From Rhodobacterales bacterium (lineage in GTDB: Bacteria > Pseudomonadota > Alphaproteobacteria > Rhodobacterales > Rhodobacteraceae): DNA of 61,628 nucleotides. The stretch lies in NCBI GenBank assembly GCA_017303485.1, contig JAFLCY010000003.1, forward strand, positions 30,516 through 92,143. Reading direction: 5' to 3'. Of the stretch, positions 1 to 61,628 are shown piece by piece. The first letter of the stretch is position 1; every line of letters starts with the position of its first letter. The notes beneath the pieces are model-generated. The model saw only the letters and a list, made by a program, of their open reading frames with translations, was not told where the DNA came from and ran no database searches. A program made the position numbers and the translations under genes.

Positions 1-1077
1 GGCCCCGCGCGGGCGCATCCAGCCGGATCTGGAGCCGGTCAAAGGGCGCCTCCACCCCCCCGGCGCCGATCCGCTGCGGCAGGGCAAGCCGCAGCGCAGG
101 ATGAGCCAGTTGAAGCAGAGGGCCGCCGGGCGCGGGCAGGGTGCCGTCCAGCCCCGCCAGCATCGCAAGAGCCGTGCGTCGGCCCTCGGACCAGCACCAA
201 CCCGCCGTCTCGACCCCGCGCAGAAGGTTGCCGGCGGCGAAATAGCTTGGGTCGGACAGGCGGCCCCAGCGGTCGATCACCGGCCCGCCCGAGGCCGGAT
301 CGACCTCCAGATGGCTGCCCCGCAGCAGGGCCGCGTCGGGGCGGAAGCCGCCGGTCACGATCACGCCGTCCGCCGCAATCTCACGCAGGCCCGCAGGGGT
401 GGCGAGGGTGACGCCCTCGACGCGGGCGTGGCCGTGGATCGCGACGATCTCGCTTTGCAGGTGGATCGGCACCCGCATCAGGGTGGCGAGCAGGTGGGCC
501 GGGGCGCGGACCGTGGGGCGAGGGCCGGGTTCAACCATCGCTACGGGGCGGATACCGGCGTGGCGGCAGGTTAGCAGCGCCGAGAAGGCGACCAGCTCGG
601 TGCCAAGGATCACCGGCTGCCGGAACGGGCGCTGGTTGTTCAGGTAGACCAGACCTTGCAGCGCCCCGGTCGCGATCACCCCGCCCGGCTTGACGCCACC
701 GATCAGACGCGCGGCACGGCTGGTTTCGCGGACGCCGGTGGCCAGCAGCACGGCGCGGGCGGCAAGCATGGCGGGGCCCGCGTCATCGGTGATCTCCACC
801 TTGGCGTTGCGGTGCAGGGCGGTGACCGTCGTGCGGGTGCGGATCGTCACCCCCGCAGCGAGGGCCGTGTCGCGCAGGCGCGCGGCATAGTCGGGGCCGC
901 GCAGCAGGCGGTGAAACTCGCGCATCCCGAAGGGGTAGTGACCACAATGGCGTGGTATGCCGCCAGCCTCGGCCTCGCGGTCAAGCACCACGACCCGCTG
1001 TCCGGCCCGCGCAAGCTCGGTTGCCGCCGCAAGCCCCGCCGGCCCCGCCCCGACGACAAGGACATCCGTGTCAGGCA
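1..1077 (-). CDS. FAD/NAD(P)-binding oxidoreductase, partial (C-terminus off the window)
   Basis: Read on the minus strand from the ATG at 1077, the frame stays open to base 1, giving 359 codons. The protein opens MPDTDVLVVGAGPAGLAAA, a Rossmann GxGxxG FAD-binding motif at residues 10-15, and continues as a pyridine-nucleotide-disulfide-oxidoreductase-type flavoprotein with a second motif region (LATGVRET) near residue 130. Its start lies within the last bases of the upstream DAO-type flavoprotein (stop at 1071), so the two are translationally coupled. In known families this kind of two-flavoprotein pair acts on glycerol-3-phosphate or a related polyol; the substrate here is inferred only. 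The C-terminal part is not visible, so any additional Fe-S domain cannot be judged. Confidence 0.85.
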
Positions 1078-2468
1078 TCGCGCGCCTCCAGCATGGGCTG
1101 GGCCAGACGACCTTCGGTCAGCCGGGCGATTTCCGCTGTGCAGTAGAACCCCTGGCAGCGCCCCATTGTCACCCGGGTTCGCCGTTTCAGCCCCGCCAGG
1201 CTGCCTGCGGGCATCGGCCCGCTCAGCGCGGCCTCGATCTCGCGCCGGGTGACAAGCTCGCAATGACAGACCACGCCGCCGTTGCCGGGGCATTGCCAGT
1301 CGCGGCTGCCATCGACCGAGATGTTGGGCATCACGGGCCAGACCGGATCAGCCAGGGGAGCATCCTTCCGGCCCGCCAGTCCGACCACATGCGCCGCGAT
1401 CCCCAAGGCTGCCGACAGTCCGGTGGAGCGGATGCCGCCGACGCAGATGTAGCCCGGCGCAAGGTCGTCGCGGATGCGATAGTGTTTTTCCTCGGTGGCC
1501 GGGCGCAGGCCCGCGTAGACCGCCGTCACCTCATGCCCGGCCAGCGCGGGCAGGATCTCGACCCCCCGTTTCATCAGCGCCTGCAAGGTCGCGTGGTCGA
1601 GGTCCGCGTTCTCGCGGTCTTCCTGCTCTTCCGCCGTGGGACCGACGAGCAGGTTGCCGAAGGCAGTACGGCAGACCACGATTCCCTTGGTGATCTTCGT
1701 CGGGACCGGCAAGAGGATATGCCCGGCCAAGGCCGCCGCCGTCTTGTCATAGACGACGAACTGCCCCTTTCGCGGCTTGATCTGGAACCAGCTTTCCCCG
1801 GTCACCCGCCGGTCGACCTCATCGCCCCAGAGACCGGCCGCATTGATCACCAGCCCGGCCGAGACGGGCCCCGCCGAGGTCGCCAGATGCCAGGTATCGC
1901 CGGACCGCCGCCCGGTCAGCACCTCGGCCTGGCGCATCAGCACCGCCCCATTGGCCAGCGCCTGCATGAGATAGCCATGTGCTGCCGACCAGGGGTCGAT
2001 CAGATGTTCCCCCGGCACACGGAACCCGGCCTTCACCGCCCCGGACAGCGCCGGTTCCAGCGCCCGCGCCCCGGCCCCGGTCAGCGGCGCGACATCGGTC
2101 ACGCCATTGGCCAGCGCCTGCGCCATCAGCGCGGGCAGGCCGGCCTCTTCCTCTTCGGTCCAGGCCAGCACCATGGCGCCCGCGCGCACCAGCGGCAGGC
2201 CCAGCCGCTCGCGAATTTCCAGGTATTGCCGATAGCCCTCACGGATGCAGGCCAGCTCCAGCGAGCCTTCCGGCGCATCGAATCCCGTGTGCAGGATTGC
2301 GCTGTTTGCCTTCGAGGCGCCGTCCAGCACCTCGACCGCCTTCTCCAGGACCACGACCCTTGCCCCATCCAGCGTGAAGGCCCGGACCAGGGCACAGCCC
2401 ACGACTCCGGCGCCGATCACCGCCACGTCATAGGTCGGCAGGTCATCCGAAGGCAGGGGCCCCGACAT
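1071..2468 (-). CDS. FAD-dependent oxidoreductase (DAO fold) with C-terminal BFD-like [2Fe-2S] domain, glycerol-3-phosphate dehydrogenase-like
   Basis: This is about 465 residues. A Rossmann FAD motif (DVAVIGAGVVGCALVRAF) sits at the N-terminus and a DAO fold covers residues 15-370 (LINAAGLWGDEV and GGIRSTGLSAALG are typical segments). The C-terminal 80 residues carry a cysteine set (CHCELVTRREIE, then GRCQGFYC) as in BFD-like [2Fe-2S] domains. This architecture is known from GlpA-like glycerol-3-phosphate dehydrogenases and related polyol-phosphate or hydroxyacid oxidases. I chose the ATG at 2468 because AGGTGAG lies just upstream; an ATG at 2489 is also in frame. It is divergent from the DeoR regulator, which probably controls it. 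The exact substrate is not determined by the sequence. Confidence 0.85.
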   Translation of the reverse strand: MSGPLPSDDLPTYDVAVIGAGVVGCALVRAFTLDGARVVVLEKAVEVLDGASKANSAILHTGFDAPEGSLELACIREGYRQYLEIRERLGLPLVRAGAMVLAWTEEEEAGLPALMAQALANGVTDVAPLTGAGARALEPALSGAVKAGFRVPGEHLIDPWSAAHGYLMQALANGAVLMRQAEVLTGRRSGDTWHLATSAGPVSAGLVINAAGLWGDEVDRRVTGESWFQIKPRKGQFVVYDKTAAALAGHILLPVPTKITKGIVVCRTAFGNLLVGPTAEEQEDRENADLDHATLQALMKRGVEILPALAGHEVTAVYAGLRPATEEKHYRIRDDLAPGYICVGGIRSTGLSAALGIAAHVVGLAGRKDAPLADPVWPVMPNISVDGSRDWQCPGNGGVVCHCELVTRREIEAALSGPMPAGSLAGLKRRTRVTMGRCQGFYCTAEIARLTEGRLAQPMLEARDA

Positions 2469-2635
2469 TTTCTCACCTGTGATTTTCATCACGAATTGAC
2501 TATTCGGGCATTCTTGTCAAGCTGACCCCTAGGATTCTGACGGATTGCGGGGGAATCGGACGATCATTCGGTCAATCTTGCAGAAAACGGTTGACCTGCG
2601 CCTGCCCGCAGGTTCGGCTGAGACGGGGAGATTAA
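2469..2635. promoter_or_regulatory. divergent control region between flavoprotein operon and DeoR/TRAP operon
   Basis: About 165 bases separate two divergent starts. An inverted repeat CGAAT-N5-ATTCG lies at 2492-2506, close to the start of the flavoprotein gene. A DeoR-family regulator encoded next door would be expected to bind here. The operator assignment is inference from position and symmetry only. Confidence 0.4.
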
Positions 2636-3394
2636 ATGAAGCCATACGAACGCCAGCCTCGGATCGAGGCGATCATCCAGCAGGAGGGGGAAGTCTCGGT
2701 CGAGACGCTGGCAGCACGTTTCGATGTGTCGTCCGAAACCATTCGCCGCGACCTTGGCCTTTTGGCCGAACGTGGGCGGGTGCAGAAGATTCACGGCGGC
2801 GCCCGGCGTCCGCGCCTGTTCCACGAACCGAGCTACGACGAGCGGGAAATCACCGCCGCCGAAGCCAAGGCCGCGATTGGCCGCCGACTGGCGGGTGCCG
2901 TCGAACCCGGCGAAACGGTCTTCGTCGATACCGGTTCGACCACGCTGGCCGCGGCCGAGACGCTGGCGGCAGTGCCCAGCCTGACCATCATCACCAATTC
3001 CTGTCGCCTTGCTGAACGTGTGGCCCGGGCCGGCACCGATGTGGCGATTCACCTTCTGGGTGGGCGCTACGGGGCCGACAATGCCCAGACCACCGGCGTT
3101 TCGGTGGTCGAGCAGCTGCAAGCCTTTCGCGCCGACCGCGCCATCCTGACGGTTGCGGCCCTCGACCCGGCCTTGGGCGCGATGGACGCAAGTCTGGACG
3201 AGGCGCAGATCGCGCGTGCGATGATCCGCAACGCGCGGACGCTGACGCTTTTGGCCGATGCCACCAAATTCGCGCGCCATGCGGCCTATGCCGTCTGCGC
3301 CACCGAAGACATCGACCTCGTCGTCAGCGACGGGAAACTCGACAAGGCGCATCGTGCGGCGCTGGCTGGCAAAGGGGTGGACGTATGGACCTGA
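2636..3394 (+). CDS. DeoR/GlpR-family transcriptional regulator
   Basis: This 252-residue protein has the DeoR layout: an N-terminal helix-turn-helix (residues 5-57, VETLAARFDVSSETIRRDL) followed by a sugar-phosphate-sensing domain of the ribose-5-phosphate isomerase fold (residues 76-235), with the conserved VDTGSTT near residue 98 and the DATKF segment near residue 210. The length is normal. The start has GGGGAGATTAA just upstream. It is the first gene of the plus-strand TRAP operon and divergent from the flavoproteins, so it most likely represses both until a phosphorylated intermediate of the imported substrate accumulates. Family assignment is firm; the ligand is unknown. Confidence 0.9.
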   Translation: MKPYERQPRIEAIIQQEGEVSVETLAARFDVSSETIRRDLGLLAERGRVQKIHGGARRPRLFHEPSYDEREITAAEAKAAIGRRLAGAVEPGETVFVDTGSTTLAAAETLAAVPSLTIITNSCRLAERVARAGTDVAIHLLGGRYGADNAQTTGVSVVEQLQAFRADRAILTVAALDPALGAMDASLDEAQIARAMIRNARTLTLLADATKFARHAAYAVCATEDIDLVVSDGKLDKAHRAALAGKGVDVWT

Positions 3395-3425
3395 CATGGG
3401 AAGCGGGCCGGGACACGGGGGCAAC

Positions 3426-3935
3426 ATGCCGCATCTGATCCGGGTCTATGTGCGGCTGGTCGACAGGATATCCGACTGGGTGGGCTATCTGGCCGCCTCG
3501 CTGATCTTCGTGATGGGCGCGACGCTGATCTTTGACGCCTTCACCCGCAACGTGATCAACATGCCGGTGCATTGGGCGATCGAGCTGACCCAGTTCACGC
3601 TGGCCGCCTATTACTTCATGGGCGGCCCGATCACGCTGAAGAACAACAGCCATGTGCGGATGGATCTCTGGTACGCCAACCTGTCGGAACGCGGCAAGGC
3701 GAAGATGGATCTCGTCACCGTCGGCTGCATGATCTTCTATCTTTGCGTCATGCTGGTCGGCAGCATTTCCAGCCTGCAATACGCCATCGCGACCGGAGAA
3801 CGCCGGTTCTCGATCTGGAACCCCTCGGTGATCCCGATCAAGGCGCTGCTGACCATCTGTCTCGTGCTGATGCTGCTCCAGTCCTTTGCGCTGGTCTTCA
3901 AGAACATCGCCACCCTGCGCGGAGAGCGTCTCTAG
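3426..3935 (+). CDS. TRAP transporter small permease (DctQ-type)
   Basis: This is a 169-residue integral membrane protein with four predicted helices (about residues 16-37, 54-70, 90-114, 137-157). It shows the DctQ pattern, including VDRISDWVGYLAASLIFVMG near the N-terminus and GGPITLKNNSHVRMDL after helix 2. The ATG at 3426 follows a purine-rich ACACGGGGGCAAC stretch; an in-frame ATG at 3396, directly after the deoR stop, would add ten residues. The gene overlaps nothing and is followed by the large permease after one base. It forms the small membrane subunit of a tripartite periplasmic uptake system. Confidence 0.9.
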   Translation: MPHLIRVYVRLVDRISDWVGYLAASLIFVMGATLIFDAFTRNVINMPVHWAIELTQFTLAAYYFMGGPITLKNNSHVRMDLWYANLSERGKAKMDLVTVGCMIFYLCVMLVGSISSLQYAIATGERRFSIWNPSVIPIKALLTICLVLMLLQSFALVFKNIATLRGERL

Positions 3936-3936
3936 A

Positions 3937-5274
3937 ATGTCCTATGAAATGATCGCTCTTCTGATGTTCGCCTCGATGGCGCTGCTGCTGGTCAGCGGGC
4001 AGCGGGTCTTTGCCGCCATCGGCTTTGTCGCGGCCGGCGCTGCGCTGCTCCTCTACGGCAACGGCGCAATCGAGCTGCCCTACAACCAGGTGTTCAAGCT
4101 CTTCAACTGGTACGCCATGCTGACGCTGCCCATGTTCATCTACATGGGTTACATCCTGGCCGAATCCGGGATCGCCGAAGACCTGTACAAGATGCTGCAT
4201 GTCTGGTTCGGCCGCATTCCCGGCGGGCTCGCCATTGGCACGATCCTTCTGATGGTGATCATCTCGGCGATGAACGGGTTGTCGGTCGCGGGCATGGCCA
4301 TCGGCGCCACCATCGCTTTGCCGGAAATGCTTCGTCGCGGTTACGACAAGGTGCTGATTTCGGGCGTTGTGCAGGGCGGCTCGTCGCTCGGCATCCTGAT
4401 CCCGCCCTCGGTCGTCCTCGTCCTCTACGGCATGATCGCCCGCCAGCCGGTCTCGAAGCTCTGGTTCGCCGGCCTTGTCCCCGGCCTTCTGATGGCCGCG
4501 ATGTTCATCCTCTACATCGTGATCCGCGCCCGGCTGAACCCCAGCCTCGCCCCTGCCGTCCCGGCGGAAGAGCTGAACATGCCGCTGCGCGAGAAACTGG
4601 CACTGGCCAAGGCCGGAATCATCCCCTTCGCGATCTTCTTCTTCATGACCGGGCTTTTCGTCTTCGGCTACACCAGCCTCGTCGAAAGCTCTGCCGTCGG
4701 CGCGACCTGCGCCACGCTGGCGGCGGCGCTGAAAGGCCGGTTCTCGTGGAGACTGATCCGCGAAACCTCGATGAAGACGCTCGCCGTTTCCTGCATGTTC
4801 ATGTGGCTGATCCTGGCCGCGCTGGCCTTCGGCGCGGTCTTCGACGGCCTCGGCGCCGTCCGCGCCATCGAGAACCTGTTCCTGAACCAGTGGCAGCTGT
4901 CGCCCTGGATGATCATCATCATGATGCAGCTCAGCTTCCTTCTGCTGGGTATGTTCCTGGACGACACCGCCATGCTGGTGATCGTGGCCCCGCTTTACAT
5001 CCCGCTGGTGGCAAGCCTTGATCTTGGTTTCGACAACCAGCTGATCTGGTACGGCATCCTCTACACGATCACCTGCCAGATCGCCTATATCACCCCGCCC
5101 TTCGGCTATAACCTGTTCCTCATGCGCTCCCTCGCGCCGGACGACATTTCGCTGGGCGACATCTACCGCTCGATCTGGCCCTTCGCCGCGATCATGGCGC
5201 TGACCATCATCCTTCTGATGCTGTTCCCGCAGATCGCGCTCTGGCTTCCCGAACATATGAACGTGAAAGGCTGA
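3937..5274 (+). CDS. TRAP transporter large permease (DctM-type)
   Basis: This is a 445-residue multi-spanning protein of the DctM family. Family landmarks are LPMFIYMGYILAESGI near residue 60, GGSSLGILIPPS near residue 150 and ITPPFGYNLFLMR near residue 385; the length is typical (about 425-450). The start ATG at 3937 is one base after the dctQ stop, so the two are coupled. It is the sodium-coupled channel half of the TRAP system and works with the DctQ-type and periplasmic subunits on each side. The substrate cannot be read from this subunit. Confidence 0.93.
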   Translation: MSYEMIALLMFASMALLLVSGQRVFAAIGFVAAGAALLLYGNGAIELPYNQVFKLFNWYAMLTLPMFIYMGYILAESGIAEDLYKMLHVWFGRIPGGLAIGTILLMVIISAMNGLSVAGMAIGATIALPEMLRRGYDKVLISGVVQGGSSLGILIPPSVVLVLYGMIARQPVSKLWFAGLVPGLLMAAMFILYIVIRARLNPSLAPAVPAEELNMPLREKLALAKAGIIPFAIFFFMTGLFVFGYTSLVESSAVGATCATLAAALKGRFSWRLIRETSMKTLAVSCMFMWLILAALAFGAVFDGLGAVRAIENLFLNQWQLSPWMIIIMMQLSFLLLGMFLDDTAMLVIVAPLYIPLVASLDLGFDNQLIWYGILYTITCQIAYITPPFGYNLFLMRSLAPDDISLGDIYRSIWPFAAIMALTIILLMLFPQIALWLPEHMNVKG

Positions 5275-5354
5275 CCAACCAAACCAAGAAAAAGACCGTC
5301 ACTGGGACAGACCACCCGGGCCCTCCGAAGCCCATAACAACAGGAGAGAACGAC

Positions 5355-6446
5355 ATGACTGATCCGAAGAAACCACAAAGCCCGTCCGAGAAAATTCTCG
5401 CGACCCGGCGGAACTTCCTTCGTCAGGCGGGGGTCGGGATGGGGGCCGTGGCCGGGGCCACGCTGGCTGCACCCTATGTGAACGCCCAGGGCGCGCCGAT
5501 CAAATGGCGGTTGCAAACCTATTCCGGTGCGCCCCTCGGCGCCCATGTGATCAAGCCGCAGATCGAGGCCTTCAACATCGCCGCCAATGGCGAGATGGAG
5601 ATCGAGCTTTACTATGCCGACCAGCTGGTCCCGACCGCCGACCTCTTCCGCGCGCTGCAGAACGGCACGCTGGACGCGGTGCAGTCGGACGAGGCGACAA
5701 TGGCCTCGCCGGTCGATATTTCGGTCTTTGGCGGCTACTTCCCCTTCGCCACCCGCTTCAGCCTCGATGTGCCGGCGCTGTTCAACTACTACGGGCTGAA
5801 GGAGATCTGGCAGGAAGCCTATGGCGAGGTCGAGGGCGTGACCTGGCTTTCCGCCGGGGCCTGGGACCCGCTGCATATCTTCACGGTCGACAAGCCGATC
5901 CGCAGCCTGGCCGACATGAACGGGTTGCGCGTCTTCGGTGTGCCGACGGCGGGCAAGTTCCTGTCGCGCTACGGGCTCGTGCCGGTGACGATCCCGTGGG
6001 ACAACGTCGAAGTCGCGATGCAGACCGGGGAACTGGACGGCGTGGCCTGGTGCGGCTTTACCGAAGCATATGAGGTCGGCTGGGCCGATGTCTGCAAATA
6101 CGCGCTGACCAACTCGGTCACCGGCGCCTGGTTCGGCAGCTATTTCGCCAATACCGCCAGCTGGGAAAAGGTCCCGCCGCATCTGCAGGAACTGTTCAAG
6201 ATCACCATCGACCAGTCGCACTACTACCGGAACGTCTGGTACTGGGGCGGCGAGGCCAAGCTGCGCGTCGAGGGCGAGAAGATGGAGCTGACCTCGCTGC
6301 CGGATGAAGAATGGGCGCAGGTCCTGTCCGATTCCAACGGCTTCTGGGACGAGGTTGCCGCTGCCTCGCCCCGGTCGGCCAAGGTGGTGGAGGCGTTCAA
6401 GAAATACGCCGACACGATGCAGAAGGCGGGCTACCCGTACCGCTAG
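5355..6446 (+). CDS. TRAP transporter substrate-binding protein (DctP/TakP-like), Tat-type signal
   Basis: This 363-residue protein begins with a signal resembling a Tat leader (ATRRNFLRQAGVGMGAV followed by AGATLAAPYVNAQG). The mature part is a DctP-fold periplasmic receptor; the segment IPWDNVEVAMQTGELDGVAWCG followed by TEAYEVGWADV resembles TakP-type receptors that bind keto acids or other carboxylates. AGGAGA precedes the ATG at a good distance. It follows the two permease genes after an 80-base gap, a common arrangement that allows higher expression of the receptor. Neighbouring flavoproteins suggest the ligand is an oxidisable hydroxyacid or polyol, but this is inference. Confidence 0.92.
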   Translation: MTDPKKPQSPSEKILATRRNFLRQAGVGMGAVAGATLAAPYVNAQGAPIKWRLQTYSGAPLGAHVIKPQIEAFNIAANGEMEIELYYADQLVPTADLFRALQNGTLDAVQSDEATMASPVDISVFGGYFPFATRFSLDVPALFNYYGLKEIWQEAYGEVEGVTWLSAGAWDPLHIFTVDKPIRSLADMNGLRVFGVPTAGKFLSRYGLVPVTIPWDNVEVAMQTGELDGVAWCGFTEAYEVGWADVCKYALTNSVTGAWFGSYFANTASWEKVPPHLQELFKITIDQSHYYRNVWYWGGEAKLRVEGEKMELTSLPDEEWAQVLSDSNGFWDEVAAASPRSAKVVEAFKKYADTMQKAGYPYR

Positions 6447-6460
6447 GACCTGCAAGACCA

Positions 6461-6499
6461 GGCGACGGCCAAGCCCCTGCGGCGAGGCCGTCGCCGCTT
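6461..6499 (+). terminator. intrinsic terminator-like hairpin after the TRAP operon
   Basis: A perfect 10-base stem, GGCGACGGCC (6461-6470) with GGCCGTCGCC (6486-6495), is followed by GCTTT. It lies 15 bases after the stop of the TRAP receptor gene and before the convergent signalling operon, so it may serve both strands. Confidence 0.65.
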
Positions 6500-6527
6500 T
6501 CCCGCACCAGGTCCTTCGCCGCGCCGG

Positions 6528-8045
6528 TCAGACCGTGGCTGCGCCGGCAGACCCCTCGGGGCTGGGATCGTCGCCTTCCTCGTCATAGGATTTGGGCATG
6601 ACCAGCGCCACGCCCGAGATCAGGCAGGCAACCGCCGCGACGATCCACCCGGTCATCTGCTCGTCCAGGAGAAGGATGCTCCAGATGATCCCCGCGCCGG
6701 TCGTGGCATAGCCGACCTGGCTGGTGAAGACCGCCCCCGTGGTGCGAATGGCGATGATCGACAGGACCATGCTGGTTGCGCTCATCGCCGCGATCAGAAG
6801 GAAGGCCCAGCCCAAGCCGTTAATCACCTCATGCACCGGAATGAACGACCCGCTGAGCAGGGCGACCGGGGTGGCGATCAGCGCCGAGGCCAGCACGATG
6901 CCGGTCGTCGTCCCGATCGCGCCGGTTTCCGTGGCGGGCAGGGACGCGATCATCAGCCCTTCGACCGCGTAGAAGATCGGCACCAGCAGGGCGACGAGAA
7001 TCCAGATCCAGCTTGCGCCGCCGATGGCATGTTCACCCGGCAGGATGACCAGCAACACGCAGACCAGCCCCAGGCTTAGCCCGATGAACCGCTTCATGCT
7101 GGGCGCCTCCAGTCCCAGAAGGGCCGCGAAGGCAAAGACGAGGAAGCTTTCGACCGCGAGGATGATCGAGATGATCATCGCGGGCAGGTGGCCGGCCACC
7201 CAGAACAGCGTCAACTGGGGCAGGGTGCCCCCGATCAGACCGATCAGCGCGTATCGCAACAGATCGGCGCGACTGCGGCCCGGGAATTGCCCGGTGATGA
7301 TCGACAAGAGCGTCATGATTGCCGCACTGAACCACAGCGTCCAGAACACGATGCCGAAGGGGCTGAGGCCCTCACGCATCACGATCCGCGAGATTGAGGG
7401 GATCAGGCCCCAGAGCGCGCCGATCAACAGGAGGAGGAACCCCCCCTTCAGCAGGCTGATTGTCCGGCGCAGGTTCTGTTCGCGGCGATAGACCTCGGAC
7501 GCCATGGTGACGAAGACCCGGCTGAGGTTGCCAAGCGCATCGTCACGGCGCGAGATGTCTTCCAGCCCCAGCCGGGCGGGATCGAACCCCTTGCCCTCGA
7601 CCATCCGCGAGGCGCCGGCCAGACGATCGACCTGCCGCAGATATTCCAGTTCCTGATCGCGAAGGCGCTTGCGTTCCAGCCCGGCATTCAGCCGCGCGCG
7701 CAAGAGGACGACGTCAAAGGACTTGGTCAGGAAATCCTCGGCGCCAAGCTCGATGGCCTTGACCACGTCGTCCATTTCTTCCAGCGAGGAAATCACGATG
7801 GCCGGAATATCCCGCAACGCGGAATTGGCCTTCATCGCCTTAAGCACCTCGAACCCGTCCATCCCCGGCATGACGATGTCGAGGACGACCATATCGATGC
7901 CGCCCCTGGCAAGCCGGGCAATGCCGGCCTCGCCGTCCGCCGCCTCTTCCACGTCGTGACCAAGGTTCTTGATCGCCAGCATCATCTTCATGCGTGTCTG
8001 CTTGTGGTCGTCGACCACCAGCACTCTGCCGCGGAACCCCGCCAT
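6528..8045 (-). CDS. receiver domain fused to an EamA/DMT-family transporter
   Basis: This 505-residue protein has an unusual architecture. Residues 5-120 are a CheY-like receiver: acidic pair D12-D13, phospho-acceptor D56 in VVLDIVMPGMDG, S86 and K108 (FLTKSF). Residues 120-198 are a helical linker with DDALGNLSRVFVTMASEV, similar to signalling helices found after receiver domains. Residues 200-480 hold about ten membrane helices with two EamA/DMT repeats (FLLLLIGALWGLIPSISR opens the first). The tail is acidic. GGGAGAA precedes the ATG at 8045. It is the last gene of a three-gene operon, 29 bases after the hybrid kinase. By inference, phosphorylation of D56 would gate or modulate transport, with no DNA-binding output. 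The transported substrate is unknown. Domain calls are firm; the mechanism is a hypothesis. Confidence 0.88.
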   Translation of the reverse strand: MAGFRGRVLVVDDHKQTRMKMMLAIKNLGHDVEEAADGEAGIARLARGGIDMVVLDIVMPGMDGFEVLKAMKANSALRDIPAIVISSLEEMDDVVKAIELGAEDFLTKSFDVVLLRARLNAGLERKRLRDQELEYLRQVDRLAGASRMVEGKGFDPARLGLEDISRRDDALGNLSRVFVTMASEVYRREQNLRRTISLLKGGFLLLLIGALWGLIPSISRIVMREGLSPFGIVFWTLWFSAAIMTLLSIITGQFPGRSRADLLRYALIGLIGGTLPQLTLFWVAGHLPAMIISIILAVESFLVFAFAALLGLEAPSMKRFIGLSLGLVCVLLVILPGEHAIGGASWIWILVALLVPIFYAVEGLMIASLPATETGAIGTTTGIVLASALIATPVALLSGSFIPVHEVINGLGWAFLLIAAMSATSMVLSIIAIRTTGAVFTSQVGYATTGAGIIWSILLLDEQMTGWIVAAVACLISGVALVMPKSYDEEGDDPSPEGSAGAATV

Positions 8046-8074
8046 CGCGTCTTCTCCCGTTCGGTGCCGCCTGT

Positions 8075-10840
8075 TCAGGCGGTCAGCAGGCCTTGCAGGC
8101 CCTTTTCTGCAATCCGGTATTCACGCACGACCGCATCCACCCTTGTCGCTTCTGCGACTTCTCCGGCACGGCCAAGCGCCTCGATGTCACGGCAGAGCGC
8201 CGCCAGCCCCAGCGCGCCAAAGTCTGTCGCGCTGCCTTTTAGCGTATGGGCCGCGCGGCGCATCGCATCGGCATCGCCTGCGGCCGCTGCTGCCCTGAGC
8301 CGGTCGACCAGATCCGGACCATCCTCAAGAAAGCTGCGCACCAGTTCCTTGAGCGCCTCGCGATCCCCGCCGATCACTTCCAGCAACTGCGCCAGTGCCT
8401 TGGGGTCCAGCTCTCCTGTGGGTTCGGGCATCGGCTCCTCCATTTTCCCGGGCTGGCCGGACAGGCAGGACCTGATGGCGCGCACCAGTGCCTCGACCCG
8501 GATCGGCTTGCTGACATAGTCGCTCATCCCCGCCGCGATGAACCGTTCCCGGTCGCCCTCCATCGCATTGGCGGTCACGGCGATGATCTTGGGGCGGGCG
8601 CCTTCGGGATAGGTCGCGATGATCCGGCGAGTGGCTTCGACCCCGTCCATCTCGGGCATCTCGATATCCATCAGGATCAGGTCATAGGCCTGCCGCTCCA
8701 GTGCCTGCAGCACCTCAAGCCCGTTGGCGGCAACATCGGCACGGTAGCCAAGGCGCTGCAGGATCATGCGGCCGAGCTTCTGGTTGGTGGGGTGGTCATC
8801 GGCCAGCAAAATGCGGGCGGGCAGTTCCACGGCAAGCTGATCGTCGATCTGCGGCTTCTCGATGCGGCGATAAGGCAGGACCCGCGTCGGTTCGCCCAGC
8901 GCGATGGTCATCACCGCGTTCAGCAGCGCCGAAGGCTTGATCGGCTTGGCCAGAACATCGGCAAAGCCCACGGCCTTCAGCGCCTCGGAATCGTGGTCGC
9001 CCGCATGGCCAAGCGAACTCAGCAGGATCAGCGGCATCGGTCGGGTCTCGGGCAGGGCGCGGATCGCACGGGCAAGGCCGATGCCGTCCATGTCGGGCAT
9101 GTGCATGTCGAGAATGGCGATATCGAACCGCTGTCCGTCCCGCAGCAGCGCCAGGGCTTCGGCAGGACCCGCAGCACTGGTCGGCGTGATAGACCAGATT
9201 TCGCATTGCCGGGCGAGGATCTTGCGGTTGGTGGCATTGTCATCGACGATCAGGACCCGCTTGCCCTCAAGATCCGGGCGGGCCTGGTTGATCCGTACCG
9301 CACGAATCGCTTCGGCCACCGGAGCGCTGAGGGTGAAGGTGAACTCTGACCCCTTGCCCGCTTCGCTGGTCACCCCGATCTCGCCCCCCATCAGCGTGAC
9401 AAGCCGCTGGCTGATCGCAAGTCCAAGACCAGTGCCGCCAAAGCGCCGGGTCGTCGAGGCATCGGCCTGGGTGAAGGACTGGAACAGCTTGCCGATCCGG
9501 TCGGCGGGAATACCGATGCCGGTATCGCGGACGGTCACACGCAAGGTGCAGGTCTCCGCGTCATCGCTCGCGCTGTCCTCACGCGAGACGGTCAGGACGA
9601 CTTCGCCCTTCTCGGTGAACTTGATCGCGTTGTTCAAGAGGTTCAGCAGGATTTGCCGCAGCCGGGTCGGGTCCGAGACGATGCGCTGCGGCGCGCCGGG
9701 TTCGATGACATAGGCCAGGTCAAGGCCCTTCTTCCCCGCCGCCATCGCCACGAGGTCCAGTGCCGCCTCGACGCATTCGCGCAGGTCGAAGGCGACTTTC
9801 TCAAGGTCCAGCTTCCCGGCCTCGACCTTCGAGAAATCGAGGATGTCGTTGAGGATGGTCAGCAGGCTTTCGGCGCTGTCGTTGATCGTGCGGGCATATT
9901 CGGCCTGTTCGGGCGGCAGGTCGGTATCCAGGAGCAGGTTGCTCATTCCGATGATCCCGTTCATCGGGGTACGGATTTCATGGCTCATGCTGGCCAGGAA
10001 CTGGCTTTTGGCGGTGGTGGCCTGCATCGCCGCGTCGCGCGCTTCGGCAAGGCTGGCGACCAGTTCCTCCTGTCGTTTGGCCAGCGCCTCGCGTTCCTTC
10101 AGGCTGTCGCAGAACAGTCCAAGCGTCCGGCCCATCGCGCCGATTTCGTCATGCCCGCCCTCGGGGATCGGCGCGGCTAGGTTGCCGCCGGTGATCGCCG
10201 TCATCGCCTCCATGACCTTGCGCAAGGGCTTGGTGATGGAGGCGATGACCAGAAGGGTCAGCAGCAACCCGCCAATTGCCGCCAGCACCGAGATCTGCGT
10301 CGCCCGCGCCACGGCCGAGGTGGCGGACCCCAGCGCCTCGTTACCTGTCGCGACAGCCTGTGCCTCCAGCCGCTCCACCAGAAGCGCAAGCTCGGCATTG
10401 ATCTTCTCGATGTGCAGATGCCCCTGCGCGATCAGCGAATTGCCCAGCACCCGCTGATCCTGGGTATAGGCATCGACGGCCTGAATGGCCTGTTCGCGCA
10501 GCGCGGCTACCTCCGTCCGGATCAGCGCCACGCTGTCCGGAGCAATCGGCTCCAGCTTTTCAAGGTCGGCCATCAGCGCGTCATGCGCCGCATTGGCGTT
10601 GACTTCCGAGCGCATGAGCAGGCTGACCGCAAGGTCCGAGAGCCAGAACTTGAACTCGCCAAACCGGGCCACCGCCGAGTTCGCAAGCCGCAGCTCGCCG
10701 ACCTTGTCCACCTCCTGCGCGATGGCATCGGCATTGCGGGACAGTCGCTGCGAAAGATAGGCGTTCGAGCCGACCAGCACGGCAAGCAACACGCCCGCAA
10801 GCAGGGCAAGGCGCGTGAAGATGGACAGCCGACCCAGCAT
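8075..10840 (-). CDS. hybrid sensor histidine kinase with HAMP, two receivers and HPt
   Basis: This 921-residue protein has a membrane helix at 9-27, a mostly helical periplasmic region at 28-185, a second helix at about 187-206, HAMP to about 260, HisKA with H287 in [12 protein letters not shown], and an ATPase domain with NAIKF, DTGIGIP and GGTGLGL motifs. Receiver 1 is at about 527-645 (D578) and receiver 2 at about 675-790 (D725). An HPt domain at about 815-910 carries H865 in AAHTLKGS. This is the BarA/ArcB-like multi-step phosphorelay layout. AGGAG precedes the ATG at 10840. It lies between the DUF3365 gene (37 bases upstream) and the receiver-transporter fusion (29 bases downstream), making those proteins its likely input and output. 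Confidence 0.93.
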
Positions 10841-10877
10841 GACCGCTACTCCTGTTCCGCAGCGGTCATCCCGGGGC

Positions 10878-11630
10878 CTAGCGGAACAGCGTGATGCTGA
10901 TCACACCACCAAGATCACCCAGGGCCCCGCCCTCTTTCGGATAGCCGGTCACGTCGATCTCACCCGCCGGTGCGCCGTGGCAGGCAAGGCAACCCTCGGT
11001 GTAATATTCAGGCACCATCACCCGAAAGGCCTCGCGGCCAGCCGAGTCCGAAAGGGCGGAATAGACCTCGCCCTTCTTCCAGTCGGGCGACAGCAGGCTT
11101 TCGGTGATGACCATGGTTTCCCAGGGGTCCGGGCGGGCCTTGCGGTTGCGCACCAGGTTTTCCGGGGCAGTGACCTTGATCTGGGCAAGATCGCCGACTT
11201 TCTCGGAAAAGGCCTCTGTCACCAGCCGGCCGAAGACCGCCGGCACGAACCCCTTGAACGCCACGCCCTCGCGGTTGATCGACCCGGCATTGGCATCCAT
11301 GACCTCGGTGATCGACTCCATCATCGCGGTGACAAGCTGCGCCTCGCGCGGGTCCATCCCTTCCGCAACGGGCGGGCCGCCGGTCTTGGTCACATAGGCC
11401 TCGGTCGCCCGGGCAAGCACGGCCGCACCCGACAGGCCCTTGTCGCCGACGGCAGGATCGTTGATCAGCACCTGTTCGGCCCCGATGACCGCACGGGCCG
11501 ATTGCAACAGGACCGCGAGACGGAGCGCGAGATCCAGTTCAGCCTCGTCTTGATCCTGCGCAAGACCGGCGGAAGTCGAACAAAAGCTGGAAGCCAGGGC
11601 CAGAGCGAAAACGAGCTGTCTCCAGGACAT
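10878..11630 (-). CDS. secreted Tll0287-like (DUF3365) protein with CxxCH motif
   Basis: This is about 250 residues. A cleavable signal peptide is visible ([25 protein letters not shown]). The C-terminal half matches the Tll0287-like/DUF3365 pattern, with [12 protein letters not shown] near residue 215, a c-type heme CxxCH site. The ATG at 11630 was chosen over an upstream frame extension because GGGGAGAG sits just before it. Related domains are found as sensory periplasmic domains of signal proteins; here the domain is a stand-alone secreted protein at the head of the operon with the hybrid kinase. By inference it is a redox or ligand-sensing partner of the kinase periplasmic region. Confidence 0.82.
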
Positions 11631-11996
11631 TTGAAACTCTCCCCGCGCCAAGTTCCGCGCGCGTGATGTTACAAATTCGCAATTGATCGCGGCAGCATGG
11701 GATATGTCGTCGGCCCAATCAAGCGCTTTGGCGGTTTGCCGTCCCGAAACAGTCGCGCTTCAATTCAGGGTGAAACGCAATCGCGCAAAGGTTGTCATGG
11801 AAGCCCGTTCCGGGCCTCCAGATCGGGTCCGGCCGCTGTTCGGCTCCGCTCCGATAGCCCGCATTCGGCGTGCGTGAGGCGGCAATCCCGGGCCATCCAG
11901 TCCGCTCAGACGGCAGGTGTCTTGCTCGCGCCACTGCGGCCGCCGGACGTGTCCCATCCCCTCGCCGGGCCGGAGAGGGGATGGGTCGTCGGATGA
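11631..11996. other. gene-free stretch between two minus-strand operons
   Basis: About 365 bases with no convincing coding frame: short frames on both strands have no ribosome site or recognisable protein. It should contain the promoter of the DUF3365/kinase operon near 11640-11750 and the terminator of the helicase gene at 11953-11985. I see no RNA gene. Confidence 0.5.
11953..11985 (-). terminator. hairpin downstream of the DEAD-box helicase gene
   Basis: A perfect 11-base stem, CCCATCCCCTC (11953-11963) with GAGGGGATGGG (11975-11985), lies 12 bases after the helicase stop on the minus strand. There is no clear U tract, so termination efficiency is uncertain. Confidence 0.5.
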
Positions 11997-14405
11997 CTAG
12001 CGCTTCGGTCCTTTCGGCGGCACAAACCGCTTGGACGTATCGCGCGCGTCGGCCTTGGGCTTGGCGGGACGATCCGCGCCTGCCCGGTCGAACGGCTTCT
12101 TGCCGCCAGCAGGTTTGAAGCCACCCGGCTTGCCCGCGCCCTCGCGTTTCACCAAGGGCCGGGCGTCATCGCCTTTGGCAGCGAAGGTCTTCCTGGGCCG
12201 ATCACCATCTTCCCGGAGCTTGAACCCCTCGCCGCGCGGTTTGTAGCCATCGGGTTTCCCCGCATAGGGCTTTCGTGCCGGACGGTCGCCGTCTTCAGTT
12301 CTTTCGCGGGGCTTCCAGCCCTCCGACTTGGCGGCATAGGGCTTTCGCGCCGGGCGGTCACCCTCCTCGCGCGGCTTCCAGCCGTCGGACTTGCCCCGGT
12401 AGCCACCACCCTCGGAAGAATGACTCTTGTAGCCCTCGGCCCGGCCCGGACGATCCGCCGATCCGCCGTGGCTCTTGTAGGCAGCCGACCGCGGCGCGGC
12501 CTTCTGGTCCGGCGACCAGCGCGGCTTCTTCGGGCGCGCGTCGTCACCTTCGGACCGCGGGCTGCGCTCTTCATAGGGCTTCTGTGCCGGGCGGTCGGTC
12601 TTCCAGCCGTCCCTGCGCTCGGGCCGCGCCTCGGATGCAGCCACCCTTGGCCGGTCCTCGTATTTCGCCTTCGGCTTCGGCGCGGGCTCGGCCTCGTCGT
12701 CCTCGACCACCCGGGGAGGCTTCGGCACATAGGCCGGCTTGTCGGCCCGCGCGGGGCGCTCTGCCCGTTCCGGCCGGGCCGGTCGTTCGAACCGGGGCTT
12801 GTCGAAGCGGGGCCGGTCAAGATCCGGCTCGCCTTCGATCCGCTCCATCAAAAGGCCCTTGTCCAGGTCGATCTGCTGCCGGAACTTGCCCGCGACGGCT
12901 TCGGCGATCTGTACGAAGGTCTCGTCCTCGCGCACCCGGATCGCGCCGATGCTGTCCTTGCCGATGCTGCCCGCATCGCAGATCTTCGGCAAAAGCCAGC
13001 GCGCCTCGGCCCGACCGGACCGACCCACGCCGATGCGGAACCAGACCGAAGGCCCGAACTCCCCCCGCTCCCGCGGAGCCGAGGGCGCAGGCATCGCTGC
13101 ATCGGTCGACAGCACCTCGGGCGCCGACCGCCCCTCGCGCCACAGCCGCACGAAGGCCGCCGCCAGCGCCTCGGCCCCGAACTGCTCCAGCAGGTCGCCG
13201 GCGATCCCCGCCTCGTCACCGACCGGAGCCGTCAGCGCCGGATGTTCCAGAATGCGCAGGTCGTCCTTGGCCTGCACGTCATCCGCCCCCGGCGCCGGGC
13301 CCCATTCGGCCACGACCTTCGCGCCCGACAACAGCCGCTGCGCCTTCTTGAACTCCGAAGGTGTCACGATCAGCGCTGAGACGCCCTTCTTCCCAGCCCG
13401 CCCGGTGCGGCCCGAACGGTGCAGAAGCGTCTCGGAATTCGACGGCAGATCGGCATGGATCACCAGTTCCAGCCCCGGCAGGTCGATGCCCCGCGCGGCC
13501 ACATCGGTGGCGATGCAGACCCGGGCGCGACCGTCCCGCAGCGCCTGCAGGGCATGGGTACGCTCCTGCTGCGACAGTTCCCCTGACAGCGCGACAACCT
13601 GGAACCCCCGGTTGCCCATCCGCGCCAAGAGGTGATTCACGTTCACCCGCGTCTTGCAGAACACGATGGCCGTCCGCGCCTCGTAAAAGCGCAGCACGTT
13701 GAAGATCGCATGTTCCCGGTCGCGCACCGCCACGCTGACGGCGCGGTATTCGATGTCGACATGCTGCTTGGCCTCGCCCTGGGCGACGATGCGCAGCGCA
13801 TCCTTCTGGAACTCGCCCGCCAGCTTTTCGATTTCCTTCGGCACGGTGGCCGAGAACATCAACGTGCGGCGTTCCGGTGGGGCAGCGGCGAGGATGAACT
13901 CAAGATCCTCGGCGAAGCCCAGGTCAAGCATCTCGTCCGCCTCGTCCAGCACCACGGCGCGGATGCCCGACAGGTCCAGCGATCCGCGCTCGATATGGTC
14001 ACGCAAGCGGCCCGGGGTGCCGACGACGATATGCGCCCCGCGCTCCAGCGCCCGGCGCTCGGTACGGTAGTCCATCCCGCCGACGCAGGTCGCGAGCTTC
14101 GCCTGCGCGCCTGCGTACAGCCATTCCAGCTCGCGCGCGACCTGCAGCGCCAGTTCCCGCGTCGGCGCAATCGCCAGCGCGATGGGCTTGTCGGCGTAAA
14201 GAAGCACGTCCTGCCCGTTCAGAATCTCCGGCGCAATCGCTAGGCCAAAGGCCACGGTCTTGCCGGACCCGGTCTGCGCCGAGACCAGCGCGTCGCGGCC
14301 CGCGACGCCTTCGGCCAGCACCGCCTCCTGTACCGAGGTCAGCGTCTCATAGCCCTTGTCGGCCAAAGCCTGCGCCAGCGGCGCGGCCACGTTTTTAATC
14401 GTCAT
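11997..14405 (-). CDS. DEAD-box ATP-dependent RNA helicase with long basic repeat tail
   Basis: This is about 802 residues, much longer than a 400-450-residue core. Residues 1-370 hold the DEAD helicase motifs (SAQTGSGKT, PTRELALQ, VLDEADEMLD, SATVP, and HRSGRTGRAGKKG). A DbpA-type RNA-binding domain follows at about 455-530 (RWLLPKICDAGSIGKDSIGAIRVRE). The last 250 residues are a low-complexity Lys/Arg/Gly/Pro/Asp tail with imperfect repeats (GWKPRE, GDRPARKPYA). The ATG at 14405 has GGAAAAG upstream. Such proteins act in ribosome assembly and RNA remodelling; the disordered tail probably adds RNA affinity. It is related to DeaD/CsdA and DbpA, but the exact orthologue is uncertain. Confidence 0.9.
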   Translation of the reverse strand: MTIKNVAAPLAQALADKGYETLTSVQEAVLAEGVAGRDALVSAQTGSGKTVAFGLAIAPEILNGQDVLLYADKPIALAIAPTRELALQVARELEWLYAGAQAKLATCVGGMDYRTERRALERGAHIVVGTPGRLRDHIERGSLDLSGIRAVVLDEADEMLDLGFAEDLEFILAAAPPERRTLMFSATVPKEIEKLAGEFQKDALRIVAQGEAKQHVDIEYRAVSVAVRDREHAIFNVLRFYEARTAIVFCKTRVNVNHLLARMGNRGFQVVALSGELSQQERTHALQALRDGRARVCIATDVAARGIDLPGLELVIHADLPSNSETLLHRSGRTGRAGKKGVSALIVTPSEFKKAQRLLSGAKVVAEWGPAPGADDVQAKDDLRILEHPALTAPVGDEAGIAGDLLEQFGAEALAAAFVRLWREGRSAPEVLSTDAAMPAPSAPRERGEFGPSVWFRIGVGRSGRAEARWLLPKICDAGSIGKDSIGAIRVREDETFVQIAEAVAGKFRQQIDLDKGLLMERIEGEPDLDRPRFDKPRFERPARPERAERPARADKPAYVPKPPRVVEDDEAEPAPKPKAKYEDRPRVAASEARPERRDGWKTDRPAQKPYEERSPRSEGDDARPKKPRWSPDQKAAPRSAAYKSHGGSADRPGRAEGYKSHSSEGGGYRGKSDGWKPREEGDRPARKPYAAKSEGWKPRERTEDGDRPARKPYAGKPDGYKPRGEGFKLREDGDRPRKTFAAKGDDARPLVKREGAGKPGGFKPAGGKKPFDRAGADRPAKPKADARDTSKRFVPPKGPKR
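12230..12560 (-). repeat. imperfect tandem repeats encoding the helicase tail
   Basis: The coding strand repeats units of roughly 60-75 bases that encode GWKPRE...GDRPARKPYA-type peptides; at least three recognisable copies lie in 12240-12400 and weaker ones beyond. They are protein-coding and in frame, so unit-number variation between strains would change tail length without frameshift. Confidence 0.55.
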
Positions 14406-14467
14406 GGATGTCTTTTCCAAAGGGGGCGACCAGCGCCCGTCAAGCCAAACGGCCCCTGTCCCTTTGG

Positions 14468-14487
14468 TGCGGGCCTCCTCGCCCGCA
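14468..14487 (-). terminator. short hairpin between cysQ-like gene and helicase gene
   Basis: A 7-base stem, TGCGGGC with GCCCGCA and a 6-base loop, lies in the 141-base gap downstream of the cysQ-like gene. No U tract is visible. It may be a weak terminator or attenuator; the same gap probably contains the helicase promoter. Confidence 0.35.
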
Positions 14488-14546
14488 GTCTCGGAATCTC
14501 GACCGTGCCGGGCCAGTATCCGAGTTTGCGGGAACTGTATAGGGCC

Positions 14547-15326
14547 TTAGCCCGGAACCAGCCGCCGGACCGCCTCGGCATGCAATTTCGGCGGCAGGGC
14601 CAGCACACCCTCGGCCATCGCACCAGAGGTGTTGAACCGCAGGCTTGCGCCCTTCCGATCCGTGACGACCGCACCCGCCCGTTCGGCGATCAGGCTTCCG
14701 GCGGCGATATCCCATTCCCAGGCGTCGCGCAGGGTCAGCATGCCATCGAACCGGCCTTCTGCCGCAAGGCACAGCCGATAGGCCAGCGAGGCGCGAAAGC
14801 TTCGCTGAATGTCCGGCACCCCGCCCGGCCATTTCTCGGGCAGCATGTTGGCCTTGGTGGTGAGAATGTTCGCATCGTTCAGCACCTCACGCCGGCTGGC
14901 GGCTATTGGCTGGCCATCCTTCAGGGGCGGCGAGACATCCGAGGCCGTATATATGCGGTCCAACGCCGGCAGATACACAACGCCCGCGGTCACCCGGCCC
15001 TTGTGCGCCACCGCCAGCGAATGCGCGAAAGTCTCTTCCCCTGCGACAAAGGCCCGAGTCCCGTCGATGGGGTCGACGATGAAGACCGTATCCACAGCCA
15101 GCCTGTCGGTGCTGTCCGGCGTTTCCTCCGACAGCCAGCCATAGTCCGGCCGGGCCGCCAGAAGCCGCGCCTTCAGCATGTCGTTCACGGCAAGGTCGGC
15201 CTCGGTCACCGGCCCGTGTTCGCCGCCCTTGTCCCAGACCTTCGGGTCCCGACGCCAATAGCGCAGCGCGATCCGGCCCGCCTCACGCGCGGCCTCGGTC
15301 AGAAGCGCAAGGTCACGCGCCGGCAA
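14547..15326 (-). CDS. cysQ: inositol monophosphatase-family protein, CysQ-like 3'(2'),5'-bisphosphate nucleotidase
   Basis: This 259-residue protein has the FIG/IMPase metal site: E at SEETPDS, then VDPIDGTRAF (DPIDGT motif) and WEWDIAAGSLIAERAGA near residue 205. These residues bind Mg and the phosphate. The family includes CysQ, which removes the 3' phosphate of PAP formed in sulfate assimilation, and inositol monophosphatases; the length and motif context favour CysQ but do not settle it. The start appears to be a TTG at 15326: an in-frame stop lies two codons upstream, and no ATG lies near the expected N-terminus. It overlaps the end of the pmbA gene by 14 bases. Confidence 0.8.
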   Translation of the reverse strand: MPARDLALLTEAAREAGRIALRYWRRDPKVWDKGGEHGPVTEADLAVNDMLKARLLAARPDYGWLSEETPDSTDRLAVDTVFIVDPIDGTRAFVAGEETFAHSLAVAHKGRVTAGVVYLPALDRIYTASDVSPPLKDGQPIAASRREVLNDANILTTKANMLPEKWPGGVPDIQRSFRASLAYRLCLAAEGRFDGMLTLRDAWEWDIAAGSLIAERAGAVVTDRKGASLRFNTSGAMAEGVLALPPKLHAEAVRRLVPG

Positions 15327-16656
15327 GGGTCATCCCGTCGATCAGGATCGAGGGCACCCGCGTCGACAGATGCGCCCGCGCGTCGTTGGCCGGGACGATC
15401 CGCAAGAGCATGTCGCGCAGGTTGCCCGCGATGGTGCATTCGTGGACCGGATAGGCCAGTTCCCCGTTTTCCACCCAGAAGCCCGAGGCCCCGCGCGAAT
15501 AATCCCCCGTCGTCGGGTTGATGGTGGAGCCGATCATCGAGGTGACCAGCAGCCCGGTTCCCATCGCTTTCAGCAGGTCGTCCCGCGTCCGCGCGCCTTG
15601 CGTCAGGTCGATGTTCGTCGTCGAGGGCGACGGCGGCGCCGATACCCCGCGCGAGGCATTGCCGGTCGAGGTCATCCCCAGCTTCCGCCCGGTGGCAAGA
15701 TCCAGCACCCAGCCGGTCAGCACCCCATCCGCCACAAACGCCCGACGCTCGGTGGCCAGCCCCTCGCCATCGAAGGGCCGCGACGACCCGATCCGCGCCC
15801 GATGCGGGTCTTCCACGAGCGACAGCCCGGCAGGCAGCACCTGTTTGCCCAGAAGATCGCGCGCCCAGCTTGAGCCGCGGGCAATCGACGTTCCATTGAT
15901 CGCCGACAACAGATGCCCGACCAGAGAAGCCGCCACCCTTTCGTCATAGACCACCGCATAGGTCCCGGTCTTCGGCTTCACCGAGCCGACGCGCGCCAGC
16001 GTCCGCTCTGCCGCCAGCCGCCCGATCTCCTCGGCAGAAGGCATGTCGGCCGCGTAAATCCGCCCCTCCCCGGCATAGTCCCGCTGCATCGCGGTGCCTG
16101 CGCCGGTAAACGCCACTGCCGACAGTGACGTGGACGTCCGCCCATAGCCGCCGGAAAACCCGTTCGTCGCCGCCATGTGCAGTGCCCGCCGGCTGTAGGC
16201 GGCCGAAGCTTCGACCTGGGTGATCCCCTTCGCGTCCTGCGCCGCAGCTTCCACGGCCCGGGCACTGGCCTCCAGCACCGCCGCCCCCGGCTCCTCCGCC
16301 GGATCGGCCAGGTCCAGAGCCGCGAGATCCCAGCCCGAGGCCAGTTGCGACGCCTCCGCCAGACCTGCTGTCACATCCTCCGGTGCCTCGCGCGCCATCG
16401 CGACCGCCCTCTCGGCCAAGGCAGTGATGGTCGCCGAAGAGGTGTCCGAAGCCGAAACGCAGGCCTGTCGCTTGCCGACCAGCACCCTCAGGCCGATTTC
16501 CACCCCCTCGGATCGCTCGGCCTGTTCCAGCGCGCCCTTGCGGATTTCGATCGACAGCGCGGTGCCCGACACCGCCAGCGCATCGGCACTGTCGGCCCCG
16601 GCCTTGCGGGCGGCGTCCAGAAGGGAATGGCTCAGGTCGGCAAGGCTGGGGGTCAT
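15313..16656 (-). CDS. pmbA: TldD/PmbA-family metalloprotease-related protein
   Basis: This is about 447 residues with the PmbA/TldD pattern: an N-terminal LSIEIRKGALEQAERSEG-like strand region, GNASRGVSAPPSPSTTN near residue 330, and a C-terminal FWVENGELAYPVHECTIAGN segment. In E. coli TldD and PmbA (TldE) form a heteromeric zinc protease active on microcin precursors, CcdA and other unfolded peptides; PmbA is the non-catalytic partner. I take the ATG at 16656; an in-frame ATG at 16674 adds six residues. It overlaps the downstream cysQ-like gene by 14 bases, suggesting coupled translation. Confidence 0.88.
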   Translation of the reverse strand: MTPSLADLSHSLLDAARKAGADSADALAVSGTALSIEIRKGALEQAERSEGVEIGLRVLVGKRQACVSASDTSSATITALAERAVAMAREAPEDVTAGLAEASQLASGWDLAALDLADPAEEPGAAVLEASARAVEAAAQDAKGITQVEASAAYSRRALHMAATNGFSGGYGRTSTSLSAVAFTGAGTAMQRDYAGEGRIYAADMPSAEEIGRLAAERTLARVGSVKPKTGTYAVVYDERVAASLVGHLLSAINGTSIARGSSWARDLLGKQVLPAGLSLVEDPHRARIGSSRPFDGEGLATERRAFVADGVLTGWVLDLATGRKLGMTSTGNASRGVSAPPSPSTTNIDLTQGARTRDDLLKAMGTGLLVTSMIGSTINPTTGDYSRGASGFWVENGELAYPVHECTIAGNLRDMLLRIVPANDARAHLSTRVPSILIDGMTLAGA

Positions 16657-16735
16657 CGCATGGTCCCGTATCATCTGCCGATCTCAGGTAGCCCCGCCCG
16701 CGACCCTTCGCAAGGCCGCGGGGGAAATCACCTCG

Positions 16736-18244
16736 TCAGCGCATCTGCATCCCGTTCGCGAACAGTCCGCCATCCTTGAACTCGATCTCCGACACCAGCT
16801 CATCTGGCCCGGCGCCCGGCCTGGCGAACATTGCCAGACCCATACGGAACCCCATCGCGTCGTCTTCCGACAGGAAGCCCAACGCGATCAGGTTGTCGAC
16901 CAGCTTGGTGACACCCTTGATGTTGACCGTGACCTTGCCATCCGGCCGCGGCATGCCCTCGAAAGTCGCGAGGTCCGTGTTGTCGAATGTCATTCCCCCG
17001 ACCGCCGACACCTCGGCCCCCGCCGCCTTGGCCAGCACCTGCGTCAGGTCGAGGCTGTGCAGTTCGCCCGGAGGCGCCGCTCCGTCCATCCGCACTTCGG
17101 GGTCCATGATGTCCTTTGTCCAGAACCCCTTGCCCTTCAGATCCACGATCAAGGTCGCCGGATCGCGCGCCAGCGTAGCCGCCGGATCGAACAGGCCCCA
17201 GACCTCCTCGGAGACCGTGAGATCCACCACCTTGGTCAGATAGCTGAAGTCCTGCGGGCTGTCGGACTTCGAGACCGGCATCGCCACGCTGAACGCGCTT
17301 TCGGCGAAGGCCAGTTCAAGCTGCGGGAACGGAATCTCTGCCCCCGACACCGTGAACTTGGCCCCGTCCAGCGAGGTGCCATAGGTCATCCGGTCCTTGC
17401 TCATCGCAATATTGAACCCGCCACCCGTGGCATTGGCGACCATCTTCGTCGGTCCGTTGCCCTCGGTGATGTCGAAGTCCATCGCCACCGCCCCGAACGT
17501 CAGTGAGGTGTCCAGCGTGAACCCGGCATTCAGCGCCGTGGCCATGTTCGCCATCATCTCGGGGCCCAGGAAATTGCCCTTCGTTGCCCCGGACACATCG
17601 GCGAAACTGACCGCGACCTTGCCCGACCCGGACCCGTCCGATTCCGAGCCGGACATGTTCAGCACCGCCGTCTTCGCCGCGAAGGCCGAGTCGAGACCCA
17701 TCTCATCGCCCGATTTCGTCATCTTGTAGCCGCCCGTCACCTCGGTCAGCGTCAAATCGGCCTTGGTGTCCAGGACCTTCCCGGTGTGGTCCGTCACCTC
17801 GTCCAGCGTAATCGCCGTCTGCGGCGCGGTGAGCTGGTAGCTCGTCTCATCAGCGCTACCCCCGGCCACGATCGCCGCGCCCGGCTGGCTTATCGTCAGC
17901 TTTATCGAACCCGGACCTTCATCCGACTGCGGAAACACCATCTGGAGCGGATAGCTCTCAGGCATCGCGACGGTGACCGTCCCGTCGCCATTGTCCGCGA
18001 AGGTCAGCTTGTCTAGCGTGATCCCCATGCTGCCGCCCAGCTGGTCCTTGTAGGTGATCACCAGGTCCGTGACTTCGACCATCTGGCCGCTGTCGGCAGT
18101 GTTTCCCACGGTCAATTCCTGCCCGGCCGAGGTAGCCATCGCCTGCCAGCTGGCCCAGACTTCCTGGGGCGTCACGTCGGCGCGGGCGGCCGTGGCAAGG
18201 AACACAAGTGCAATCGCCGAAGAACAGGTCAGGGCGCGGGTCAT
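16736..18244 (-). CDS. DUF2125 family protein, probable secreted
   Basis: This is about 502 residues with a cleavable signal peptide (MTRALTCSSAIALVFLATAARAD). The body is rich in alternating beta-type segments and repeats of LDKLTF or VDLTVSE style, fitting the DUF2125 family common in Rhodobacterales. The function is not known. The ATG at 18244 is preceded by GAAAGG at a good distance, so the longer open frame upstream is not used. It is divergent from the crotonase-like gene across a 105-base gap and 60-80 bases upstream of pmbA. Confidence 0.75.
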   Translation of the reverse strand: MTRALTCSSAIALVFLATAARADVTPQEVWASWQAMATSAGQELTVGNTADSGQMVEVTDLVITYKDQLGGSMGITLDKLTFADNGDGTVTVAMPESYPLQMVFPQSDEGPGSIKLTISQPGAAIVAGGSADETSYQLTAPQTAITLDEVTDHTGKVLDTKADLTLTEVTGGYKMTKSGDEMGLDSAFAAKTAVLNMSGSESDGSGSGKVAVSFADVSGATKGNFLGPEMMANMATALNAGFTLDTSLTFGAVAMDFDITEGNGPTKMVANATGGGFNIAMSKDRMTYGTSLDGAKFTVSGAEIPFPQLELAFAESAFSVAMPVSKSDSPQDFSYLTKVVDLTVSEEVWGLFDPAATLARDPATLIVDLKGKGFWTKDIMDPEVRMDGAAPPGELHSLDLTQVLAKAAGAEVSAVGGMTFDNTDLATFEGMPRPDGKVTVNIKGVTKLVDNLIALGFLSEDDAMGFRMGLAMFARPGAGPDELVSEIEFKDGGLFANGMQMR

Positions 18245-18349
18245 GACAGATGCCTTTCGGGTTGAATTCGCTGCCACAACCTTTCTATCTCGTCCCGGGG
18301 GCGTCAAGGGATTCCCCTGCTGCAGTAGGGAAAGCCGGATGAGGCAGTC

Positions 18350-18976
18350 ATGATCAGAGTCCAGACCACGGGCGATTGCTGTCAGGTCACGCTTGCCCGC
18401 CCGGACAAGGCCAACGCCCTGACCGAGGCGATGCTGCAAGCCCTGGCCTCTGCTGCCACCGATGCGGCTGCGAACGGGGCAAAGGTGCTGATCCTGACGG
18501 GCGAGGGCAAGGTCTTCTCTGCCGGGGCCGACCTTGACGGCATGAAGCAGGGCCTCGGCCTCTCTCCCGCCTGGGAGGATGCTTCTGCCGCCGTTGCCGC
18601 CTTTCCCGGCCTTTCCATCGCGGCGCTGAACGGCACCCTGGCAGGCGGGGCGATGGGCGTGGCGCTGGCCTGCGACTTGCGCATTGCGGTGCCCTCGGCG
18701 AATTTCTTCTACCCGGTCATGCGTCTTGGCTATCGGCCACAACCTTCCGACCCCGGACGCCTTGCGGCCCTTGTCGGTCCGTCACGGGCACGAATGATCC
18801 TGCTTGCCGGGCAGCGCATCGACGCGGAAACCGCACTCGCCTGGGGCCTGATCGACCGCATCTGCGACGCGTCAGTCTTGACCGACACCGCAATGTCGCT
18901 GGCAGAGGCGGCGCTTTCCGCCGATCCGGCCCATGTTGCCGCCCTGAAACGCATGACAAAAGGGGAAGCCCCATGA
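18350..18976 (+). CDS. short enoyl-CoA hydratase/isomerase-like (crotonase) protein with degenerate catalytic motif
   Basis: This 208-residue protein has a crotonase fold: VTLARPDKANAL at the N-terminus, oxyanion-hole segments FSAGADL and LAGGAMGVALACDLRIA, and AETALAWGLID. It is about 50 residues shorter than typical family members. The catalytic stretch usually reading PE...LGLxPGAGGT is here YPVMRLGYRPQPSDPG, so the usual Glu and the glycine-rich turn are missing. It may catalyse a different reaction or be a non-hydratase paralogue. It overlaps the ureohydrolase gene by an ATGA and is the first gene of a four-gene plus-strand operon. Confidence 0.82.
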   Translation: MIRVQTTGDCCQVTLARPDKANALTEAMLQALASAATDAAANGAKVLILTGEGKVFSAGADLDGMKQGLGLSPAWEDASAAVAAFPGLSIAALNGTLAGGAMGVALACDLRIAVPSANFFYPVMRLGYRPQPSDPGRLAALVGPSRARMILLAGQRIDAETALAWGLIDRICDASVLTDTAMSLAEAALSADPAHVAALKRMTKGEAP

Positions 18977-19917
18977 GCCACGGCTATGACAGCGGACGCC
19001 TGAACCTGCCCTTCGTCGGGATTTCCACCTTTGGCAAGAACCCCTACCAGCCCGACTGGTCGAAAATCGACGCCGATTTCGCCATTCTCGGCGCCCCGTT
19101 CGACTTCGGCACCCAGTTCCGCGCCGGGGCGCGTTTCGGCCCCCGTGGCATCCGCGAGGCCTCGACCCTCTTCTCCTTCGGCCACGCCGGGGCCTATGAC
19201 CACGAAGACGACGTGACCTATCTGGAAGGCGTCCGAATCCTCGATATCGGCGATGCCGACATCGTCCACACTGACACTGAAACCTCCCATGCCAACATCG
19301 AGAAGGGCGTCCGCGCCATCCTCGCAGCCGGGGCGGTGCCGGTGGTGCTGGGTGGCGACCATTCGATCAACATCCCCTGCATCCGCGCCTTCACTGGCCG
19401 CCCGCTGCACATCGTCCAGATCGACGCTCATCTCGACTTCGTCGACGTGCGGCACGGCGTCCGCCATGGCCACGGCAATCCGATGCGGCGCGCGGCGGAA
19501 CAGGACCACGTCAAGGGCATCACCGCGCTGGGCATCCGCAACGTCTCCTCCACCGCCAAGGACGGGTATGAGGCGGCACGGAAGATGGGCGACGACATCC
19601 TCTCGGTCCGCCAGATGCGCAAGCTGGGGGTCGAAGCGACGCTGGCCCGCATCCCCAAGGGCGTCGACTACTACCTCACCATCGACATTGACGGCTTCGA
19701 CCCCTCCATCGCCTCGGGCACCGGAACCCCCTCGCATGGCGGCTTCCTGTATTACGAGGTTCTTGAGCTGATCGACGGCCTGACGAAACAGGGCAACATC
19801 ATCGGCATCGACCTGGTGGAAGTCGCGCCGGACTATGACCATTCCGGCATGACTGCGATCCTGGCCGCGCAGATCCTTTTGAACACCATCGGGCGCATCG
19901 CCCATAACCGGAGGTAA
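18973..19917 (+). CDS. ureohydrolase (agmatinase/arginase family)
   Basis: This 314-residue protein has all metal-binding motifs of the arginase/agmatinase superfamily: GGDHSI near residue 130, DAHLDF near 152 and DIDGFDPS near 238, which bind two Mn ions. The family hydrolyses agmatine, guanidinobutyrate or similar guanidino compounds to urea and an amine. The length and N-terminal FVGISTFGKNPY suit agmatinase-like enzymes, but specificity cannot be fixed from the sequence. It is coupled to the preceding crotonase-like gene by a 4-base overlap and to the MscS gene by a 3-base gap. Confidence 0.88.
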   Translation: MSHGYDSGRLNLPFVGISTFGKNPYQPDWSKIDADFAILGAPFDFGTQFRAGARFGPRGIREASTLFSFGHAGAYDHEDDVTYLEGVRILDIGDADIVHTDTETSHANIEKGVRAILAAGAVPVVLGGDHSINIPCIRAFTGRPLHIVQIDAHLDFVDVRHGVRHGHGNPMRRAAEQDHVKGITALGIRNVSSTAKDGYEAARKMGDDILSVRQMRKLGVEATLARIPKGVDYYLTIDIDGFDPSIASGTGTPSHGGFLYYEVLELIDGLTKQGNIIGIDLVEVAPDYDHSGMTAILAAQILLNTIGRIAHNRR

Positions 19918-19920
19918 GCG

Positions 19921-21213
19921 ATGGATCGCGCCCAGGTCTGGCTGCAACAGGCGGTCGACACCGCGCTTGGCTGGCTGTCCTCGCCCGCCGCCCTGTCTCA
20001 GTTCGGCCTGCTGATCCTGGCCTATTTCGCAGCCCGCCTGGCGGCCCACCGCATTTCAGAAGTCCTGAAACGCGCGCTGACCCCCAAGCCGGAAGCGACG
20101 CATATCTTCGCCCGCCTGCGCCGCTTCGCCCTGTTATTCCTGCCGATCATCCTCCCCCTCCTCGCCTATGCCCTTACCGCTGTCGGCGAGGGCCTGACCC
20201 GCGCGACCTTTGGCACGGGCGAGGTCATCGCCTTCGGCAAGCGTGTCTTCCTCTTCCTCGCCGCGCTGGAGCTGGTGCGGAAAGTCATGCCGCATGGGTT
20301 CCTCAAGCTGATGGGCCGCTATGTCCTCCTCCCGGTCATGGCCCTGCACGCGCTGGGGCTGCTGGACGAGGTCACCGCCGCCCTCAATGAAGCGCAGGTC
20401 AACCTCGGCAACATCCAGTTCACGGCGCTGGCGCTGATCCGCGGGTTGATCGCGGGCTCGCTCCTGTTCTGGCTGGGCACCTGGTCGAACCGTCAGAGCG
20501 TCGGCTACATCAAGGCGCAACCCGATCTGCGCCCCGCCACACGCGAGCTTGCGATCAAGGCGGCGGAAATTGCCATCTACGGGGTGGCCTTCCTCGTTCT
20601 AATGTCGATCATGGGGATCGACCTCACCGCCGTCGCCGTGGTCGGTGGCGCGCTGGGCGTCGGCATCGGCCTTGGCCTGCAACAGATCGCGGCCAACTTC
20701 GTCTCCGGGATCATCCTGTTGCTGGAGGGTCAGACCACCGTTGGCGATTACGTCGAACTGGACGGCGGCCAGCAGGGCACCATCGTCAAGATGACCGCCC
20801 GCGCCTGCATTCTGGAGACGTTCGACGGCAAATGGATCATGGTCCCGAATGAGGATTTCATCACCACCCGGGTAGTGAACTATTCCGATCAGGGCAGTGC
20901 AAACCGCTATGATGCTTTGTTTTCAGTCTCTTACGACACCGATATTAATCTCGTGCCCGATATAATCGAACGCGCAGTATCCAAGCTTCCCTTCGTCCTG
21001 CAACAGCCTGACGGCCCGGATTGCGAATTGCGCGGCTTTGGCGAGTCGAGCGTTGATTTCGGGGTGGAGTATTGGGTGCCCGGCATCGACGATGGCAAGA
21101 ACAGTTACAGCTCCCCCGTCCTCTTCGCGATCTGGAACGCCCTGAAAGAGGCCGGGATCGAGATGCCCTATCCGCACCGCGTCGTCGAACTGCGCAATGC
21201 CCCCGGGAGCTGA
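19921..21213 (+). CDS. MscS-family mechanosensitive channel
   Basis: This 430-residue protein has several N-terminal membrane helices (about residues 20-40, 66-90, 95-125, 150-175, 205-230) and then the MscS core. The pore helix and beta domain read AVVGGALGVGIGLGLQQIAANFVSGIILLLEG, followed by VGDYVELDGGQQGTIVKMTARACILETFDG. The C-terminal cytoplasmic domain ends at PHRVVELRNAPGS. It should release solutes during osmotic downshock. The 3-base gap after the ureohydrolase and 17-base overlap with the next gene place it in the operon. Confidence 0.92.
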   Translation: MDRAQVWLQQAVDTALGWLSSPAALSQFGLLILAYFAARLAAHRISEVLKRALTPKPEATHIFARLRRFALLFLPIILPLLAYALTAVGEGLTRATFGTGEVIAFGKRVFLFLAALELVRKVMPHGFLKLMGRYVLLPVMALHALGLLDEVTAALNEAQVNLGNIQFTALALIRGLIAGSLLFWLGTWSNRQSVGYIKAQPDLRPATRELAIKAAEIAIYGVAFLVLMSIMGIDLTAVAVVGGALGVGIGLGLQQIAANFVSGIILLLEGQTTVGDYVELDGGQQGTIVKMTARACILETFDGKWIMVPNEDFITTRVVNYSDQGSANRYDALFSVSYDTDINLVPDIIERAVSKLPFVLQQPDGPDCELRGFGESSVDFGVEYWVPGIDDGKNSYSSPVLFAIWNALKEAGIEMPYPHRVVELRNAPGS

Positions 21214-22366
21214 GGCCCCCGACGCCCTTGTCATCGGCGCCGGTCCCGCCGGGCTGATGGCGGCGGAAGAGCTTGCGAAGTCCGGGGCGCAAGTTCTTGT
21301 CTGCGAAGGAAAACCCACCGTCGCCCGCAAGTTCCTGATGGCCGGGAAGTCCGGGCTGAACGTCACCAAGGATGAGGCGGTGGAGACCTTCGTCGCCCGT
21401 TACGACTGCCCGCACCTCCGCCCGATCCTCTCCAGCTTCGGCCCGCAAGAGGTGCAAGGCTGGTGCCGCGCTCTGGGACAGGATGTATATACAGGCTCAT
21501 CCGGCCGGGTCTTTCCGGTGACGATGAAGGCTTCCCCCCTCCTCCGCGCCTGGCTTACCCGCCTGACTTCGCTGGGCGTCCAAATCCGCACCCGCTGGCG
21601 CTGGGCCGGCTTTGACGAAGATGCCTTCCGCTTCGAAACCCCCTTCGGCCAGCGGACGCTGCGTCCGAAGGTCACTATCCTCGCCCTCGGCGGTGCAAGC
21701 TGGCAGCGCCTCGGTTCTGATGGCGCCTGGGTTCCTTGGCTGCGCGGCAAGGGGGTTGAGGTTGCTGACTGGCAACCCGCGAACATGGGCTTCCGCGTCG
21801 ACTGGTCTCCGCACATGGTTCCCCATTTCGGCAAGCCGATCAAAGGCATAGCCCTGTTTTCTGACACTCGCCGGGAGCGCGGAGAGTTCATCATTTCAGC
21901 CAAGGGCGTTGAGGGCGGCGGGATCTACAGTATATACAAGTATTTACGCAACGTAGATACACTGACCCTCGACCTCCTCCCGGACCTCTCCGCCGATGAG
22001 ATCGCCCGTCGCCTGTCCAGGATGAAGCCCGGCGAAAGCGCTGCGAACCGTCTTCGCAAGCTTGGTCTCGACAAGACTCAGATCGCACTGGTGATGGAAT
22101 TCGCCCGCGCCGAACCCTTTGCCCACCTCAAACACCTGAAGATATCCCTGAACGGCCCCCGCCCGCTGGACGAGGCGATCTCGGTCGCCGGAGGCATCGC
22201 CTGGGACGCCCTTACTCCGGAATTGGAGGTGAAAGCGCTCCCCAACACCTTCGCCGCCGGAGAGATGCTCGATTGGGAAGCCCCCACCGGCGGCTATCTC
22301 CTCACCGCCTGCTGGGCCACGGGCCGCTGGGCTGGACAAGCCGCCGCGCGCCGTTTTCGTCTCTAA
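21197..22366 (+). CDS. HI0933-type/TIGR03862 flavoprotein, NAD(P)/FAD-dependent oxidoreductase
   Basis: This 389-residue protein starts with an FAD-binding GAGPAGLMAAEEL motif, followed by FLMAGKSGLNVTKDE, SGRVFPVTMKASPLLRAWL and a C-terminal FAAGEMLDWEAPTGGYLLTAC, typical of HI0933/YhiN flavoproteins. Their physiological reaction is not established. The start overlaps the MscS gene by 17 bases. Two internal patches (21485-21495 and 21930-21962) use codons ATA, TTA, GTA and ACA that are very rare elsewhere in this window. Its stop overlaps the stop of the convergent gene in the 4-base CTAA. Confidence 0.9.
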   Translation: MPPGAEAPDALVIGAGPAGLMAAEELAKSGAQVLVCEGKPTVARKFLMAGKSGLNVTKDEAVETFVARYDCPHLRPILSSFGPQEVQGWCRALGQDVYTGSSGRVFPVTMKASPLLRAWLTRLTSLGVQIRTRWRWAGFDEDAFRFETPFGQRTLRPKVTILALGGASWQRLGSDGAWVPWLRGKGVEVADWQPANMGFRVDWSPHMVPHFGKPIKGIALFSDTRRERGEFIISAKGVEGGGIYSIYKYLRNVDTLTLDLLPDLSADEIARRLSRMKPGESAANRLRKLGLDKTQIALVMEFARAEPFAHLKHLKISLNGPRPLDEAISVAGGIAWDALTPELEVKALPNTFAAGEMLDWEAPTGGYLLTACWATGRWAGQAAARRFRL

Positions 22367-22809
22367 CCTTGCGGAAAGTGCAGCGAGTCGAACCACGGCA
22401 GCGCCTGCTCCCGCAGGATTTCCACCGCCAGATCCAGACATTCGGGTCGTTCCAGCACATCCATGAAGGCGAGCGTGCCCGGGTCGCTTCCCGACCGTTC
22501 AAAGAACTCGGCCAGCGTCACATCCTCGCCGCCCGGCCAGTCGGGGTGATCCGGAACCTCGCCTTCCGGCGTGACAAACCGCAGCACGATCTGCACGTCC
22601 CAGCCATAGCGGTTGCGCTGCAAATGCACCGCGGACTTCCCCGCCGGTGTCACCCGGCTCCAGGTCGTGCCGCTTAACCCATAGCCCGCCGGAACCAGCA
22701 GCCCATCCAGCGCCGCCACGATCTTCCCCCAGGCCTCCTCCCGCCGCGCCGGAAAGGCCGGGTCACTCCCGGCCAGATGCTTGCGCGCGGAAAGGTCCGG
22801 GTCCTCCAT
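22363..22809 (-). CDS. hypothetical protein, DUF4304-like
   Basis: This 148-residue protein has no membrane helix or signal. The layout (short N-terminal helix, then GYGLSGTTWSRVTPAGKSAVHLQRNRYGWDVQIVLRF) resembles DUF4304-type small proteins, but I am not sure of that. The ATG at 22809 follows the pheS stop immediately (TGA then ATG), so it is translated from the pheS transcript. A role tied to tRNA synthetase function cannot be inferred from sequence. It is convergent with the flavoprotein gene and shares a 4-base overlap with it. Confidence 0.6.
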   Translation of the reverse strand: MEDPDLSARKHLAGSDPAFPARREEAWGKIVAALDGLLVPAGYGLSGTTWSRVTPAGKSAVHLQRNRYGWDVQIVLRFVTPEGEVPDHPDWPGGEDVTLAEFFERSGSDPGTLAFMDVLERPECLDLAVEILREQALPWFDSLHFPQG

Positions 22810-23892
22810 TCAGGCCGAGAGCCCCCCCGCCAGGTCCGGCACATCAAGCGCCGAGAAGCCGTAGTGCCGCAGCCAGCGCAGGTCGGCGTCAAAGAAGGCG
22901 CGCAGGTCGGGGATGCCGTATTTCAGCATGGCGATCCGGTCGATCCCCATGCCGAAGGCAAAGCCCTGCCACTGGGTCGGGTCCACCCCTGCCGCTGACA
23001 GCACCTTCGGATGCACCATGCCCGAGCCGAGGATCTCCATCCACTTGTCGCCCTCGCCGATCTTCAACTGGCCACCGACGTTGGAATAGCGGATGTCGAC
23101 CTCGGCCGAAGGCTCGGTGAACGGGAAATGCGAGGCGCGGAACCGCAGTTCCACCTTGTCGACCTCGAAGAAGGCCCGGCAGAACTCCTCCAGCGTCCAT
23201 TTCAGGTTAGCCATGCTGATCGAGCGATCAATCGCCAGCCCCTCCACCTGATGGAACATCGGCGTGTGGGTCTGGTCCATGTCCATCCGGTAGACCCGCC
23301 CCGGCGCGATTACCCGGATCGGCGCGCCCTGATCCATCATCGCCCGGATCTGCACTGGCGAGGTATGGGTGCGCAGCACATGCGGCGGGCGGTCGTCGCC
23401 CTCGGCCCTGTGCATGAAGAACGTGTCATGCTCCTGCCGCGCCGGATGCTCGGGCGGGATGTTCAGCGCGTCGAAATTGTACCAGTCGCTTTCGACTTGC
23501 GGCCCCTCGGCCACCGAAAACCCCATGTCACCGAAGATTACCGTCAGCTCTTCCATGACCTGGCTCACCGGATGCACCGTCCCGCGCGGACGCGGGCGTC
23601 CCGGCAGGGTCACGTCCAGCCATTCGGTCTTCAGCCGCTCGTCCAGCGCCGCATCGCCCAGCGCCACCTTCCGCGCCCGCAAAGCCGCGTCGATCTCGTC
23701 CTTAAGCGCGTTCAGGCTGGCCCCGGCAGCCTTGCGTGCCTCGGGATCCATCTTCCCCAGCCCCGCCATCAGGCCCGAGATTTCGCCCTTCTTGCCCAAG
23801 GCGCCGACGCGGACCTCCTCCAGCCCGGCCTCATCCGCCGCACCGGCCACCGCCGTCAGATACTTGGCCTTGAGCGTGTCGATCCCGTCCAT
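22810..23892 (-). CDS. pheS: phenylalanine--tRNA ligase alpha subunit
   Basis: This is about 360 residues, the usual PheS length. The N-terminal coiled coil is followed by the class II core: [25 protein letters not shown] (motif 1/2 region), [11 protein letters not shown], and motif 3 [21 protein letters not shown] near the end. It charges tRNA-Phe together with PheT, which is not in this window. The ATG at 23892 has AGGAGA upstream, so the longer frame is not used. It precedes a small unknown gene on the same transcript. Confidence 0.97.
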
Positions 23893-23954
23893 GGTCCGTC
23901 TCCTGAAACCCGCCCCCCTGCTAGCGGTGAAGGGCCTGCGATGCAAGATCGCGG

Positions 23955-24380
23955 TCAGGCGGGCAGGGCCTGCGGGGTGTAGAGTGCAGCCTCTTCCGCG
24001 CTTGGCGGGATCGGGCGGATCACGTCGATCAGCACGCCATCCGGCCCCTCGACAATGAAATGCCGCTGTCCGAACGCCTCATCCCGCAGGCTGAGAGCGA
24101 TTGGCGCCCCTTCGGCCTGCAGGCGGACATAGTGCTGGTCGGGGTCCTCGACCTCAAAGTTCAGCAGCATGCCGCCCGTCCGTCCGCGCGCGGCTTCCGG
24201 GATGGTCTCATGGTCCTCTGCCACCAGACCGAGGTTCACCGACGGATCGTCGAGCGATTGCAGGTGAACGTACCAATCCGCCTGATACAACGGCTGGAAC
24301 CGGAAATGCGCGATGTAGAATTCGGCTGCGCGGGCCACGTCTTTGGACAGCAGCACCGGGTAGTAGCTCGTCGTTTTCAT
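23955..24380 (-). CDS. VOC (glyoxalase/bleomycin resistance/dioxygenase) family protein
   Basis: This 141-residue protein has two VOC beta-alpha-beta modules: [17 protein letters not shown] opens the first and [16 protein letters not shown] the second; [17 protein letters not shown] closes the metal-binding cavity. Family members bind divalent metal and act in detoxification or isomerisation; the substrate is not known. It is divergent from a TetR regulator with 64 bases between starts, so the regulator probably represses it. Confidence 0.85.
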
Positions 24381-24447
24381 GGCATTTTCCTTTCATCCAC
24401 ACTTTGATACACTGTGCATGTAAATTAACATACAGGCTGTATGTATG
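24381..24447. promoter_or_regulatory. VOC/TetR divergent control region with palindromic operator
   Basis: A 17-base palindrome, ACATACAG-G-CTGTATGT (24428-24444), is exact apart from its odd central base and ends directly against the ATG of the TetR gene. This fits an autoregulated TetR repressor that also controls the divergent VOC gene. The surrounding sequence is unusually A/T-rich for the window. Confidence 0.65.
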
Positions 24448-25014
24448 CAAGACACGCCTCGCCGCTCACAAAGGGACCGCAGCGAAACCATGCGTGCCGC
24501 CTTGATGCGCGCGGGACGCAAGCTTTTCATCGAACACGGGTTTTCGGCGACGGGGACGCCTGAGATCGTCGCCGAGGCCGGGGTCACGCGGGGCGCGCTC
24601 TATCACCACTTCTCTGACAAGGAGGCGCTCTTCGCCGCCGTCATCCGCGCCGAGGCCGAAGCAATTGCCACTGAAATCGAATCGAGCGGAGGTCCCGACC
24701 ACTCGCCGATCGACGCCCTGATCCAGGGGGGCGAGGCCTTTCTTGCCGCCATGCGCGCACCGGGCCGGGCGCGACTGATGCTGGTCGAGGCGCCAGCCGC
24801 CCTGCCGTCCGAAACGCTGGCTGACATTGATGCCGCAACGGGTGGTCGGACGCTGGAAGAGGGCCTGCGCGCCGCCGGGGTGCAGGACGCCCGCATTCCC
24901 GCCGCGTTGCTGTCTGCCGCCTATGATCGTGCGGCCCTTGCCATCAGCCAGGGCGACAGCCCCGAGCCGTGGCAGCAGGCGCTGCAGAGACTGGTCGCGG
25001 GCATCCTGCCCTAG
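24445..25014 (+). CDS. TetR/AcrR-family transcriptional regulator
   Basis: This 189-residue protein has the TetR helix-turn-helix at residues 15-60 (GTPEIVAEAGVTRGALYHHF, then SDKEALF) and a ligand-binding C-terminal domain. The start at 24445 gives the usual N-terminal length but leaves only the operator palindrome as leader; AGG inside it could act as a weak ribosome site. It is likely the repressor of the divergent VOC gene and of itself. The ligand is unknown. Its stop overlaps the stop of the convergent methyltransferase in a CTAG. Confidence 0.9.
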   Translation: MQDTPRRSQRDRSETMRAALMRAGRKLFIEHGFSATGTPEIVAEAGVTRGALYHHFSDKEALFAAVIRAEAEAIATEIESSGGPDHSPIDALIQGGEAFLAAMRAPGRARLMLVEAPAALPSETLADIDAATGGRTLEEGLRAAGVQDARIPAALLSAAYDRAALAISQGDSPEPWQQALQRLVAGILP

Positions 25015-25721
25015 AAGATCGACCGCCGCCCCCGCACCTCCAGCATCCGGCGTGAGCGTCCGACCTGCCCGTTCTGCGCCGTGATCGCGACGGGTGGCTC
25101 CTTCAGCCGCTTTTCGACCACAACCAGCGAGTCGTAGAACCGGATTCCCCCGATTTCCCGCGCCAGCGGATGAAGCGGGAACCCGGCATCATCCTCGGTG
25201 TACCAGGAATGCATCCGGTCGATCAGGTCCTTGGCGAATTCGATGAAACTTCCCGTCTGACGGAATCCGCCGCCAAAGCCTGGCCAGTAGCTCGTATGAA
25301 CGTCCTCGACGATATAAAGCCCCCGGTCGCGCAACCGGGGCCAAAGACTGCGGAAGCTGGTGATCTGCTGCTGCATCTTGTGCCCGCCATCATCAACGAT
25401 CAGGTCGAACGGTCCATGGGTCCGGCCGATCCGCTCCAGAAACACCGGATCGGCCTGATCCCCGATCTCGACCGTGGTGCCCGGCAAGGCCAGCGCGGCA
25501 CAGGCCGGATCAATGTCGAGGAACGTCAGGGTCGACCCCTTGCCCAGAAACCCCTGCCACATCGGCAACGAGCCACCGCGGTACACCCCGATCTCCAGGA
25601 ACGACACGTCGCGCCCCTGCCATGCGGCCAGCAGGTCGTCGTAGTGTTCCAGATAATGCTCCATCTTGTAGAGCATGCGATCACCGGTTGTGGCCGGGTA
25701 GTCACGGAAATAGCGGGTCAT
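25011..25721 (-). CDS. class I SAM-dependent methyltransferase, CmcI/MycE-like
   Basis: This 236-residue protein has FLEIGVYRGGSLPMWQGFLG (SAM-binding motif I, residues 41-60), LTFLDIDP, and FDLIVDDGGHKMQQQITSF with an acidic metal-binding pair, followed by GLYIVEDVHTSYW. These match sugar O-methyltransferases of the CmcI/MycE type, which use a divalent metal. The sugar or hydroxyl acceptor is not known. No neighbouring glycosyltransferase genes are visible. It is 57 bases downstream of the SARP-like regulator gene on the same strand. Confidence 0.8.
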   Translation of the reverse strand: MTRYFRDYPATTGDRMLYKMEHYLEHYDDLLAAWQGRDVSFLEIGVYRGGSLPMWQGFLGKGSTLTFLDIDPACAALALPGTTVEIGDQADPVFLERIGRTHGPFDLIVDDGGHKMQQQITSFRSLWPRLRDRGLYIVEDVHTSYWPGFGGGFRQTGSFIEFAKDLIDRMHSWYTEDDAGFPLHPLAREIGGIRFYDSLVVVEKRLKEPPVAITAQNGQVGRSRRMLEVRGRRSIF

Positions 25722-25778
25722 CAGGTCACCTGTTGTCCCGGAAAGCCTACAACGGCTGTTCCGGGCCGCAAGTAGGGC

Positions 25779-26573
25779 TCACATCAGCTGGGTTTCCGTC
25801 GTCTCGAACGCCACTTGCGTGGCCTCGCCCCGTCCTTCTGACAGGCGGCTGGCGACAAGCCGCTGACTCCACAGGGTTTTCTGATTGTCCCCGTCCACCA
25901 GACGCACCTTCAGGTAGGCCCGGTCATCGCTCCATACCCCTTCGACGCGCAGGTCCAGCCCGCTTTGCAGCCGATCGCCGGGCGCGCTGTGGCCGTCGGT
26001 TGCTGCGCCCAGAAGATATTCCGCCGCCAGCCGCGCGACGGCCCCGGCAAGGTCGCGGGCAATCGTCGTCTCGATACCCGGCGGCAGGTCGGCCAGCCGC
26101 AGGGCGAAGGGCAAGGGATACCGGGTCTCCGGCGCCTGCAGGCCGGCTTCACCAAGGGTCGACGCCACCCGTTGCCGCTCTTCAGCCAGCCAGAGGTTGA
26201 ACGCCGGGTCAACGATATCAATGCCTTCCAGCAACTCGCGCCCCTGTGCAAGCGCCAGCCGCGCCGCGGTCGGATCGGCCATCAGGTCAGACCGGAAACC
26301 CGTCAATGAAACACCGTCGCGGTCGCTGGTCAGCCGGTCTGCCAACGGCCCAAGCGCCTTGCGCAGCTCGGTCAGTGCCTGTCGCAGCGACCCCGAGGCC
26401 TGTTCCTGCCCGCGGTCGGACCATAGCCGCGCCTCCAGCCAGCGGCGGGGGCGGCGATGGCCCGGTGTCTGACACAGCATCGCAAGGAGGGCACGCGCCT
26501 TCGATCCGCGTGGCGTCCGGTCGAGGCCAGAGTCATCCCGTACGTCGAACATTCCGATCATCCGAATGAACAT
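25779..26573 (-). CDS. SARP/OmpR-like winged-helix transcriptional regulator
   Basis: This is about 264 residues. Residues 1-80 form an OmpR-type winged helix (MFDVRDDSGLDRTPRGSKA, then ARLWSDRGQEQASGSLRQAL, then TELRKALG), and residues 80-150 resemble a short bacterial activation domain as in SARP regulators. The last 100 residues include ADLPPGIETTIARDLAGAVA, reminiscent of regulators fused to TPR or cyclase-like parts. It is truncated relative to full-length SARP-TPR proteins. I chose the ATG at 26573; the frame is open further upstream without good start evidence. It is divergent from the PLP enzyme and the intergenic region contains five CGTGAAA boxes. Confidence 0.75.
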   Translation of the reverse strand: MFIRMIGMFDVRDDSGLDRTPRGSKARALLAMLCQTPGHRRPRRWLEARLWSDRGQEQASGSLRQALTELRKALGPLADRLTSDRDGVSLTGFRSDLMADPTAARLALAQGRELLEGIDIVDPAFNLWLAEERQRVASTLGEAGLQAPETRYPLPFALRLADLPPGIETTIARDLAGAVARLAAEYLLGAATDGHSAPGDRLQSGLDLRVEGVWSDDRAYLKVRLVDGDNQKTLWSQRLVASRLSEGRGEATQVAFETTETQLM

Positions 26574-26851
26574 CTCTGGCCCTGCCTGTCCTTGCTGCGT
26601 CACCACAACGGCAGGGTCGGACAGCCAGCGTGAAATTTGCGTCAATCGTCGGGCGCAAGGCGGGGTCTTCGCAAGAAAATCGTGAAATCGCGTGAAATCC
26701 CGCCGCCCCTGCCAGCTCGATTCCCGACTCCAGGCCCTTGGAATCAAGGGGCGCAGGCGTTTCACGGGGAATTAACGCGTGATCTTCCCCCCTAGAGGTC
26801 AGCCGGTCGCCACAGAAGGCCGCCGACAGAGACACCGTGAAAGGTCACAGC
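26574..26851. promoter_or_regulatory. divergent promoter region with repeated CGTGAAA boxes
   Basis: The 278-base gap has CGTGAAA at 26629, 26681, 26691 and 26836 on the plus strand and once inverted at 26760-26766. The copies at 26681 and 26691 are spaced by exactly 10 bases. SARP-type regulators bind direct repeats with near-helical spacing, so this is a candidate operator for the adjacent regulator. The assignment is by pattern and position. Confidence 0.55.
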
Positions 26852-28069
26852 ATGTATCGGCCCGCCTCACCCGATCTCGCGACCCAGGCCACTCTGGACC
26901 ATCCGGACGGCCTGCTTCAGCTGATCCCCGGCCTGCGGCTCCGTCGAGCCGATTCGTCCGGCCCTGTTTCACAGCGCCGCCTCGGGCTGAACTTCGCACG
27001 ACAGGACTATCTCGGCCTCGCCGGGGCTCCATCGGTCCGCTCCGCCGCGCTGGCGGCGCTTGGCCCGCATGATCTCGCCGACTCCGGGTCAATGCCCTGC
27101 CATGAGATGACCGGTCAGGTCTGCATGCTGGAAGCCCGCATCGGCGCCTTCCTGCGCCTGCCGGTCGCTGTGACCTTTCCTTCGGGCCAAGAGGCCATTC
27201 GCCAGACCCTGCGCACGCTGCTGCGGCCCGGCGATCATATCATCGTCGATTCTGCTGCCCATCCGGCCATGTTCGAGACTGTTTTGATCTCGCAAGCGCA
27301 GCTTCACCGCAGCCCCGCCGGTTCGGTCGACGGGGTCGAGCGGCGGCTTTCGCGCCTGGCCCGGCAACCCCGGCGGGGGCGCCTTGTGATCGCCGTTCCC
27401 GCGGTTTCGGCCCATGGGTCAGCAATTGCCGATCTCGCCGAACTTTCGGCGCTTGCACGCCTCCACGACGCAATACTCATCGCCGACGTCACACATGACC
27501 TTGGCGCCATGGGGCAGTCTGGTGGCGGAGTGATGGAGATTCAGGCCTGCCTCTCGCGCGTCGACATCGTGCTGGGCAGTTTCGCCAAAAGCTTCGGTGC
27601 GTCTGGCGGTTTTGCCGCCGTCCGTGACCCTGATCTGGCAAGCGCTATGGATTCGTCGCAGTGGAGCACCGCCGCGCTGTCGCCCGTGAATGCCGCCGTA
27701 ATCCTTGCGGCATTGGATGTCGTCACCAGCCCGGAAGGCCGCCGCCGTCGCCGCAACCTGCATGGCATTGCCTTGCGGCTGCGCAATCACCTGATGGCCG
27801 ACGGACTGAGGCCGATGGGCCGGGCCTCGCCCTTTGTGCCGATCCTTCTGCCGATGTCTACAGCTCAGGCCCGTACCGCACTTCTCGAAAGCGCCGGGCC
27901 GCTGGTCACGCTTCTGCAGGCGCCCAGAGTTCCGTTGCATGCTCCGCGTTGGCGCTTCCAGTTGAACGCCGACCACAGTCCCGCCGACATCGACGATCTG
28001 GCTGAACTGATCCGCGATGTCAGCCGCGCATTCGACCGCCGCCCGGCCCGGATGCGTGTCTCGGTCTAG
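26852..28069 (+). CDS. PLP-dependent alpha-oxoamine synthase-family (KBL/SPT/BioF-like) aminotransferase
   Basis: This is about 405 residues of fold-type I PLP enzyme: [17 protein letters not shown] near the N-terminus, [41 protein letters not shown] and the PLP lysine segment [15 protein letters not shown]. The family condenses an acyl-CoA or thioester with an amino acid (2-amino-3-ketobutyrate ligase, serine palmitoyltransferase, BioF, ALA synthase). The N-terminal signature is weaker than in BioF, and no acyl carrier protein gene is nearby, so the substrate is open. ATG at 26852 with AAAGG upstream; a GTG at 26837 is in frame. Probably controlled by the divergent SARP-like regulator. Confidence 0.82.
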
Positions 28070-28803
28070 GGCTTGACCGAGGCGGTCACATAGTTGCAGC
28101 TCAGGTCCCGGTCCGACAGGCTCCAGCGCCAGCTTACCGGGTTGAACACCATGCCCTTGCGATCCACCGGCTTCAGGCCCGCCTTTTCGATCAACCCGTA
28201 AAGTTCGTCCGGGGTGATGAACTTCGCCCAGTCATGCGTGCCCTTCGGCAGCCAGCGCATCACCCATTCCGCCCCGACAATGGCCATCATGAACGACTTC
28301 GGGTTGCGGTTCAGCGTCGAGCAGATCATCAGCCCGCCCGGCTTCATGAGGGTCTGGCAGGCCAGGAGAAAGGCCTGCGGGTCCGCGACATGCTCGATGA
28401 CTTCCATGTTAAGGACCGCGTCGAACCGTTCGCCCGCCGCCGCCAGCGCCTCGGCCGTGGTGTGGCGATAGTCGATCGTCAGGCCCGACTGCCGCGCATG
28501 GGTCTGGGCCACCGGAATGTTCCGCTCGGCCGCATCCGCCCCCACCACCTCGGCCCCAAGCCGCGCCATCGGTTCCGACAACAGGCCGCCGCCACAGCCG
28601 ATGTCCAGCACCCGCAATCCCTTGAACGGCGCAGGCCCTGCCAGATCCCGCCCGAACTCGGCGGCTATCTGTGCGGTGATATAGTCCAGCCGGCAGGGAT
28701 TCAGCATGTGCAGCGGCTTGAACTTCCCCTCGGGGTCCCACCATTCGGCTGCCATCGCCTCGAACTTGGCCACTTCTGCCGGATCGACCGTGTCCACTGC
28801 CAT
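28066..28803 (-). CDS. ubiG: ubiquinone biosynthesis O-methyltransferase
   Basis: This 245-residue protein carries the SAM motif [20 protein letters not shown] and the UbiG-typical [23 protein letters not shown] near residue 20. It methylates two hydroxyls during ubiquinone biosynthesis at the inner membrane. GGAGG precedes the ATG. Its stop overlaps the PLP-enzyme stop in a CTAG. It stands alone on its strand and is divergent from the iminopeptidase gene across 63 bases. Confidence 0.95.
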
Positions 28804-28866
28804 CGCCGCCTCCTGCCCGCCCCTTATTGCCCTTCGACATCGGGCCTGCCCGGCGTATATAGGTCA

Positions 28867-29850
28867 ATGATGGATCAGAGATCAGGTCAAAAGCGCGCAG
28901 TCGAGTACCTTTATCCGCCGATCGAGCCCTTCGATCAGCGGATCATCGACGTGGGCGACGGTCACCAGATCTATGTCGAGCAATGCGGCCATCCGAACGG
29001 CGAGCCGGTCATCGTCTTCCACGGCGGCCCCGGTGGCGGCTGTTCGCCTGCGATGCGCCGCTATTTCGATCCCCGCCACTTCCGCGTCATCCTGTTCGAC
29101 CAGCGCGGCTGCGGCCGCTCGCGCCCCCATGCCAGCGTGGCGGCCAACACCACCTGGCACCTGATCAAGGACGTCGAGATCATTCGCGACACCCTTGCCA
29201 TCGACCGTTTCGTCGGCTTCGGCGGCAGCTGGGGCGCGACACTGGCGCTGATCTATGCGATCACCCATCCCGACCGCGTGACGCATCTTGTCCTGCGCGG
29301 GGTCTTCCTGATGACCCGGGCCGAGTTGCGCTGGTTCTACGCCGGTGGCGCCGGGGCCTTTTTCCCCGACCTCTGGTCCCGTTTTACTGAGGCCGTTCCG
29401 GAGGAAGAGCGCAGCGACCTTGTCGCCGCCTATCACCGCCGCCTGTTCTCCGGCAACCTGATCGAGGAAACGCGGTTCGGCCGGATCTGGGCGAACTGGG
29501 AAAACGCGCTCGCCTCGATCCAGAACGAAGGTGCGCTTGGCGAAAGCCCGTCTGACTATGCGCGGGCCTTCGCGCGACTGGAGAACCACTATTTCCAGAA
29601 CGCCGGCTTTCTGGACAGCGACGGCTGGATCCTGCGGGAACGCGGGCGCATCGAACATATCCCCGCCACGGTCGTCCAGGGCCGCTACGATATGATCTGC
29701 CCGCCGCAAGCCGCCTGGTCGCTGGCACAGGGCTGGGCGAAATGCGACCTGCGGATGATTCCCATGGCGGGCCACGCCTTGTCGGAGCCCGGGATCAGCG
29801 AGGCCCTGGTGCGGGTGATGGACGGGCTGCGGCGTCCCGCGCTGCCCTAG
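28867..29850 (+). CDS. pip: proline iminopeptidase (alpha/beta hydrolase, peptidase S33)
   Basis: This 327-residue protein shows the S33 signature: FHGGPGGGCSPAMRRYFDP (oxyanion hole), LFDQRGCGRS, nucleophile Ser in GFGGSWGATLALIYA, an Asp in YDMICPP and the His in MAGHALS. It removes N-terminal proline from peptides in the cytoplasm. The start is one of two adjacent ATGs at 28867/28870; the longer open frame upstream is antisense to ubiG and not used. Its stop and the RpiR stop overlap in CTAG. Confidence 0.93.
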   Translation: MMDQRSGQKRAVEYLYPPIEPFDQRIIDVGDGHQIYVEQCGHPNGEPVIVFHGGPGGGCSPAMRRYFDPRHFRVILFDQRGCGRSRPHASVAANTTWHLIKDVEIIRDTLAIDRFVGFGGSWGATLALIYAITHPDRVTHLVLRGVFLMTRAELRWFYAGGAGAFFPDLWSRFTEAVPEEERSDLVAAYHRRLFSGNLIEETRFGRIWANWENALASIQNEGALGESPSDYARAFARLENHYFQNAGFLDSDGWILRERGRIEHIPATVVQGRYDMICPPQAAWSLAQGWAKCDLRMIPMAGHALSEPGISEALVRVMDGLRRPALP

Positions 29851-30713
29851 TACAGCCCCAAGCCGCGCATGATCGCGGGCCAGTCCTTGATCCGCTTGCG
29901 CGCCTTTTCCGGCGCACGTCCGGCGATTTCGTGGATCAGCACGTTCATCAGCGTGGTCATCGGGCCGGTGCTTTCCAGGAAGGCGTCCACCTTGGTGACA
30001 ACGTGGAAGACGAAGGGCGTCTCGGGCTCGGCCCAGGTGTTCAGTTCGTCCGTCACCACCACGACCTGCATCCCGATGCCGCGCGCGGTTTGCAGGATCG
30101 GCAGCGCCTCGCGCGCATAGGGCGCCATGTCCACCATCACCAGGCAGCGCTTCTCCTCGGCGCGGCGGAAGGAGGGGATCCATTCCACCAGCCCGCCGTC
30201 ATGCGGCGACAGAAACTTGACCGAGCCGCGCACGATGGCAAGACGGCGGGCGAAATCCTCGGCGATGCCGCGGATGGTCTGGAAACCGGTGACAAAGACC
30301 TCATCCGCCGTGGCGACGGCGTCGATGGCTTGCGACCAGGTGGGCTTTTCCACCTCATGCGCCAGCGCCAGCACCGCATCGGCATCACGCTTCAGGATCG
30401 CACCGATCTCGCCGTCGAGCAGGCGGAAGTAGCGGTCGGAGGGCGACACATGGGCGTGGACCAGCGCGGCCTGCAGATCTTCCTTCAGCCCCTGCAACCC
30501 CTTGTAGCCCGCCCGTTTCAGGAACCGGCTGACCGTGATCTCGCTGACCCCGGTCTTGGCGGCGATGGAAGCCCCGGTTTCCAGGCCCAGCGTCGCCTCG
30601 TTCAGGATCAGCCACTGGGCGATCACCGCCTCGGATTTGGTCAGCCCGCCGGAAATGCCGCGCAGCCGTGCGGCAAGTGGAGAGTCCTCGGCGTCGGGCG
30701 GCAGGTCGTTCAT
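29847..30713 (-). CDS. MurR/RpiR-family transcriptional regulator
   Basis: This is about 288 residues with an N-terminal HTH_6 domain (residues 10-85, GASIAAKTGVSEITVSRFLK) and a C-terminal SIS phosphosugar-binding domain (about 125-260, ADEVFVTGFQTIRGIAEDFA). It begins at the ATG at 30713; that start lies inside one arm of a 9-base inverted repeat. It is divergent from a polyamine-type ABC importer and DmpA-type peptidase operon and very likely controls it. The effector is not predictable. Confidence 0.9.
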   Translation of the reverse strand: MNDLPPDAEDSPLAARLRGISGGLTKSEAVIAQWLILNEATLGLETGASIAAKTGVSEITVSRFLKRAGYKGLQGLKEDLQAALVHAHVSPSDRYFRLLDGEIGAILKRDADAVLALAHEVEKPTWSQAIDAVATADEVFVTGFQTIRGIAEDFARRLAIVRGSVKFLSPHDGGLVEWIPSFRRAEEKRCLVMVDMAPYAREALPILQTARGIGMQVVVVTDELNTWAEPETPFVFHVVTKVDAFLESTGPMTTLMNVLIHEIAGRAPEKARKRIKDWPAIMRGLGLY

Positions 30714-30758
30714 GACAGAGTTTACAACAAATCTTGTGAATGGTAGCGTTCTGTCATG
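30711..30758. promoter_or_regulatory. 9-base inverted repeat over the RpiR start
   Basis: CATGACAGA (30711-30719) and TCTGTCATG (30750-30758) are exact inverted copies 30 bases apart. One arm contains the start codon of the RpiR gene. Between them lies ACAA-N6-TTGT. These are candidate regulator sites for autoregulation and for the ABC operon. Confidence 0.5.
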
Positions 30759-30838
30759 AACATAACATGCCTGAGTCGCAGCCGCCAAGTCCTTTCCACC
30801 TGACGGACCGACCCGAAGGCAGCAACAGGGAGAAGACC

Positions 30839-31861
30839 ATGAAGGCATTTGGATGGGCCGCCGCCGCCGTTGTCACGGTTGCAGGCATGGCGCAGGCGGA
30901 AGGCACGCTCGCGCTGTATAACTGGGGCGACTACATCAACCCCGATGTCCTGACGAAATTCACGGAAGAAACGGGCATCAAGGTGACGCTGGACACCTAT
31001 TCCTCGAACGAGGAAATGCTGGCCAAGATCCAGGCAGGCGCGACCGGATACGACATCGTCTTCCCCTCGGTCCACATGAACGACATCATGTTGAAGCTGG
31101 GCCTCCTGGAAAAGACCGACATCAACCAGAGCCCGGATTTCAAGAACATCGACCCGGCCTTCCTGCGCTCGAAGGAAGACCCCAACAGCGAATACTGCCT
31201 GCCCTATGCCTGGGGCACCGTGGGCATCTTCTACAACGAGGACATCGCCGGTCCGATCACCGGCTGGGCCGATTTCTTCGCCATTCCGGAAAAGACCGGC
31301 GCCAAGATCACGCTGCTGGACGACATGCGTGAAGTGCTGGCGATCGGCCACATCATGAACGGAACCTCGGTCAACAGCGCCGATCCGGCCGAGGTGCAGG
31401 CGGCGGCGGACTACATCCTTGCGCACAAGTCGGCGGTGAACGCCTTCACTTACGAGGTGGCGCCATTGCTGGCCTCGGGCGACATCGCGGCGGCGCATTA
31501 CTTTGTCGGCGGCAACGTCTTCTTCACCGAAATGCCGAACATCAAATACGTCATCCCGGCGGAAGGCGGCACGATGTACCAGGAAAATATCTGTGTCCTG
31601 GCCAGCGCACCGAACAAGGAAAACGCCAAGAAGTTCATGGAGTTCTACCTGAAGCCCGAGATTGCGGCGCTGAACGTGGCCCAGCAGTTCAACGGCACGC
31701 CAAACACGCCCGCCAATGCGCTGACCCCCGATATCATCAAGTCGAACCCGAACATCAACGTGGCCGCAGACACCATGACCCGTCTGCAGATCTTCGAAGA
31801 CATCGGCGCTGCGCTCAAGCTCTACGACCGCGCCTGGAACACGATCCGCACGGCGCAGTAA
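30839..31861 (+). CDS. polyamine-type ABC transporter substrate-binding protein (PotD/PotF-like)
   Basis: This is about 340 residues with an Ala-rich N-terminal signal peptide (MKAFGWAAAAVVTVAGMAQA). The mature part opens GTLALYNWGDYINPDVLTKF, the PotD/PotF signature, with YDIVFPSVHMN and LPYAWGTVGIFYNEDI further on. GGGAGAA precedes the ATG. It delivers ligand to the three genes that follow. Pot-type receptors bind spermidine or putrescine, but related ones bind other cationic or amide compounds. Confidence 0.92.
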   Translation: MKAFGWAAAAVVTVAGMAQAEGTLALYNWGDYINPDVLTKFTEETGIKVTLDTYSSNEEMLAKIQAGATGYDIVFPSVHMNDIMLKLGLLEKTDINQSPDFKNIDPAFLRSKEDPNSEYCLPYAWGTVGIFYNEDIAGPITGWADFFAIPEKTGAKITLLDDMREVLAIGHIMNGTSVNSADPAEVQAAADYILAHKSAVNAFTYEVAPLLASGDIAAAHYFVGGNVFFTEMPNIKYVIPAEGGTMYQENICVLASAPNKENAKKFMEFYLKPEIAALNVAQQFNGTPNTPANALTPDIIKSNPNINVAADTMTRLQIFEDIGAALKLYDRAWNTIRTAQ

Positions 31862-32929
31862 ATGGCGGATCTTCTGGAAATCAAAGCGGCGCGACGGGAA
31901 TTCGTCACGCCCGAGGGTGGCCGTCTGGCCGCCCTCGACGGGGTAGACCTGTCAGTCGGCGCGAACGAATTCGTCACGCTTCTGGGCCCGTCGGGCTGCG
32001 GCAAGACCACGCTTCTGCGCGCCATCTCAGGTTTCGAGACGCTGGACAGCGGGACGATGCGGCTTGGCGGGGCGGACCTGACCGTCCTGCCGCCCTTCCG
32101 TCGCCCGGTGAACACCGTGTTCCAAAGCTATGCCCTTTTCGGCCACATGACGGTGGCGCGGAACGTCGGCTACGCGCTTGAGGTGGCGGGAGTGGCCAAG
32201 GCCGCGCGCGAGGCGCAGGTGACCGAGGCGCTGGAGAAAGTCGGGTTGTCGGGCCTTGGTGCCCGGCGTCCTTCGCAACTTTCGGGCGGCCAGCGGCAGC
32301 GCGTGGCGCTTGCGCGCGCCATCATCGGGAAGCCGAAGCTGCTTTTGCTGGACGAACCGCTTTCGGCGCTGGACCGCAACCTGCGCCAGCAGATGCAGCT
32401 GGAGTTGAAGACGCTTCAGCACAACCTTGGCATCGCCTTCATCTTCGTCACCCATGACCAGGAAGAGGCGCTGACCATGTCCGACCGGATCGTGGTCATG
32501 CGGTCCGGCAAGATCGAACAGATCGGCACCCCGCGCGACATCTACCGCCATCCGCGCAATCTTTTCGTGGCGGAGTTCATCGGCGAGACCAACCTTTTCC
32601 CGGTCACGGTCGACCGGATCGACGGCGCGCTCGCCCTTGGCCGCACCGCTGAGGGGGTCGAAATGCTGCTTCCGGCAGCCGGGCGTTCAAAGGGAGAGCG
32701 GGTGACAGCGATCCTGCGCCCGGCGGACTTTACCCTTGGCACGACCGGCATCGCCGGGAAAATCACCCGGGCGGTCTATCTGGGCTCCGACCTTTATGTC
32801 TTCGTCCAGCCGCAGTCGGGCGGGCCGGAAATCCGCGTTATCGCCCGCGATGGCGCGGGGATCGAGGAAGGTGCCGCCGTGCATCTGGCCCATGACCCCG
32901 CGCGGGTCCATGTCCTGGAGGCCGCGTGA
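31862..32929 (+). CDS. ABC transporter ATP-binding protein (PotA-like)
   Basis: This 355-residue protein has Walker A GPSGCGKTT, the signature LSGGQRQRVALARA, Walker B LLLLDEPLSALD and a C-terminal TOBE domain (residues 275-345). It powers the importer. The ATG follows the receptor stop directly, and its own stop overlaps the start of the next gene by one base. Confidence 0.96.
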   Translation: MADLLEIKAARREFVTPEGGRLAALDGVDLSVGANEFVTLLGPSGCGKTTLLRAISGFETLDSGTMRLGGADLTVLPPFRRPVNTVFQSYALFGHMTVARNVGYALEVAGVAKAAREAQVTEALEKVGLSGLGARRPSQLSGGQRQRVALARAIIGKPKLLLLDEPLSALDRNLRQQMQLELKTLQHNLGIAFIFVTHDQEEALTMSDRIVVMRSGKIEQIGTPRDIYRHPRNLFVAEFIGETNLFPVTVDRIDGALALGRTAEGVEMLLPAAGRSKGERVTAILRPADFTLGTTGIAGKITRAVYLGSDLYVFVQPQSGGPEIRVIARDGAGIEEGAAVHLAHDPARVHVLEAA

Positions 32930-33813
32930 TGGCGGTCCGGCGGCAATCGGTGGTGCTGGGCGTGCTTTTGGCCCCGGTCACCTTGTTCCTGGGCTTCTTC
33001 TTCCTGCTGCCGCTTCTGATCATCGCGGTCTATTCGTTCCTGTCCCCCGGCCTTTACGGCGGGGTCGAGTGGACCTTCTACCATTGGAACTACGGCCGCA
33101 TCTTCGGTTGGGCAGACGGCCTGAACGAGGTTTTCGAGCCGATCTACCTGCAGATCCTCTGGCGGTCGCTGTGGTTTGCCGCGCTGACGGTCGCGCTGAC
33201 CCTGTTCCTCTGCTACCCGGTCGCCTTCTGGGTCAGCCGGTTGTCGGAGCGCTGGCGGCTGGTGTTCCTGTTCCTGATCACGCTGCCTTTCTTCTCCAGC
33301 CTGATCGTGCGGCTTTACGCCTGGCTTTTGATCCTGAAACCCACCGGGCTTTTGAATTCCATCCTGCTCTGGACCGGCCTGATCAGCGAACCGCTGGAGA
33401 TTCTCTATACCCCCACCGCCGTCGTGCTGGGCATGGTCTATGTCATGGTGCCCTTCATGTTCCTGCCGCTTTACGCCGCGATCGACAACCTGGACCGCGC
33501 GCAGGTCGAAGCCTCGCTCGACCTTGGTGCGAACCGGGTGCAGACCTTCTTCAAGGTGGTGCTGCCGCAGACTCTGCCCGGCATCATGGGCGGCGCGGTG
33601 ATCGTCTTCATTCCCTCGGTCGGCAACTTCGTGGTGCCGGACGTGCTGGGCGGGGCGAAGGGCCTGATGATCGGCAACCTCGTCGAACAGCAGTTCCTCT
33701 CGGCGCGCAACTGGCCCTTCGGCTCGGCGCTGTCGATGATCATCATGACTGTCGTGCTTGCCGTGCTGATGCTGTCGGTCACCCGGGCCAGAAAGGTAGG
33801 CGGCCATGCGTAA
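32929..33813 (+). CDS. ABC transporter permease (PotB-like)
   Basis: This is about 295 residues with six membrane helices and a BPD_transp_1 domain; the EAA loop reads QVEASLDLGANRVQTFFKVVLP. The ATG at 32929 overlaps the PotA stop by one base. It forms one half of the importer channel with the next gene. Confidence 0.94.
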   Translation: MAVRRQSVVLGVLLAPVTLFLGFFFLLPLLIIAVYSFLSPGLYGGVEWTFYHWNYGRIFGWADGLNEVFEPIYLQILWRSLWFAALTVALTLFLCYPVAFWVSRLSERWRLVFLFLITLPFFSSLIVRLYAWLLILKPTGLLNSILLWTGLISEPLEILYTPTAVVLGMVYVMVPFMFLPLYAAIDNLDRAQVEASLDLGANRVQTFFKVVLPQTLPGIMGGAVIVFIPSVGNFVVPDVLGGAKGLMIGNLVEQQFLSARNWPFGSALSMIIMTVVLAVLMLSVTRARKVGGHA

Positions 33814-34642
33814 CCCCCTGGGCTGGGCCGGGCTGACGGCCTTTTCGCTGGCCTTCTTCGCCTTCATCTACGCCCCCCTCTTCGTGATCATCGGCTATTC
33901 GTTCAACTCGAACCCGGTCAACATGATGATCTGGGAACATTTCACCTTCGACTGGTACACCGGACTTCTCGGCCTGTCGGACCGCACGACCGACGTGTCG
34001 AACCGCGCGGCCTATGTCGAAAGCACCGACCAGATGCTGGCGGCGCTGCGCACCTCGCTGACCGTGGCGGTGATCACGACCACCTTCTCCACCGTGATCG
34101 GCACTGCCACCGCCATCGCGCTGGCCCGGTTCCGCTTCCGGCTGCGCGGCTTCTACAACAGCTTCCTGATGCTGCCGATGATGATGCCCGACATCGTTCT
34201 GGGCATCGGCCTTCTGATCTTCTTCGTCACCATCGGGATGAACCTGTCGATCCTGACCATCATCATCGGCCACTGCACCTTCCTGACCTCCTATGTCTTC
34301 ATCATCGTCCAGGCCCGGATCGCCGGGATCGACCCCGCGCTGGAAGAGGCAAGCGCCGACCTTGGCGCATCGGAATGGGTCACGCTGCGCAAGGTCCTCT
34401 TGCCGCAGCTTGCCCCCGGCATCCTGGGCGGGGCACTTCTGGCCTTCGTCATCTCGATGGACGACCTCGTCATCACCTATTTCGTCTCGGGCACCGGCGA
34501 CACCACGCTGCCGGTCTTCATCTTCGGCATGATCCGAAGGGGCGTGAAACCCGAGATCAACGCCATCGCCACGCTGATGATCCTCGCCTCGGTGGTGATC
34601 GCAGCCCTGGGCCTGTGGCTTCGCAGCAGAAAGACCGACTGA
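33806..34642 (+). CDS. ABC transporter permease (PotC-like)
   Basis: This 278-residue protein is the second membrane half: six helices and the EAA loop LEEASADLGASEWVTLRKVLLP. It overlaps the end of the PotB-like gene by eight bases. The strict overlap of the permease genes supports a stoichiometric heterodimer. Confidence 0.94.
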   Translation: MRNPLGWAGLTAFSLAFFAFIYAPLFVIIGYSFNSNPVNMMIWEHFTFDWYTGLLGLSDRTTDVSNRAAYVESTDQMLAALRTSLTVAVITTTFSTVIGTATAIALARFRFRLRGFYNSFLMLPMMMPDIVLGIGLLIFFVTIGMNLSILTIIIGHCTFLTSYVFIIVQARIAGIDPALEEASADLGASEWVTLRKVLLPQLAPGILGGALLAFVISMDDLVITYFVSGTGDTTLPVFIFGMIRRGVKPEINAIATLMILASVVIAALGLWLRSRKTD

Positions 34643-34643
34643 C

Positions 34644-35720
34644 ATGACCACCACTTCCACCAAGCCGCGGGCCCGTGATCTGGGCCTGCCCTTTCCCGGC
34701 ACGCCCGGCCCCCTGAACGCGATCACCGACGTTCCGGGCGTTGCCGTCGGCTTCTGCACCCTGACCGATCCGTCCAGGAACATGCGCACCGGGGTGACCG
34801 CCATCCTGCCGCGACCGGAGACCGAACCACAGCCGGTCTGGGCGGGGCAGTATGCCCTGAACGGCAATGGCGAGATGACCGGGACGCACTGGATCAACGA
34901 CGCGGGCTATTTCCTTGGCCCGATCCTGATCACCAACACCCATGGTGTCGGCGCCGCCCATACGGGGGCGACCCGCTGGATGATCGGGCACTATGCCGAC
35001 TATTTCGCCAAGGAACATGCCTGGGCCATGCCGGTGGTGGCGGAAACCTATGATGGTGTGCTGAACGATATCAATGCGTTGCATGTCCAGCCCGACCACG
35101 CGATCGCCGCGCTTGAGGCGCGGAGCTTTGGTCCGGTCGCCGAAGGCTCGACCGGCGGTGGCAACGGGATGATCGCCTACGAGTTCAAGGGCGGCACCGG
35201 CACTGCCTCACGCAAGATCACGCTGGGCGGGCGGGATTATACCGTTGCGGCGCTGGTGCAGGCCAACCACGGCATCCGGCGCTGGCTGAACATCCTTGGC
35301 CAGCCTGTGGGCGAACTGATCCCCGAGGGCGCGTTCTATGGCGGCGAGATGGGGTCGATCATCGTCATCATCGCCACCGATGCCCCGCTCTCGGGCCTTG
35401 CCCTTCGCCAGGTGGCCAAACGCGCGGCAATCGGCATCGGACGCGGCGGCACCCCGGGCGGGAACAATTCCGGCGACATCTTCCTCGCCTTCTCCACCGC
35501 CAACCCCGGACCGATGCCGCAATTCGCGCCGGCGGTCAGTACCCGGGAAGAGTTGAACATCGACCTTCTGGACACCCTGTACCTTGCCGGCGTCCAGTCG
35601 GTCGAGGAGGCCGTGGTCAATGCCATGGTCGCAGGCGAGGACGTAGCCACCTTCAAACCCGCCGGTCTGACCTGCCTTGCGCTGAACCCTGAAAAGCTGA
35701 AGGCAATCTTCAGCGGCTGA
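34644..35720 (+). CDS. P1-family aminopeptidase (DmpA/BapA type, Ntn-hydrolase)
   Basis: This 358-residue protein belongs to peptidase family P1 (DmpA-like). The family self-cleaves at a Gly/Asn-Ser bond; here the segment TPGGNNSGDIFLAFSTANPG near residue 275 contains that nucleophilic Ser. VPGVAVGFCTL near the N-terminus and GSTGGGNGMIAYEF near residue 170 are typical. The family cleaves N-terminal D- or beta-amino acids from small peptides and amides. It starts one base after the permease stop, so it is the last gene of the importer operon and probably acts on the imported compound in the cytoplasm. Confidence 0.88.
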   Translation: MTTTSTKPRARDLGLPFPGTPGPLNAITDVPGVAVGFCTLTDPSRNMRTGVTAILPRPETEPQPVWAGQYALNGNGEMTGTHWINDAGYFLGPILITNTHGVGAAHTGATRWMIGHYADYFAKEHAWAMPVVAETYDGVLNDINALHVQPDHAIAALEARSFGPVAEGSTGGGNGMIAYEFKGGTGTASRKITLGGRDYTVAALVQANHGIRRWLNILGQPVGELIPEGAFYGGEMGSIIVIIATDAPLSGLALRQVAKRAAIGIGRGGTPGGNNSGDIFLAFSTANPGPMPQFAPAVSTREELNIDLLDTLYLAGVQSVEEAVVNAMVAGEDVATFKPAGLTCLALNPEKLKAIFSG

Positions 35721-35758
35721 GGCGCGGGGCTTCACCGGGACGTACCCTTGGCGACTGC

Positions 35759-35775
35759 GCTGGCCCGGCGCCAGC
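35759..35775. terminator. short hairpin between convergent operons
   Basis: GCTGGC-CCGGC-GCCAGC forms a 6-base stem in the 67-base gap between the DmpA-type gene and dxs. No T tract; possible bidirectional terminator. Confidence 0.3.
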
Positions 35776-35787
35776 CGGTGCGGACAG

Positions 35788-37701
35788 CTACGCCCGTTTC
35801 CCCACCACCGCGACGCCCAGCGCGTCGAGGACCTTCGACTCGATATGTCCGGCGTCCAGCCCCGCGACCCGGTACATCGCGTCGGGTGAGGCCTGGTCGA
35901 TGAAGACATCGGGCAGCACGAGCGAGCGGAACTTCAGCCCCCGGTCGAACACGCCCTCCTCGGCCAATAGCTGTCCGACATGGCTGCCAAAGCCTCCGAC
36001 AGCGCCTTCCTCGACCGTAACCAGCGCCTCATGCCCCCGCGCCAGCCGCAAGACCAGATCGCGGTCCAGCGGCTTGGCGAACCGCGCATCCGCGACCGTC
36101 ACCGACACGCCCCTCTGGGCCAGAGCCTCAGCCGCCTTCAGACTTTCCGCCAGCCGCGTTCCAAACGACAGGATCGCCACCCGCGAGCCTTCGCGGATCA
36201 CACGGCCCTTGCCGATCTCCAGCGGCACTCCGCGTGCGGGCATCTCGACACCGACGCCCTCGCCGCGCGGATAGCGGAAGGCAATCGGCCCTTCGTCATG
36301 CGCCGCCGCCGTTGCCACCATATGCACCAGCTCGGCCTCGTCCGCCGCGGCCATCACCACCATCCCCGGCAGGTTGGACAGGAAGCCGATGTCGAAAGCC
36401 CCAGCATGGGTCGCCCCATCGGCCCCCACCAGCCCGGCCCGATCGATGGCAAAGCGCACCGGCAGCCGCTGGATTGCCACGTCATGCACAACCTGATCAT
36501 AGCCGCGCTGCAGGAAAGTCGAATAGATCGCGCAGAAGGGCTTCATCCCGCCCGCCGCCAGCCCCGCGCTGAAGGTCACTGCATGCTGTTCGGCAATCCC
36601 GACGTCGAAACACCGCTTCGGGAACCGGCCCGCGAACAGGTCCAGCCCCGTCCCGTCCGGCATCGCCGCCGTCACCGCGACGATCTTCTCATCCCGCTCG
36701 GCCTCGGCAATCAGGCTTTGAGCGAAGACCTTGGTATAGGAAGGCGCATTCGATGCCGCCTTCACCTGCACCCCGGTCAGCACATCGAACTTTCCCGTCG
36801 CATGACCCTTGTCCCGCGCCGCTTCCGCCGGGGCATAGCCTTTGCCCTTCTGGGTCAGCACATGGATCAGCACCGGCCCCGTCGCCCGCGCCTTCACCGT
36901 CCGCAAGACCGGCAAGAGCTGGTCGAGGTCATGCCCGTCGATGGGTCCGACATATTCGAACCCCAGCGATTCGAACAAAGTCCCGCCGACCGCCATGCCT
37001 TTCAGCATGTCCTTGGCCCGCTTCGCCCCTTCCTGGAACGGCGAGGGCAGCAGGCTGACAAACCCCTTCGCCACCTGTTTCAAGTCCTGCATCGGTGGCG
37101 CGGCGTAAAGTCCGCTGAGATAGGACGACAGGGCGCCGACGGGCGGTGCAATCGACATCTCGTTGTCGTTCAGGATGACGAACAGGCGCTTTTTCAGATG
37201 CCCGGCGTTGTTCATCGCCTCGAAGGCCATACCCGCCGACATCGCCCCGTCGCCAATCACCGCAATCGCATCGCCGGGGTCGCCCCCCAGATCGGACGCC
37301 ATCGCAAAGCCCAGCGCCGCACTGATGGAGGTCGAGGAATGCGCCGCACCGAAAGGATCGTAGGGGCTTTCCGACCGCTTGGTAAAGCCCGACAGCCCCC
37401 CCTCCATCCGCAAGGAGCGGATGCGGTCCCGCCGCCCAGTCAGGATCTTGTGCGGATAGCACTGGTGGCCGACATCCCAGATCAGCTTGTCGCGCGGCGT
37501 GTCGAATACGGCATGCAGCGCCACCGTCAGCTCCACCACGCCCAGACCCGCGCCCAGATGCCCGCCGGTCACGCTGACTGCACTGATCGTCTCGGCCCTC
37601 AACTCGTCCGCAAGCTGGTGCAGCTCGCGGTCGGACAGCGACTTCAGGTCCGAAGGCAGCGTCACCCGGTCGAGGAGTGGTGTCTGGGGTCGGTCGGTCA
37701 T
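35788..37701 (-). CDS. dxs: 1-deoxy-D-xylulose-5-phosphate synthase
   Basis: This is about 637 residues, standard for Dxs. The N-terminal TPP-binding motif is [18 protein letters not shown] near residue 150, and [18 protein letters not shown] near 45, VDGHD-type segment [15 protein letters not shown], and [11 protein letters not shown]-like [15 protein letters not shown] are present. It makes DXP from pyruvate and glyceraldehyde 3-phosphate, the first step of the MEP isoprenoid pathway. GGCAGG precedes the ATG at 37701. It follows ispA by 17 bases, so both isoprenoid genes are co-transcribed with xseB. Confidence 0.97.
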
Positions 37702-37718
37702 CCTGCCTGCCTTCGGGC

Positions 37719-38588
37719 TCAATTGTCCCGCGCAATAACGAAGCGGGCCGCGGCAATCAAGTTGGCTGCCCCTGACCCGTAGCCTGCCAGAGCCGCCTCG
37801 GCCTCGGCCACCAGCTCTGCCGCCCGGGCCTGCGCACCAGTCAGCCCAAGCAGCGAGACGAACGTAGCCTTGCCAGCCCCGGCATCCTTGCCGACGCGCT
37901 TGCCGGTTCTGGCCTCGTCGCCGGTCACATCCAGAATGTCATCCGCGATCTGGAAAGCAAGGCCCAGTGCAGCGGCATAGCGGCGCAGCGGTGCGGGGTC
38001 CGCCCCGGCGATCAGTGCCCCGGCCTCGGCCGCAAAGCCGATCAGCGCCCCGGTCTTGCCCGCCTGCAAGGCCGTGATCTCTTCCAGCGTCAGGCTGCGC
38101 CCCGCCGTTTCGGCCGCGATATCCAGCGCCTGTCCGAGAACCATCCCGTCGATCCCCGAGGCTCTCGCCAGACCGGCGACCAGCGCCAGCCGCACCTCGG
38201 CAGTCCCCAGCGCCGGATCGCACAGGAGTTCGAAAGCCAGCGTCTGCAAGGCATCGCCCGCCAGCACCGCCGTGGCCTCGTCCCATTTCCGGTGAACAGT
38301 CGGCTGCCCCCGGCGCAAATCGTCATCATCCATGCAGGGCAGGTCGTCATGAACCAGGGAATAGGCGTGCAAGGCCTCCACCGCCGCCGCTGCCGCAATG
38401 GCCCGCGCCTCAGGCAACCCGAGCATCCGCGCGCCTTCCAGCACCAGAAAGCCCCGCAGCCGCTTTCCCCCGCGCAGGGCATAGCGCATCGCCTCGGTCA
38501 CCGGCTGGTCGGCACGGGTCTCAAGCGCAGCCAGCAGGCGCGCCGCGATCAGCGTCGCATCCGCCGCCAACCTTTCGGGAAAGTTCAC
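37719..38588 (-). CDS. ispA: polyprenyl (farnesyl/geranyl) diphosphate synthase
   Basis: This is about 289 residues with the two Asp-rich motifs of short-chain prenyl synthases: [14 protein letters not shown] (first) and [12 protein letters not shown] (second). It condenses IPP with DMAPP/GPP to farnesyl diphosphate. The start is a GTG at 38588 with GGAGGGAAT just upstream; it overlaps the xseB stop (GTGA). It sits between xseB and dxs, the standard alphaproteobacterial order. Confidence 0.95.
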
Positions 38589-38824
38589 ATTCCCTCCGCC
38601 GGGGTCGTGCCCACCGCCCGGCCTTCCTGGGCGCGGATCAGTTCCACCTTCTCTTCCGCCTCGGCCAGCTTCTTCGCGCAAAGGGCCTTCAGCGCCGCCC
38701 CACGCTCATAAAGCGCAATCGACTGCTCCAGCGGCACCTCGCCCCGTTCCAGCGCGCCTACCACCTGTTCCAGCGCGGCCATCGCCTCTTCAAAACTCAT
38801 CGTCTCAATGGCCTTTTCGGTCAT
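38585..38824 (-). CDS. xseB: exodeoxyribonuclease VII small subunit
   Basis: This 79-residue protein matches XseB throughout: MSFEEAMAALEQVVGALERGEVPLEQSIALYERG is the family core, written here in two parts residues 9-28 and 29-42. It binds XseA to form the single-strand exonuclease VII. It overlaps the deacetylase stop (ATGA) and the ispA start (GTGA), so all three are co-translated. Confidence 0.95.
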   Translation of the reverse strand: MTEKAIETMSFEEAMAALEQVVGALERGEVPLEQSIALYERGAALKALCAKKLAEAEEKVELIRAQEGRAVGTTPAEGM

Positions 38825-39729
38825 CGACCCCGCTCCTCCAGCACTGCAACATGTGCGGCCACCGAGGCCGCCAACGCGTCCAGATCATACCCGCCCTCAA
38901 GGGTAGAGACCACCCGTCCCCCGGCGAAATCGCACAGCCTGTCGGTCAGCCAGCGATAGTCCTCCGCAAGCCATTCCAGCCCGGCAAGGGGATCATCTGC
39001 ATGGGCATCGAACCCGGCGGATATGAGCAGGAGTTCAGGTTTCCACTCTGCCAGCGCCGGAAAGACCGCACCCTCGTAGACCTCTCGCATGGCCCTTCCT
39101 CCCGAACCGGCCTGCAAGGGCAGGTTCAGGATCTGCCCCTCTGCGCCGCGCTCCTCGGGCCGGCCGGAGCCGGGATAAAGCGGCATCTGGTGGCTTGAAA
39201 CGAACAGGCACCGCCCCTCATCCCAGAGCAGATCCTGTGTGCCGTTGCCGTGATGCACGTCGAAATCCACGATGGCGACGCGGGACAGCCCATGATGATC
39301 CAGCGCCCGCTTGGCACCGATGGCCACCGTGCCGAACAGACAGAACCCCATCGGCGTTTCACGCTCGGCATGGTGTCCCGGCGGGCGCCCGGCGACGAAA
39401 GCGGTCTTCGCTTCGCCACTCACCACCGCATCGACCGCCGCGCAGATCCCGCCCACTGCCCGCATCGCCGCGTCATACGAGCCCGGCGACAGGAACGTGT
39501 CACCATCAAGTTGCGCCCAGGCCTCGCGCGGGACTGCCGCCTTCACCCGCGCCAGGTATCCCGACGGATGACAGCGCAGCACCTCGGCTTCCTCCCCCAT
39601 CGGGCACTCCCGCCGCTCAACCGGAATGCCCCGAAGCCCGCGCTCCACCGCCTCCAGCCGCCCTACCCGTTCCGGGTGGCCGGGTGGCGTCACATGCCGG
39701 GCACAATCAGGATGGGTGAATACCTGCAT
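38821..39729 (-). CDS. histone deacetylase-family (acetoin utilisation/amidohydrolase) protein
   Basis: This is about 302 residues with the class II HDAC-like zinc site: RPPGHHAE near residue 130, VAIVDFDVHHGNGTQDL near 170, SAGFDAHADDPL near 255 and LEGGYDLDAL near 285. Bacterial members deacetylate small acetylated amines such as acetylpolyamines. The ATG at 39729 was chosen over an upstream frame that runs antisense-like through the leader. The gene is first in the hdac-xseB-ispA-dxs string; its leader contains the dispersed hairpin element described at 39733-39778. Confidence 0.9.
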   Translation of the reverse strand: MQVFTHPDCARHVTPPGHPERVGRLEAVERGLRGIPVERRECPMGEEAEVLRCHPSGYLARVKAAVPREAWAQLDGDTFLSPGSYDAAMRAVGGICAAVDAVVSGEAKTAFVAGRPPGHHAERETPMGFCLFGTVAIGAKRALDHHGLSRVAIVDFDVHHGNGTQDLLWDEGRCLFVSSHQMPLYPGSGRPEERGAEGQILNLPLQAGSGGRAMREVYEGAVFPALAEWKPELLLISAGFDAHADDPLAGLEWLAEDYRWLTDRLCDFAGGRVVSTLEGGYDLDALAASVAAHVAVLEERGR

Positions 39730-39732
39730 GGG

Positions 39733-39778
39733 TTTGCTCTTTTCGACAAATACTCCGGGGTCCGGGGCAGCGCCCCGG
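39733..39778 (-). repeat. inter-operon hairpin element, copy 1
   Basis: On the minus strand a hairpin (CCGGGGC, loop GCT, GCCCCGG; 39762-39778) is followed by a segment reading GGAGTATTTGTCG and ending just before the deacetylase start. The 24 bases at 39733-39756 recur exactly at 57796-57819, and the hairpin half recurs at 49728-49749. It looks like a dispersed non-coding element used at gene ends. Confidence 0.7.
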
Positions 39779-39791
39779 TGGCCAGACAGGC

Positions 39792-40487
39792 TCAATCTGG
39801 CTGAAGCATATACCCCTCGCCCCGCACCGTCTGCAGATAGCGCGGTGCCTTGGGGTCGTCCTCGATCTTGCGGCGAAGGCGCGTGATCTGCACATCGACG
39901 GCCCGCTCCTGCGCGGCGTCGACGCTGCCCTGGTCGGCCACCAGCCGTTCCCGGCTGATCGCCACCCCCGGCGCCGCGGCGAAGATGCGCATCAGGGTCG
40001 CCTCGGTCGCCGTCAGCCGGACCGGAGCCTCGCCACGCCACATCTCGCCCCGATCGAGGTCATAGCGGACGTCGCCCAGATGCAGGAACTGCCGCACCGG
40101 CTCGGCCGCCTTGACCTGTGGCACCCGGCGCAGGATTGCGTTGATCCTGAGCAGAAGCTCCTTCGGCTCGAAGGGCTTGACCAGATAGTCATCCGCTCCG
40201 GCCTCCAGACCCTCGATCCGGTTCGCCGTTTCGCCCCGGGCGGTGAGCAGGAGGATCGGCGTCGGCATCCGCTTGCGCAGGTCACGCGTCAGGGTCACGC
40301 CGTCCTCGCCCGGCATCATCACGTCCATGACGATCAGGTCGAACTCCAGCCCGCCCAGAATGCGCCGGGCCTGCGCCGCATCGCGCGCGACCGAGACGAG
40401 AAAGCCGCTCCGCATCAGGAACTTCTGCAACAGGCCGCGGATACGCTCGTCATCGTCGACGATCAGGAGATGGGCGTCCGGAACCAT
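39792..40487 (-). CDS. petR: OmpR-family response regulator, PetR-like
   Basis: This 231-residue protein has a receiver domain (residues 5-115; D11, D12, phospho-site D55 in VMDVMMPGEDG, K in LVKPFEP) and an OmpR-type winged helix (about 130-228). The fusion to a MarR gene upstream by a one-base overlap is the petP-petR arrangement known from Rhodobacter capsulatus, where PetR is needed for cytochrome bc1 expression. The bc1 genes themselves are not in this window. No cognate kinase is adjacent. Confidence 0.85.
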   Translation of the reverse strand: MVPDAHLLIVDDDERIRGLLQKFLMRSGFLVSVARDAAQARRILGGLEFDLIVMDVMMPGEDGVTLTRDLRKRMPTPILLLTARGETANRIEGLEAGADDYLVKPFEPKELLLRINAILRRVPQVKAAEPVRQFLHLGDVRYDLDRGEMWRGEAPVRLTATEATLMRIFAAAPGVAISRERLVADQGSVDAAQERAVDVQITRLRRKIEDDPKAPRYLQTVRGEGYMLQPD

Positions 40488-40981
40488 CAGCCGCCATCCT
40501 TCATGCGGTTGTATTGCCGCCGCATTTCGGGATCCATCATCGCTTCAAGCACTTGCCGGAAGCCGGTCACAGCCGCGGGTCCGGCGGCCCGATAGGCCGC
40601 CCGCATCCGCGCCCGCTGCGCGTCCGACAATTCCCGCTCCAGCATCTGTCCCTTGTCCGTCAAATGCAGATGCCGTTCCCGCGCATCCACCTTGCCCTTT
40701 TCGCTGCGTACAAGGCCATCCTCGATCAGGGTGCGCAACACACGATTCAAAGACTGCTTTGTAACACCAAGGATCGACAGCAGGTTGGAAACCGTCGTTC
40801 CCGGGCTGCGGTGGATGAAATGAACCGCCCGATGATGCGCCCGGCCATAGTCCTTCGTCTCCAGAATCCGGTCGGGGTCCGCCGTGAAACCGCGATAGGC
40901 GAAGAACATCGCCTCGATGCCCTTGCGCAGCTGTTCGTCGGTCAGGAACAACAGGCTTTCGCCTCCCGGTGTCTCGGCCAT
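40487..40981 (-). CDS. petP: MarR-family regulator, PetP-like
   Basis: This 164-residue winged-helix protein has the MarR core (ILGVTKQSLNRVLRTLIEDG, then LVRSEKGKVDARERHLHLTD). Its neighbour order (MarR upstream of the OmpR regulator, divergent from ilvE) matches petP of Rhodobacter. Its stop overlaps the petR start by one base. An imperfect GTCA-N7-TGAC symmetry in the 126-base gap to ilvE may be its operator. Confidence 0.85.
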   Translation of the reverse strand: MAETPGGESLLFLTDEQLRKGIEAMFFAYRGFTADPDRILETKDYGRAHHRAVHFIHRSPGTTVSNLLSILGVTKQSLNRVLRTLIEDGLVRSEKGKVDARERHLHLTDKGQMLERELSDAQRARMRAAYRAAGPAAVTGFRQVLEAMMDPEMRRQYNRMKDGG

Positions 40982-41119
40982 GGGGTTCTCCTTTTGCCCG
41001 AATTTACGTCAGCCTTGTTGACTTTCCAAGCATGAACCCGTAACTCTCCCTCGATTTCGCGCAAGAATCTGTCCGAAGCGGACCTTTCAGGCGCAACTTT
41101 CGCAAAGATGGAGGCTGGG
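40982..41119. promoter_or_regulatory. petP/ilvE divergent promoter region
   Basis: The gap of about 138 bases contains GTCA-GCCTTGT-TGAC at about 41009-41023 and A/T-rich patches suitable for promoters. GGAGG at 41110 decides the ilvE start at 41120. Confidence 0.4.
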
Positions 41120-41986
41120 ATGGCTGCTTACGACGATCGCGACGGGTTCATCTGGATGGATGGCAAGCTGGTGGAATGGCGTTCGGCGAATGTCCACATC
41201 CTGACCCATGCCCTGCACTATGCCTCCTCGGTCTTCGAGGGCGAACGGTGCTACAACGGCAAGATCTTCAAGGGCCACGAACATTCGCTGCGCCTTCTGG
41301 AATCCGGCCGCCTCCTCGACATGCCGATCCCCTATACCGCGGAAGAGATCGACGCCGCCAAGGAAGAAGTGCTGAAAGCCAATGGCCTGACCGACGCCTA
41401 CATCCGCGCCGTCGCCTTCCGTGGCGCGGGGGAAGAGATGGGCGTCGCCTCGCTCGGCAACCCGGTCCGCCTTGCCATCGCCTGCTGGTCCTGGGGTGCC
41501 TACTATGGCGACGCCAAAATGAAGGGTGCCAAGCTTGACATCGCCAAGTGGAAGCGCCCCTCGCCGGAAACCATCCCCACTGCCGCCAAAGCCGCCGGTC
41601 TTTACATGATCTGCACCATGTCCAAGCACGCCGCGATGGCCAAGGGCTGCTCGGACGCACTGTTCTACGACTTCCGCGGCTATGTGGCCGAGGCAACCGG
41701 CGCCAATATCTTTTTCGTCAAGGATGGCGAAGTTCATACCCCGAACCCCGACTGCATCCTGAACGGCATCACCCGGCAGACCGTGATCGGGATGTTGAAG
41801 GACATGCAGATCAAGGTCCACGAACGCTACATCAAGCCCGAGGAACTGGCGGACTTCGAACAGTGCTGGCTCACCGGAACCGCCGCCGAGGTCACGCCGG
41901 TCGGCCAGATCGGCGACTATACGTTCGAGGTGGGTGACCTGACCAAGCGGGTTGCCACCGAATACGAAAAACTGGTCCGCGCCTGA
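41120..41986 (+). CDS. ilvE: branched-chain amino acid aminotransferase
   Basis: This is about 288 residues of fold-type IV PLP enzyme: MDGKLVEWRSANVHILTHAL, GSSVFEG-like ASSVFEGERCYNG, the Lys segment TAAKAAGLYM, and EATGANIFFVKDGEVHTP. It transaminates Leu, Ile and Val. The start is taken at 41120 because GGAGG precedes it; ATG at 41108 is also in frame. A hairpin follows its stop. Confidence 0.95.
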   Translation: MAAYDDRDGFIWMDGKLVEWRSANVHILTHALHYASSVFEGERCYNGKIFKGHEHSLRLLESGRLLDMPIPYTAEEIDAAKEEVLKANGLTDAYIRAVAFRGAGEEMGVASLGNPVRLAIACWSWGAYYGDAKMKGAKLDIAKWKRPSPETIPTAAKAAGLYMICTMSKHAAMAKGCSDALFYDFRGYVAEATGANIFFVKDGEVHTPNPDCILNGITRQTVIGMLKDMQIKVHERYIKPEELADFEQCWLTGTAAEVTPVGQIGDYTFEVGDLTKRVATEYEKLVRA

Positions 41987-41998
41987 TCCGAAGCGGTG

Positions 41999-42035
41999 TC
42001 CGGGGCGGCGGTGTCCAATGATCACGCGCCCCGGA
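41999..42035 (+). terminator. hairpin after ilvE
   Basis: An 8-base stem TCCGGGGC (41999-42006) and GCCCCGGA (42028-42035) follows the ilvE stop. The 21-base loop and lack of a T tract make efficiency uncertain. Confidence 0.4.
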
Positions 42036-42135
42036 TCCGCAGACGGTCCGACCCGCGTTGTGTGATGCGACAGCCTTGACCGTCAGCAGCCCTTTCGTAG
42101 TGTAGGGAACGAGCCAGATTTTCTCGGTGTCCGCG

Positions 42136-42846
42136 ATGGAACGGCCTTTTCCAGCTATCTCTTGGTCCTTCAAGACAATTCTGTTCGTCCTTCTGGCGGT
42201 GGACCTGGGGTTTATCCTGGTGAACATCGGCACGTTCTTCGCCGAGAAGGCGGCGCTGATCGCCAGCACTCCGGAAGCGCTCAAGATCACGCGGGACGGC
42301 TCTCTTCCCGAGATGTTCGGCTATCTCGAATGGGCGGTGATCGTGGTTGCGCTGGTCTGGCTCTCGATCCGCGACCGCTGGCTGCCGCCCTTCCGCTGGG
42401 CCCTTGTCTTCATGATGGTCCTGGTCGACGATTCCCTGCAGTTTCATGAGACGATCGGGTATATGCTGAAGGGCAGTCTTCCCCTGCCGCCAAGCCTTGC
42501 GCCGCAGAGTGAGGACATAGCAGAAGTCCTGGTCTTCGGCGCCATGGGCGTGATTGCAGTCCTGCTGACCGCGACGCTCTTTACCCGGAACGGAGCCATC
42601 GCACGGGCGCTCAGCATCCGGCTCATGCTGATCATTGTTTTCCTTGCCTTTTTCGGGGTTGGGCTGGACTTCCTGCATCAGATCATCGCTGGCCTCAGCG
42701 AGGGTACTTTCGAGGCGAATTTCCTGCCGCAGGTTTTTGGACTGCTTGAGGATGGGGGCGAAATGATCACGGCAAGCGTTGCCACCGCCTTCGTGCTGAC
42801 CCTGCCGGGACTGGAAACCAGCGGCACGAAAGGCGTGGAGACTTAA
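42136..42846 (+). CDS. uncharacterised integral membrane protein with buried acidic/His motifs
   Basis: This is about 236 residues with roughly six hydrophobic helices (near residues 15-37, 62-82, 88-104, 130-152, 165-185, 205-225). No family is recognised. Charged residues recur inside or at the edge of helices: VDDSLQFHETIGYM, GVGLDFLHQII and LLEDGGEMI. Such placement is seen in membrane enzymes with metal sites, but the function is open. The start is the ATG at 42136; a GTG at 42127 is in frame. It stands alone, between ilvE and the convergent ohr gene, with a hairpin after its stop. Confidence 0.7.
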   Translation: MERPFPAISWSFKTILFVLLAVDLGFILVNIGTFFAEKAALIASTPEALKITRDGSLPEMFGYLEWAVIVVALVWLSIRDRWLPPFRWALVFMMVLVDDSLQFHETIGYMLKGSLPLPPSLAPQSEDIAEVLVFGAMGVIAVLLTATLFTRNGAIARALSIRLMLIIVFLAFFGVGLDFLHQIIAGLSEGTFEANFLPQVFGLLEDGGEMITASVATAFVLTLPGLETSGTKGVET

Positions 42847-42851
42847 GGCCT

Positions 42852-42876
42852 GTCCGGCGACCCACGGCCGCCGGAC
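42852..42876. terminator. hairpin between convergent genes
   Basis: GTCCGGCG (42852-42859) pairs with CGCCGGAC (42869-42876), 5 bases after the membrane-protein stop. It may terminate either strand. Confidence 0.45.
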
Positions 42877-42909
42877 GAGGACGGGGACTGGTTCCGAAGC
42901 TTGCGCAGA

Positions 42910-43338
42910 TCAGGCGACTTCGGTCGTGACTTCGATATTGCCCTTTGTCGCGTGCGAATAGGGGCAGATGTGATGGCCGCGCTCAGCGATCTTTTCGGCT
43001 GTCGCCCGATCGACGCCCGGCATTGTTACCACCAGCCGTGCTTTCAGCCCGAATCCGCCGTCCGACCGGCCGCCGATGCCGATATGGGCGTTCACCGTGG
43101 CGTCGTCTGGAACCGTGCCCAGCTTTTCGGCCCGCGCCACAAAGCGCATTGCGCCAAGGTAGCAGGCGCTCCAACCCACCGCGAACAGTTCTTCCGGGTT
43201 GTGGCCCAGCCCCGAACCGCCAAGCTCCTTCGGGCTGGCATGGGTCACGGTCAGTTGGCCATTAACCAGGCCAGACACGCCATTGCGGCCGCCGCCGGTG
43301 GCCTTGGCTTCGGTCCAGTACTTCACATCAACGGTCAT
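42910..43338 (-). CDS. ohr: organic hydroperoxide resistance protein (OsmC/Ohr)
   Basis: This 142-residue protein has the two catalytic Cys of Ohr in GWSACYLGAM and HHICPYSHATKGN. It reduces organic hydroperoxides using lipoylated proteins. It is divergent from ohrR, the usual partner, across a 107-base gap. Confidence 0.94.
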   Translation of the reverse strand: MTVDVKYWTEAKATGGGRNGVSGLVNGQLTVTHASPKELGGSGLGHNPEELFAVGWSACYLGAMRFVARAEKLGTVPDDATVNAHIGIGGRSDGGFGLKARLVVTMPGVDRATAEKIAERGHHICPYSHATKGNIEVTTEVA

Positions 43339-43445
43339 TCCAATTCTCCTGTATACGATTTAATCGTGCGCGACTAAAAATCGACCGATTCGGGGCTGAC
43401 TGTCAAGCACTTGTATTTCAGTCGCGCGCGATATATCATGTCGAC
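43339..43445. promoter_or_regulatory. ohr/ohrR operator region
   Basis: An 18-base imperfect palindrome TTAATCG-TGCG-CGACTAA (43360-43377) lies near the ohr start. A second related half-site pair, AGTCGCGC with GCGCGAT, lies at about 43419-43432 near the ohrR start. Two related sites suit an OhrR dimer controlling both genes. Confidence 0.6.
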
Positions 43446-43877
43446 ATGACCCTGGCTCCGCCCGACATGCTCTGCTTTGCGCTGCATTCCACCGCCCTTG
43501 CGGTGCATGCCGCCTATGTGCCGCTGTTGCAGCCCCTGGGCCTGACCTATCCGCAGTACCTTGCTCTCTCCGCACTGAACGCGCAGGACGGACAGACCGT
43601 CGGGAAGCTGGGCGCCGAGTTGCGGCTCGATTCAAACACGCTGACACCGCTGTTGAAGCGGATGGAAAGCGCGGGATGGCTGCGCCGAACACGCGATTCC
43701 CAAGATGAGCGTCAAGTGCGCCTGTCGCTTACCGAAGATGGCCGCGCCCTTGCCGCACGGGCTGCCGGGGTGCCACGCGCCTTTGCCGAGAAGACCGGAC
43801 TTCCGCAATCCGACCTGGCTGACCTGCGCGATATCCTTGCCGCCCTTCGCGACAAGCTGAAACCTGCAAGGCCCTGA
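43446..43877 (+). CDS. ohrR: MarR-family organic peroxide sensor
   Basis: This 143-residue winged-helix protein has the N-terminal sensing Cys (C10 in MLCFALHSTAL) and the MarR core LTYPQYLALSAL and LGAELRLDSNTLTPLLKRME. It derepresses ohr when the Cys is oxidised. No second conserved Cys is seen in the C-terminal part, pointing to the one-Cys type. Confidence 0.93.
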   Translation: MTLAPPDMLCFALHSTALAVHAAYVPLLQPLGLTYPQYLALSALNAQDGQTVGKLGAELRLDSNTLTPLLKRMESAGWLRRTRDSQDERQVRLSLTEDGRALAARAAGVPRAFAEKTGLPQSDLADLRDILAALRDKLKPARP

Positions 43878-43946
43878 CCGGTCCTTGAATCCCACAACCA
43901 ACCGATTGTTTTTGCGGGCAGTTCACTTCCTGCCTGCCAAGGACAG

Positions 43947-44114
43947 TCAGGCCGACCGTCCCCGTTCGATCCGCAGGAACTGAACCAGGCGGCTGGATCC
44001 CGGCGTCTTGCGACTGTGTTGCCAGGTCTCCCGCGGCGTGCGGGCGATGCGCAGGAAATGCTTCAAACGCCCGCCGGTTGTCCGGGTGCGATGATCGGCA
44101 AGATGACGGCTCAT
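43947..44114 (-). CDS. small basic protein, unknown
   Basis: This 55-residue frame runs MSRHLADHRTRTTGGRLKHF to RIERGRSA and has GGAGGAAAGC directly before the ATG at 44114, a strong ribosome site. The protein is very basic (many Arg, His, Lys) with no Cys and no membrane helix. It has no recognised family. It lies between ohrR and the fucose operon. The excellent ribosome site and codon use like the neighbours favour a real small gene, but the evidence stops there. Confidence 0.5.
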   Translation of the reverse strand: MSRHLADHRTRTTGGRLKHFLRIARTPRETWQHSRKTPGSSRLVQFLRIERGRSA

Positions 44115-44267
44115 GCTTTCCTCCCAGGCTGAAGTTCTTCCAGCTTGCACCCGAATCAACGTTCCGCCAACCCTGTAGCTGCCCCGGCCCGGCGCAATCC
44201 CGCCGAGAACGACTTGCTCAGCCGCTTGCCACGCGTCTAGTCTGCCGCAATCAGACGGAGGCAGAAG

Positions 44268-45002
44268 ATGCGGCTCACTGGCAAGACCATCCTCATCACG
44301 GCGGCTGGCCAGGGCATCGGTCGCGCCAGCGCCCTTGCTTGCGCCGCCGAGGGCGCCCGCGTCATCGCAACCGACCGCGATGCAGGCCTCCTCTCCGGCC
44401 TCGACATGGAAACCCACCCTCTCGACGTGACCAGTCCTGCCGCCATCGCCGCCCTTCGTGACCGCCTTCCCGCGCTCGACGGCCTGTTCAACTGCGCGGG
44501 CTACGTTGCGAACGGCACCATCCTTGACGTGACCGAGCGGGACTGGGACTTTTCCTTCGACCTGAACGTCAAGTCGATGTTCCACACCTGCCGCGCCTTC
44601 ATTCCCGGGATGCTGGAGCGGGCAAAGACCACCGGCACCGCATCGGTGCTGAACATGGCCTCGATGGCCTCTTCGGTCAAAGGCTTCCCGAACCGCACCG
44701 CCTATGGCGCGACCAAGGCCGCCGTGATCGGCCTGACCAAGGCCATCGCCGCCGATTTCGTGAAGACGGGCCTGCGCTGCAATGCCCTCTGCCCCGGCAC
44801 GGTGGACACCCCCTCCCTGCGCGGACGGATCGCTGCGGCGGCAGACCCGGCGCAGGCGGAAAAGGACTTCATCGCCCGGCAACCGATGGGTCGCCTCGCC
44901 ACTACCGAGGACATCACCCCGATGGTCGTCTTCCTTCTCTCGGACGAAAGCCGCTTCGTTTCGGGACAGGCCTGCATGGTTGACGGCGGCGTGACCATCT
45001 GA
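44268..45002 (+). CDS. SDR-family dehydrogenase, probable 2-keto-3-deoxy-L-fuconate dehydrogenase
   Basis: This 244-residue protein is a classical SDR: NAD motif TAAGQGIGRAS near residue 11, NMASMAS with the catalytic Ser and AYGATKAAV with Tyr-x3-Lys near residue 145. Its strong similarity pattern (FNCAGYVANGTILDVTERDW) is that of BDH2/KDF 4-dehydrogenase types. GGAGG precedes the ATG. It starts an operon with a diketo-acid hydrolase and L-fuconate dehydratase, which fixes its role as the oxidation of 2-keto-3-deoxy-L-fuconate to the 2,4-diketo acid. Confidence 0.82.
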   Translation: MRLTGKTILITAAGQGIGRASALACAAEGARVIATDRDAGLLSGLDMETHPLDVTSPAAIAALRDRLPALDGLFNCAGYVANGTILDVTERDWDFSFDLNVKSMFHTCRAFIPGMLERAKTTGTASVLNMASMASSVKGFPNRTAYGATKAAVIGLTKAIAADFVKTGLRCNALCPGTVDTPSLRGRIAAAADPAQAEKDFIARQPMGRLATTEDITPMVVFLLSDESRFVSGQACMVDGGVTI

Positions 45003-45020
45003 ACACCGGAAGGACTGCCG

Positions 45021-45875
45021 ATGAAACTGCTGCGCTATGGGGCCAAAGGGGCGGAGAAGCCCGGACTTCTCGATCAGAACGGTCAGGTCCGCGACCTCTC
45101 TGCCCATGTCACTGACATAGGCGGAGCGGCCCTTTCGCCTGATAGCCTCAGGCGTCTTGCCACGCTTGACCCTGCCGCGCTTCCCCTCGTCCCTGGCACA
45201 CCGCAGAAAGACCTCCGCCTCGGCCCCTGCGTCAGCGGCTCCCGCAAGTTCATCTGCATCGGCCTGAACTATGCCGACCACGCTGCCGAAACCGGGGCAG
45301 CGATCCCTTCCGAACCCGTCGTGTTCAACAAGTGGATCACCGCGATGTGCGGCCCGGACGATGACGTTGAAATCCCTCGTGGCTCGGTAAAAACCGACTG
45401 GGAGGTCGAGCTTGGCGTCGTCATCGGCACCGGCGGCAAGTACATCGACGAGGCGGACGCGCTGGACCATGTAGCCGGTTACTGCGTGATTAACGACGTT
45501 TCCGAACGCGAATGGCAGATCGAGCGTGGCGGCACCTGGGACAAGGGCAAGGGCTGCGACAGTTTCGGCCCGACCGGCCCCTGGCTGGTGACGAAGGACG
45601 AGGTCGGCGACATTTCCGACCTGAAGATGTGGCTTGAAGTCGATGGCCACCGCTACCAGAACGGCTCTACCGCCACGATGATCTTCGGCGTGGCGCATAT
45701 CATCGCCTATCTTTCGCGCTTCATGTCGCTGGAACCCGGCGACGTGATTTCCACCGGCACCCCGCCCGGCGTCGGGCTTGGCCAGAAACCTCCGGTCTAT
45801 CTCAAGGGCGGTGAGGTGATGCGGCTGGGCATCGACGGCCTCGGCACCCAGACACAAAGGGTGGTGCGGACATGA
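45021..45875 (+). CDS. fumarylacetoacetate hydrolase-family protein, probable 2,4-diketo-3-deoxy-L-fuconate hydrolase
   Basis: This 284-residue protein has an FAH fold; FICIGLNYADHAAETG, the metal-binding pair in DWEVELGVVIG and NDVSEREWQ, and STGTPPGVGLG are typical. It would cleave the 2,4-diketo acid to pyruvate and L-lactate. AAGGA precedes the ATG at 45021. It overlaps the dehydratase start by ATGA. Confidence 0.85.
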   Translation: MKLLRYGAKGAEKPGLLDQNGQVRDLSAHVTDIGGAALSPDSLRRLATLDPAALPLVPGTPQKDLRLGPCVSGSRKFICIGLNYADHAAETGAAIPSEPVVFNKWITAMCGPDDDVEIPRGSVKTDWEVELGVVIGTGGKYIDEADALDHVAGYCVINDVSEREWQIERGGTWDKGKGCDSFGPTGPWLVTKDEVGDISDLKMWLEVDGHRYQNGSTATMIFGVAHIIAYLSRFMSLEPGDVISTGTPPGVGLGQKPPVYLKGGEVMRLGIDGLGTQTQRVVRT

Positions 45876-47146
45876 CGCGGATCACCGGCCTCCGCACCAT
45901 CGACGTCCGCTTCCCGACCTCGCAGCACCTGGACGGGTCGGATGCGATGAACCCCGACCCCGACTATTCTGCCGCTTACGTCATCCTGGAAACCGACGGG
46001 CCGCACGAAGGCCACGGTCTCACCTTCACCATCGGCCGCGGCAATGAGATCGCAGTCGCCGCCATCCAGGCGATGCGCCATCTGGTCGTCGGCCTCGACA
46101 TGGCCTGGGTCGCCGCCGACATTGGCCGCTTCTGGCGCCATGTGACTTCGGACAGCCAGCTTCGCTGGATTGGGCCGGACAAGGGCGCGATCCACCTCGC
46201 CACCGGCGCTGTGGTCAACGCGGTCTGGGATCTTTGGGCCAAGATGGAGGGCAAGCCGGTCTGGCAGCTGGTCGCCGACATGTCGCCTGGGGATCTGGTC
46301 CGCTGCATCGACTTTCGCTACCTCACGGACTGCATCACGCCGGACTGGGCACTGGCCTTCCTGACCGAGAAGGCAAAGACGAAGGCAGACCGCGTCGCGA
46401 TCCTGAAAGCGGAAGGTTACCCCTGCTACACCACCTCCGCCGGCTGGCTTGGCTATGACGACGCCAAGCTGCGGCGACTCTGCCGCGAGGCCGTTGATGC
46501 GGGCTTTCGCTACATCAAGATGAAGGTCGGGCGCGATTTACAGGATGATGTGCGCCGCCTGACTATCGCGCGCGATGAAGTCGGACCCGATGTAAACCTG
46601 ATGATCGACGCCAATCAGGTCTGGGAGGTGGACGAAGCGATCGACTGGGTGAAGAAGCTGGCCTTCGTGAAGCCCTGGTTCATCGAGGAGCCGACCTCCC
46701 CTGACGACATTGCCGGTCACAAGAAGATCCGCGCAGGCGTTTCCCCGGTCCAGGTCGCGACCGGCGAGATGTGCCAGAACCGGATCATGTTCAAGCAGTT
46801 CATCATGGAAGGCGCCATCGACGTCGTACAGATCGACAGCTGCCGTCTTGGCGGCCTCAACGAAGTGCTGGCGGTCATGCTGATGGCCGCCAAATACGAC
46901 CTGAAGGTCTGCCCGCATGCCGGCGGCGTGGGCCTGTGCGAATATGTCCAGCACATGTCGATGATCGACTATCTCTGCATCGCGGGCACGCGCGAGGGTC
47001 GGGTGATCGAATACGTCGACCATCTGCACGAACATTTCCTCGACCCCTGCGTGATCCGCAACGCGGCCTACATGCCGCCCAAGCTGCCGGGCTTCTCGAT
47101 CCAGATGAAGCCGCAAAGCCTTGAAACCTATCGCTTCCGGGGCTGA
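45872..47146 (+). CDS. L-fuconate dehydratase (enolase superfamily)
   Basis: This 424-residue protein has the mandelate-racemase subgroup residues: Lys in YIKMKVGRDL, metal ligands D in IDANQVWEVDEA, E in FIEEPTSPDD and E in VATGEMC, and the His of PHAGGVGLCEYVQH. The length and IDFRYLTDCITP are those of L-fuconate dehydratase. It removes water from L-fuconate to give 2-keto-3-deoxy-L-fuconate. Related dehydratases for other acid sugars are possible but less likely given the neighbours. Confidence 0.9.
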   Translation: MTRITGLRTIDVRFPTSQHLDGSDAMNPDPDYSAAYVILETDGPHEGHGLTFTIGRGNEIAVAAIQAMRHLVVGLDMAWVAADIGRFWRHVTSDSQLRWIGPDKGAIHLATGAVVNAVWDLWAKMEGKPVWQLVADMSPGDLVRCIDFRYLTDCITPDWALAFLTEKAKTKADRVAILKAEGYPCYTTSAGWLGYDDAKLRRLCREAVDAGFRYIKMKVGRDLQDDVRRLTIARDEVGPDVNLMIDANQVWEVDEAIDWVKKLAFVKPWFIEEPTSPDDIAGHKKIRAGVSPVQVATGEMCQNRIMFKQFIMEGAIDVVQIDSCRLGGLNEVLAVMLMAAKYDLKVCPHAGGVGLCEYVQHMSMIDYLCIAGTREGRVIEYVDHLHEHFLDPCVIRNAAYMPPKLPGFSIQMKPQSLETYRFRG

Positions 47147-48678
<1,532 letters not shown>

Positions 48679-49710
48679 TCACGCCTCCTTCAGACGTTGC
48701 ACCGCCCAGCGCGCCGCATCGGCAACCGCTGGATCGGTATCCTCCACCAGAGCCGCCGCCACCACACCCAGCTGCGGTAAACCTGAGTTTCCAATCGCAT
48801 ACAGCACGTTTCGCACGAATCTGTCGCGCCCGATCCTTTTGATCGGCGACCCTGCGAACCGTTCACGGAAGCTCGCATCGTCCAATCTGGCCAGGTCCGC
48901 CAGTTCCGGCAGGCCGACTTTCGGCCGATAGCCGATCTCCCGTGCCGTGACGGCAAACTTGTTCCAAGGGCAGACCGCAAGGCAATCGTCGCAGCCGTAT
49001 ATACGATTGCCTATACACTCCCGCAGCTCTGTATCTACAAGCCCCCGATGTTCGATGGTCAGGTACGAGATACAGCGTCGCGCATCTAATTGATAAGGCG
49101 CAGGAAAAGCCCCGGTCGGGCAGATGTCGAGACAGGCGGTGCAATTCCCGCAATGGCTGACTTCCGGCGCATCCGGCTCCAGCTCCAGCGTGGTGAAGAT
49201 CGCGCCCAGGAACACCCAGTTCCCCAGATCCCGCCCAAGAAGATTGGTGTGCTTGCCCTGCCAGCCCAGCCCCGCCGCCTGCGCCAAGGGCTTCTCCATC
49301 ACCGGCGCGGTATCCACGAAAACCTTGATTTCGCCCCCGCCCTGATCAATCAGCCAGCGCCCCAACCGCTTCAGCCGCCGCTTGACGAGATCATGGTAAT
49401 CCTTTCCCTGCGCATAGACCGAAATCACCCCCCGGTCCCGCGCGGCCAGCCCCGCCATCGGGTCACTCTCCGGCGTATAGGCCTCGGCCAGCATGATCAC
49501 CGACCGCGCCTCGGGCCAGAGCGCCGCCGCTGAGCCACGCCAGGCCTCCCGCTCCGCCATCCAGCCCATCTGCCCATGTCGCCCATCGGCCAGAAACGTC
49601 CGCAGCCGCCCCGCCGTCTCGGGCACCGCATCGGGCCGGCAGACACCTGCTTTCGCGAACCCCTCCTCGAGGGCCCGCGCGACAAGCTGCTCTTTCATCA
49701 GCCCATTCAT
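48679..49710 (-). CDS. queG: epoxyqueuosine reductase
   Basis: This 343-residue protein shows both 4Fe-4S ferredoxin-like clusters of Que[18 protein letters not shown], the [14 protein letters not shown] segment, and [32 protein letters not shown] is the cobalamin-binding signature. It makes queuosine in tRNA from epoxyqueuosine. The stretch 48995-49035 uses rare codons (ATA, GTA, ACA). Start: ATG at 49710 or 49698; the element copy 2 lies just before it. Confidence 0.95.
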
Positions 49711-49717
49711 CTGTCCA

Positions 49718-49749
49718 CAAATATCCCGGGGTCCGGGGCAGCGCCCCGG
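49718..49749 (-). repeat. inter-operon hairpin element, copy 2
   Basis: The hairpin arms CCGGGGC and GCCCCGG (49733-49749) with GGGATATTTGTGGAC toward the queG start repeat the arrangement found before the deacetylase. The 22 bases 49728-49749 are identical to 39757-39778. It lies between the GST stop and the queG start. Confidence 0.65.
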
Positions 49750-49758
49750 GGGTCAGGC

Positions 49759-50436
49759 TCAGAAATCCAGATCGGCATAGTGCGGCGCCGGAGGAAAGCC
49801 CGATATCTGGTCCGCCAGCAGGGGCCGGAACGACGGCCGCGACTTGATCTTCGCGTACCAGTCCTTCAGCACCGCATGGCGGTTCCAGTCCACGTCGCTG
49901 ATGTAGTCCAGACAGCTCAGATGTGCCGCCGCAGTGAAATCCGCCAGCGTCATCGCATCCCCCGCCAGCCAGCGTCGCTGGTCCAGAAGCCAGGCCATGT
50001 AGTCCAGGTGATACTTGATCCGCGTCGAGCCAAGCTTGACGTTCTTTGAATCCGGATAGCCCTGGCCGGTAACCTTCTTGTTCACCCGCTCGTACAGAAG
50101 CTTCGACGTCACCTCGTTGTGGAATTTGTCGTCGAACCAGGCGCAAAGCCGGCGCACCTCATAGCGCCCCTCCGCTCCAGACGGCATCAGGGCAGGCTCC
50201 GGCGCGGTTTCCTCGATGAACTCGCAGATTGCCTGGCTTTCGCTCATCACCCGGGCGCCCATCTTCAGGATCGGCACCTTCCCCGCCGGGTTGCGGCGCA
50301 GGAAATCGGGCGAGGGCTCCCAGTAGCGTTCCTCGACCAGTTCCACCTCGATCTTCTTTTCCGCCAGGGTCAGGCGCACCTTGCGGCAGAAGGGCGACAG
50401 CGGAACGTGGTACAGGCGGTTCGAGGGGCGGTTCAT
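49759..50436 (-). CDS. glutathione S-transferase family protein
   Basis: This is about 225 residues with an N-terminal thioredoxin-like domain (YHVPLSPFCRKVRLTLAEKK, then GKVPILKMG and SESQAICEFIEE) and an alpha-helical C-terminal domain. A role in conjugation or glutathione-linked detoxification is expected; specificity cannot be read. The ATG at 50436 fits the conserved N-terminus. Confidence 0.88.
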   Translation of the reverse strand: MNRPSNRLYHVPLSPFCRKVRLTLAEKKIEVELVEERYWEPSPDFLRRNPAGKVPILKMGARVMSESQAICEFIEETAPEPALMPSGAEGRYEVRRLCAWFDDKFHNEVTSKLLYERVNKKVTGQGYPDSKNVKLGSTRIKYHLDYMAWLLDQRRWLAGDAMTLADFTAAAHLSCLDYISDVDWNRHAVLKDWYAKIKSRPSFRPLLADQISGFPPAPHYADLDF

Positions 50437-50504
50437 CGGGCGGCGGCCTCCGGTCTTTCCCCTCATTGCCGCGCCGGGGGCCGGATTTCAATCCCCGCTC
50501 CGCC

Positions 50505-51272
50505 TCAACCCTCGAAACAGGCGGAACGTCCGTCCACCGCGATGGTTTCCGCGCCCGAGATGATCGCCCGCGCCCGGCTTCGCACGAAGCTTGTCGGTTT
50601 GGACGGGCTCCACTCCTTCGGATTGGGCAGGATCGCCGCCAGACGTGCGGCCTGGACTGTGGTCAGGTCCCTGGCATCGACGCCGAAATGATGCTGTGCG
50701 GCAGCCTGGATGCCGAAGACCCCGTCACCAAATTCCGCAACGTTCAGATAAACCTCGAGAATCCGCTGCTTGGACCAGACCAGTTCCACCACCGGGGTCA
50801 GCGCCGCCTCCATCGCCTTCCTCACCCAGCTGCGGCCTTGCCACAGAAAGACGTTCTTGACGACCTGCTGGCTGATCGTCGAGGCTCCGCGATTGCTGCC
50901 AGCCTCGATCGCCTCTCGGATTGCGGCCATGTCGAAGCCCCAGTGGTTGCAGAAGTTCGCATCCTCTGCCGCGACCGCCGACCGGCCCATCACCGGCGCG
51001 ATCTCTTCCCACGGCACCCAGTCCTTCTCGATCCCGCCCAGCCGCCAGGCTTCGCCCAACTGGTAAAGGTTGATCGGCGGCGGCACGAAGCTGAACAAAA
51101 GCACCAGAACGGCATAGACTGCCGCGATCGCAAGAAGCCCCCGGCGCAGCCAGCGCAGCCCCCGCCGCAGCCACGAGCGGCGGACCGGCTCCGGCGCTGC
51201 CGCCTTGGCCTTGCGCTTGCGCGGGGTGGGGCCGGGTTTATCGGCCGGTTTGTCGACTGCCTTCTCGGTCAT
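50505..51272 (-). CDS. mtgA: monofunctional biosynthetic peptidoglycan transglycosylase
   Basis: This is about 255 residues with a short basic cytoplasmic N-terminus, a membrane helix at about 37-60 and a GT51 transglycosylase domain: catalytic Glu in VAAEDANFCNHWGFD, NRGASTISQQVVKNVFLW and ILEVYLNVAEFGDGVFGIQAA. It polymerises lipid II glycan chains without a transpeptidase domain. Start: ATG 51272. Confidence 0.95.
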   Translation of the reverse strand: MTEKAVDKPADKPGPTPRKRKAKAAAPEPVRRSWLRRGLRWLRRGLLAIAAVYAVLVLLFSFVPPPINLYQLGEAWRLGGIEKDWVPWEEIAPVMGRSAVAAEDANFCNHWGFDMAAIREAIEAGSNRGASTISQQVVKNVFLWQGRSWVRKAMEAALTPVVELVWSKQRILEVYLNVAEFGDGVFGIQAAAQHHFGVDARDLTTVQAARLAAILPNPKEWSPSKPTSFVRSRARAIISGAETIAVDGRSACFEG

Positions 51273-51422
51273 GCTGCTACATGGACGTGGAGCAACCGGG
51301 GCCGTCAAGCCCATCCGCGCCGGAAGCCTGCCTGACGCGGCCAGTGGCTGCCACCTTGCTTCGGACGCTTCGTGGCCCCCTGTCTTTCCGCCAGAGCGGA
51401 ATCCGCATCTGTCGGACCGGCG

Positions 51423-51947
51423 TCAGAACAAGCCGTCAGGGGCAGTATGACCAAGAACCTGCTCGGGAATCTGCGCTTGCATGTCGTACAGCGCTTCCTC
51501 TGTCATCGCCGCCAACCGGGTTTGCAGGACCTTTGGCGTGCCTTTCAGCGCCTTGACCCGATCAAGCACCCGATTTGCCCCCAGAAGACGAACCCGAAGC
51601 CCGACAGCAGCCCCGCCCTTTTCCAGTGCATTGCCTGCCTCACGCAGAAAGGTCCCGTCGAGTCCGGTTTCCCGGAACTGGGCCGCCAGGCCCTTGTTCT
51701 CGGCTCCGCCCTGCCGGTTGTCCAGGAAAAACATCCCGATCAGCATGCCCCAGCGCCCGCCGCCCAGCGGTTGCCCGCTGCCAAGGTCGATCGACTGATT
51801 GACCGATACCCGGCCGGTCGCATCCTTCGTGACGACGACGATATCCTCCGGCTCGGTGCCAGCCTCCTGCTGCAGCACGGCCAATGCCTCACCCGCGACG
51901 AACGCAGCACTTGGGCTACGGAAGATGAAAAGGATCAGGTCTGACAC
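51423..51947 (-). CDS. DUF1269 family protein
   Basis: This is about 174 residues; the Gly-rich segment LGGGRWGMLIGMFF and LDGTFLREAGNALEKGGAAV are DUF1269-like. The function is unknown; relatives are membrane-associated. I use a GTG at 51947, preceded by GGAG at a 6-base spacing, which gives the usual N-terminus; a TTG at 51983 is in frame. Confidence 0.7.
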   Translation of the reverse strand: MSDLILFIFRSPSAAFVAGEALAVLQQEAGTEPEDIVVVTKDATGRVSVNQSIDLGSGQPLGGGRWGMLIGMFFLDNRQGGAENKGLAAQFRETGLDGTFLREAGNALEKGGAAVGLRVRLLGANRVLDRVKALKGTPKVLQTRLAAMTEEALYDMQAQIPEQVLGHTAPDGLF

Positions 51948-52057
51948 GCTCGGCTCCACCAAAGGGCTGGTCTGGTCTGGCAATCTAGGCGGGACGGCGA
52001 TTTGCCAACAAGCGGAATCGCCGTCATGCGGACCGGTCGGAGGGGTAGGAAAGGATC

Positions 52058-52651
52058 ATGCGCGAACTGTCGCCGGGGGCAAACCGCTTTGCGCCGGCGC
52101 CGGCATCGGTCTATCACCGTCCTGGTTGGGGTTTGGGTCGGGCGACAGCAATGATCACGCGCGGGTTCACCAAGGGAGATGCGGTTTCCGAGGCGGTCTA
52201 TTCCGACTGCGAACGGTATCGCTATCTGTTGACGCGCGTCTGGAGTCCGGGCCCCAAGGCATTGTTCGTCATGCTGAATCCATCGACCGCGACCGAGGTG
52301 CAGAACGACCCGACGGTCGAGCGCTGCGAGCGACGTGCGCGGGCGCTGGGCTATGGGGCGTTCCGGGTGACAAACATCTTTGCCTTCCGGGCCACCGACC
52401 CCAAGGTGATGCGGGCCGTCGCCGATCCGGTCGGCCCGGACAATGATGCCGCGATCCTGGACAGTCTGCCCTGGGCGGACAGCGTCCTCTGTGCCTGGGG
52501 CAACCACGGTCTGCATCTTGACCGGGGCGCCGTGGTCGCCGCCTTGTTGCGCCGGGCGAAGGCACCGCTTTTCCACCTTGGCCTGACTGGTCAGGGCCAG
52601 CCCCGGCATCCGCTGTATGTCGGATATGATCAGCCGCTGCAGCCCTGGTAG
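52058..52651 (+). CDS. DUF1643 domain protein
   Basis: This is up to 197 residues. The conserved DUF1643 segment starts around residue 45 (RYRYLLTRVWSPGPKALFVM) and includes LNPSTATEVQNDPTVERCERR and TNIFAFRATDP. The function is not known. AGGAAAGG lies before the ATG at 52058; an in-frame ATG at 52151 gives the shorter form normal for the family. Confidence 0.82.
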   Translation: MRELSPGANRFAPAPASVYHRPGWGLGRATAMITRGFTKGDAVSEAVYSDCERYRYLLTRVWSPGPKALFVMLNPSTATEVQNDPTVERCERRARALGYGAFRVTNIFAFRATDPKVMRAVADPVGPDNDAAILDSLPWADSVLCAWGNHGLHLDRGAVVAALLRRAKAPLFHLGLTGQGQPRHPLYVGYDQPLQPW

Positions 52652-52656
52652 TCCGG

Positions 52657-53658
52657 TCACGCGGGCACCAGGCGGATGGCGGAGGGATCGACCGGCGCCC
52701 CGTCGACCACGGCCACCTTGGCCCCGTCGATATAGATCGCCTGACCCGGGCCGCCGTCATTGGCACCAACCGTCAGGTCGGGCTCGGGATGAATCGCCGG
52801 ATCGTAGACGATGACCAGCTGGTCCTCACCCGGATCATAGTCGGCGATATGGGTTACCGAGGCTTCGTTCAGCCATTCCTGCAGGACAAAGGTATCGTCG
52901 CCCTCGCCGCCGGTGGCATAGTCGCCCGCACCCAGCACCAGATGGTCATTTCCATCACCGCCGTTGACGAAATCTGCGTCCTGCCCGCCTTCGGCTTCCG
53001 CGCCAATGATCGTGTCGTCACCTTGCCCGCCATCAAGATCGTCCGATCCCGCGCCGCCAGTCAGGCTGTCGTTCCCTTCACCGCCCAAAAGCCAGTCGTC
53101 GTCCTCATCGCCCGACAGCCAGTCATCGCCGGTGCCGCCCAGCAGGCTGTCGTGTCCTGCCCCGCCCGTCAGGCTGTCTTCGCCTTCGCATCCGGCCAGG
53201 GAATCATTCCCTGCACCGCCGTCGAGGCTGTCGTCGCCCTGTTCGCCGAGGACACTGTCGTTGCCGTCTCCGGACAGGACACTGTCATCACCTGCGCCCG
53301 CCCAGACCGCATCGTTCCCGGCGCCCGCGTCGATCAGGTCGTCGCCTTCGCGACCGGCAATCAGGTCGGCGCCGCCGTTGCCGTGGATTTCGTCATTTGT
53401 GCCGCCACCGTCGAGGCGATCGGCCTCGTCCGTGCCGTCCAGAGTCAGCGGCTGGTCGACCGGATCGGGAAGGTCATCCGAGGTCGGGATCGTCGGGTCG
53501 CCCGTCAGATCATCCAGGAGGTTGCCGTTGTCAACTGACGCCTGATCGTCATCTGGCGGATCCCCGGACTCGTCGGGGTCGTCGCTTTGGCCGGACATCA
53601 GGGCATCGGCGGCCAGGCCCGCCATCATCACGCCGAACAGGCCAAGCATGGCAAGCAA
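52657..53658 (-). CDS. RTX-type calcium-binding repeat protein with N-terminal membrane anchor
   Basis: This is about 333 residues: a hydrophobic N-terminal helix ([20 protein letters not shown]), an acidic linker, and about a dozen GGxGxDxxx-type nonapeptides in residues 85-235 (for example [31 protein letters not shown]). The repeats bind calcium and fold as a beta roll. The C-terminal part looks like a serralysin-type cap. No type I secretion genes are nearby. A GGAGG sits 7 bases before a TTG at 53658; the ATG at 53649 or 53718 is also possible. Confidence 0.75.
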
Positions 53659-53962
53659 AGCGGAACCTCCATACACCGAGGGCCGCCGAGGCCCCTCCGC
53701 AAGCCAGGCGTTAACCATTTGGCAACGCACGGGAACTTTTCAGGAACCTAGCATGATCCGGCCCGCAACCAAAGCCGTGACGCGTCTCAGGCGCCGGGAA
53801 TCTGGAGTCAAGGTTAACAGATGCTGCACGCGCGCCACCGAATCCGCTTCCCCCGGCACGCGAATCCGCCTATACGCCCGCATCCGCCTACGGGCGGAGC
53901 CTCCAAGGGCCCTGCTGGACGACATCCCGGCTTGCGCCATCACCTTAGCCAAGGAGACCCCG
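53659..53962. other. gene-free stretch between RTX protein gene and rpsO
   Basis: About 300 bases with divergent promoters expected. AAGGAG is the rpsO ribosome site at 53951. No RNA gene or strong repeat is seen. Ribosomal protein autoregulatory structure in the rpsO leader is possible but I cannot establish it. Confidence 0.4.
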
Positions 53963-54232
53963 ATGTCGATTACTGTCGAAGAAAAAGCCCGCCTGATCAA
54001 GGAATACGCGACCAAAGAGAACGACACCGGCTCGCCGGAAGTTCAGGTTGCCGTCCTGTCGTCGCGGATCGCTACCCTGACCGAGCATTTCAAGGGCCAC
54101 AAGAAGGACAACCACTCGCGTCGTGGCCTTCTGATGATGGTGGCCAAGCGCCGCAAGCTCCTGGACTATCTGAAGAAGACGGACGAAGCGCGGTATTCCA
54201 CGCTGATCACCCGTCTCGGCCTGCGCCGCTAA
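53963..54232 (+). CDS. rpsO: 30S ribosomal protein S15
   Basis: This 89-residue protein reads [20 protein letters not shown] and ends LITRLGLRR, the S15 pattern; [20 protein letters not shown] and [20 protein letters not shown] are invariant regions. It binds 16S rRNA. AAGGAG precedes the ATG. A strong intrinsic terminator follows. Confidence 0.98.
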
Positions 54233-54252
54233 GCCTGGCCATAGCCTGACCG

Positions 54253-54283
54253 AACGCCCGCGCCCCCAAGGTGCGGGCGTTTT
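54253..54283 (+). terminator. intrinsic terminator after rpsO
   Basis: AACGCCCGC (54253-54261) pairs with GCGGGCGTT (54273-54281) and is followed by TT, a compact stem ending in TTTT. Confidence 0.85.
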
Positions 54284-54334
54284 GCGTTGCCCTTGTGCCG
54301 CAGCGCCACCATATAGGTCCAAACGGAGGGTCTC

Positions 54335-54904
54335 ATGGCTGACGACAGATTTCCCGGCTGGCACGGCACCACCATTCTTGCCGTCCGCCGGGGCGGCGAG
54401 GTCGTGGTCGCGGGCGACGGCCAAGTTTCACTGGGCCAGACCGTGATCAAGGGCACCGCCCGCAAGGTCCGCCGGTTGTCGCCCGGTGGGCACGATGTTG
54501 TCTGCGGCTTTGCGGGTTCCACCGCCGATGCCTTCACCCTTCTGGAACGGCTGGAGAAAAAGCTTGAAGCTGCCCCCGGCCAGCTTGCCCGCGCCTGTGT
54601 CGATCTGGCGAAGGACTGGCGGATGGACAAGTACCTGCGCAACCTGGAAGCCATGCTGATCGTGACCGACGGCACTGCGCTGTTCGTCCTCACCGGCGCG
54701 GGTGACGTGCTGGAGCCCGAACATGACGTCGCCGCCATCGGATCGGGGGGCAACTTCGCCCTTGCCGCCGCCCGCGGCCTGATGGCGACCGATCTCAATG
54801 CCGAGGACATCGCCCGCAAGGCCATGGCCATCGCCGCCGACATCTGCGTCTACACCAATGGAAACCTGACGGTGGAACGGATCAAGGCACAGGCCAGGAC
54901 CTAG
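54335..54904 (+). CDS. hslV: ATP-dependent protease subunit HslV
   Basis: This 189-residue protein has the processed catalytic Thr in [32 protein letters not shown] and [14 protein letters not shown]. It forms the proteolytic dodecamer of HslUV. It is separated from hslU by about 1.55 kb with two other genes. Its stop overlaps the BrnA-like stop in CTAG. Confidence 0.97.
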
Positions 54905-55191
54905 GCCTGACCCATTTCCTTCTTCACCTGCATGTAGGCTGTCAGCACCGCATTCATGCGGGTCTGATAGCCCGGCCCCTGCGCCTTGAAGAACTCCAGC
55001 ACCTCGGGATCGACCCGCAGCGAGATCAGCTTCTTGCGGGTCTGCTCCGGCAAATCCACATTGGCCCAGTCTTCCGACGACAGCGCCTCGACGGGAAGCT
55101 CCTCGATCCGGTCGTTGGTCTTTAGCACCAGCGGATTGGCCAGCGCCCGCTTCTCGGCGATGCTCAGCCGCTTCGGACCATCGTCAACCAT
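54901..55191 (-). CDS. BrnA/DUF4415-type antitoxin, orphan
   Basis: This 96-residue protein has [20 protein letters not shown] followed by [13 protein letters not shown], the ribbon-helix-helix of DUF4415/BrnA antitoxins. The partner toxin BrnT normally precedes it; upstream (55192-55400) I find no BrnT-like frame on this strand. It may be a solitary regulator. A perfect 23-base palindrome lies 77 bases upstream and could be its operator. Confidence 0.75.
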
Positions 55192-55399
55192 TCACATGCC
55201 CTTCTCAACTGCCCGGCGTTCTCGCCGTGGTCTTCTTTATGTTTTTCAGTCGCTTGCTGCCTGAGATAATATATACATCATGTATATATTCAACCAGGAC
55301 GCGTATATACCGCCTGTCGTAGGGAATTTACCTCACTTGGTTTGCCCGGACAAACCCCTTATCTCTGCAAAGACAGTTTCCCGCCGAGGCATTCCCATC
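55192..55399. promoter_or_regulatory. BrnA/DUF2157 divergent region with perfect AT-rich palindrome
   Basis: An 11-base arm AATATATACAT (55268-55278) and its exact complement ATGTATATATT (55280-55290) flank one C. A second site, GTATATAC, lies at 55303-55310. Ribbon-helix-helix antitoxins bind such symmetric sites, making this the likely operator of the BrnA-like gene. Base composition is starkly different from the surroundings. Confidence 0.65.
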
Positions 55400-56461
55400 A
55401 TGACCCCAGAAGACCTCCGCGCTGCCGTCGCCGCCGGAATCCTCTCCGAGGCGCAGGCCGCGTCGCTTTCCGCACTTGCCAGCGACCGCGCCGGCAAGCG
55501 CGCCGGCCTTCCCGCCGAGGACGAGCCTTTCGAGTTCTTCCGCGGCTTTTCAGAGATCTTCATCTCTATCGGGCTGATCATTTTGCTCACTGGCGTGACA
55601 GGCCTCCTGGCCGCCTTCGGGGGCTTTGCGCTCTTGACGCTGGTGCCTCTGGCCACGGCCGGTATTGCGTGGTGGTGGGCGGGCTACTTCACCCTGAAGC
55701 GGCGGATGACCCTGCCTTCGATGGTGCTGGCCACCTCTTTCGGCATCGGCATCGCAATCTTCGCCTTCACCGTGCTTGCACAGGCCGGGCTGGACGAGCG
55801 GATGATCGCGATCCTTGGCTTTGGCCTGTCGGCCCTAGGGATGGTCGCCTGGTATCGCCGCTTCCGGCTGCCGTTTTCGGCCTTCCTGACCGGCGGTTTC
55901 ATCCTTGCCGCCGTCTACGCCATCACCGCCTCGGCCACCAATCTCGCCGGGCTGTTCACCGGCATGTCCGGCTACCGCTCGTTCTTCGACTTCGGCGAGA
56001 ACCCGGCCTTCGCCACTGCGACGCTGCTGTTCGGTATCGGCGCTTTCCTGACCGGCATGTGGTTCGACACCCGCGATCCGCATCGGCTTGGGCGCTATTC
56101 CGCCACCGCTTTCTGGTGCCACCTCCTCGCCGCGCCCGCGCTGGTCAACACGGTGGCCGTCACGCTGCTGAACGGCGGCGGCATCGGACTTCTGGCCATC
56201 GCGCTCGTCCTCATCACCCTCCTCGCCCTGGTGATCGACCGCCGCTCCTTCCTCACCGCCGCCATCGCCTATGTCGCGCTCGTCATCAGCTGGGTCATGG
56301 GCGAAGGCGGCGGAACCAGCTGGATTTTTGTCCTCCTCGTTCTCGGCGCCTTCATCACCGCAATCGGCACCTGGTTGGTGCAGCTTCGTGCCAGGGTGAT
56401 GGCAATGCTTCCCGATTTCCCCGGCAAATCCCGTTTGCCGCCCTATGGATCCACTGAATGA
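55400..56461 (+). CDS. DUF2157 membrane protein
   Basis: This is about 353 residues. A short cytoplasmic N-terminus ([20 protein letters not shown]) is followed by about ten helices between residues 60 and 330. This matches the DUF2157 pattern; the function is unknown. I take the ATG at 55400, as the frame upstream runs into the palindrome. It overlaps the hslU start by four bases (ATGA), an unusual coupling of a membrane protein with hslU. Confidence 0.75.
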
Positions 56462-57756
56462 CCGACCTTACCCCCCGCGAGATTGTCTCCGAACTCGACC
56501 GCTTCATCATCGGCCAGAAAGAAGCCAAGCGCGCTGTCGCCGTGGCCCTGCGCAACCGCTGGCGGCGCAAGCAACTGGGCGATGACTTGCGCGACGAGGT
56601 CTATCCGAAGAACATCTTGATGATCGGCCCCACCGGTGTCGGCAAGACCGAGATCAGCCGCCGTCTCGCCAAACTGGCGAAAGCTCCGTTTCTCAAGGTC
56701 GAGGCGACGAAGTTCACCGAGGTCGGCTATGTCGGCCGTGACGTGGATTCCATCGTGCGCGATCTTGTCGATGTCGCGATCAACGACACCCGCATCCAGA
56801 TGCGCGAGGAAGTGAAATCCCGCGCCCACAAGGCCGCCGAGGACCGTGTGGTCGATGCGCTCGCCGGCAAGGAGGCCCGCGAACAGACACGCGAGATGTT
56901 TCGCGGCAAGCTGAAGCGCGGTGAGCTGGACGACACGATGATCGAGATCGAGGTCGCCGACGCCGCCCCGGCTATGCCATTGGGCTTCGGAATGCCCGGC
57001 ATGGAGCAGCAGATGCAGGGCCTGCAGGACCTTTTCAAATCCTTTGGCGGCCGTTCGACCCGCAAGCGGATGACCGTCGCGCAAAGCTACGATGTGCTGA
57101 TCGGGCAAGAGGCGGACAAGCTGCTCGACGACGAATCCGTCCGCACCGCAGCACTGGAGGCAGTGCAGGAGAACGGCATCGTCTTCCTCGACGAGATCGA
57201 CAAGATCTGCGCCCGCTCCGACGCGCGCGGCGCCGATGTCTCCCGCGAAGGCGTCCAGCGCGACCTTCTTCCCCTGATCGAGGGCACCACCGTCTCGACC
57301 AAGCACGGCCCGGTGAAGACCGACCATATCCTCTTCATCGCCTCTGGCGCCTTCCACATCGCCAAGCCTTCGGACCTTCTCCCGGAACTGCAGGGCCGCC
57401 TTCCGATCCGCGTCGAACTCGCGCCGCTGACCGAAGAGGACTTCGTCAGTATCCTCACCGACACCGACAACGCCCTGACCCGTCAGTACAAAGCCCTGAT
57501 GGCGACCGAGGATGTGCAGGTCAGCTTCACCCCCGATGGCATCGCCGCCCTCGCCCGTATCGCCGCCGAGGTGAACCGGAGCGTCGAAAACATTGGTGCC
57601 CGCCGCCTCTATACGGTGATGGAGCGTGTGTTCGAGGAACTCAGCTTCCACGCCCCCGACCGCGGTGGCCAGTCCGTAACGGTGGATTCCGCCTTCGTAG
57701 AGACGAATCTCGGCGCCCTCGCCCGCTCCGCCGACATCTCCAGATATGTCCTCTAG
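56458..57756 (+). CDS. hslU: ATP-dependent protease ATPase subunit HslU
   Basis: This 432-residue AAA+ protein has Walker [21 protein letters not shown], Walker B FLDEIDKI, the I domain around residues 110-240 and the C-terminal DISRYVL that docks into HslV. It unfolds substrates for HslV. It is translated from the DUF2157 transcript by a 4-base overlap and not directly from hslV. Confidence 0.97.
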
Positions 57757-57997
57757 GTCGGGGCCTGCCCCGACTGTCCCACCTGCCACTCGCTATTTGC
57801 TCTTTTCGACAAATACTCCCGCCGGAGGCGTCCGACGGCAGGGGCGAAGGGCTGCGCGCCAAAATTCTGACGCTTCGTAAGTGCCTACAACCACCCCTTG
57901 AAATCAAACGCCCCCCGAAGCTGCCCGCCGGGGGCCACCCCCCTTCCCCGTCAGGCCCGCAGCCGGTAGTCTCCCCCGACGACCCGGGGGAGCAGAA
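57757..57997. other. gene-free stretch between hslU and mutS
   Basis: About 240 bases containing element copy 3 at 57796-57819 and GC-rich hairpin-prone sequence; probably terminator of hslU and promoter of mutS. No coding frame. Confidence 0.5.
57796..57830 (-). repeat. inter-operon hairpin element, copy 3
   Basis: The 24 bases 57796-57819 equal 39733-39756 exactly; here the adjacent part (57820-57830, minus strand GCCTCCGGCGG then GAGTATTTG) is a shorter hairpin. No gene starts after it on the minus strand. Confidence 0.65.
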
Positions 57998-60619
57998 GTG
58001 GCCGAAGACACCGTCACGCCGATGATGGCGCAATATCTGGAGATCAAGGCGCAGAACCCCGGCGCGCTCCTCTTCTACCGGATGGGCGACTTCTACGAGA
58101 TGTTCTTCGATGATGCCGTGGCCGCCGCCGCCGCGCTCGACATCGCCCTGACCAAGCGCGGTTTCCATCTGGGCGAGCCTATCGCCATGTGCGGCGTCCC
58201 GGTCCACGCCGCCGAAGGTTACCTCCTGACCCTGATCCGCAAGGGCTTCCGCGTCGCCATCGCCGAACAGCTCGAAGACCCCGCCGAGGCGAAGAAGCGC
58301 GGCTCCAAATCCGTCGTCAAACGCGACGTCGTCCGCCTTGTCACCCCCGGCACCCTGACCGAGGATTCACTCCTCGAAGCCCGCCGCCACAACTTCCTCG
58401 CCGCCTATGCCGAGGTTCGCGATCAGGCCGCGCTGGCCTGGGCCGATATCTCGACCGGCGAGTTCCGGGTGATTCCATCATCGCTCACCCGTCTCTCCCC
58501 CGACCTCGCCCGCATTGCCCCACGCGAGCTTTTGCTCAGTGAGGCGCGGGAACGGGAAATAGTCTCGAACATGGCGGAAACCGGGGTTTCCGTGACACCC
58601 TTGGCACGGGGCAGCTTCGACTCCGCCAATGCGGAACGCCGCCTTTGCGACTTGTTCGGCGTCGCTTCGCTGGATGCCTTTGGCACCTTTGACCGCGCCG
58701 AGGTATCGGCCATGGGGGCGCTGGTCGACTACCTCCACCTTACCCAGCGCGGCCGGATGCCGCTCCTGCGGCCTCCCATCAGGGAAGCGCTCGGCGGCAC
58801 GATGCAAATTGACGCCGCGACCCGGCGCAACCTCGAACTCACGCAGGCCCTTTCCGGCGGTCGCGAAGGCTCGCTCCTCGCCGCCATCGACCGCACGGTC
58901 ACCGCAGGCGGCGCCCGTCTGCTGGAGCGCCGCCTCTCCTCGCCCGCACTCGACCTGCATGTGATCCACGCCCGCCAGGCCGCGCTGGATTTCCTGCTGG
59001 AAGCGCCGACTCTACGCGACCAGTTGCGCGAGGCCCTGCGCCGTGTCCCTGACATCGACCGCGCCCTGTCCCGCCTCGCGCTTGACCGCGACGGCCCGCG
59101 CGACATGACCGCAATCCGCGCCGGGCTGGAACAGGCCGAACGCATTGCCGCCCTTCTGACCGATGCCCCGACGCTTCTGGCCGAGGCCGCTGCAAGTCTC
59201 ACCGGCCATTCCGCCCTCGTTGCGCATCTGACTCAGGCCCTTGTCGCCGAGCCCCCACTCCTTGCCCGCGACGGCGGCTACATTGCCCCCGGCCATGATC
59301 CCGAACTCGACGACACCCGAGCCCTGCGCGACGAGGGGCGCGGCGTCATTGCGCGGATGCAGGTCGAATACATCGAGGCAACTGGCATCGCGTCGCTGAA
59401 GATCAAGCACAACAACGTGTTGGGCTATTTCATCGAGACCACGACCACCCACGAAGACCGCATGCGCGCCATGCCGGAGCTTTTCATCCACCGCCAGACC
59501 ACCGCCGGTCAGGTCCGCTTCACCACCCTCGCGCTGTCGGACCTGGAAACCCGGATCCTCAACTCTGCAAACCACGCGCTTGAGATCGAAAAACGTCACT
59601 ATGAAGGCCTGAAGGCACGGATTCTCGACCAGTCCGCCCCCATCGCCCATGCCGCCCGCGCACTGGCGGAGATCGACCTCGCTGCCGCCTTTGCCGACCT
59701 TTCCGCCGACGAAGGCTGGTGTGCGCCCGAAGTCGACGACAGCCGCGCCTTCCAGATCACCGGCGGCCGGCATCCCGTCGTCGAACGCGCCCTGCGCCGG
59801 GACGGCCAGCCCTTCGTCGCCAACGATTGCCAACTGACCGACAAGGACACCCCGGCGATCTGGCTTCTCACCGGACCGAACATGGCCGGTAAATCCACCT
59901 TCCTGCGCCAGAACGCACTGATTGCCCTTCTCGCCCAGGCCGGCAGCCATGTTCCCGCGACGGAGGCCCGCATCGGCCTTGTTTCCCAGCTTTTCAGCCG
60001 CGTCGGCGCCTCGGACGATCTGGCGCGCGGTCGATCTACCTTCATGGTCGAGATGGTGGAGACGGCGGCGATCCTGAACCAGGCCGACGACCGTGCGCTG
60101 GTGATCCTGGACGAGATCGGCCGCGGAACCGCCACCTATGACGGGCTAAGCATCGCCTGGGCCACGCTGGAACATCTGCACGAAGTCAACCGTTCCCGTG
60201 CGCTATTCGCCACGCATTACCACGAGATGACGGCTCTGGCGGGAAAACTGCCGGGGGTGAAGAACGCGACCGTCACCGTCAAGGAGTGGGAAGGCGAGGT
60301 GATCTTCCTGCATGAAGTCCGCGAAGGCGCCGCCGACCGCAGCTACGGTGTGCAGGTCGCGCGGTTGGCGGGCTTGCCGCCCTCGGTCATCGAACGGGCC
60401 AAGGTTGTGCTGGAGGCGCTGGAACAGGGCGACCGCGAAGGCGGCAAGCAGGCCACGCTGATCGACGACCTCCCCCTCTTCCGCGCCGCGCCGCCCCCGC
60501 CCCCACCGCAGAAGCAGAAGGTCTCGGCAGTGGAGGAGCGGTTGAACGGCATCCATCCGGACGAGCTGACGCCGATGGAGGCATTGAAGCTGATCTATGA
60601 GCTTAAACAGCTAGACTAG
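57998..60619 (+). CDS. mutS: DNA mismatch repair protein MutS
   Basis: This 873-residue protein starts with GTG at 57998 after GGGGGAG. The mismatch-binding domain reads [15 protein letters not shown] near residue 30. The ATPase domain has Walker [16 protein letters not shown] near 627 and Walker [17 protein letters not shown] near 700. A proline-rich linker (APPPPPPQK) precedes a short C-terminal helix ending [20 protein letters not shown]. It recognises mismatches and recruits MutL. Confidence 0.98.
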
Positions 60620-60909
60620 CAGGCCCGTGGGCGACCCGTGCGTCACTACATTTAGCTGCATCAGTGGGGTAAACGGCAGAATCTCGCACTACAACAGCAG
60701 AAATGACTCAACTCCGCATACAAGACTCGGAATCTATTAGGGCGTCTGCCTGCGAAGTAGACGCCCCATGACTGCCGTAGACGGACAGTCTGTCTTCGAG
60801 AGACACCGCGATAGTCGCGGCTAAAGCTCCCCTCCGTCAAGCATGCTGCGGCGTCCTCCTCGGATCCGGCAATAGTGCCGGGGGCGAGATCTTGACGAGG
60901 GAGTGATAC
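60620..60909. other. gene-free, structure-rich stretch downstream of mutS
   Basis: About 290 bases without a credible frame. Four hairpins are visible: GGGCGTCT/AGACGCCC (60740-60766), TGTCT/AGACA (60791-60805), CCGCGA/TCGCGG (60806-60820) and a nested structure at 60827-60903 (outer CTCCC-N3-CGTCAAG with CTTGACG-A-GGGAG; inner CTCG/CGAG and CCGGCA/TGCCGG). This is a candidate non-coding RNA or mobile-element remnant. Confidence 0.5.
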
Positions 60910-61628
60910 GGCACTGTAAAGTTAAGCGTGGCCGGTAACGAAAGGGATCCTCTCACCAAATTTACGCGGCCTTGAGCTCAGCGATTTCCCGCCACATCCG
61001 CATGGCGGCCGCGCGGCAATCCCGGACGTCGGCGGAGGTCATCTCGTGGCGCGGAAGGTGGAACAGGTTGGCGATCGGATTGCGGATTGAAACGAAGCGC
61101 TGCAAATGCGCTGGTGATTTGAACCCCTTCATGATCCGTTCCCGCTGTCGGGTTGGCTGATGAGAATTCTCAGAGCGGTTCTTAAGGCCTATATGTGAAC
61201 GGTGCTCGACGCCCGGCATGATCTGGCGCTTTGCGGCAGTGTAGGAGCGAAGCTTGTCGGTGATCATTACGCCTGGCGGATGGCCCTGCCGTTTCAGGAG
61301 TTTGCGCATCAGGCGATGGGCAGCCCTCTTGTTGCGGCGGCTCTGGACCAGCACATCCAGCACGAAGCCCTCTTGATCGACCGCGCGCCAGAGCCAGTGT
61401 TTTCTGCCGCCAGTCGCAACCACAACCTCATCAAGGTGCCATTTGTCGCCAAACTTGCCTGCAGACTGAGGCCGGATGCTGTTGGCAAACGCCTGCCCGA
61501 GTTTCTCGGCCCAAGCCCGCACCGTCTGATGCGAAACGACGATGCCACGCTCGGCAAGCAGGTCTTCAACCATCCGCAGGCTGAGCGGAAAGCGAAAGTA
61601 CAGCCAGACAGCATGGGCGATCACGTCG
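60910..61628 (-). mobile_element. IS6-family insertion sequence, partial
   Basis: One end begins at about 60910 with GGCACTGTAAAGTTAAGCG, a terminal inverted repeat of IS6-type start. The transposase gene fills the rest to the window edge; the other end is outside. A target duplication cannot be checked. Confidence 0.85.
60962..61628 (-). CDS. IS6-family transposase, partial (N-terminus off the window)
   Basis: At least 222 residues are visible: RFPLSLRMVEDLLAERGIVV near the start, then the DDE triad: D in WHLDEVVV, D in MITDKLRSYTAAK and E in RSENSHQPTRQRERIM. It is a complete-looking DDE core without frameshift, so the copy may be active. The open frame continues past the right edge. Confidence 0.92.
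   Translation of the reverse strand, partial: DVIAHAVWLYFRFPLSLRMVEDLLAERGIVVSHQTVRAWAEKLGQAFANSIRPQSAGKFGDKWHLDEVVVATGGRKHWLWRAVDQEGFVLDVLVQSRRNKRAAHRLMRKLLKRQGHPPGVMITDKLRSYTAAKRQIMPGVEHRSHIGLKNRSENSHQPTRQRERIMKGFKSPAHLQRFVSIRNPIANLFHLPRHEMTSADVRDCRAAAMRMWREIAELKAA

Follow-up and report, generated by a model that had tools for sequence, protein, structure and literature searches.

Can a phosphorelay end in a membrane transporter? This question is raised by three genes within a 61,628-nt stretch of contig JAFLCY010000003.1 of a Rhodobacterales bacterium (GCA_017303485.1; hereafter the window). All three are encoded on the minus strand, as are the features within them described below, and are separated by gaps of 37 and 29 nt, in agreement with the initial annotation, which had placed them in one operon. 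In this order they code for a secreted, stand-alone Tll0287-like / sCache_heme (DUF3365) protein (10878..11630; 250 aa), a hybrid histidine kinase identified by its Pfam domains (8075..10840; 921 aa) and a protein that, by Pfam and a structure model, joins a receiver through a HAMP-like linker to an EamA transporter (REC-EamA; 6528..8045; 505 aa). To our knowledge, response-regulator outputs either have enzymatic activity or bind to DNA, RNA or protein. A literature search, judged from titles and the openings of abstracts, found no described receiver-EamA fusion, and the available part of an article on archaeal systems (PMC5847659) makes no mention of a transporter or of EamA. The locus looks like a standard phosphorelay with a new type of output.

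The receiver domain (residues 8-119; 7689..8024; PF00072, E 1.3e-25) holds all the residues that had been named for it, D12, D13, D56, S86 and K108, and with these the acidic pair, phospho-acceptor aspartate, Thr/Ser and Lys of a response regulator. By its position in alignments, Asp56 (7878..7880) is the predicted phosphorylation site. D12, D13 and D56 are kept in 17/17 and S86 and K108 in 18/18 aligned members of the REC-EamA family. PleD tops the sequence search, and the receiver reaches 36% identity with PleD structures; in contrast to PleD and similar effector-domain response regulators, the output here is a multi-spanning carrier and not a GGDEF domain.

The linker (residues 125-199; 7449..7673), described before as a signalling helix, is better called HAMP-like, based on HAMP hits in the linkers of relatives and on the helix layout of the model. 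HAMP was the sole or top Pfam match in five of seven REC-EamA linkers tested (18 were at hand) and in the related linker of genome G365, with E values from 0.07 to 1.1e-6 at a limit of 10, and one of these eight linkers exceeded the cut-off (29.3 versus 25). The linkers of the window and of G361 gave no Pfam HAMP match up to E 10, and comparison of the REC-EamA linker with the HAMP domains of the kinases by hhalign was weak (E 0.012 but probability 3.6). In the structure model two helices (112-150 and 170-224) are joined by an extended connector, as in HAMP domains, and the second helix runs continuously into TM1. This is a monomer model, and a four-helix bundle is outside what a monomer shows.

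Residues 200-486 (6588..7448) form, by fold, the ten-helix DMT/EamA transporter domain that had been claimed. The EamA profile matches residues 200-334 (E 1.9e-15; 57.8 bits versus a cut-off of 28.2). The second repeat stays below this cut-off (22.8 bits) but is nonetheless present in the model, in which a clean two-repeat, ten-TM DMT fold extends across residues 196-486. This fold is shared with LicB, the triose-phosphate translocator, SLC35B1 and 5i20, which we take to be YddG; the window domain differs from these transporters in being preceded by a receiver and a HAMP-like domain. The proposed direction, export, was a guess and was not borne out, the nearest fold, LicB, being named a choline importer.

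A stop or frameshift between the receiver and transporter parts was looked for and is absent; both parts lie in a single reading frame. Since twelve other proteins in the first alignment, 33-83% identical to the window protein, also run continuously through both halves, REC-EamA is not an assembly fusion. For the gene pair of the window and G016, a dN/dS of 0.117 was calculated for the whole gene, with 0.088 for the receiver, 0.055 for the linker and 0.126 for the transporter. Purifying selection acts on each of the three parts. The continuous frame in relatives and the selection on each part rule out a fusion or frameshift artefact. The sole other receiver within the window found by tblastn belongs to an OmpR-type regulator (39795-40487).

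The kinase consists of a periplasmic helical sensor between two transmembrane segments (hydrophobic at 1-30 and 176-194), followed by HAMP, HisKA (H287), HATPase_c, two receivers (D578 and D725) and an HPt domain (H865). Pfam domains and these four residues bear out the earlier assignment as a two-receiver hybrid kinase ending in HPt. His865, the predicted phospho-acceptor of the HPt domain (PF01627, E 7.7e-15), lies in HTLKGS starting at 865 (codon 8246..8248). Counterparts of H287, D578 and D725 were found in 18/18 aligned kinases, three of which belong to loci with other outputs. Pfam assigned no family to the sensor domain of the window kinase at 1e-3.

The proposed periplasmic sensor partner of the kinase was predicted correctly as a secreted CxxCH protein of the Tll0287 type. 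It matches PF11845 (E 1.2e-17), has the Cache fold of 5b82 and carries the c-heme motif CLACH (residues 214-218; 10977..10991), whose CxxCH pattern is invariant in 5/5 aligned proteins. Searching the PDB by sequence gave no match at E <= 1 for the whole protein and one row, at E 2.1, for its C-terminal piece. Besides C214 and C217 it contains C17 only, within the hydrophobic N-terminus, and the four relatives have, as read, the CxxCH cysteines alone. The axial Cys is absent from all five, and the window protein does not have the additional cysteine that marks Cys/His-ligated, redox-type Tll0287 proteins. The characterised NO-binding sCache_heme member likewise has no axial Cys (PMC12889525). 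We therefore demote the suggested redox signal to one option among several, and the general tie of the system to heme was not borne out. In the two classes of that study stand-alone proteins are redox proteins and fused ones NO sensors; the window protein falls between them, being stand-alone, yet paired with a kinase by gene order and devoid of the axial Cys. Close relatives occur in 5/195 genomes, in four of them directly before a hybrid kinase gene. In the fifth, G608, the contig stops within the following gene, the visible N-terminus of which is, among five kinases compared, nearest to that of the window kinase (28%, E 1.5e-7).

Among the closest known systems is TorT/TorS/TorR, the TMAO phosphorelay, which likewise combines a periplasmic accessory protein, a helical periplasmic sensor and a hybrid kinase with an HPt-type relay. 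TorS has one receiver and the window kinase two. Of the NCBIfam models, TorS (TIGR02956) matches the window kinase best, with 518.8 bits, which is under the equivalog cut-off of 676.5. A TorS_sensor_domain is present in the related kinases of G062, G280, G448 and G555, whereas the window kinase has none at 1e-3. The accessory protein is a heme-Cache protein and not TorT, and in place of the DNA-binding TorR the output is REC-HAMP-EamA. TorC is a c-type cytochrome. TorS is controlled by periplasmic TorT and TorC (PMC8534201).

The initial annotation had proposed a search for the receiver-EamA architecture in other genomes, and the fusion does recur, with differing sensors. Full-length or nearly full-length proteins were found in 2/32 genomes of the genus (the window genome and G016, 84% identical) and in 8/394 of the family. 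In the family search 20/394 genomes matched at 1e-40, and 12 were dropped as receiver only, transporter only or mainly, or pieces on separate contigs. Alignment searches at 1e-80 gave 9/292 genomes of the order and 1/385 of the class, the latter being the window's own; at 1e-60, 3/349 genomes of the phylum matched, all already among the known loci. The fusion is also present in 3/247 genomes of the Mesorhizobium-type family (1e-80; the query genome is counted), in three named Mesorhizobium genomes and in three Mesorhizobium plasmids (annotated 'response regulator'; two of the three read, one by annotation alone). One search of genome contigs returned four full-length relatives and one receiver-only match, and phages gave no match at E <= 1e-20. 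These genome sets overlap and include the window; being samples searched with strict cut-offs, they may miss independent or distant fusions.

We read 18 of these loci: the window, G016, G310, G062, G265, G361, G280, G274, G299, G555, G448, L052, L053, L054, two plasmids, G1069 and G1050. A hybrid kinase belongs to the cassette at 18/18 (that of G1050 runs off the contig) and an HPt at 17/18. In the window, G016 and G448 the HPt is part of the kinase; at the other 14 it is encoded separately, by a gene or open frame of its own (G1050's by eye). Mostly, the HPt alone separates kinase from fusion; in addition, G274 has a gene for a binding protein there, G448 one for a CheY-like receiver and G299 an insertion-like gene. 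No HPt was found at G299 (L062:4347-10490), where the locus is disrupted and both kinase and REC-EamA are shortened. The insertion-like gene at G299 codes for 388 aa and apparently occurs again at 14514-15680. REC-EamA is present three times at G274 (L061:8498-17181), intact in two tandem genes and broken in a third copy after the HPt gene.

The gene upstream of the kinase varies. Tll0287 precedes it in the window and G016, DctP-type binding proteins (mutually 75-82% identical) at G062, G265 and G555, a binding-protein-like group (66-77% identical, no Pfam family at 1e-3) at G310, G274, G299 and G1069, and SBP_bac_3 at G280 and G448; the SBP_bac_3 gene of G361 is convergent and downstream. Directly upstream in the Mesorhizobium loci no binding-protein gene was noticed, and the two kinases scanned there (L052, L053) have four GAF domains. 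Tll0287 was found together with REC-EamA in only two genomes, the window's and G016. We reject the view of the three genes as a conserved unit: other sensors fill the Tll0287 place elsewhere, and two genomes pair Tll0287 and kinase with a receiver-linked cyclase.

Both ends of the relay have been exchanged. G448 shares with G280 its binding protein (72%) and, less closely, the sensor domain (49%), while in the kinase core it shows 59% identity to the window and 45% to G280. Of the REC-EamA proteins, the window's is narrowly the closest to that of G448 (44%, versus 43% for G016, 41% for G1069 and 37% for G280). Judged from these identities, G448 is an input swap. By similar comparisons, G094 and G086 are output swaps. 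Relative to the window, G094 (L065:8944-14397) has 55% identity in Tll0287, 47% in the sensor domain and 61% in the kinase core; its receiver gene is divergent from the kinase gene and fused to a class III cyclase rather than to EamA. G086 (L088:7277-12655) encodes Tll0287, a more distant hybrid kinase (sensor domain 35% identical to the window's), a single receiver, and finally a protein that combines HisKA-like, REC and class III cyclase domains. These systems share with the window the kind of input (Tll0287 and kinase), but their output is an enzyme, and the linker of G094 is short, by eye without a HAMP-like stretch. Such exchanges from one locus to another, of inputs as well as outputs, are in keeping with a modular relay. 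At G365 (L063:1729-6829), SBP_bac_3 and a hybrid kinase with HPt are followed by a transporter-less REC-HAMP-like protein and then a MinD/ParA-like ATPase, possibly a second kind of output swap.

Kinase and transporter have diversified together. In a tree of EamA domains, those of 18 REC-EamA proteins form one clade (100/100) apart from 12 EamA-only relatives and five outgroups. The 18 come from 16 loci, with L054 and the second plasmid omitted as near-copies. Some of the outgroups sit on long branches, and the deepest splits inside the clade are of uncertain order. Distances between kinase cores correlate with those between EamA domains (r 0.91) over 14 loci, a set that excludes G274, G299, L054 and the second plasmid, and with r 0.87 over the 11 loci left without near-copies (P 0.0002, the minimum attainable with 5000 permutations). 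For kinase versus receiver the values are 0.84 and 0.78. This correlation may in part reflect shared descent of neighbouring genes; linkage alone would give some correlation. Since G1069 groups with G310 and G1050 with G280 in both trees, both coming from the Mesorhizobium-type family search, the tree positions suggest transfer of whole cassettes. On plasmid pML2037 (L079:11586-24263) a Mesorhizobium HPt-REC-EamA cassette lies no more than about ten genes away from those for plasmid replication and conjugal transfer, a placement in keeping with spread by transfer. With a hybrid kinase at all 18 loci, HPt at all but one, invariant receiver residues and this co-diversification, the phosphorelay appears to be dedicated to the receiver-EamA protein, as had been assumed.

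We consider it somewhat probable that the locus encodes a multistep phosphorelay with a transporter, and not a transcription factor, as its output, and that transport is controlled directly. What is observed is the order of the genes, their domains and folds, the intact phospho-residues, the recurrence and the co-inheritance; the phosphotransfer path, HAMP coupling, the effect on transport and the signal are inferred. The periplasmic c-heme Cache protein, responding to NO, another heme ligand or redox state, would act on the helical sensor domain of the kinase, much as TorT or TorC acts on TorS. The phosphoryl group would pass from H287 to D578/D725, to H865 and to D56 of the transporter-fused receiver. 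Phosphorylation would alter the dimer state of the receiver, and the HAMP-like helices may relay this change to TM1, so that the DMT-family carrier is opened, closed or biased. The broader claim, that REC-EamA proteins are a response-regulator family with transport as output, in which phosphorylation of D56-type residues gates a DMT carrier through a HAMP working 'backwards' from cytoplasm to membrane, seems to us evenly poised between right and wrong. Such a family would give fast, non-transcriptional answers to exchangeable sensors (periplasmic c-heme NO/redox protein, TRAP-type or amino-acid-type binding proteins, GAF domains). If this is true, a receiver-fused carrier is a further type of response-regulator output, a direct, reversible and genetically tractable switch on a membrane transporter without a change in gene expression, and a natural test case for whether a HAMP domain is able to signal in the direction of the membrane. 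The weak HAMP profile evidence, the differing downstream neighbours, possible other outputs at G280 and G448 and the HPt not found at G299 speak against transport as output, and a membrane-bound receiver could work without it.

HAMP domains usually signal inwards, from membrane to cytoplasm, and fusions of transporters to kinases are known, such as CbrA (SLC5-kinase) and Amt-kinase. As in these, a transporter fold is covalently joined to two-component parts in the window; there, however, it sits on a kinase at the input side, and here on a receiver at the output end. Direction and precedent would suit an EamA part that serves as receptor, in which binding or movement of solute alters phosphate gain or loss of the receiver through HAMP and feeds back on the relay, with the CheY-like receiver of G448 and the same-strand LuxR-type gene of G280 as possible other outputs. 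We regard this as unlikely, as no second output gene was noticed between kinase and REC-EamA in the other cassettes (not every neighbour was scanned), and the EamA half keeps nearly invariant positions in common with EamA-only relatives. The EamA half is also the most divergent part of the protein (mean pairwise identity among 10 representatives 0.35, versus 0.43 for the linker and 0.54 for REC), as might be expected if it were a mere membrane anchor or phosphate sink that holds the receiver near the kinase, with transport absent or incidental. This we find improbable: a ten-helix carrier fold is costly as an anchor, and its low dN/dS and clean two-repeat fold argue against it.

A further doubt concerns the input only and is compatible with each of these readings. 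The heme-Cache protein may be an electron carrier that shares the operon by chance, the kinase sensing something else. Redox roles have been proposed for stand-alone sCache_heme proteins, and a P. putida protein stripped of its axial Cys did not become a tight NO binder (PMC12889525); moreover, other REC-EamA loci manage without a heme-Cache protein. Against this stand the position of its gene directly before a hybrid kinase gene in four of five genomes, the similarity of the G094 and G086 sensor domains to that of the window and the missing axial Cys, and we judge chance association to be rather unlikely. Direct control of transport by the relay remains our preferred reading.

Genes following REC-EamA were compared at 12 loci, one of which ends at the contig end, and no shared downstream partner naming a substrate was seen. 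In the other 11 the neighbours are mostly unlike, at -11 to 811 nt and on either strand; on a Mesorhizobium plasmid the neighbour is a 2-hydroxyacid dehydrogenase. The nearest likeness is between two LuxR-type HTH proteins. That of G280 (L060:431-2278; GerE, over the Pfam cut-off) is on the same strand and starts 11 nt inside the REC-EamA end, and that of G1050 (L096:6177-7988), below the Pfam cut-off, is on the opposite strand and convergent. Because of these neighbours and the CheY-like receiver of G448, the gene of which precedes a convergent REC-EamA gene, a second, transcriptional branch is possible in some loci. In the window, TRAP genes (DctQ, DctM, DctP; 3258-6446) converge on the REC-EamA gene and end 81 nt from its stop. 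Their membership in the system was not supported: the next gene in G016 (L051), 482 nt on, resembles rpsD by eye. The window DctP shares only about 24% identity with the DctP proteins that occupy the sensor slot at G062, G265 and G555. In two genomes, EamA-only relatives of the transporter half overlap or abut a gene that by eye resembles a YmdB-type phosphodiesterase (L067:7495-9173 and L068:7330-9032), a possible lead on the role of this EamA family.
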